DNA of 32,071 nt from Puniceicoccaceae bacterium (GTDB lineage: Bacteria > Verrucomicrobiota > Verrucomicrobiia > Opitutales > Coraliomargaritaceae), in the NCBI GenBank assembly GCA_007117865.1, contig SKFT01000020.1, positions 1 through 32,071 on the forward strand, given 5' to 3'. The position numbers were made by a program, and so were the translations under genes. Shown one piece after another: positions 1 through 32,071 of this stretch (within the stretch, counting starts at the first letter, position 1; the number at the start of each line of letters is the position of its first letter). A model generated the notes under the pieces. That model did no database searches. It was not told where the DNA came from and saw nothing but the letters and a program-made list of their open reading frames with translations.

Positions 1-15
1 GAACAGGGTGCTCAT
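1..15 (-). CDS. Start of next dcw gene, probably ftsI-type transpeptidase (partial)
   Basis: An ATG on the minus strand at 15 opens a frame (M-S-T-L-F) that runs off the window edge, three bases after the stop of the FtsL-like gene. Only five codons are visible, so the product cannot be read. In the usual dcw order mraZ-rsmH-ftsL the next gene is the division transpeptidase ftsI/pbpB, so that is the expected identity by context only. Confidence 0.4.
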
Positions 16-18
16 GAC

Positions 19-399
19 TTACAAGCCCTCTTCGACAATCGTGCCATTGTTTAGCAGTGCGAGGTCTACCGATACCTCAAAGGCATCGCGAACGGCATAG
101 ACATAAGCATCACCGCTGTAGTGCTCCTGGATGAAGACGAGCTGATCCTCGCGGGCGGGACGCAGCCGATTGGCTACCCGCGCTTGCAGGTTGCGCGGTT
201 GCGTGCTGGCCGCGATGCGCTCATCGAGAAAGCGCACCCGGCGTTCGACCTCGGCAATCTGTTGTTCGGTCGTGCGAATGCGGTCGGCGGTGCGTGAGAT
301 CTGTTGCCGCATCCAGACCATGCCGATGCCGCTGGCACCGCAGATGATGAGGACGCAGAGAACAGTTAAATAGGTGAAGGTGCGGTCGCTTGAGTTCAT
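19..399 (-). CDS. FtsL-like division protein (short bitopic coiled-coil protein)
   Basis: This 126-residue protein has a short cytoplasmic tail, one hydrophobic segment at about residues 10-31, and then a charged, heptad-like stretch at about 35-66 rich in R, E, Q and I, as expected of a coiled coil. This is the topology of FtsL/FtsB-type divisome proteins, which sit in the inner membrane and pair through the coiled coil to link early and late division proteins. FtsL sequences are poorly conserved, so the call rests on topology and on position directly after rsmH (one base between the genes). The C-terminal part, about 67-126, is longer than in minimal FtsL proteins and has no feature I recognise. 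The gene probably shares a transcript with mraZ and rsmH. Confidence 0.7.
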   Translation of the reverse strand: MNSSDRTFTYLTVLCVLIICGASGIGMVWMRQQISRTADRIRTTEQQIAEVERRVRFLDERIAASTQPRNLQARVANRLRPAREDQLVFIQEHYSGDAYVYAVRDAFEVSVDLALLNNGTIVEEGL

Positions 400-400
400 G

Positions 401-1381
401 TTAATATGGACTGAGGGTGGTAGTGGTTTTTTCGAGGATGCGCAGACGGGCGGAGCGACTGCGCGGGTTGCTGGCTATTTCGTCGGAGTCGGGAACGATT
501 CCCTTGGGGGCTTGCAGGATGGCTTGCTGGGTGCGTTGATCGGCAGTGCGCGAATCACGACCATGCTCCGGACGTCCCGCCATGCGGCGGAAAAAGCGTT
601 TGACGATGCGGTCTTCGAGAGAGTGAAAGCTGATTACGGCAAGCCGTCCGCCGTCTTTGAGGGCGGCGAATGCGGCTGGTAGTGCCCGTTCCAGCGATCC
701 CAATTCGTCATTGATAGCGATGCGGATACCTTGAAATGAGCGCGTGGCTGGATGAATAACACGACGGCCGGGACGTTGACGCGGTACACATCCTGCAATT
801 AACTCTGCCAAGCTGGCGGTGCGTGCCAGTGCCCCGGTGCCCCGGGCTTCCTGGATACGGTTGACTACCCGCCGCCAGGACGGTTCCTCTCCGTAGTCGC
901 GAATCGCGCGGATCAAATCGGCTTCATCAGCAACTTCCAGGAACTCGGCTGCGCTGCAACTGGCATCCGGATTCATCCGCATATCCCAAGGAGCGTCTTC
1001 GCGAAAGCTAAAGCCGCGATCTGCCTGATCCAATTGAAAAGACGATAAACCGAGATCGAATAGCACTCCATCAAAGATGCCCAAACCCAGTGATTCCAAT
1101 TCGCCAAAGTTGGCAGCTACAAATTGAAATCGCCGACCATATTGTTGCTCCAACTCGTGCGCTCGCCCTGCGGCCTGTGGATCCTGGTCCAGTGCAACCA
1201 CTTCGATGGTTGGATGAGAATCCAACAGCGCACGGCTGTGTCCACCCCCGCCAAAAGTAGCATCCAATAGGCGCATTCCCTCCTTGCCACCAAGCCAGGC
1301 AACAATGGTGTCGCGCAGGACTGGGACGTGGCCTCCCGTTGTGCGGGAAGCGGATGGAAAGGATTCAGCCAAGGAAAGCAT
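401..1381 (-). CDS. rsmH: 16S rRNA (cytosine1402-N4)-methyltransferase RsmH
   Basis: RsmH (MraW) uses S-adenosylmethionine to methylate N4 of C1402 in the ribosomal P site. The 326-residue product shows the family's N-terminal HVPVL (about 18-22), the SAM-binding LLDATFGGGGHS (GGGGHS at 44-49), the downstream FDLGLSSFQLD and RGFSF motifs, RSFQGIRIAIN, and the late FHSLEDRIVKRFF. Length is slightly above the usual 310 or so because of about 16 extra N-terminal residues. The ATG at 1381 is the only standard start after an in-frame stop about 40 codons upstream, and it has no clear Shine-Dalgarno. It is followed after one base by the FtsL-like gene. A 266-base gap separates it from mraZ, longer than is typical for this pair. 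Confidence 0.96.
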   Translation of the reverse strand: MLSLAESFPSASRTTGGHVPVLRDTIVAWLGGKEGMRLLDATFGGGGHSRALLDSHPTIEVVALDQDPQAAGRAHELEQQYGRRFQFVAANFGELESLGLGIFDGVLFDLGLSSFQLDQADRGFSFREDAPWDMRMNPDASCSAAEFLEVADEADLIRAIRDYGEEPSWRRVVNRIQEARGTGALARTASLAELIAGCVPRQRPGRRVIHPATRSFQGIRIAINDELGSLERALPAAFAALKDGGRLAVISFHSLEDRIVKRFFRRMAGRPEHGRDSRTADQRTQQAILQAPKGIVPDSDEIASNPRSRSARLRILEKTTTTLSPY

Positions 1382-1647
1382 GCAGGTGTTTTTGAATTTG
1401 TTGAAGTATTTTTGGAAATGAAAGGCGTGAAGCGGTTTTGGCAGGGATGGGACGACGGCGGTTCAAGGCTCGGGAAACGGGATCAGGTGATGGGAAACGT
1501 AGCTTTGGAAGACTGCTAAACTGCCAGTTGTCGGTCGAGGGACCTGCCCGGCGGAGGGCTCCTGCGCAGCGGAAATGTTCGTTACTAAATCGGTTGTAGT
1601 GGTTTTGGTTTGGCATGGTGGGTAACGGGGAGACGAATGGCTGTATG
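1382..1647. other. Intergenic gap between mraZ and rsmH
   Basis: I see no recognisable gene, promoter pair or strong hairpin here. A minus-strand frame (ATG at 1616, stop at 1365, 83 residues, rich in Pro, Arg and Ser) crosses it and overlaps the start of rsmH by 17 bases, but it has no ribosome binding site and resembles no family I know, so I do not call it a gene. An internal rsmH promoter or a leader RNA would fit the space. Confidence 0.4.
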
Positions 1648-2100
1648 TTAAAGTCCAAATCGGGCCAGTGCCTGTGAGAGGGATACGTTGTCGGAGCTGG
1701 CTTGAGCGTCATAAGCGGCGGCATTGAATATCGAAAAGGATGTGATTTTGCCCAACAGCACCGCGTCCTTTTCGATTCCGCTATGTTGTAGCAATTGGGA
1801 GTTGAGATTGATGCGTCCCTGTTTATCGACACTAAAGCTCTGTGCCTTGGCCATGGTCTGCGCCAGCGCCCGCTGGGCCTCGATGTCGGCCATGCCAATT
1901 TTGGCGATACGTTCGCGCAACTGCGCGATCATCTCCGGACCATATACGGTGATGTAACCATCGGGATTGGGCAGGGCAAGGAAGGCGTCACGCTTGCCAG
2001 TGCTTTGGATACGCCATGAGGCCGGGATTGTTAATCGTCCCTTAGCGTCCAACGAGTGTCTAAACTCGCCAACGAAAAAACCTGTATCCCAGTTATCCAT
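1648..2100 (-). CDS. mraZ: Transcriptional regulator MraZ
   Basis: MraZ is a DNA-binding protein with two SpoVT/AbrB-type repeats that assembles into a ring and controls the dcw operon it heads. Both repeats are visible: DAKGRLTIPASWR at about 18-30 and VDKQGRINLNSQLL at about 90-103. The frame is open further upstream, but I place the start at the ATG at 2100 (MDNWDTGFFVGEF). That gives 150 residues, the family's normal size, and leaves the operator repeats upstream of the coding region. A GGGGA sequence lies just ahead of the start. The gene is first in the cluster, and autoregulation is likely through the repeats at 2125-2149. Confidence 0.95.
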   Translation of the reverse strand: MDNWDTGFFVGEFRHSLDAKGRLTIPASWRIQSTGKRDAFLALPNPDGYITVYGPEMIAQLRERIAKIGMADIEAQRALAQTMAKAQSFSVDKQGRINLNSQLLQHSGIEKDAVLLGKITSFSIFNAAAYDAQASSDNVSLSQALARFGL

Positions 2101-2124
2101 TAGTCCCCAAAAAATACCACAATG

Positions 2125-2149
2125 CACCATTTCACCCCACTTTAACCCA
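2125..2149 (-). promoter_or_regulatory. MraZ operator: three direct repeats of 10-base period
   Basis: Read on the minus strand, the bases 25 to 50 upstream of the mraZ ATG contain TGGGT-N5-TGGGG-N5-TGGTG. Known MraZ operators consist of three to four TGGGN-type repeats with five-base spacers, one helical turn apart. The match in sequence, period and position is close. A weaker fourth block (TGTTG, 2155-2159) continues the phase upstream. I did not find a convincing -35/-10 pair. Confidence 0.85.
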
Positions 2150-2199
2150 CCCGTCAACATAAAACAGCACTGAAAAACCACTTTATTTACAAGGGGGTG

Positions 2200-2308
2200 G
2201 TGCTTGCGGACGCGCTGGGCCCTGCGGGTTCCCCAAACTCACGTTTGAGGATACTGCGTATGCAGCCTCGCTCGTGAGAGCGGGGACGGCGGCGTGCTTG
2301 CGGACGCG
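2200..2308. repeat. Two-hairpin REP-like repeat, copy 1 (plus part of a second unit)
   Basis: This is an 86-base unit (2200-2285) followed by the first 15 bases of another (GTGCTTGCGGACGCG at 2200-2214 and again at 2294-2308). It carries two 20-base palindromes. At 2231-2250 the minus strand reads CCTCAAACGTGAGTTTGGGG. At 2266-2285 the plus strand reads CCTCGCTCGTGAGAGCGGGG. Each folds into an 8-bp stem (one T-G pair) with a GTGA loop. The unit recurs at 5037-5121 at roughly 85-90% identity. It lies between mraZ and the end of the M16 peptidase gene. Confidence 0.85.
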
Positions 2309-2334
2309 ATCGGAGTTGCCGCTCTAAGTTTTCG

Positions 2335-4917
2335 CTACCCCTCGCGTCGAACTGTCAGTCTCACGCAATGGTCGTTTTTGAAATAGCGCTGGGCGTGCTG
2401 ACTGAGATCGTCCAATGTAAGGGCTGCCAGGCGGCGATTGAAGGTTTCGCCGTCGTCGACGGGTTCGCCGTAAAGCTTGTTCAGGGCGGCATCCATTGCG
2501 CGGCTGCCAATTGCCTGCATGCGCATGGCGCGGGCGGCGCGGATACGCTTTTTACAGCGATCTAGCTCGACTTGTTCAACACCGCCGCTGCGCACGCGCT
2601 CGACTTCGTCGTCGATTGCGACATGCACTGCCTCGGCTTGCCCGGGATGGGTGCCGCCGTAGAAAACAAAGGCACCGCTATGAAGTCCGCTCACCCGCGT
2701 GGCTCCAACGTAGTAGGCAAGTCCCTGTTCCTCGCGAACGCGCTCGAACAGCCGACTGGAAAGTCCGCTGAACAGTTCATTCAGCACCATGGCACAAACG
2801 GATTCCGATGCGGACAGAATGCCGGGATCGGGATAGCCTGCCAATACGACGGCTTGCTCGCGGTTTTTATGCAGGGTGTGTTGGCCTGGCACTATTAACA
2901 GTTGCTGCCAGTCGACTTGTTGGGCAATGGCGTCCTTAATCGCGGGTAGCTCCTCCAGTGCCGTTTCCAATTGGGCGATCAACTCGGCTTCATCAAAATC
3001 GCCACTTACGGCGAGCGTCAGATTACCTGCGTGAACCAATTCCTGGTGCAATGCTTTAATCGCCACCGGGGTAAGTTGTTGCAAATCCTCGCGGGTGCCG
3101 TCGGCACTGATGGCCAGTGGGTGGTCGCCAAAGAATTTTTCCTGAAAACGCAGGAAGGCGTAGTCGAGTAATTCGTCCTCGCTTTCCTCAATTGATGCAA
3201 TTTGCGCTTTTTGTTCGCGTTCAAAAGTGCCCGGATCAAAGCGCGGATGCAGTAGCGCGTTGGCAAATAGCGGCAGGGCTTTTGGCAGATCAAACGGAAA
3301 AGCCTCCATTTGCAGCAACAGCGCGTTGTTGCCCGAGCGCGCCCGCAGACTTGCGCCCAAGCTCTCTATGGTCTCAGCCACTTCAGCGGCAGTCTGTCCA
3401 GTACTGTCTTTGGTCAGTAAGGTTGCCAGCAATTGACTCGATCCACGCTGACCCGGTTTCTCGACAAACGGACCCGCCTGCAGGGCAGCGCAAAGGTGGA
3501 TGCGCGGCAGCGTGGGATCCTTTTGCAGCTGTAGCGATACCCCCGATTTTAAGGTGTGCTGCTTGAATGCCCTGGTATGCTCTTTTGCTGCGGGTTTGTC
3601 TGTAGGCGCGGTGGTATCCTGCTGTGGCAGCAGACGCACGGTAGTGGATTCCCTTGCCAGCAAAAACTGCCGCGCGGCATCGATCAAATCGGCTTCCGCC
3701 AGCGATTGCAGGCGTTCGAGGTAGCGTTGCGGATAGTCCAGATCGCCTACCACCAACTCGGCGGCACCGAGACGTCCCGCCTGGCCCGCCACTGTCTTGC
3801 GTGCCGCTACCTCACCGGCAACCGCATTGCGTATCGCCTTTGCCACGACGCCTTGTGGAAGCCCATCGCTTTTGACGGATTCCAGAGCTTGCAAAATCGC
3901 TGTTTCCGCAGCTGACAACTTGTCCGCATCACAGGTGAAGCTAATGATGAATAAGCCGACATTGCCAGTGTTCCAGTTGTAAACATCGATCTCGTGCACC
4001 AAGCCGAGATCATTGCGCACCCGTTTCCAGAGTGTGGCACTTTCACCCGCACCGAGCGCCCGCGCAAGGGTATCGAGTGCGGGTGCCTGTGGATGGGTTA
4101 GCCCCGGCACGCGATAAGCGATGCAGCCACGCGCAATTTGATAATCGCAACCGAGAGTGGCGGAGCGCGGACTCAGTTGCTCGGGTTCCGGATCGCCCGT
4201 TGCGGGTCCGCTGCAACCCATCGGCAGTCCGCCAAAAAGTTTTTCGACCAGCGGTCGCAGCTTCTCACCGCCAACTGCACCGACCACTACCAGAATGCAG
4301 TTGTTTGGCAGGTAGCGACGGCGGTAGTAGGCAACCAACTCCTCGCGGGTGACTTTGGCGAACAGTGGACGATGACCGATGATAGGTTCGCGGTAGGGGT
4401 GCTTGCGGAAGGCCGTTTGAAATAAGGTTCGACTGAGCGTGTCGTGTGGATCGTCCAGATACATGTCAATTTCGCGCAGGATGACTTCGCGTTCGCGCTC
4501 GCAGTCGGCGGCATCGAGGCGGGCATGAAAGACCAGATCCTGCAACACATCGAGGCTTTGTTCGGTCGCCTCAGCGGGTGCGTCGATGTGGTAAACCGTG
4601 CGGTCATAGCTGGTGTAGGCATTGATCGAACCGCCGAAGCCGTGCACCTCGCGACTGATTTCGGCGGCGCTGCGGCGGCCCGAACCCTTGAAAAGCATGT
4701 GCTCCAGGTAATGGGAGAGTCCACTGCCCAACATTTCACCTTCGTGGACACTACCGGTCTTGACCCATACCTGCACCGAAACGACATCCGCATTCCAACT
4801 TGGGCGATGGATTACCGTCAATCCATTCGCCAGGACAAAACGCTCTGCCGGGGCGTCAAATACGCGGTCGAGAAAACCTTCAGGAAGGATGGACGAGGAT
4901 TGTTGTTCTGTTGTCAT
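2335..4917 (-). CDS. M16 family zinc metallopeptidase, fused two-half form
   Basis: This 860-residue protein belongs to the pitrilysin/insulinase family. The N-terminal half has the inverted zinc motif HYLEH (H69, E72, H73) followed by GGSINAYTSYDRT and a downstream acidic helix (EREREVILREIDMYLDDP, about 139-156) that supplies the third metal ligand. The C-terminal half (from about 430) repeats the fold but has SQLLATLLTK where the zinc motif would be, so it should be the non-catalytic partner domain. Some bacteria encode the two halves as separate genes; here they are one chain. No signal peptide is evident at the N terminus, so it may be cytoplasmic. The substrate is unknown, probably peptides held in the closed chamber. 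The gene stands alone between two copies of the same palindromic repeat. Confidence 0.92.
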   Translation of the reverse strand: MTTEQQSSSILPEGFLDRVFDAPAERFVLANGLTVIHRPSWNADVVSVQVWVKTGSVHEGEMLGSGLSHYLEHMLFKGSGRRSAAEISREVHGFGGSINAYTSYDRTVYHIDAPAEATEQSLDVLQDLVFHARLDAADCEREREVILREIDMYLDDPHDTLSRTLFQTAFRKHPYREPIIGHRPLFAKVTREELVAYYRRRYLPNNCILVVVGAVGGEKLRPLVEKLFGGLPMGCSGPATGDPEPEQLSPRSATLGCDYQIARGCIAYRVPGLTHPQAPALDTLARALGAGESATLWKRVRNDLGLVHEIDVYNWNTGNVGLFIISFTCDADKLSAAETAILQALESVKSDGLPQGVVAKAIRNAVAGEVAARKTVAGQAGRLGAAELVVGDLDYPQRYLERLQSLAEADLIDAARQFLLARESTTVRLLPQQDTTAPTDKPAAKEHTRAFKQHTLKSGVSLQLQKDPTLPRIHLCAALQAGPFVEKPGQRGSSQLLATLLTKDSTGQTAAEVAETIESLGASLRARSGNNALLLQMEAFPFDLPKALPLFANALLHPRFDPGTFEREQKAQIASIEESEDELLDYAFLRFQEKFFGDHPLAISADGTREDLQQLTPVAIKALHQELVHAGNLTLAVSGDFDEAELIAQLETALEELPAIKDAIAQQVDWQQLLIVPGQHTLHKNREQAVVLAGYPDPGILSASESVCAMVLNELFSGLSSRLFERVREEQGLAYYVGATRVSGLHSGAFVFYGGTHPGQAEAVHVAIDDEVERVRSGGVEQVELDRCKKRIRAARAMRMQAIGSRAMDAALNKLYGEPVDDGETFNRRLAALTLDDLSQHAQRYFKNDHCVRLTVRREG

Positions 4918-4974
4918 GTTGCGTGGGAAAGAGTTGGGTGGGTTGTGAAAGTGAGGTTAGGTTTTGTTAGAACC

Positions 4975-5004
4975 GAAATCGAAATCGAAATCGGGATCGG
5001 GATC
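4975..5004. repeat. Hexanucleotide tandem repeat (GAAATC x3, GGGATC x2)
   Basis: Five consecutive 6-base units (GAAATC three times, then GGGATC twice) lie in the spacer upstream of the M16 gene, directly beside the two-hairpin repeat. Variation in copy number would change promoter spacing without altering any protein. Confidence 0.8.
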
Positions 5005-5011
5005 GACGTAG

Positions 5012-5121
5012 CCTCGCTCGTGAGAGCGGGGACTGTGTGCTTCCGGTCGCGCTGGGCACTGCGATCCCCAAACTCACGTTTGAGGTTACTGCGTAATGTA
5101 CCCTCGCTCGTGAGAGCGGGG
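5012..5121. repeat. Two-hairpin REP-like repeat, copy 2 (three palindromes)
   Basis: It contains palindromes at 5012-5031 (GCTC version, plus strand), 5066-5085 (AAAC version, read on the minus strand) and 5102-5121 (GCTC version, plus strand). All have GTGA loops when read in their own orientation. The 85-base unit at 5037-5121 matches 2200-2285 in the same direction, including the leading GTGCTT-CGG-CGCGCTGGGC block. It sits between the gltX stop and the M16 gene start. Confidence 0.85.
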
Positions 5122-5166
5122 TAATCTGTCAGGCAAATAGGATGTAGCATTTCCAATGCGACGCGA

Positions 5167-6534
5167 TTAGCACTTCGCCAGCCCATGTAACCGCGACAGC
5201 ACGCACTCCTTGCCGAGCGTTTCCAGCAAAGGCATCAGGTCGGGGCCGCCGCTTTGACCGCTAACGGCGAAGCGGATCAGCGGGAACCAGGCGAAGGGTT
5301 GGATGCCGGCTTCGGCAGCTGCCTTTTCCAGGCTTGCACCTATCGTTTCGGCGCTGAAGGGCTCGACGGCATGCATGACCGCAATTACCTGCTGCAAGCT
5401 TTCCTGCCAGTTGGCATCGCGATGGATTTTCTTCTCCGCCTTGGCATCCACTTCGTAGGTATCGCTGAAAAAATAGGCGACAAATTCCGCCAGCGTTTCC
5501 AGCGAACGCGCCTTCGGCTGGCACAGTGCCAACACCTTTTGCAGGTAGTCCTCATTGCTGTCCTCTGCGACGATGCCAGCTTGATTGAGGATTGGACGTG
5601 CCAGCCAACAAAAACTCTCCAGCGGCAACTCGCGCAGGTAGGCAGTGTTCAGCGAAGACAGCTTGCGTTCGTCAAAACGGGCATTGCCCTTATTAATGCC
5701 GGGAAAATCGAAGGACTCAATAATGCTATCAATAGTCATCTTCTCCTGGTCATCCTTTGGATTCCATCCCAGCAGGCAAAGGTAGTTGCGCACGGCTTCC
5801 GGAAGAAAGTGACGTTGCTCGTATTCTTCAATCAACGCACCCTTGTCGCGCTTGCTCATCTTGCCGGGTCCGCTTTCCTTGAGGATCAGCGGGATGTGGG
5901 CAAAGACGGGCAGGGGAGCGCCAAAGGCTTCAAACAACTCAACGTGCTTGCTGGTGTTGGATAAATGATCCTCGCCGCGTATCACGTGGGTGATGCCCAT
6001 TTCAATATCGTCCACGACATTGACAAAGTGGAATACCGGTTCGCCGTTCTGACGGAAGATAACGAAGTCCTGTTCTTCGGTGCGCTCGACGCGTCCACGC
6101 ACGGCATCTTCAATTACCACCGGACGGTTGCGCACTTTTTCCACCTCCTGTTTTTTGAAGTCATCGTAGGCGGTGTAGCGCTCGCCTTCCAGACGAAACC
6201 AGATGGCACCGTCTTTTTCGTAGGCGCGTCCACTATCGAGCAGGCGTTGCAGGTAGCGCTGATAAATGGCGGAGCGTTCGCTCTGGAAGTAGGGGCCGCA
6301 AACACCGCCAACCTCCGGGCCTTCATCCCAGTTTAGACCTAGCCAGCGCATGCCTTCCAGCAGCACCCTTAAGGCCTCGTCGGTATTGCGCTGACGGTCG
6401 GTATCCTCAATGCGCAGAATGAAGGTGCCGCCAGTGTGGCGCGCATACAGCCAATTGAACAAGGCGGTGCGGGCACTGCCAATATGAAAAAATCCTGTTG
6501 GACTCGGTGCAAAGCGGACGCGGACGTTGGACAT
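5167..6534 (-). CDS. gltX: Glutamate--tRNA ligase
   Basis: This class I aminoacyl-tRNA synthetase charges tRNA with glutamate. The 455-residue protein begins [14 protein letters not shown], has the HIGS signature at 17-20 and KMSKR at 225-229, with RGEDHLSNT and the glutamate-pocket region RIEDTDRQR between them. The C-terminal helical anticodon-binding part is somewhat short and ends [10 protein letters not shown]. The insertion that binds zinc in some GluRS lacks the cysteines here, as in many bacterial forms. Whether it also charges tRNA-Gln cannot be told from the motifs. There is no Shine-Dalgarno ahead of the ATG. It is separated from tsf by a 235-base spacer carrying an inverted repeat, so it is probably a separate unit. 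Confidence 0.96.
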
Positions 6535-6616
6535 GACGAGAGTGGTTGATGGATTAGTTCGAGTTACCAGTTGTTAGTTCTAGTAGTTATGCGGTCGTCT
6601 TTCCCCTATTCGCGCT

Positions 6617-6699
6617 GAGACCGGCTGAAGCCGGAACTCCAACCTGTCGCTTTTCGCAGACCGCGGGAGCGCGTTGGAGTTCCGCGTTTACGCGGTCTC
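6617..6699. repeat. Inverted pair of REP-like elements with TGAA/TAAA tetraloops
   Basis: Two 27-base elements face each other across 29 bases. The left (6617-6643) and the reverse complement of the right (6673-6699) both read GAGACCG...CGGAACTCCAAC and differ only in the centre. Left is CCGGC-TGAA-GCCGG and right is CCGCG-TAAA-CGCGG, so each is a 5-bp hairpin with a tetraloop, and the changed stem bases stay paired. The layout is that of a BIME-type pair of REP sequences, between gltX and tsf. Confidence 0.85.
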
Positions 6700-6714
6700 C
6701 CCCTCCGATAGCAC

Positions 6715-6745
6715 TGGAACAGACTGAAGTCGGCACAAAACCCAA
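6715..6745. repeat. Degenerate third copy of the TGAA-loop element
   Basis: CAGAC-TGAA-GTCGG at 6720-6733 repeats the hairpin with one stem mismatch, followed by CACAAAACCCAAC, which resembles the GAACTCCAAC tail of the two intact copies just upstream. It is probably a decayed copy. Confidence 0.5.
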
Positions 6746-6769
6746 CGCCCGTGCGGCCGACACCAACAT

Positions 6770-7363
6770 TTAAGCGCCGACTTGAAAGCGGGCGAAGCGA
6801 CGGACAACAATGTTTTCACCCAAGCGGGAAATGGCTTCGGTGACAATGTCTTTGACGGTTTTATCCGGACTCTTGACAAAGGACTGTTCGAGCAGGCAGG
6901 ACTCGGCGAGGAACTTGTCGAGTTTGCCTTCGACGATCTTCTCGACCGCATTGGCTGGCTTGCCCTCTGCTTGCATCGCGGCAATTTTGCGCTCTTTTTC
7001 AATTAGTTCCGGATCAATTTGTTCGCGGGATACGCAAGCCGGGTTGACTGCGGCAATGTGCATCGCGATATCCTTGGCGAGTTGCTTGAAGTCGTCAGTC
7101 TTGGCAACAAAGTCGGTCTCGCAGTTGAGCTCCAGCATGACGCCGACTTTCCCACCCAAGTGGATGTAGCTTTCGACCAAGCCCTCTGCGGCTTCGCGTC
7201 CGGCTTTCTTAGCAGCGGAGGCCACGCCTTTTTTGCGCAGGATCTCAACTGCTTTGTCAAAGTCGCCGGCGGTTTCCACTAACGCTTTTTTACAATCCAT
7301 TAAGCCAGCTCCGGTTGATTCACGGAGCTCGCCTACCATTTTAGCACTAATTGTTGCACTCAT
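6770..7363 (-). CDS. tsf: Translation elongation factor Ts (short form)
   Basis: EF-Ts recycles EF-Tu by promoting GDP release. The 197-residue product has the N-terminal UBA-like domain ([20 protein letters not shown], about 9-28) and the signature [10 protein letters not shown] (83-92) that contacts EF-Tu. At about 200 residues it is the short type with a single core subdomain, rather than the roughly 280-residue E. coli form. It begins two bases after the rpsB stop, the classic rpsB-tsf operon order. Confidence 0.97.
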
Positions 7364-7365
7364 TG

Positions 7366-8175
7366 TTACTTGGTTTCAGCTGGGCTGTCGTTCTCACCAT
7401 AACCTTCGGGCAAGGTGACTTCGACTTCCTCGGTTTGTTCAAAGATCTGTTCGCGCACCAATGGAGCGACGAGTTTGTTGGAGCGTTTCATCTCGCGGCG
7501 GGAAAGACCTGCCTGAGCCGCTTCAAGAATGGTTTCGATGATGATGCGGATGGCTTTGACGGCATCATCGTTACCCGGTATCGGAAAATCGATCACGGTC
7601 GGGTCGGAGTTGGTATCGACCAAGCCGATTACGGGTATGCCGAGGCGATTGGCTTCGGCCACTGCAATGGCTTCATTTTTAGTGTCCACCACAAGAATTG
7701 CGGCAGGTAGCTCCTCGATGTTCAAAATGCCCTCAAAGTTGCGGTGCATGCGCGACATCTGCCGACGAATGGCGGCGGCTTCCTTACCGGGAAGTTGATC
7801 CAACTCGCCCGTTTGCTCCATCTTCAAAAACTTGCGATATTTCGCCAAGGAGGTCTTGATCGTGGTGAAATTGGTCAAGGTGCCACCCATCCAGCGGTTG
7901 ACGCAATAGGGCATTTGTGCCGCTTCGGCTGCCTCACGCAATATATCCTGTGCCTGCTTCTTAGTGCCGACAAATAGGATATCCTTACCGGAAGAGATAG
8001 TTGATTCGACGAATTCGACCGCTTTGCCGAGTAAGTCATAGGTCTGCTCCAAATCGATAATTGATACGCCGTTAATATTGGCGTAAACGAATGGACGTGA
8101 CTTTGGATTCCAGCGGCGCAGTTGGTGACCGAAGTGAACGCCGGCTTCCAATAGATCTTTGGGTGTGATATTCAT
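7366..8175 (-). CDS. rpsB: 30S ribosomal protein S2
   Basis: The product is 269 residues from the ATG at 8175 ([25 protein letters not shown]). Hallmarks are HFGH near the N terminus, MKPYI-like [42 protein letters not shown] and the late [10 protein letters not shown] tail region. An upstream in-frame TTG at 8196 is possible, but the family's N terminus matches the ATG. The C-terminal acidic extension after about residue 240 is common in S2. S2 joins the small subunit late and bridges to S1. The gene heads the rpsB-tsf transcript, which must start within the 281-base spacer shared with the divergent helicase gene. Confidence 0.97.
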
Positions 8176-8353
8176 AATGTTCAAAGCCCGTTTCAATTAC
8201 GGGAGAAATGACTTTCTTTGTGAGTTTTTGGATGATTAACGTCGGAGAATCTGACAGAATGCCTGATTACCGACACGAAAGGGCAAGAACATGAGCACTT
8301 CAAAAGCGAATGCAAGCAAAAATCGCTTGTAATTGTCGGCTATCTCGTTTTTG

Positions 8354-8409
8354 TTCGCTGCTTTCCGTGAGTGGACTTTTGTACAGCCCTGGCTGTCGAG
8401 AGCAGCGAA
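8354..8409 (+). promoter_or_regulatory. Structured leader ahead of the DEAD-type helicase gene
   Basis: About 50 bases upstream of the helicase ATG, a perfect 9-base inverted repeat (TTCGCTGCT 8354-8362, AGCAGCGAA 8401-8409) encloses an inner hairpin (ACAGCC-CT-GGCTGT, 8383-8396) and a possible short TCC/GGA stem, giving a potential three-way junction. There is no run of T after it, so it is not a simple terminator. A leader that adjusts helicase expression is a reasonable inference; I recognise no known riboswitch. Confidence 0.45.
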
Positions 8410-8456
8410 TCCCCGCTCCGCTCCCGGCCGAAACAACATACAGTAAAGAAAAGTTC

Positions 8457-9707
8457 ATGACACAATCGACTATTGATGAAAACCTTGAGAAATCAGGGTT
8501 TGCGGAGCTCGGCTTAAACGAGTCCATTTTGCGTGCCATCGCGGAAATGGGCTACCGTCAACCGACACCTATTCAGGCTGGATCCATTCCACACATTCTT
8601 GAGGGCAAGGATGTCATTGGCTCGGCTCAAACCGGTACCGGAAAAACGGCTGCTTATGCCTTGCCGGTTTTGCACCGCCTGGGTGGGCACCGCGAGGGTG
8701 CTGCACCCCGTTGCCTGGTGCTCGGTCCCACCCGTGAACTGGCTGCCCAAGTGGAAAGTAATTTTGTTGAATATGGACGCTACAGTCCGCTTAAGTGCTG
8801 CCTCATCCATGGCGGTGTTGGTTACGGCAAGCAACTTGAGGAGCTGAAGGCTGGTGCCGATGTGGTGATCGCGACTCCGGGGCGTTTGCTGGATCATATT
8901 CAGCAAAAGACCTTCAATTTAAGTTCGGTCGAGGTACTGGTTTTGGATGAGGTCGACCGTATGCTCGATATGGGTTTTATCGACGATGTGCGTCGGATTA
9001 TCCGTCTCTGTCGCAAAGATCGGCAGACCCTACTGTTTTCCGCTACTGTTCCGGATGCCATCAAGCGGCTGATTGCAGTGCACCTAAAAGATCCGGTTGA
9101 GGTATCCATCGGCATCAAGCTCTCCCCAGCTGAAACGGTGAAGCATGAGATCTATCCGGTGGGAGCCATGCAAAAATTTGATTTGATGCTGGCTTTGATT
9201 GAGCAAATGGAAATCGACAGCATGATTATTTTCTGCCGCATGAAATCAGGTGCCGACCGCATTGCCCGCTGGTTGGAGGACCGCAACTACATCGTTGCCC
9301 CGATGCATTCGGATTTGCCGCAGAAAGTCCGAACCCGCTCGCTCGAGGATTTCAAAGAGGGAAGGATAAAAATTCTGGTTGCGACCGATATTGCCTCGCG
9401 CGGATTGGACATTGCCCATGTGACTCATGTTATCAACTTCGATATTCCGCAGCACGCTGAGGATTATGTCCACCGCATTGGCCGGACTGGACGTGCCCAG
9501 CGCGATGGCGATGCCTTTACCTTGGTGGCTCCGGACGAACAGAGTCACTTGGATGCAATTGAAAAATTCATCGATCAACGCATTCCCCAGCGTTCGCTTG
9601 AGGGTTTCAATTACATGTATCAACCCATTATTCGCGACAACGATCAAGCTCCCAAGCGTCGCGCCAAACGCAATTCCGGCAGCAGCCGCTTTGGACGGCG
9701 GCGTTAA
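8457..9707 (+). CDS. DEAD-box family ATP-dependent RNA helicase (RhlE-like) with DEVD motif II
   Basis: This 416-residue helicase unwinds structured RNA, probably in ribosome assembly or mRNA decay. Motifs in order are the Q motif (GYRQPTPIQ, 32-40), Walker A AQTGTGKT (57-64), PTRELA, TPGRLLDH, motif II LVLDEVDRMLDMGF, FSAT, ATDIASRGLDI and HRIGRTGRAQR. Motif II is DEVD rather than DEAD, read directly from codons GAT GAG GTC GAC at 8946-8957. The C-terminal tail is short and basic (KRRAKRNSGSSRFGRRR), typical of RhlE-type RNA-binding tails. I chose the ATG at 8457 (MTQSTIDEN) because the frame before it reads like leader sequence and AAAGAAAAG lies just upstream. It is transcribed away from rpsB. 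Confidence 0.93.
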   Translation: MTQSTIDENLEKSGFAELGLNESILRAIAEMGYRQPTPIQAGSIPHILEGKDVIGSAQTGTGKTAAYALPVLHRLGGHREGAAPRCLVLGPTRELAAQVESNFVEYGRYSPLKCCLIHGGVGYGKQLEELKAGADVVIATPGRLLDHIQQKTFNLSSVEVLVLDEVDRMLDMGFIDDVRRIIRLCRKDRQTLLFSATVPDAIKRLIAVHLKDPVEVSIGIKLSPAETVKHEIYPVGAMQKFDLMLALIEQMEIDSMIIFCRMKSGADRIARWLEDRNYIVAPMHSDLPQKVRTRSLEDFKEGRIKILVATDIASRGLDIAHVTHVINFDIPQHAEDYVHRIGRTGRAQRDGDAFTLVAPDEQSHLDAIEKFIDQRIPQRSLEGFNYMYQPIIRDNDQAPKRRAKRNSGSSRFGRRR

Positions 9708-9797
9708 GGGTTGTTCAGCAAGGGGTCTGTTAAGCTCATTGCTCAGGGATTTGGGATTGTTCCAGTTCGATGCGTCGCTAATTTGCCTCACATCCCT

Positions 9798-10535
9798 ATG
9801 AACTTATTTTTATTCGACGAACCGTTTGAATCGCACCGCATTGGCTTTGGCAGTGATTATGGTAACCACTTGCGTAATGTCTTGAAGGTGACTCCGGGAG
9901 CAAAGGTTTACGTGGGCTTTATTGGTGGATTGCGGGCGCTTTGCCGGGTGGATGAAGTGACCGATTCGGATTGTTTACTGCGGGTGGTAAGCACTGAGGC
10001 TTCTCCGCCGCTATTGCCGCTAATGCTCTGCATCGCCCTGCCGCGTCCACACAGCGCGCGCAAATTACTTTACGATGCGGCAATGATGGGCGTTGGTGAG
10101 TTGGTTTTTTTTCCTGCGGATCGCGGGGAGCCGTCCTATCGGCAAAGCCGTCTGTGGCAGTCGGAAGAGTGGCGTGAACGCATCCATCTCGGTTTGGAAC
10201 AAAGCTTTTGCACCCTGCCTCCCGCGGTGTCTCACGTAGACACGCTATTAGATGCCTTGGCCCTGACTGGCACTGGTATGCAGGCAGCCCTGGACAACTA
10301 TGAGGCGAGCGAAGGCTTGGTCGATTGGTTGGATCGGTATCGCATTACTGACAGTAATGCCCGTCGCAGCCTATTGATTGGACCCGAACGCGGGTGGACC
10401 TCAATCGAGCGGGGGATCCTGCGAAAAAGCGGTGTTCCGCTCGTGCACTTGGGCCCCCGCGTGCTGCGCGTTGAGACAGCCGCCTTGGCTGCTAGTGCCT
10501 TATTCGCCGGAATGAGTGCTTACCGTGCTGGATGA
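9798..10535 (+). CDS. rsmE: 16S rRNA (uracil1498-N3)-methyltransferase RsmE
   Basis: RsmE methylates N3 of U1498 in helix 44 using SAM. The product is 245 residues from the ATG at 9798 (MNLFLFDEP). The N-terminal PUA-like part contains HLRNVLKVTPGAKVYVGF, and the SPOUT domain ends in the knotted SAM site LLIGPERGW...LGPRVLRVETAALAASAL. The run of codons ahead of that ATG belongs to the spacer after the helicase gene. It follows the helicase by 90 bases on the same strand. Its last 16 bases overlap the 3' end of the convergent gene on the other strand. Confidence 0.93.
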   Translation: MNLFLFDEPFESHRIGFGSDYGNHLRNVLKVTPGAKVYVGFIGGLRALCRVDEVTDSDCLLRVVSTEASPPLLPLMLCIALPRPHSARKLLYDAAMMGVGELVFFPADRGEPSYRQSRLWQSEEWRERIHLGLEQSFCTLPPAVSHVDTLLDALALTGTGMQAALDNYEASEGLVDWLDRYRITDSNARRSLLIGPERGWTSIERGILRKSGVPLVHLGPRVLRVETAALAASALFAGMSAYRAG

Positions 10536-11059
10536 TAGGCCGCTTCTTGCATTGAATGCTCTTTGATGGCTGCATCGGAAACACAATTGTGTTTGACCGA
10601 GCCTTCAAAAGCCCGCTCGAAAGCGATGCCGACAAGGCCTTGTTTTTTGGTCGCGGCGATAAAATCCTCACGGTTAACGAGCCATGCAGGGATCCAAATC
10701 GTCTTGCCCTGAGTTGGCACTACCCGTGCATAGCGGAAACCAGGCAATGCGACGGAATCGATGGATTGAATGTCTTCCCAGTGGATTTGGCGATAGTTCC
10801 CTGCCAGCGTATAGGAGCGGATCCCGCTGCGATTTAGCCGAACTGGAGAAAGCAGGCTGACAGCCAGCGAAACCCAATAGGCTACCAGTATTGCAATACC
10901 CCCCGCATAGGCGCGATCAGTTAACGCAATTTGCCAAGCCATCTCTTGGCTCCGGTCGTAAGCAACACCCATTATTGATGTGACAATAATGGCAGCGCTT
11001 AATAGAGCCCATAGGCGATATGGACTCGTTGTGAATTTTTCCCCTGTTTTGTTTTTCAT
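10520..11059 (-). CDS. Hypothetical membrane protein with bacterial PH-like domain
   Basis: This 179-residue protein is of unknown function. Two hydrophobic segments (about 15-34 and 51-70) are followed by a soluble part of the pattern RLNRSGIRSYTLAGNYRQIHWEDIQSID...IWIPAWLVNREDFIAATK. That resembles the bacterial PH-like domains attached to membrane hairpins: a strand, the 'W-x-D-I' element, then a closing strand. The start is well supported by AAAGGAG at 11068-11074, eight bases from the ATG and the best Shine-Dalgarno in the window. The stop falls inside the end of rsmE. It follows dxr by 76 bases on the same strand and could be read from that transcript. Confidence 0.75.
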   Translation of the reverse strand: MKNKTGEKFTTSPYRLWALLSAAIIVTSIMGVAYDRSQEMAWQIALTDRAYAGGIAILVAYWVSLAVSLLSPVRLNRSGIRSYTLAGNYRQIHWEDIQSIDSVALPGFRYARVVPTQGKTIWIPAWLVNREDFIAATKKQGLVGIAFERAFEGSVKHNCVSDAAIKEHSMQEAAYHPAR

Positions 11060-11067
11060 ATTTTTGA

Positions 11068-11074
11068 CTCCTTT
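11068..11074 (-). promoter_or_regulatory. Strong Shine-Dalgarno AAAGGAG for the PH-like protein gene
   Basis: The minus strand reads AAAGGAG, then TCAAAAAT, then ATG. Most other genes here have no purine-rich sequence at this distance, so this site decides the start of the gene and suggests efficient independent translation. Confidence 0.8.
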
Positions 11075-11135
11075 GGGGTAGGCGAGTCAGTTGATGCAGG
11101 AAATGGGCCAATTATGGGAGATGACTAATAGTTTG

Positions 11136-12287
11136 CTAATAAAGGCGGGCTATACGCCTGGCTTCCTTATCGGATGCAAATAATTCTTCCAGTGAGGGTG
11201 TTGGGAATACGGGAATACGCGTAAGTGCGTGCTCAATGCAATTGGCAATTGCAGTGAAGGGGATTTCGCGGCGCATGAAGCGCTCCACCGCAATTTCATT
11301 AGCAGCATTGAAAACAGCCGGAGCGACGCCTCCCATTTGCAGAGCACTGCGTGCCAGGCCCAGACATGGATAACGGCGCGGGTCGGGTGGACGGAATTCC
11401 AGCGCCAACTTTTGCGTGAAATCCATTCCCGGCGTTGTGCCGGGATGACGATCCGGATACAGCAAACAGTTTTGAATGGCAAATGTCATGCACGGTGGCG
11501 ACAACTGCGCCAAGGTGGAGTGATCAATAAACTCCACCATGCTGTGGACAATACTTTGAGGATGAATCACTACCTCCAGTCGTTCATCCGGTAAATCAAA
11601 CAACCAATGTGCTTCTATTAACTCCAGCCCCTTATTGGCCATCGTTGCCGAATCGATGGTGATTTTGGCGCCCATAGACCAAGTGGGGTGTTGCAGTGCT
11701 TGCTCGGGTGTCACCGTTGACAAGGCTGCCAGGGGTGTGTCGCGGAAGGCTCCGCCGGAGGCCGTTAGGATTAAGCGCTGAACCGAGCGGTGGGGTTCGG
11801 CACCAATACATTGAAACAGTGCATTGTGTTCGCTGTCGGTCGGTAATAGGCGCGCTTTGCCACGTTTGGCTGCCGCTACCACGTGAGCGCCGCCCAATAC
11901 CAACAGCTCTTTATTGGCCAAAGCCAAGTCGATTCCCGCTTCAAGTGAGGTCAGTGCTGGTAATAATCCCGCTGTGCCAGTGGTTGCCACCAATACGCAG
12001 TCGGCTTGCGCCCGCAGGGCGAGGTCGCGCAATGCCTCCGGACCATAGCGCAAATCGGTAGCGACGGGGAAATCCTTTGCCGCACTCTTCTCCTCAGTTC
12101 CCTCACTGAGCACTGCGTGCGGAACCTGAAACGCTTGGCAAATTTCTGCCAGCGCAGGAGCGTTGCGGTTGGCGGCGACTCCAACCAGAGTCAGTTTATC
12201 GGCATGCATGCGCAGCACCTTGAGGGCACTGCTGCCTATCGACCCGGTGGCACCGAGCAAAACAACCCTGCGCTTGTCCGTGCTCAC
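11136..12287 (-). CDS. dxr: 1-deoxy-D-xylulose 5-phosphate reductoisomerase
   Basis: Dxr converts DXP to 2-C-methyl-D-erythritol 4-phosphate with NADPH, the committed step of the non-mevalonate isoprenoid pathway. Visible motifs are the NADPH loop VVLLGATGSIG (GATGSIG at 12-18), LANKELLVLGG, the substrate and metal site LPTDSEHNALFQ, TASGGAFRD, the flexible-loop region PTWSMGAKITIDSATMANKGLELIEAHWLF and the C-terminal FNAANEIAVE. I prefer the GTG at 12287 (383 residues, M-S-T-D-K-R-R) because it overlaps the cdsA stop as GTGA, a typical coupling arrangement. An ATG at 12302 would add five residues. It follows uppS and cdsA on one transcript, so precursor supply and its use are encoded together. 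Confidence 0.95.
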   Translation of the reverse strand: MSTDKRRVVLLGATGSIGSSALKVLRMHADKLTLVGVAANRNAPALAEICQAFQVPHAVLSEGTEEKSAAKDFPVATDLRYGPEALRDLALRAQADCVLVATTGTAGLLPALTSLEAGIDLALANKELLVLGGAHVVAAAKRGKARLLPTDSEHNALFQCIGAEPHRSVQRLILTASGGAFRDTPLAALSTVTPEQALQHPTWSMGAKITIDSATMANKGLELIEAHWLFDLPDERLEVVIHPQSIVHSMVEFIDHSTLAQLSPPCMTFAIQNCLLYPDRHPGTTPGMDFTQKLALEFRPPDPRRYPCLGLARSALQMGGVAPAVFNAANEIAVERFMRREIPFTAIANCIEHALTRIPVFPTPSLEELFASDKEARRIARLY

Positions 12288-13138
12288 GAAAAGACACCGC
12301 ATTGCAGCAGCAGAAATGCCACCGGAGCACTCAGCAACAAGCTGTCGCTCAAATCAAATGCCCCACCGATTCCAGGGATGAGATTGCCGGAATCCTTGAC
12401 ACCAGCCTGACGCTTGAAGGCCGATTCAATCAGATCGGAAGCAATCGCCGCCAAAGCGATGGGCAGAGGGAAAAGCAAAGCCTGCCACCAACTAAAGGAG
12501 TCAGGTGTCAAGGGCATGAAAATCAGCACCAGAAAAAGTCCCAGCAGCATGGAAACGCTAATCCCCCCAAGGGCACCTTCAACCGACTTCAGCGGACTTA
12601 CTGCTGGAGCCAGCCTGCGGCGTCCAAAACGTGAGCCAATTAGCAAACCACCGACATCAGAGGCCTTGGCTACTGCTACAAACCACAGTGCTAAAAAAAT
12701 GGCTTGACCCGGGGGGAAACCGCTGAGTTCGCTTACTTTTACGATCTTTACCAAAAAGTGCAATAAAAACGGCACCAGTATGTAGCCAAGCAGGGTGGGC
12801 AGGAAACTCCTGAGCCTTCCGTAACGCATATCCAAGAGGATAATAGCTATGGCAATAACGATGAAGCCGGCTACAAACAAGTCGTAACCCGCATCCACCC
12901 CCGCAGCAGCCTGAGGGTGCGGTATGTAGTAACTGCCGAGTATCAAAAGTGTGCCGATCACAATGCCAAGTCCGCGGCGGGGCGTCAGCCCCATGCGCTC
13001 GAATAACTGGTAAAGCTCAAGCTGGGTGAAGGCCGATAACAGTGCGATTAAAATCACACCCGCATGGGCGCCAAAAAGAATTAGGCTAAGCGGAATAACC
13101 GTCCACAGCACAATAGTGGAAATAATACGTTCTTTCAT
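12284..13138 (-). CDS. cdsA: Phosphatidate cytidylyltransferase
   Basis: CdsA makes CDP-diacylglycerol from phosphatidic acid and CTP in the inner membrane, the branch point for phospholipids. The 284-residue protein has about eight hydrophobic segments and the C-terminal family signature, here SAFKRQAGVKDSGNLIPGIGG followed by AFDLSDSLL. Compared with the classical pattern (PGHGGxxDRxDS), the His is Ile and the Arg is Leu, while the acidic residues (KD, D, D) remain. That variation suggests a lineage-specific form rather than loss of function. It lies between uppS (17 bases upstream) and dxr (4-base overlap), the common uppS-cdsA-dxr order. Confidence 0.92.
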   Translation of the reverse strand: MKERIISTIVLWTVIPLSLILFGAHAGVILIALLSAFTQLELYQLFERMGLTPRRGLGIVIGTLLILGSYYIPHPQAAAGVDAGYDLFVAGFIVIAIAIILLDMRYGRLRSFLPTLLGYILVPFLLHFLVKIVKVSELSGFPPGQAIFLALWFVAVAKASDVGGLLIGSRFGRRRLAPAVSPLKSVEGALGGISVSMLLGLFLVLIFMPLTPDSFSWWQALLFPLPIALAAIASDLIESAFKRQAGVKDSGNLIPGIGGAFDLSDSLLLSAPVAFLLLQCGVFS

Positions 13139-13155
13139 AAGGTTAATGTTCTTGC

Positions 13156-13902
13156 CTAAGTGGCGGCGGCAGTCAACTGCTCGGTGGTTTTACCGTAGCG
13201 CCGCTCACGGCTTTGATAGGCGCGTATCGCGGCGTCAAAATGTGCCTCGTCAAAATCGGGCCACAGGACTTCAGAGAAATACATTTCGGCGTAGGCACTT
13301 TGCAGTAACAGGAAATTGCTCAGGCGCGATTCGCCGGAAGTGCGGATGACTAAATCGGGATCGGGCAATTCGTGGGTGTAGAGGTGGCGGGCAACCATCT
13401 GCCAGTCAATCGCCTCCGCGTCGATTTCACCAGACTTTACCCGCTGCGCAATGGCTTTAACCGCGTCGCTGATTTCGGTGCGTGCGCCATAATTGAGAGC
13501 CAGCGCGAGCGTGTGCTTGCTGAAAGTCGAGGTTTCCGCCTCGACCGTGCGCAGTTGTGCCTGCACAGCTGGACTCAGTTCCTGGTAGCGACCAATCACG
13601 CGAAAGCGAATTTGGTTGTCCATCAACACCTTGCGCTGCTCAAACAAAAATTGCTGCAACATTTCCATCAAGGCATCCACTTCCTCGCTGGGACGATTCC
13701 AGTTTTCCACGCTAAAGGCAAATAGCGTCAAAACTTCAACCCCGTGATGACGTGCCCGCTTGAGTGCCTTTTCGACACCTTTGACACCACGCCGATGGCC
13801 CTCGATGCGAGGCAATCCGCGCGCACGAGCCCAACGGCCATTGCCATCCATTATGATGGCAACATGGCGGGGAACCGCTTGAAGACTGGGTGAATCTTTC
13901 AT
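13156..13902 (-). CDS. uppS: Isoprenyl transferase (undecaprenyl diphosphate synthase)
   Basis: This cis-prenyltransferase adds isopentenyl units to farnesyl diphosphate to make the C55 carrier for peptidoglycan and other wall polymers. It is 248 residues from the ATG at 13902 (MKDSPSLQAVPRHVAIIMDGNGRWA). The catalytic Asp is D19 in MDGNGRWA. Others are the GHRRGVKGVEKALKRA helix, LTLFAFSVENWNRP, ALNYGARTEI and the diphosphate-binding LVIRTSGESRLSNFLLLQSAYAE. An ATG at 13950 would add 16 residues not typical of the family. It is first in the uppS-cdsA-dxr run. Confidence 0.95.
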   Translation of the reverse strand: MKDSPSLQAVPRHVAIIMDGNGRWARARGLPRIEGHRRGVKGVEKALKRARHHGVEVLTLFAFSVENWNRPSEEVDALMEMLQQFLFEQRKVLMDNQIRFRVIGRYQELSPAVQAQLRTVEAETSTFSKHTLALALNYGARTEISDAVKAIAQRVKSGEIDAEAIDWQMVARHLYTHELPDPDLVIRTSGESRLSNFLLLQSAYAEMYFSEVLWPDFDEAHFDAAIRAYQSRERRYGKTTEQLTAAAT

Positions 13903-13967
13903 TATTGGAGTCAGACTAAACAGATTGTGGCTGCTTGTGCAATGATTCATCCCTTCCGCACTTTAAA

Positions 13968-14008
13968 TTTCCTGCGCACTGCAATATAGACTTGGCAGCG
14001 CAAGGAAA
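13968..14008. repeat. Imperfect inverted repeat in a divergent promoter region
   Basis: TTTCCTGCGC (13968-13977) pairs with GCGCAAGGAAA (13998-14008) through ten base pairs with one bulged A. A second, overlapping inverted repeat follows (ACTTACA 14008-14014, TGTAAGT 14039-14045). Both lie in the 203-base spacer between uppS and the oppositely oriented transporter gene, so an operator or leader hairpin is possible. Confidence 0.4.
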
Positions 14009-14105
14009 CTTACAATGGTTGAAATCGAATTAGCTCCATGTAAGTTCATTACAGCGAATCGCTAACTTGCGATCGTTCTGGCTTCTGCGACTTTTTGGTT
14101 ACTGA

Positions 14106-15389
14106 ATGAATATTCCCATTTCCACACCAACGGCAACCCGCAACGGGTTGCAAAATCTCTTAAAGGCCCTGGGGCCGGGTATTCTTGTCGCTTGTGCTGC
14201 AATTGGCGGTTCGCATCTCGTTTGGTCGACGCGGGCTGGTGCCGAGTTTGGCTGGAGCCTGGTTTGGATAATCCTGCTGACCAATTTGCTAAAGTTCCCT
14301 TTTTTCCTCTATGGCCAGCGCTATACCGCTGCCACTGGTGAGAGCTTGTTGGCCGGATACTTACGTCTCGGACGCCGTTATGTGGCGATTTTCCTCACGA
14401 TTAATCTAATGACGGGCGTCATCAACATCGCCGGGGTGGCAATGCTGAGTGCCGCGCTTTTTTCCGCGTATGGGTTTTTCTCCGCCGGGTTGGCATGGGT
14501 CACCGTTGGACTTTTAGCGATTAGCGCGGCGCTGGTTTTGTTTGGCCATTATCGCATGTTGGATGGTATGGCGAAAGCGGTAATTGTGACATTGGGCTTG
14601 TGCACGGTGATCGCAGTCATCCTCGCCGCGCGACAGGGTCCTGTGGCGATGGAGGGCTTCGAATCGCCCGATTTGTTGACCTGGGCCTCCTTTGCGCTGG
14701 TGATTGCCGTTATTGGCTGGATGCCTGCGCCGATTGATCTCTCAGCCTGGTCTTCGCTGTGGATGTTTAGCCGTGAGAAGCAAACCGGACACTTCGCCAC
14801 ACCGCGGGAAACGGCGATTGATTTTTACATTGGCTACTTTTCAGCGGTGGTTATGGCCGTGCTGTTTGTTGCTCTCGGAGCGCTGGTCATGTATGGTAGC
14901 GGTGAGCGCTTCGATGGCTCAGGCATCGCCTTTTCCCATCAACTAGTCAACCTCTATGCCGCCAATATCGGCGATTGGTCGCGTCCGCTCATCCTCACAG
15001 CAGCCTTCATCACCATGTTCAGCACTACGCTGACCTGTATCGACGGCTACCCGCGCTCATTGGCCGCATGCTGCCGTTTGCTGAGCGATTGCAGCGTTAC
15101 GGTTTTTCAACAGATTCACCGGGTTATGATATTGTTCTCGGCGATCATTGCCATGATTATCGTGCTGTTTTTTGTGCGAAATCTGATTCAGTTACTAACC
15201 TTTGCTGCCGTCATTTCATTCCTGACATCGCCCGTCCTGGCATGGATCAACCTGCGGGTTATGAACGGAGCAAATGTCCCCGACGCTCAACGTCCCGGCC
15301 GCATCCTCTCTTGGCTGAGCTGGCTCGGTATGGCCTACTTTGTCATTATGATCGGTGGTTATTTGATTTATCACTTGCGACTCTTGTGA
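14106..15389 (+). CDS. Divergent Nramp-family transporter
   Basis: This 427-residue integral membrane protein has about eleven hydrophobic segments. The fold reads as Nramp (COG1914-like): an N-terminal LKALGPGILVACAAIGG, then AGAEFGW in the place of the family's AGAQFGY. The residues that bind metal in ordinary Nramp proteins are changed. TM1 has I33-G-G-S-H37 where DPGN is expected, and TM6 has M206-P-A-P where MPH is expected. The conserved Asp, Asn and His are therefore absent and only the Met-Pro remains. The substrate is probably not handled like Mn2+ or Fe2+ and cannot be named. It is transcribed alone, divergently from uppS, with no Shine-Dalgarno. Confidence 0.8.
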   Translation: MNIPISTPTATRNGLQNLLKALGPGILVACAAIGGSHLVWSTRAGAEFGWSLVWIILLTNLLKFPFFLYGQRYTAATGESLLAGYLRLGRRYVAIFLTINLMTGVINIAGVAMLSAALFSAYGFFSAGLAWVTVGLLAISAALVLFGHYRMLDGMAKAVIVTLGLCTVIAVILAARQGPVAMEGFESPDLLTWASFALVIAVIGWMPAPIDLSAWSSLWMFSREKQTGHFATPRETAIDFYIGYFSAVVMAVLFVALGALVMYGSGERFDGSGIAFSHQLVNLYAANIGDWSRPLILTAAFITMFSTTLTCIDGYPRSLAACCRLLSDCSVTVFQQIHRVMILFSAIIAMIIVLFFVRNLIQLLTFAAVISFLTSPVLAWINLRVMNGANVPDAQRPGRILSWLSWLGMAYFVIMIGGYLIYHLRLL

Positions 15390-15497
15390 GACTATCAACT
15401 TGCTTATCGCAACTGCCCAATGACGGCACCTTCAAACTGTGTTTGTTAATGAACTTTTTGATTGGCTAAGCCCGACGGGCTGCTAGCTTGAGTGTAT

Positions 15498-16598
15498 ATG
15501 TTACAAGCTGGAATCGTAGGTCTGCCCAATGTTGGCAAAAGCACTTTATTCAATGCGCTCACGCGCAGCCGTAAGGCAGAATCGGCAAATTATCCTTTTT
15601 GCACGATCGACCCAAACGTCGGCGTGGTGCAGGTGCCGGATGTTCGTTTGGAGCCCTTGCGTCAAATTGCCAAGACCGAGGTGGTAATTCCGGCAGCAAT
15701 CGAATTCGTCGATATCGCCGGATTGGTGGCGGGGGCCAGCAAGGGGGAGGGGCTCGGCAACAAGTTTCTCGCCAATATCCGTGAGGTTGACGCCATTGTC
15801 CATGTTGTGCGTTGCTTTATTGACGATGATATTATCCATAATATGGGCAGTGTCGAGCCTTTACGCGACATTGAGGTAATTCAAACCGAGTTGGTGTTGG
15901 CTGATATCGCTTCACTGGAAAGTCAGCGCGACAAGGGTGTCAAAAAGGCCCGCGGTGGTGATAAAGAGGCGGCAATACAGATCGCCCTGATTGAGCGCTT
16001 GCTGCCGCATTTGAATGAAAATAAGCCGGCTCTTACGCTATCGATGAGTGATGATGATCGGCAGGTTCTCAAACGCCTTTGTTTGCTGACTGCCAAGCCC
16101 GTTCTTTATGCATGCAATGTAGCTGAGACAGATCTAGCCGATCCCGCCAACAATGCCTATGTGAAGGCTGTGCAACACTATGCCAGCGAGCACCACGATG
16201 CGGGCAGCTGCGTCATTTCGGCAGCGGTGGAGGCAGAGCTGGTGGATTTTTCGCCGGCAGAAGCCAAGGCCTATTTGCAAGAGTTGGGGGTGGAGGACTC
16301 GGGTGTTTCCGCTCTTATCCGTGCTACCTACGACTTGCTCGGGCTCGCTTCCTATTTTACCGCCGGCGAAAAGGAAGTGCGGGCATGGACTTTCCGTAAA
16401 GGCATGAAGGCACCGCAGTGCGCGGGTGTGATTCATACCGATTTTGAAAAGGGGTTTATTAAAGCCGAGGTGGTATCCTATCACGATTTGATTGCCGCGG
16501 GTAGTGTGTTGGCTGCCAGAGAAGCGGGCACATATCGTCTTGAAGGTAAGGAATATTGCTTTGCCGATGGCGATGTCGCCGTCTTCCGCTTTGCTTAG
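15498..16598 (+). CDS. ychF: Ribosome-binding ATPase YchF
   Basis: YchF (OLA1 family) is a translation-associated P-loop protein that prefers ATP. The 366-residue product from the ATG at 15498 ([22 protein letters not shown]) has G1 GLPNVGKS (8-15), [14 protein letters not shown]3 [20 protein letters not shown], the NVAE motif in place of the GTPase NKxD, and a C-terminal TGS domain ([31 protein letters not shown]). NVAE at G4 is the basis of its ATP preference in the family. An upstream in-frame GTG at 15492 would add two residues. It stands as a single gene about 110 bases after the transporter. Confidence 0.96.
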
Positions 16599-16702
16599 CA
16601 GCCAGTCTGCTATGGTCAAATGCCATAGGCGAAAAAAATCCGCCACCGTTCAGCACTTTTAGACAGGCTTTTTCAAAAGTGAACAAAGTGGTGAATCATG
16701 CT

Positions 16703-16972
16703 TTAAGCTTGAATCATTCCGGAAATAAGGAAGAACCACGCAAATAGCCCGCCAAAGAGCACCATCAGTAATCCAATCACAACCAGAAAGTTGGCAAATG
16801 CTTCAGTGGTAAACACGCTTCCTGATCCAAACAGGGTACGGCAAACAGCACGCTTAATTTCCCGCTTTTGATCAATACTGCAAAAGATCAGGTAAAAGCC
16901 CAGAATGACAGGAATGACACTCAGTGCGATTTTAAAAATGAGAATTACAAAGCCTATATTTACCAGTTCCAT
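16703..16972 (-). CDS. Small two-helix membrane protein, unknown function
   Basis: This 89-residue frame codes for a first hydrophobic helix (about 5-32), a charged middle (DQKREIKRAVCRTLFG, about 34-49) and a second helix (about 58-86) ending GMIQA. The regular helix-loop-helix layout with basic residues in the loop supports a real membrane protein. I recognise no family and there is no strong ribosome binding site. It lies downstream of gltD on the same strand, 194 bases away. Confidence 0.55.
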   Translation of the reverse strand: MELVNIGFVILIFKIALSVIPVILGFYLIFCSIDQKREIKRAVCRTLFGSGSVFTTEAFANFLVVIGLLMVLFGGLFAWFFLISGMIQA

Positions 16973-17013
16973 AATAGTTACTATTCCAATCTGTTATAAA
17001 TAGCGCCTGCGCA

Positions 17014-17053
17014 AGCTGTTTTGGAATAGCTATAAATACAATTAAAAACAGCT
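17014..17053. repeat. Perfect 9-base inverted repeat downstream of gltD
   Basis: AGCTGTTTT (17014-17022) and AAAACAGCT (17045-17053) are separated by 22 A+T-rich bases. The octamer TATAAATA also occurs twice nearby (about 16995 and 17031). No T-run follows the repeat on the gltD strand, so an operator for the small membrane gene is as likely as a terminator for gltBD. Confidence 0.4.
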
Positions 17054-17166
17054 GCGTAGCATAATAGCAAGAGTAATAAGATTATGCCGAATCCATTTAA
17101 AAGAGCTTTACCCCAGGCAGTGTCCCGACTGGCACCGCTCCGGCGCTTAGTGCGTTGCACTTTCCA

Positions 17167-18654
17167 TTAGGGCAGCTGGCTGCTACCCATGAGATAGCGA
17201 TCGCATTCGCGTGCCACAGCCCGGCCTTCATTGATGGCCCAGACAATAAGCGATTGACCACGGCGCATATCGCCAGCGGCAAAAACTTTTTCCACGCTGG
17301 TTTGGAATTGTCCATATTCTGCTTTTACGTTGGAGCGCGCATCCTGTTCCAGTCCGAGTTCTTCAATAATGGTATTTTCCGGTCCCAGAAAGCCCATTGC
17401 CAAGAGAATCAGATCGGCAGGGATAACCCGCTCACTGCCTTCGACTTTTTTCGGGATGAAACGGCCACCTTCCTCGGTCCACTCAATGTTGTGCACGTGA
17501 ATGGCTTTAACCTCGCCGGCTTCATTGCCTTCAAACTTGCTGGCCGTTACCAAATATTGACGCGGGTCCTGACCATACAACGCAGCGGCCTCCTCCTGCC
17601 CGTAGTCCATTTTGTAAACCTTGGGCCATTCCGGCCATGGATTGTTCGCGGCACGATCCTCGGGTGGGCGCGGCATGATTTCCAGTTGGGTAACGGACTC
17701 GCATCCATGGCGGATACTGGTGCCAACACAGTCGGTGCCAGTGTCGCCACCACCGATAATAACAACGTGTTTGCCTTTGGCCAGTTCGCTGAACTGCTCT
17801 GCCTTACCTTCGCGCAGACCCCATAGCTCCTTGGTGTTGGGACCGAGAAACTCCATTGCGAAGCGGATGTTTTTCAGGGGTCGTCCTTCAATCGGCAAAT
17901 CGCGCGGTTTGGTAGCGCCGCAGCATAGTACGACGGAATCATATTCATCCAATAGTTCCTTGGCCGATAGATTGCGACCGACTTCCACGCCAGTGCGGAA
18001 TACCACACCCTCATCTTCCATGATTTTGACCCGCCGGGTAACAACGTCTTTCTCCAGCTTCATGTTGGGGATGCCATACATGAGAAGTCCGCCAACGCGG
18101 TCGGCGCGTTCATAAACTGTTACCAAATGACCGGCCTTGTTTAGCTGATCGGCTGCCGCCAATCCGGCGGGACCGGAACCCACCACGGCGACTTTCTTGC
18201 CAGTCCGGTGCTGCGGTGGATTGGGTACCATCCAGCCTTCTTCCCAGGCTTTGTCGATGATGGCGCATTCGATATTTTTGATCGTTACCGGCGGTTCGAT
18301 AACACCCAATACACAGGAACCCTCGCAGGGTGCGGGGCAAACACGTCCGGTGAACTCCGGGAAGTTGTTGGTCTTCATTAAGCGGTGGAAGGCATCCTTC
18401 CACTTGCCTTTGTAAACCAGATCGTTGAACTCGGGGATCAGGTTGTTGATCGGGCAGCCGCTCGCCATATTATTCAGCGTTATGCCAGTGTGACAGTAGG
18501 GCGTTCCGCAATCCATACAACGGGCACCCTGGGTGCGGAGCTTGTCCTCCACAAAATGCTCGTGGATTTCATCCCAATCCTTGATGCGCTCGAGTGGCGC
18601 ACGATCCGCAACCGTCTCGCGACGAAACTCCATAAATCCAGTGGCTTTTCCCAT
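17167..18654 (-). CDS. gltD: Glutamate synthase small subunit
   Basis: GltD passes electrons from NADPH through FAD and 4Fe-4S clusters to GltB. The 495-residue protein has the N-terminal cysteine sets C46-x2-C49-x4-C54, C67, and C106-x3-C110-x3-C114, an FAD-binding [17 protein letters not shown] (about 155-171), [15 protein letters not shown], and a second dinucleotide motif [15 protein letters not shown] for NADPH. The C-terminal [18 protein letters not shown] completes the FAD site. AAGGA lies nine bases ahead of the ATG. It follows gltB by 49 bases, so the two subunits share an operon. Confidence 0.97.
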
Positions 18655-18703
18655 GATATTAAATCCTTAAGTGTTCACAATTACTTTCGCCAAGGAAGCG
18701 TGA

Positions 18704-21700
18704 TCAATGACCCGCCTTGACGTTTTCTTCGAAGGCCGCCTGAATGGCATCATCGCCTTTCAGTCCACGCTCCTCAGCTCGACTGAGCGCATTCAATACG
18801 CGCTCGTAGTCCTGTGGCAGGACTTTGACAAACTGCGAGACCGTATTGTCCCAATCGGCAAGGATGGACTTGCCTCGGGCCGAACCGGTATAAGCCACAT
18901 GTTGCTCAATGCGCTCGCGCACGTGTGCTATTTCCGCATCGCCACATTCGATCAAACGATACACGTTGACCATTTCGCGGTTAAGGTATAGACGTTCGAA
19001 GTTGGTTTCAGTATCGAGCACATAGGCAACACCACCAGACATGCCGGCGGCGAAGTTGCGGCCAGTGCGGCCGAGACAAATAACGGAGCCACCGGTCATA
19101 TACTCACAGCCGTGGTCGCCAACTCCTTCAATCACCGCATGAGCACCGGAATTGCGCACACAGAATCGCTCTCCGGCAACACCAGCGGCAAACAGCTCGC
19201 CTTTGGTAGCACCATAGAGTGCAACGTTGCCGGTAATGATGTTTTCATGCGCAACGAAGTCGGCAGGAGCATCCTTTGGCGGGAAGACAATGATTTTGCC
19301 TCCCGAGAGTCCCTTGCCGAGATAGTCGTTGGTATCACCCTCTACCTGAATACTAATTCCCTGCGGCACAAAGGCACCCAAGCTTTGTCCAGCGGAGCCG
19401 GAAAAGTTCAGCCGGATAGTGTCCTCGGGCAAGCCCTTCGCACCATACCGACGGGAGATCTCAGCGCCAAGGATGGTACCCACAACACGGTTGGTGTTGA
19501 CGATTGGAAGATCGACGGTTACCTTTTCACCTTTGTCCAAAGCGAGCTTGCAACGCTTCAGCAAATCCGTGTTGTCCAATGCCCGATCCAACAAGTGATC
19601 TTGCTTCATCGTGCAATAGGTGCCAACTTCCGGACCGACCGCCGGTTTGTAGAGAATGCGGGAATAATCCAGCCCCTTGGCCTTCCAGTGATCAACCGCT
19701 TTGCGCATTTCGAGCTTATCCACACGGCCTACCATTTCATTGATTGTGCGGAAGCCGAGTTTTGCCATGTGCTCGCGTAATTCCTCTGCGACAAAGCGCA
19801 TGAAGTTGACCACAGCATCGGCGGCACCCATGAACTTTTTGCGCAGGATAGGGTCTTGCGTGGCCACTCCCACCGGGCAGGTGTTCTTGTGGCAGACACG
19901 CATCATCAAACAGCCCAATGTAACCAGTGGTGCGGTGGCAAAACCAAACTCTTCAGCACCGAGCATGCAAGCAATAGCAACGTCGCGCCCAGTCTTGAGC
20001 TGACCATCTGTTTCCACTACCACTCGGCTGCGCAGGTCATTGAGCAACAAGGTTTGATTGGTTTCAGCCAGTCCCAGCTCCCAGGGTGCGCCAGCGTGTT
20101 GAATGGAGGAGCGAGGCGAGGCACCCGTGCCACCATCATAACCGGAGATCAGGATTACATCGGCCTTGGCCTTGGCTACGCCTGAGGCAATCGTGCCGAC
20201 GCCGACTTCTGATACCAGCTTGACATTGACGCGGGCATTGACGTTGGCGTTTTTAAGGTCGTGGATAAGCTCGGCAAGATCCTCAATCGAGTAAATGTCG
20301 TGGTGCGGGGGAGGGGAGATCAGCCCCACTCCAGGAGTCGTGCCGCGCGTCTTGGCAATCGGCGGCAATACTTTGTGCCCGGGCAATTCACCGCCTTCAC
20401 CAGGCTTGGCTCCTTGCACGATCTTGATTTGCAACTCGTCTGCATTGACCAAATAGAAACTGGTTACGCCAAAGCGCCCGGATGCTACTTGCTTGATTGC
20501 AGAACGGCGGCTGTCGCCATTGGCATCGGGCGTAAAACGGTCATAATCCTCACCGCCTTCGCCGGTATTCGACTTGCCGCCCAAGCGGTTCATTGCAATG
20601 GCAAGCGACTCATGGGCTTCCTTGCTGATCGAACCATAGGACATGGCACCAGTCTTGAACCGTTTGACAATCGATTCCACCGATTCCACTTCTTCAATCG
20701 GCACCGATTTGTTGTCGTCGAATTTAAATTCCATCAATCCGCGCAAGGTAAACATCTCGCGCGACTGATCATCAATTACACTGGAGTATTCGCGGAAAAC
20801 CGCATAGTCGCCCAAACGGGTGGCCTTCTGCAATTTGTGGATGGTGGTTGGGTTGAACAAGTGTCGTTCCCCTCCTGCGCGCCATTGATAGACGCCGCCC
20901 GGCTCGAGTTCCGCATCCGAACCGCGCTGCTCGAATGCCAGGCTGGCGCGCAAATAGGACTCCTTGGCAATGGTCGACAAACCAATCCCCTCAACGCGTG
21001 AGGCAGTCTTGGTGAAATACTTGTCAATGACGTATTGGGAAAGTCCTATCGCTTCGAAAATCTGTGCCCCGCGGTAGCTGGCTACTGTCGAAATCCCCAT
21101 CTTTGCCATGGTTTTGACGACGCCATTGAGGTTGGCTTTCAGGAACTTCTTGCAGGCGCTCTCAGACTCGCCTTTGACGTCGCCAATCGAAACCAGGTGG
21201 CGCACCGTTTCCAATGCCAGATAAGGGTTGATCGCATCGGCGCCAAACCCCAGCAATAAAGCAAAGTGATGCACTTCGCGCGGTTCACCGCTTTCCAGAA
21301 CTATCGAAACCCTGGTGCGGGTTCCTTCGCGGATGAGGTGGTGGTGCAGTCCGGAACAGGCAAGCAGCGCAGGGATGGGACAGCGTCCGGACTTTAATTT
21401 GCGGTCCGACAAGATCAGGATGTTAATGCCGTCGGCGATAGCAGTGTCGGCACGCTCAAACAAACGGTCCAGCGCCGCTTCCAGGCCGCGGCCACTGATA
21501 GCCGGCTCGTCAATGCTGTTGTGGCCAGGATTCAATCCGCCCATGTCCGGTTCAAATAAAATCGGCAAAGTCGCCGAACGGAAACCGTTGCTGTTAATAT
21601 CCTTCAATTGCGCCAGTTGGTATTCGTCGATCAGCGGCGATGCATATTCGATCCGATGGCAGTTACTGGCGTCCGGTTCGGCAAGGTTGCCCTCGGCTCC

Positions 21701-23353
21701 CAGGAAGCTGATGCTGGAGGTGATCAACTCCTCACGGATGGGATCGATGGCTGGATTGGTTACCTGCGCAAACAACTGCTTGAAGTAGTTGTAAAGCAAT
21801 TGAGGCTTGTCGGAAAGCACTGCCAGCGGTGCGTCGTTGCCCATCGAACCCAGCGGTTGCTTGCCGGACTCGGCACTCGGTGCAACAATGAAACGCAAGT
21901 CCTCGTAGGTGTAGCCAAATGCACGCTGACGTTGACGAATGTTTTCAAAATTGTCTTTGATCAGCTTTTTGGGTTCCGGTAATTGCTCAGAGGCTACCAA
22001 GTTGTCCGTCAACCACTGTCCGTAAGGTTGTTCGGTGGCAACGGCTTCCTTGATTTCCTCGTCGCCAACAATACGTCCCTTCGAGGTGTCGACCAGGAAC
22101 ATGCGTCCCGGTTGCAGGCGTCCTTTTTTAACGACATCAGCGGGCTTTAGGGATGACAATACGCCCACTTCAGAGGCCATGATGACCAAGTCATCCTTGG
22201 TCACATAGAAGCGTGAAGGACGCAAGCCGTTGCGATCAAGCACCGCGCCGATACTAACGCCATCCGAGAAGGCAATTGATGCCGGACCATCCCACGGCTC
22301 CATTAGGCAGGCGTGATATTTGTAAAATGCGCGTTTGGTTTCCGACATCGATTCGTGGCGCTCCCACGGCTCGGGAATCATCATCATCATGGCATGCGGC
22401 AAACTGCGTCCGGCAAGGACCAGGAACTCCAGGCAGTTGTCGAATTTTTGCGAATCGCTGCCATCTTCGCGAATCACGGGAATGAGTTTTTTGAAATCGC
22501 TGCCAAAGGCCTTCGATGCCAACTGCATTTGCCGGGCATGCAGCCAGTTTTCATTGCCACGCACGGTGTTGATTTCACCGTTGTGAGACATGTAGCGGAA
22601 GGGCTGGGCGCGCGGCCAACTGGGGAAGGTATTGGTGCTGAAACGGCTGTGCACCAGCGCCATGGCGCTTTCACAATCGGCATCGTGCAGGTCGGGGAAG
22701 TAGTGTGTCAATTGCTCGGTGGTTAACATCCCTTTGTAAACAATCGTCTTCGACGACATCGAGCTGATATAAAATAAAGAGTCTTCGTCCGCGCCCTGAT
22801 AGCGGATGCGATGGGTGGCAACCCGACGTACGATATAGAGCTTGCGCTCAAAGTCCATCGTGTTGTCGATCTTGTGGCCACGACCGATGAAGACTTGCTT
22901 CATGGCCGGTTCGCAGGCGGCGGAGGCTTTACCCAGGGTGCTGTTGTCGATCGGCACATCACGCCAACCAAGTAATTCCAACGATTCTTCTGCGATAATG
23001 TTATTGATGATTTCGATTTCACGCTCCTGATCTTCCTCATCCTTGGAGAGAAAAATGAAGCCGACTCCGTACAAACCTTCCTCAGGCAACTCAAAGCCCG
23101 CTTCGCTAACGCACACTTTCTGGAAAAATTTATGCGGGATCTGCATAAACAAACCGGCGCCATCGCCGGTGTTGGCATCACAACCACAGCCGCCGCGGTG
23201 ATCCAGATTCACACAAATCTCCAAGGCTCCCTCAATAATTCGGCGGGATTTGCGTCCTTTTATGTCAACTAGGAAGCCAACGCCACAATTATCGTGTTCC
23301 AGTGACGGATCGTAGAGTCCCTGGGCCTTTGGGTGAAGCATTTTATTATCCAT
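18704..23353 (-). CDS. gltB: Glutamate synthase large subunit
   Basis: GltB makes two glutamates from glutamine and 2-oxoglutarate. From the ATG at 23353 it has 1549 residues, the normal size. The N-terminal amidotransferase begins at the nucleophile C23 in DNCGVGF, so about 22 residues are removed on maturation. Later come the central domain, the FMN barrel with [11 protein letters not shown] and the 3Fe-4S cysteines in [23 protein letters not shown], and the C-terminal beta-helix GXXGXXXG repeats (SAGQSLGAF...[13 protein letters not shown]...[14 protein letters not shown]). The frame is open a further 58 codons upstream (to 23527), but that part looks like leader. GltD follows directly. Confidence 0.97.
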
Positions 23354-23592
23354 ATGCAAAAAGAAAGTGTTCAGTTGAGCGTAGGCACCTCTGGCGGCTG
23401 CCGAGTATGCAGGAAATTGTTGAAAGTAGCACCAGATTCGATGCTGTCTATAAGAAATTTTAGTCCTTTTGTGGGCAGCAAAGCGAGAATTGGTGCCTGC
23501 AAGGCAGCGATTGGAATGCCAAATCACTGAAGGTTGGACATTTAACTGTTATCACCCCAGCGTTTATGAGCTGCGGTGGAGAAGCCAATTAG
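23354..23592. other. 239-base leader between the glutaredoxin gene and gltB
   Basis: No gene is evident. A small hairpin (TGCCT-TGC-AGGCA on the minus strand, near 23500-23512) and several GGCAG/GGTGCC blocks closer to gltB could give local structure. I do not recognise a glutamine riboswitch or any other known RNA here. The long leader could carry the gltBD promoter. Confidence 0.3.
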
Positions 23593-23928
23593 CTAAAAGA
23601 ATCGTAAGGAGCGCGAGCGCATGGCTTCATGCTCTTCATCGGTGCAGGGAGCATTGGTGGGTACTTCCGGCATCTCGTCGTTAGGATTAACCAAGCCGTT
23701 GGATAAGAGGTAGTTTTCAACTTCCTCTCCACTTACATCGGCAAGCATTTTACCATCAATCTCCACACAGGGCGATAGCGGTTGCCCCGACTTGGCCACC
23801 ATTTCAGCATACTGTTCGGCGTCATTGATGATGTCGCGATCTTCATACTCCAGGTGGTATTTTTTAAGAATAGCGCGAACGCCCATGCTCCAGCCACAGT
23901 AAGGTTTCAGGTATGCAATAATTTTCAT
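23593..23928 (-). CDS. Glutaredoxin-like protein with CGWS active site and C-terminal extension
   Basis: This 111-residue protein starts MKIIAYLKPYCGWSMGVRAIL. The active site is C11-G-W-S, close to the CGFS of monothiol glutaredoxins, and the cis-proline region reads GQPLSPCVEIDGKML, followed by the closing helix. After about residue 80 comes a short acidic tail (NPNDEMPEVPTNAPCTDEEHEAM) with an additional Cys, not found in ordinary glutaredoxins. The missing second active-site Cys suggests an iron-sulfur or mixed-disulfide role rather than classic disulfide reduction. It precedes gltB, whose products carry several Fe-S clusters; the link is only by position. Confidence 0.8.
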   Translation of the reverse strand: MKIIAYLKPYCGWSMGVRAILKKYHLEYEDRDIINDAEQYAEMVAKSGQPLSPCVEIDGKMLADVSGEEVENYLLSNGLVNPNDEMPEVPTNAPCTDEEHEAMRSRSLRFF

Positions 23929-24024
23929 ATTAGCCTACAGTTGGGAATAATCAGCTCATTTGTCAAACAAGCGTCTTAAAAATTATGGTTCGATTCCTTT
24001 TTTAAAGGAATTTGGGTTGAAATT

Positions 24025-26637
24025 TCATACCCAGTGCAAGGTAGAGTGCCGTTTGCGCTGGGCGCGGGTAAGCAGCGGGACTTTATCCAAAGCAAAGCCA
24101 TTCCGTTGCCTGGGCAAGGAATCGCGCGCCACTTGCTGCAATGCTTGCCAACGCGACCAAGGGTAATCGGGTGCTGAGGCGATTTGATAGCGCAAGCTCT
24201 GCCATTCAAGTCGTGCGCGCTCAATATCACCACTGCGAATCTCCACCTCAGGATGCGTTTGCCGCAGTTGATTAAGGGGAAAATCTGACTGCAATATCAC
24301 GCTGGCACCACCGCCGTAATCTTCCGGTACCCCATCGCGCAGAAGTCCGGGGATATTGCTGTGCCCGTAGCAATTGCGACATAAGGCCGCAATTTGACAC
24401 CCTCCGGCGTCAAAATCCGCAAAACGGTGTCCCGCTCGCAAGGTAATTAAATCCTTTAACAATTCTCCAGCTTCATAACTGCTCGCTTCAAGACAGGCCG
24501 CAATCGCCAGCCCTTCCGCTTGCTGGAAGAAAGAGGCAATGACACCCCGGCGGGTAGGGTGACCGCGGGAGTCAATCAACCCAAGCCCCAGCCAACACGC
24601 GGCTATGGACTCTTTGTTGAAGCCCCCGGCAGTTACCTTTGCTCCAGTTGTTGCTGTTGGCAAGGACTGTTCGGAGCCAGCTATTTGTCGCCGTCGCAGG
24701 CGCGGATTGAGCAAGGCCTGCCCTTCGCGATCAACGTATGCCAAGATGGGAGCGCGACTGAAATCCAGACGCGCAAACAAGATGCCTTTGCGCTCCACCC
24801 ATTCAATACACTCACCACCTCCTGTGAGTTGCGGTAGCAGCGGTAACACCTTTTTCTCCAATCCTTCAAGGGTCCACTCGCGGATAATGGACGTATCGCC
24901 ACCCTGTTCTTGCTGCAGCTGACGTAATCCACGCCGTAACCATTGTGTGATTCGCACCGTCGATCGATTGGCTCTGTCGGGAAATAAGGCCAAAGCCAAT
25001 TCTTTACCATAGCGCCGTTCTTGAACCCGACCTCTGCGCAAGCAACAACAGACTCCGACACTAAAGTGAGCAATGGCCGCAGCGCTGGCTATTGCCGGCA
25101 GCCACTGGTCTTCTTGACGATGCCAGCTGTCGCCAAAAGCGATCCGCCGGGGTGCCAGTCGTCGCTCCCAGATGCCTTTCGAGTTTAAAAACTCCACCAC
25201 AATTCCACCAGCCAGTTGACTGGCCAAAGCGGAGAGAGAGGCCTCGCTAGTGGCGGATGCGGGTTTTTTCCCCACCTCCATTGCCTCCTTCCCCTGCCAG
25301 TGTCGCAGGGTGTCAAATCCCAACAAGACACGCTCATCCGCAAATAGTCGCGCCGCCATCGCCCGTGCGGCAGAGACAGGGTCTTTACCAGCCTCTACAG
25401 CTGTCTGCATAACTGTTAACAAGTTGCTCCAATCCACTTTAGCGCTGCGCTTGAGAGTGATTGCCCGCGCTTCCGCCATGCGCGCATGACGCTCCGCATA
25501 GAGGATGCTGCCACGTTCATCGATGCCTCTCCTGCCAGCCCGGCCAAACATCTGCAATAATTCGTCGGGACGTAATCGCGCACTTGTTTCACCGATACGG
25601 TATTCGCGGTCGAGAACTACAACCGAGCGCACGGAGAAGTTGATGCCCGCCGCCAATCCGGTGGTGGCAACGACAATTTTTAACTGACCAGCTCGTGCCA
25701 GCGGTTCGATCAATCCCACCCGTTGGGCATAGCTGAGTCCGCTGTGGTGAAAGGCGATTCGGTGACGCAAGAGTCGCGCCAGCGAGCCATCAGCCAACTG
25801 CTTTTGCGCGGCTGTCAGTGATAGGAAGTCGCTGGCGGCAAATTGATTTGCCAGTATCTTTGCCAGCGTCTCCGCGCTGCGACGGCGTGGGGCAAATACC
25901 AGGATCGGACCCAAATCAGCCATCAGCGCGCGCGCCAACAAGCGCGGCAGTCTTCCCTGTATATGACTCGGCACGCTGTCCGGCAATGCCTCAAGTGCGA
26001 ACTCCTCCAGTGGCACCGGTCGATCCAGGCACTCAACCAACGCTACCTCCCGACCGAGTCGACGCAGCCACTCGGCGACTTGTTCCGGATTACCCACACT
26101 GCCACTCAGCAATAATAATTGCGTGTGAGCCGGAGCGCATGCCAGCGCGGTTTCATAGTGAACGCCCCGCCCAGCGTCCGCCAACATCTGATATTCGTCT
26201 ATTATAAGTAGGTCCGGACCGTTGCCCTCCATCAATCCGCGTTTACAAGTCTCCAGTGTAGCGACCACAAGGGGTGCATCCGGATCGATCACCACATCTC
26301 CCGTGGTAATGCCTACGCGCCACCCCCGCTCACGCCAGGTATGGAATTTGTCATTGGCCAGGGCCCGTGTCGGCACGGTGAAGATCGCTCGTCGTCCAGT
26401 AGTTTGCTCCAGCCACTGTTCAAATACCAGCGTTTTGCCTGCGCCTGTTGGAGCCTGCACAATCACATCCTTTCCCGCCAACAGAGCCCTGATTGCTTCC
26501 TGTTGCCACAGATCGGGAACCAATAACGTTTCGCCAGCATGGCCTGTTGTATTCAAACGGTTTCCCCAGGACGATGCCAATGGATCGCTTGTCCGTCCGG
26601 GCTTGGATGCGGAAATCGTTCTCATGATTGCGAACAT
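24025..26637 (-). CDS. Superfamily 2 helicase, Ski2/Suv3-like, with DEYQ motif II
   Basis: This 870-residue ATPase shows Walker A APTGAGKT (62-69), FTVPTRALANDKF, motif II LLIIDEYQMLADAGRG (DEYQ at 147-150), motif III LLSGSVGN, AFHHSGLSYAQRVGLIEPL, VVATTGLAAGINF and motif VI FGRAGRRG (about 364-371). The two RecA domains are Ski2-like, but motif II followed by M..D..RG is closer to the DEIQM..D..RG of Suv3 RNA helicases. The remaining 490 residues match no domain I know and contain a late cysteine group (CQIAALCRNC, about 775-785) that could bind metal. An ATG at 26625 is an alternative start. RNA is the likeliest substrate; the function is unknown. Confidence 0.85.
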   Translation of the reverse strand: MFAIMRTISASKPGRTSDPLASSWGNRLNTTGHAGETLLVPDLWQQEAIRALLAGKDVIVQAPTGAGKTLVFEQWLEQTTGRRAIFTVPTRALANDKFHTWRERGWRVGITTGDVVIDPDAPLVVATLETCKRGLMEGNGPDLLIIDEYQMLADAGRGVHYETALACAPAHTQLLLLSGSVGNPEQVAEWLRRLGREVALVECLDRPVPLEEFALEALPDSVPSHIQGRLPRLLARALMADLGPILVFAPRRRSAETLAKILANQFAASDFLSLTAAQKQLADGSLARLLRHRIAFHHSGLSYAQRVGLIEPLARAGQLKIVVATTGLAAGINFSVRSVVVLDREYRIGETSARLRPDELLQMFGRAGRRGIDERGSILYAERHARMAEARAITLKRSAKVDWSNLLTVMQTAVEAGKDPVSAARAMAARLFADERVLLGFDTLRHWQGKEAMEVGKKPASATSEASLSALASQLAGGIVVEFLNSKGIWERRLAPRRIAFGDSWHRQEDQWLPAIASAAAIAHFSVGVCCCLRRGRVQERRYGKELALALFPDRANRSTVRITQWLRRGLRQLQQEQGGDTSIIREWTLEGLEKKVLPLLPQLTGGGECIEWVERKGILFARLDFSRAPILAYVDREGQALLNPRLRRRQIAGSEQSLPTATTGAKVTAGGFNKESIAACWLGLGLIDSRGHPTRRGVIASFFQQAEGLAIAACLEASSYEAGELLKDLITLRAGHRFADFDAGGCQIAALCRNCYGHSNIPGLLRDGVPEDYGGGASVILQSDFPLNQLRQTHPEVEIRSGDIERARLEWQSLRYQIASAPDYPWSRWQALQQVARDSLPRQRNGFALDKVPLLTRAQRKRHSTLHWV

Positions 26638-26698
26638 GCTTAATTTGCGAACATATTCAAGACCTCAGCAGCCCTTTTCTTTTATCACCATTTCGGGA

Positions 26699-26726
26699 TT
26701 GACCCGATTTTTCCCATGTCGATGAT
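26699..26726 (+). promoter_or_regulatory. Probable sigma-70 promoter of tRNA-Arg
   Basis: TTGACC (26699-26704, 5 of 6 to the -35 consensus) and GATGAT (26721-26726, 4 of 6 to the -10) are 16 bases apart. The start of transcription would be about 25 bases before the tRNA. The -10 is weak, so this is tentative. Confidence 0.5.
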
Positions 26727-26759
26727 ACGGGTTATATCAGGCTTTGGATTTCATTCACT

Positions 26760-26834
26760 GCTCCCGTAGTTCAATGGATAGAGCGCTGGCCTCCGAAGCC
26801 GGAAATTTGGGTTCGAGTCCCAACGGGAGCACCA
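26760..26834 (+). tRNA. tRNA-Arg, anticodon CCG
   Basis: The cloverleaf is complete. The acceptor stem is GCTCCCG paired with CGGGAGC. The D arm has AATGGATA in its loop, the anticodon stem is CTGGC/GCCGG around the loop CTCCGAA (anticodon CCG, reading CGG), and the T arm TTGGG/CCCAA holds TTCGAGT. Discriminator A is at 26831 and CCA is encoded at 26832-26834. It is the only plus-strand gene between the helicase and nitroreductase genes. Confidence 0.97.
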
Positions 26835-26899
26835 TTATTAGGGCAGAGTCTGCATCAGCCGGAGTAGCAACATCCGTCTTTCAAGTTATCCCGGAGCAC

Positions 26900-27412
26900 T
26901 CACCATTGGTTGTGGTGCACCCGCGCCGGATCATAACGGTATTCCGCAGGTAATGGTTCGACAGGTTCTCCCAGAGGGAATAAGGCAAAGGGTTCGATAT
27001 TGTCCGGCAGCTGAAAAAGCTCGCGACAGCCCGCTTCGCGGGGCGGAATGCCCGCTACCGAAATCCATACCGCTCCCAATCCTTGCGCGTGCGCGGCAAG
27101 CAAAATATTTTGTGCAGCACAGCAGCAGTCTTTGTCGCCGAATCCGGCAAACTTTTCCAATCGACGATCGAGACATAGCAATATTGCTGCCTGCGCTTGT
27201 TGGAACATCGCATTGCCATCATCAACGGCGTCAGCAAGGGCATCGAGCTGATCCCGTGAATCGATAATAACAAAATGCCAAGGCCTGCCATCACCTGCGC
27301 TGGGCGCGTTCATCGCCGCTTCCAGTAGTCGCTTGATCGCACTTTCGCTAACGGGCTTGGAGTTGAAAGCGCGAATGCTGCGCCGGGTCATGATGGCTTC
27401 GAGGGTGTCCAT
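26900..27412 (-). CDS. Nitroreductase family protein (FMN-dependent)
   Basis: This 170-residue flavoprotein of the NADH-oxidase/nitroreductase fold is read from the ATG at 27412 (MDTLEAIMTRRSIRAF); a GTG at 27421 is also possible. FMN-binding elements are RRSIR near the N terminus, NAPSAGDGRPWHFVII, CCCAAQNILLAAHAQGLGAVWI and a C-terminal RVHHNQW that closes over the flavin. The usual NQ after PSAG is DG here. The CCC within the helix is unusual but cysteine-rich helices occur in the family. The substrate is unknown. It follows hisA by 18 bases and is probably co-transcribed. Confidence 0.9.
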   Translation of the reverse strand: MDTLEAIMTRRSIRAFNSKPVSESAIKRLLEAAMNAPSAGDGRPWHFVIIDSRDQLDALADAVDDGNAMFQQAQAAILLCLDRRLEKFAGFGDKDCCCAAQNILLAAHAQGLGAVWISVAGIPPREAGCRELFQLPDNIEPFALFPLGEPVEPLPAEYRYDPARVHHNQW

Positions 27413-27430
27413 AATTATCACTTTTTCGTT

Positions 27431-28201
27431 TCACTGTTGCCGTTGATTCCAGCGTACACAATCGTCGTAGCAAATACCTTTGCCACCAAACAAGTCCAAC
27501 GCGCTGCCGATTGCCAAATCAACCCGTCCGTTGCTGAGCGATTCTACCCGCGCTAAATCCTCCACTGTGCTGGCGCCGCCCGCATAGGTGATTGGCACGT
27601 TGGCCGATTGCCCCAATAATGCTACCAAGTCACTGTCAATTCCTGCGCATTTGCCTTCCACATCCGCTGCATGTATTAATAGCTCGGCACAATATTCACT
27701 CATCCGCAACAGGGTCTCGCGCTTAATCAACAAGTCGGTAAGGGTTTGCCAACGATTCATTGCCACGGTCCAGCCGTCGCTACCCCGGCGGCAACTCAAA
27801 TCAATCACCAAATGCTCGCGACCCACGGCTTTTATAAGTGCTTGGAGCTTGGTGATGCTGAAGCAACCCGCTTCATCAAATAACCACGAGGTGGCTATCA
27901 CGTGACTGGCACCAGCGTCGAGCCAGTCAGCAGCGTTATCCGGGTTGACGCCTCCACCAAGTTGCAATCCTCCCGGCCATTTCACAAGCGCGGCACGGGC
28001 AGCAGATTGATTGCCGGGACCCAACTGAATGACATGCCCCCCCCTGAGTCCATCTCGTCGGTAGAGCCCGGCGTAGTATTCCGCGGGTTCATTACTGCTG
28101 AAGTTCGTCTGCAATCCGCTGTCGTCATCGCGCAAACTGCCGCCAACAATCTGCTTCACAACCCCACGGTGCAAGTCGATGCAGGGGCGGAAACGGGTCA
28201 T
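27431..28201 (-). CDS. hisA: ProFAR isomerase HisA, eukaryotic type
   Basis: HisA isomerises ProFAR to PRFAR in histidine synthesis. This 256-residue TIM barrel is of the kind found in yeast HIS6 rather than the common bacterial type. It reads FRPCIDLHRGVVKQIVGG, then TNFSSNEPAEYYAGLY, GGHVIQLGPGNQSAAR, LQLGGGVN, SHVIATSWLF, VIDLSCRR, AMNRWQTLTDL, LIHAADVEGKCAGID, TYAGGAS and VDLAIGSALDLFGG. The two catalytic acids are D9 and D134. The ATG overlaps the gmk stop (ATGA), so translation is coupled. No other histidine gene is in the window, and gmk beside it is not part of the pathway. Confidence 0.92.
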   Translation of the reverse strand: MTRFRPCIDLHRGVVKQIVGGSLRDDDSGLQTNFSSNEPAEYYAGLYRRDGLRGGHVIQLGPGNQSAARAALVKWPGGLQLGGGVNPDNAADWLDAGASHVIATSWLFDEAGCFSITKLQALIKAVGREHLVIDLSCRRGSDGWTVAMNRWQTLTDLLIKRETLLRMSEYCAELLIHAADVEGKCAGIDSDLVALLGQSANVPITYAGGASTVEDLARVESLSNGRVDLAIGSALDLFGGKGICYDDCVRWNQRQQ

Positions 28202-28809
28202 GTTTGTGCCCCCTTGCGTTGACGCATTTTTTCGGCCAGATAAATCGCCTCTATGCGCTTAAAGTCATCAGCACGCTCACCACTGGGCAAGCGGTAATCG
28301 TATTCACCCGCTTGCTGTAGCTCCATGCGGGCGGTTTCCAATCGCACCTTCATCGTAGTTTCCGATTCACTGGCTCGGCCGCGCAAGCGCTTTTCCAACT
28401 CTTCCAGACTCGGTGGTTCAATGAATACGCTTATCACCCGACCTGCCAATAATGGATCCGATTGTGCTGCATGCCGAAATGTCGCTGCTCCCTGGACATC
28501 GATGTTTAATAATAAATCGACCCCTACTTCAAGCTTGTCGCGTATTTCGCTCTTAAGGGTGCCGTAGGTGTTTGTGTGAACCTTTGCGTATTCATAAAAC
28601 TCTCCGGCTTCGATTTTTGACTCAAACGTCCGTTTACTCAGAAAGTAATAGTCAACTCCATCCGATTCGCCTTTGCGGGCTGGGCGGGTAGTGGCTGTTA
28701 CGACTCGACTCAGGGATGGATACACTGCCAGCAGAGCTTCACACAGGGTGGTCTTGCCAGAGCCTGCCGGGCCGGAAAGGATGAATAGCAGTGAGGGTTG
28801 CATGAGCAT
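28198..28809 (-). CDS. gmk: Guanylate kinase
   Basis: Gmk phosphorylates GMP to GDP with ATP. The 203-residue product has the P-loop SGPAGSGKTT (12-21), the GMP-site region ATTRPARKGESDGVDYYFLSKRTFE, EYAKVHTNTYGT, LLNIDVQGAATFR and IEPPSLEELEKRLRGRASESE. The part after the lid (YDYRLPSGERADDFKRIEAI) departs from the common FDYVVVNDD but is not catalytic. GTGAAG lies six bases ahead of the ATG at 28809; a second ATG at 28803 is possible. It starts 13 bases after the membrane protein gene and overlaps hisA by four bases. Confidence 0.92.
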   Translation of the reverse strand: MLMQPSLLFILSGPAGSGKTTLCEALLAVYPSLSRVVTATTRPARKGESDGVDYYFLSKRTFESKIEAGEFYEYAKVHTNTYGTLKSEIRDKLEVGVDLLLNIDVQGAATFRHAAQSDPLLAGRVISVFIEPPSLEELEKRLRGRASESETTMKVRLETARMELQQAGEYDYRLPSGERADDFKRIEAIYLAEKMRQRKGAQT

Positions 28810-28822
28810 TTACATCTTCACC

Positions 28823-29362
28823 CTAATAGGTTAACGCAACAAACAAAAGCAGCAAGCCATAAGCACCAATAATGCCGCCACAGAGTCGAGGACGCAATGG
28901 ATTATCAAATAACAAACAAAAAAAATCCCTTAGACGATAAGGAACAGCAGCCAAATAAAGCGCAATTATGATGCTGAGATAAATGACAACAACTAAAAAT
29001 AGCCGTGTCGCCTGCGGCATGCCATAAGCGGTCCCCAATACCTCCGTCGCATAGAGCAGTAGCAATGCAGCCAATCCACGCACTGCCAAGAAGTCGGGCA
29101 CTTGAAAAAAGGATAAAATGGCGATGACTGCAAAGCCGGCAAAGAGTAAATTGCGGTATTCGCCAAAGTCAGCAGGCCCCAGGTTGGCCACATAGGTCAA
29201 AAGAAACCAGGCGCTGGCACCTCCGAATGCCAACAGGGCCGCTGTTTTGGAACGCGGGAAGGTCTTCGCACCTGACTCCGCCACGACTGGCTTCAATGCC
29301 AAAATTCCTCCCAAAAATAACAGGATCATTCCCGTCAGTAAAGTCGATTGCATTAAACTCAT
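28823..29362 (-). CDS. Hypothetical polytopic membrane protein
   Basis: This 179-residue protein, read from the ATG at 29362, has about six hydrophobic segments and only short charged loops (for example ESGAKTFPRSK after the first). It has no motif that names a function. The frame could also start at 29353 or at a TTG at 29383. It lies 57 bases after phnE and 13 before gmk on the same strand, so it may be read in either group. I do not recognise the family. Confidence 0.65.
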   Translation of the reverse strand: MSLMQSTLLTGMILLFLGGILALKPVVAESGAKTFPRSKTAALLAFGGASAWFLLTYVANLGPADFGEYRNLLFAGFAVIAILSFFQVPDFLAVRGLAALLLLYATEVLGTAYGMPQATRLFLVVVIYLSIIIALYLAAVPYRLRDFFCLLFDNPLRPRLCGGIIGAYGLLLLFVALTY

Positions 29363-29419
29363 TTGCAGTAGTAAGACAAGCAATGGGCTATCAGAAAAGC
29401 AAAATCCACTACCATTGTA

Positions 29420-30292
29420 TTAATGACTCAAATTGCGATCCGTTCGCCGCTTGATACGCCGTCGTATCCATTCACTGAGAAAGTCCAGACTGGTGACCAC
29501 TACCAAAATACAGATCAACACCGTCGCAAAGCGGTCATACTGACCATATTCCTGATAGGCATGCAGCTGCAAGCCAAGTCCCCCGGCCCCCACATAGCCG
29601 ATGATGCTCGCTGAGCGAATATTATACTCCAACATCCAAATAGAGTGACTCCATATCATCGGTCGCGCATGCGGCCATATGCCATATTGGAACGCTTGCA
29701 GCGGATCCGCACCTATGCCGCGCAAAGAACGTGCCACATCCATGTTCATTGACTCAAACGATTCGCTGAAAAATTTACCCAGATAGCCGATACTGTAAAA
29801 TGTCAGTGCAATCACTCCAGCTACCGCATTGGCACCCACCGCAACGACGGCAATCACTGCCCAGATCAATGAGGGAACTGTGCGGATCATATTCAAACCC
29901 ATGCGAATGGATATCACTACCCAGCTCGGAGCCAAATTCTGCGCGGCTCCAACCGCCAGCACCAAACTAACAACAATTGCAAAAAAAGTTGCCAAAATTG
30001 CTATCACCACCGTTTCCAATAGGGCGGCTGCCGTGCGATCCAATACCGACCAGTCAGGCGGAAAAAAATCCTGCGCAAATCGCGATAGGTTCTCAATCAC
30101 ATTCACCGAACGACCGCTGCCAGAGACGAAAAACCCGGAAAAAACCACCGCCAACAGAAAAATTAGCAGCGTCATGTTCAGAGCGTTTAATCGCTCATAC
30201 CAAGGGCGTTTCGGCAGCGAGGGCAAGTGCGGGCGGGGCATTGGATCAGATGATAAGGGACGCGATTTTTCCTGTGGATTGCTATCGCTCAT
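29420..30292 (-). CDS. phnE: Phosphonate-type ABC transporter permease PhnE
   Basis: This is the membrane component of a PhnCDE-type importer, 290 residues from the ATG at 30292, which overlaps the phnC stop as ATGA. After a polar N-terminal region of about 35 residues come at least six hydrophobic segments. The ATPase-contact loop is FSESFESMNMDVARSLRGIGADPLQAFQYGIWP, the family's equivalent of the EAA motif. The downstream RSASIIGYVGAGGLG is characteristic of PhnE. It is a single permease, presumably forming a homodimer. Confidence 0.9.
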   Translation of the reverse strand: MSDSNPQEKSRPLSSDPMPRPHLPSLPKRPWYERLNALNMTLLIFLLAVVFSGFFVSGSGRSVNVIENLSRFAQDFFPPDWSVLDRTAAALLETVVIAILATFFAIVVSLVLAVGAAQNLAPSWVVISIRMGLNMIRTVPSLIWAVIAVVAVGANAVAGVIALTFYSIGYLGKFFSESFESMNMDVARSLRGIGADPLQAFQYGIWPHARPMIWSHSIWMLEYNIRSASIIGYVGAGGLGLQLHAYQEYGQYDRFATVLICILVVVTSLDFLSEWIRRRIKRRTDRNLSH

Positions 30293-31056
30293 AGACCCGC
30301 CCCCTGCAATTCTTTCGCCTGCGGTCGCACATCGCGCATTCGCCATGCACTAGGATCATCCGGATGCAGGGCGATGGTACGGTCAGCCCAGCGGCTAATC
30401 AGTGATGGATCATGCAATACGCAGCAGACGCTACGCCCCAACTGACTCGCTTGTTGTCGCAGCAATCCCAATACCCGGCCAGCATAATAAGTATCAAGAT
30501 TGGAAACCGGCTCATCCGCAAAATAGAGCGCTGGCGATTGAAATAAAGCCCGCGCAATGGCTACCCTTTGTTGTTCACCGCCCGACATCTCAGAAACCCA
30601 CTTGTAAGGATCTGCGCCCACGCCCAAATCAGCCAATAATTGATAGGCCTCACAACTCTCATTGCCGGGAAATCCTAATAAGGTGCGCAGAAAACCATAC
30701 CGCCCCAGTCGTCCACATTGCACATTCGTCAGTAAGTCGGCATTTGAAATGAGGTTCAAACTTTGAAAAATGATGCCGAAGTGTCGGCGGCAGGCTCTCG
30801 GTTGCTGAGGATTGGCCACTGCGTTTGGACGCACCCAGACCTCCCCTTCCTGTGGTTGCAGCAATCCGCAGAGACAGGAAAGCAAGGTAGTTTTCCCCGC
30901 ACCTGATGGACCCACCAGTGCAATGAATTCTCCCTTGCGAACCGTTAAGTCCAGTCCGCGAAAAATCCATCTTTCACCTCGCCTAAAGCCTAGACCACGG
31001 GCACTAATGACCACATTTTCGTCTGCTTGGTAAGCAATTTTATCAATGGAATCCAT
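30289..31056 (-). CDS. phnC: Phosphonate-type ABC transporter ATP-binding protein PhnC
   Basis: This is the ATPase of the importer, 255 residues from the ATG at 31056. Motifs are Walker A GPSGAGKT (49-56), the Q-loop IIFQSLNLI, signature SGGEQQR (158-164), Walker B ALYFADEP (176-183) and the switch His in CVLHD. The D-loop reads SNLD. PhnC families recognise phosphonates, phosphite or related anions, and the ATPase does not tell which. It follows phnD by 34 bases and overlaps phnE by four. Confidence 0.92.
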   Translation of the reverse strand: MDSIDKIAYQADENVVISARGLGFRRGERWIFRGLDLTVRKGEFIALVGPSGAGKTTLLSCLCGLLQPQEGEVWVRPNAVANPQQPRACRRHFGIIFQSLNLISNADLLTNVQCGRLGRYGFLRTLLGFPGNESCEAYQLLADLGVGADPYKWVSEMSGGEQQRVAIARALFQSPALYFADEPVSNLDTYYAGRVLGLLRQQASQLGRSVCCVLHDPSLISRWADRTIALHPDDPSAWRMRDVRPQAKELQGAGL

Positions 31057-31090
31057 TGCAAAATATAGCGACTGGCCGAGATCCGGAACT

Positions 31091-31990
31091 TTAAAGACGC
31101 AGGGTTTCAATCGCTTCCAGCGCTTCTACCGCCGGGGCCAGATGTTCGACGGAATCAACCTCGATTAATGGTGCTCCAAATAGCCTTCGCGACAACTCCG
31201 GCTCGTTGACATCAAAAGCCAGAAGTGCCCGACGAAGGGATTCAATAGACTCAACAGAGAGGGATGAGCGAATTGCCAAAACATGAGTAGGCACTGGACC
31301 CTGCCGATCCACGACTTTCAAACGTTCGCGTTGCTCTGCACTTAGATGCCGATCTTCATCAAATACATAATAGCTGACTGCCGCCGCTTCGACCGAACCA
31401 TCCAATACGCGTTCAACGGCACTCACATAACCAATACCATAAAAAACATTACCCGTGCCAAAGAAATCCTCAGGACTACCCCCTGCTTGAATCAGATTTC
31501 TTTTTAACAGTGCTGCGACAGGAACGATAAAGCCGGAAGTACTGGTTCTCGATGAGAAAGCAATGGGTTTACCCCTTAATGACTCTATGGATTCGTAGGG
31601 TGCATCCCGCAAAGCCAACCAATAGCTTTCATAGTATGAACGCCCATCAATTTCAGTGGCAACCAATACATCGACTGCTTCACCCAGGCGTACTGCCGCT
31701 GTTGAGTTGATATATCCAATATCAACTGTCCCGTTGCGGAATCCCTCTCTCAATACGGCGGAACTCAAAGGTACTGTAATGCGTACTGCCAATCCCGTTT
31801 CCGCTTCAAGAAAAGCCCGTAGACGATCACCGTCCTGCATAATCGACTCCGGATCGCGATCAGGCTCGAGTGCAAATACGATTTCACTCAGCTCACTAGT
31901 ATCCCCACCGCGACTACACCCGGATTGAGTTACCAGCACGATTCCAATACTCAGTAAACCCACACACCATAGTTGAATTAAAACCTTCAT
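31091..31990 (-). CDS. phnD: Phosphonate/phosphite-type substrate-binding lipoprotein PhnD
   Basis: This is the periplasmic binding protein of the importer. From the ATG at 31990 it has 299 residues; a second ATG at 32011 would add seven. A lysine is followed by a hydrophobic stretch and Q-S-G-C, so the Cys (C25 from this start) could be lipidated. The -3 residue is Gln rather than the usual Leu, so the lipobox is imperfect. The mature part has VDIGYINSTAAVRLGEA, the ligand-loop region AFSSRTSTSGFIVPVAALL and GTGNVFYGIGYVSAVERVLDGSVEAAAVSYYVF, as in PhnD/PtxB-type proteins. A TTGACA on the minus strand at 32027-32032 could be a -35 box, but no good -10 follows. Confidence 0.88.
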   Translation of the reverse strand: MKVLIQLWCVGLLSIGIVLVTQSGCSRGGDTSELSEIVFALEPDRDPESIMQDGDRLRAFLEAETGLAVRITVPLSSAVLREGFRNGTVDIGYINSTAAVRLGEAVDVLVATEIDGRSYYESYWLALRDAPYESIESLRGKPIAFSSRTSTSGFIVPVAALLKRNLIQAGGSPEDFFGTGNVFYGIGYVSAVERVLDGSVEAAAVSYYVFDEDRHLSAEQRERLKVVDRQGPVPTHVLAIRSSLSVESIESLRRALLAFDVNEPELSRRLFGAPLIEVDSVEHLAPAVEALEAIETLRL

Positions 31991-32071
31991 AATATTGAGA
32001 CTCTTTCTCATGTATTTTCATGATGCTGTCAAGCCGATGTAACCCCAATATAAAATTCTTTATTGACACCA

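Follow-up and report, generated by a model that had tools for sequence, protein, structure and literature searches.

The window, 32,071 nucleotides in length, represents an entire contig (C143) of a 1.86 Mb genome that is split into 184 contigs and is 83% complete. It contains five short palindromes arranged in two groups around a gene for an M16 peptidase (2335-4917, minus strand). The first pair is located between this gene and an mraZ-type ORF. On the other side of the M16 gene, the second cluster separates it from a gene for a class I tRNA synthetase (E/Q type, gltX-type; 5167-6534, minus strand); all five copies are intergenic (Table 1). Their positions are exactly those given in the original prediction, and their number is above chance, with five exact matches to the pattern in the window, whereas 100 dinucleotide shuffles gave 0.00 on average. 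As had been described, there are two stem versions, AAAC/GTTT and GCTC/GAGC, with compensating changes; the AAAC version lies in the opposite orientation (minus strand in both of its window cases), and the loop GTGA fits the GNRA type. The proposed period of 90-94 bases corresponds to a single interval at each locus, namely 90 bases from 5008 to 5098 and 94 bases from 2200 to 2294. The latter concerns a repeat flanking the first pair, which we read here as part of a longer BIME unit.

Table 1. Hairpins, spacers and flanking repeats in the window. The tag comprises the four bases directly 5' of CCTC.
Feature	Position	Strand	Palindrome proper	Tag	Details
Repeat flanking the REP pair (GTGCTTGCGGACGCG...)	2200-2219	+			90% copy at 2294-2313
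REP	2231-2254	-	2231-2250	GTAT (2251-2254, minus-strand reading)	stem AAAC/GTTT, loop GTGA
Spacer of first tags-inward (TT) inverted pair	2255-2261				7 bases; neighbour tabulation
REP	2262-2285	+	2266-2285	GCAG (one base off GTAG)	stem GCTC/GAGC, loop GTGA
Flanking repeat, second copy	2294-2313	+			94 bases downstream of first copy
REP	5008-5031	+	5012-5031	GTAG	stem GCTC/GAGC, loop GTGA
Spacer of tags-outward (HH) inverted pair	5032-5065				34 bases; neighbour tabulation
REP	5066-5089	-	5066-5085	GTAA (minus-strand reading)	stem AAAC/GTTT, loop GTGA
Spacer of second TT inverted pair	5090-5097				8 bases; neighbour tabulation
REP	5098-5121	+	5102-5121	GTAC (one base off)	stem GCTC/GAGC, loop GTGA; 96% direct repeat of 5008-5031

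Each hairpin is preceded by a 4-base tag, which is one base off in three of the five window copies. A genome search that left the tag free (CCTC-N4-GTGA-N4-GGGG) returned 11 exact copies, six of them tagged with GTAA, two with GTAG and three with a tetranucleotide one base off, all three in the window. GTAG-type REPs are characterized by an unpaired tetranucleotide resembling GTAG immediately 5' of the hairpin; this feature is found here, with GTAA as a variant. The pattern with tag and a relaxed loop, GTAR-CCTC-N4-GTNA-N4-GGGG, occurs in 19 exact copies distributed over many contigs and in six more with one mismatch; the reversed pattern, used as a control, gave no copy at 0 mismatches. Matches with three mismatches in this genome are noise (72 in total versus 102 in the reversed control). 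As in other REPs, a short imperfect palindrome is thus present in many copies, intergenic position having been checked for the five copies of the window. Elsewhere in the genome the loops GTAA and GTCA are found as well, together with further stems, chiefly GAAC/GTTC and GGTC/GACC.

The exact tagged pattern was detected in 5 of 57 genomes, including the one under study; three of the others belong to genus g9 of the same family and one to another family, where the single, unpaired copy looks like a chance match. With up to two mismatches on both strands, we counted 26 copies in this genome versus 4 in the reversed control; the corresponding numbers were 49 versus 6 in G013, 23 versus 2 in G027, 20 versus 2 in both G018 and G036, 16 versus 4 in G030, 15 versus 0 in G032, 14 versus 5 in G034 and 10 versus 3 in G021. 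No clear excess over the control at this threshold was seen in G008 (6 versus 6) and G024 (2 versus 1). To judge from these matches, the same element is present in the sister genus g9, and the expectation that the pattern extends beyond the two window loci was borne out both genome-wide and in this genus. Tag preferences, determined with a pattern that included the tag, were GTAA (17) and GTAG (4) among the 26 copies with at most one mismatch in this genome, and GTGG (42) and GTAG (15) among the 61 in g9, i.e. 57 of 61.

To assess stems, loops and arrangement, we used 40 stretches (39 loci and the window) from nine genomes. These were chosen for hits or candidates and sample parts of the genomes; some of them overlap, and each place was counted once. 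The pattern applied to them fixes the tag, CCTC, GTNA and GGGG with up to two mismatches, so that only the result for the N4 blocks is independent of it and the proportions of tags, loops and T-G pairs are partly set by the pattern. Of the 96 places matching at up to two mismatches, 64 are exact, 23 have one mismatch and 9 have two; complete pairing of the free N4 blocks, with G-T accepted as a pair, is seen in 59, 18 and 7 of them, respectively. When each of the 14 distinct N4/N4 combinations is counted once, 9 are fully paired, whereas 10,000 shuffles gave 2.1 on average and never more than 7. Selection on base pairing rather than on sequence, as inferred originally from the two stem versions, is supported by these values, which also reveal the sub-families with complementary stem changes that are typical of GTAG-type REPs.

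T-G occupies the third position of the stem in 90 of the 91 copies that pair well, although the pattern asks for T-G while allowing mismatches. The hairpins near the RAYT-type transposase genes of three relatives (see below) are the better evidence for this wobble, because the hairpin rule applied to them does not require T-G: the CCTC/GGGG frame was recovered in 10 of 10 hairpins in G013, 6 of 6 in G004 and 3 of 4 in G001, the fourth having CTTC with the same T-G pair. Other RAYT genes of the clade are accompanied by different hairpin frames. On the opposite strand the T-G wobble turns into an A-C mismatch, which makes the tag strand the better hairpin; for the GCTC stem, the predicted energies of the tag and the other strand are -13.9 versus -9.2 kcal/mol with RNA parameters and -6.6 versus -5.4 kcal/mol with DNA parameters. 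Neither the tag beside each hairpin nor the wobble within CCTC/GGGG was mentioned in the original prediction. Loops in the 87 copies with at most one mismatch, again under a pattern that asks for GTNA, are GTGA (34), GTAA (26), GTCA (24), GTTA (2) and GTGT (1). In the wider set of RAYT loci, which includes the best 80 of at least 305 named ones, GNA or GNNA loops were found in 117 of 228 hairpins, as against 28 when the complementary strand is read, and at 25 of 44 loci; for the wider RAYT clade this is only a tendency.

Neighbouring elements in the 40 stretches form 25 TT pairs (tags inward), 19 HH pairs (tags outward) and 7 pairs of the same orientation. Inverted pairs, sometimes in tandem arrays, are the arrangement of BIMEs or REP dimers. 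The stems differ in 44 of 44 inverted pairs and are identical in 7 of 7 same-orientation pairs, array members not being independent in either count; the rule that stem version and orientation go together, first noted in the window, thus extends to the stretches of this genome and g9. For the wider RAYT clade, 96 loci were considered, i.e. 80 named ones (the best 80 of at least 305) and 16 of 17 from relatives, L128 being omitted as the same locus as L175. Under a stricter hairpin rule, 44 of the 96 have at least two hairpins, and 36 of these 44 have them in both orientations. An identical stem in opposite orientation is absent at 23 and present at 13 of the 36 loci, so the rule is weaker across the wider clade.

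In the original prediction, the loops of the window pairs are perfectly complementary in any transcript, and the three invariant blocks are just those that can pair between the hairpins, so that two alternative folds, two separate hairpins or one joined structure, were considered possible. According to a switch reading, the pairs would be cis-acting RNA switches that toggle between the two folds via their loops and control the M16 and mraZ-type genes. Both loci do lie between co-directional genes, and when the two TT pairs of the window were folded as RNA, the joined structure came out as the predicted minimum in 4 of 4 strand readings, and in 14 of 16 readings for eight TT pairs in total (counted by eye), which makes it plausible for RNA; such a fold is, though, expected from any inverted copies. 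With DNA parameters it is the minimum in 9 of 16 readings, and in 1 of 4 for the window pairs (counted by eye). Irrespective of shape, the minimum for 11 pairs on both strands lies below that of two separate hairpins by 3.3-15.6 kcal/mol (RNA) or 0.8-9.4 kcal/mol (DNA). Perfect complementarity between the loops of inverted partners is confined to 4 of 44 pairs, three of which belong to the window; in 6 more, the loops are complementary but include a wobble when read on one of the strands, and in 34 they are mismatched. For this genome alone, the numbers are 4, 2 and 7 of 13. Loop complementarity is a consequence of inverting one loop sequence and is not preserved, and the conserved loop-loop pairing between partners by which a structured RNA would be recognized was not found. 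On the basis of this loop table, we discarded the switch with complementary loops. In addition, the same element is located on many contigs, and no Rfam family reached the gathering threshold in the region 1900-5400.

A link to the flanked M16 gene is not conserved either. In 12 relatives we inspected 13 M16 matches with about 1500 bases on each side where the contig allows, and found no copy with up to two mismatches at any of the 13 loci; a conserved association was thus dismissed, and the position of the M16 gene beside the REPs looks incidental. Matches with three mismatches (hand-counted) occur at 6 of the 13 loci and are hairpin-like only at L237 (in G001), where two hairpins of a related type are located just past the 3' end of the M16 gene. 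Taken with the loop data, these results render regulation by an RNA switch unlikely, and strongly so. Covariation and complementary loops in an inverted pair arise from a REP dimer without any such switch.

It is hardly credible that the hairpins are ordinary intrinsic terminators, or 3' hairpins stabilising mRNAs, that were repeated by accident. They are intergenic and, according to predicted folding, stable, but by eye none of the five is followed by a T-run on either strand. Nor would one expect of terminators a tag that lies beyond the stem, inverted partners that differ in stem, or arrays surrounding a transposase gene. Intergenic copies may nevertheless act secondarily as mRNA hairpins.

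A REP origin, which the original prediction had suggested to pursue through a RAYT-type transposase, gained support from the relative G013. Here, a gene for a RAYT-type protein of 172 amino acids (contig C78, 2526-3044) lies inside arrays of the same hairpin, with ten REPs within 300 bases, four upstream and six downstream. Such a REPtron, a RAYT gene flanked by the same REP, was found in this one relative and not in the assembly of the genome under study. We name the protein only RAYT-type because its score against NF047646 (REP-associated tyrosine transposase) is 48.7 bits and thus under the cut-off of 80, which does not certify it as a member of that model; there was no Pfam match at 1e-3. 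H67, H69 and Y121, corresponding to the HUH motif and the tyrosine, are invariant in 17 homologues, and a catalytic role of H67xH69 and Y121 is probable by analogy to the family.

At least two GTRG hairpins within 500 bases of the RAYT gene were detected in 16 of 17 relatives and at 46 of 80 named loci (the best 80 of at least 305), leaving 34 of these 80 without. Four controls with altered tags gave 0, 1, 0 and 0 of 17, and 5, 2, 6 and 0 of the same best 80 of at least 305. At least one locus (L128 = L175) belongs to both sets. The named loci, again the best 80 of at least 305, are mostly from Verrucomicrobiota, with some from Planctomycetes and others. In the nearest homologues (L123-L125, with 58%, 54% and 46% identity) the CCTC...GGGG frame is kept. 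RAYT distance and hairpin distance are correlated over 44 loci from a set including the best 80 of at least 305 (Mantel r 0.41; reached by 0 of 2000 permutations), which could be explained by co-descent alone. Of those g9 genomes for which a match is listed, G013 alone has a homologue of more than 50% identity; the nearest homologues in G032 (47%) and G021 (43%) are located amid hairpins of another type.

In the 83%-complete genome under study, a search with NF047646 and with a profile of the 17 homologues revealed no RAYT of the G013 clade; both profiles match only three Y1 proteins of about 330 amino acids. One might suppose that these own Y1 proteins mobilise the REPs in place of a G013-type RAYT. 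Three such genes are at hand, one of them, on contig C3, at a distance of about 2.6 kb from a REP, but none has GTRG hairpins within 500 bases, no convincing copy of this REP was found in their loci of about 3.2 kb, and tagged hairpins adjoin the G013 RAYT homologues in 16 of 17 cases. Lacking flanking tagged hairpins, the three genes were rejected as REP partners, and there is only a small chance that this alternative is correct. Several of the genome's own REPs lie within 400 bases of contig ends (C11, C117 and C145), and assembly breaks at REP arrays may thus hide a RAYT.

The family, its tag, the covarying stems, the arrangement in pairs and, in a relative, a RAYT-type gene within the arrays were all observed directly, and the hairpins are very probably REP elements organized as BIMEs or REPINs, i.e. 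miniature non-autonomous mobile DNA. One element consists of a GTAG-type 4-base tag followed by the short imperfect hairpin CCTC-N4-GTNA-N4-GGGG, and two elements with different stems lie close together in inverted orientation, at times repeated in tandem. As described for the TnpA-REP proteins of E. coli, Stenotrophomonas and Marinomonas (PMC8266576), a RAYT, as a Y1/HUH tyrosine transposase, would act on one strand of single-stranded DNA, where it recognises the tag plus the folded hairpin, cuts and rejoins; the invariant blocks more plausibly represent the features that such an enzyme recognises. We infer that the family is mobilised by a G013-type RAYT. The copies in this genome may stem from such an enzyme, which may have been lost since.

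More tentatively, and with considerable doubt, the two stem classes could mark the distinct termini, left and right, of a single miniature IS200-like element, with one RAYT reading both via tag, wobble and GTNA loop; the stem difference would then have been selected because it keeps the termini from fusing into one long hairpin. If true, this would explain the preference of REPs for heterodimers, which Di Nocera et al. 2013 (PMC3733652) state "has no obvious explanation". GTAG-type REPs, heterodimers and REPs of Opitutus have been known since that paper. What we describe is a typical REP/BIME family from a lineage of Verrucomicrobiota, new as a family though of a known kind; new are the family itself, the RAYT clade in the PVC group and the local rule relating stem to orientation. 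No literature report of this exact REP family was found in searches for RAYT/REP in Verrucomicrobia and for GTAG palindromes in Opitutus terrae. What our analysis contributes is one REP family from uncultured Opitutia, together with a RAYT clade that occurs in much of the PVC group and allows direct reading of the hairpins at its flanks. Through the rule on stem and orientation, the heterodimer puzzle becomes testable with natural pairs, and why inverted partners differ in stem is the remaining question of interest.

In E. coli BIMEs, REPs of different type occur in inverted orientation, and our elements resemble them (y with z1/z2 REPs) in combining different REP types in one unit and in having a conserved stem irregularity. 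In Pseudomonas REPINs, the REP doublet is the unit of dispersal and depends on a RAYT; here, too, the doublet appears as the unit. Unlike in Pseudomonas, where homodimers prevail in P. putida and P. entomophila (PMC3733652), the partners described here differ in stem (44/44 inverted pairs). E. coli REPs are, moreover, 29-37 nt in length with a conserved AA-GC mismatch bulge (PMC8266576), whereas the hairpin described here measures 20 nt and has one T-G wobble. For TnpA-REP proteins, PMC8266576 describes action on one strand only, use of the tag and reading of loops or stem irregularities; with the Marinomonas enzyme, tag changes such as GTGG shift the cleavage dinucleotide.

A further close resemblance is to the GTAG superfamily. 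In PMC3733652, GTAG-tagged REPs are reported from PVC bacteria, O. terrae being rich in them, with a GTGG tag in most of its GTAG-20 elements; the paper also describes dimers of the TT and the HH type as well as RAYT genes with REPs at their flanks, and it states the same two fold options for REP dimers. The elements analysed here share with this superfamily, including GTAG-17, -19 and -20 of O. terrae, a member of the same phylum (Verrucomicrobiota), a GTAG tag with GTGG as a variant, stems that are mostly 6-9 bp long and show compensatory changes and G-T pairs, and a short loop, as well as TT/HH dimers, heterodimers and the RAYT association (PMC3733652). They differ in the core CCTC-N4-GTNA-N4-GGGG and in the GTAA tag prevailing in this genome, the comparison with O. 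terrae being one of descriptions and not of consensus letters; identity with one of its REP families is possible. In their main features, the elements fit the GTAG-REP/TnpA-REP frame as outlined in these two sources (PMC3733652, PMC8266576).

The three Y1_Tnp proteins encoded by the genome under study are 325-335 aa in length and belong to a longer subfamily; long forms like these are present in many of the relatives searched. No GTRG-tagged hairpin was found within 500 bases of any of the three genes.

The long Y1_Tnp proteins (loci L012-L014)
Contig	Positions
C61	33024-33590
C3	55858-56412
C32	11056-11607

With a search pattern that included the tag, the prevailing REP tag was GTAA in this genome, versus GTGG/GTAG in the sister genus g9. 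Should the position of cleavage be set by the tag, in the way described in PMC8266576, the cleavage dinucleotide would be expected to differ between the two.

Immediately adjoining the REP cluster of the window, a short run of GAAATC and GGGATC units was seen by eye (4974-5005). In the relative G001, two hairpins similar to its own REP type lie directly past the 3' end of the M16 homologue (L237, contig C90, 1214-1322); this adjacency is probably coincidental.

GNA/GNNA loops, which confer exceptional stability on DNA hairpins, occur in 117 of the 228 hairpins near RAYT genes of the clade. At L154, L191, L201 and further RAYT loci of other Verrucomicrobiota there are hairpins whose loop is GTNA as here, on different stems.
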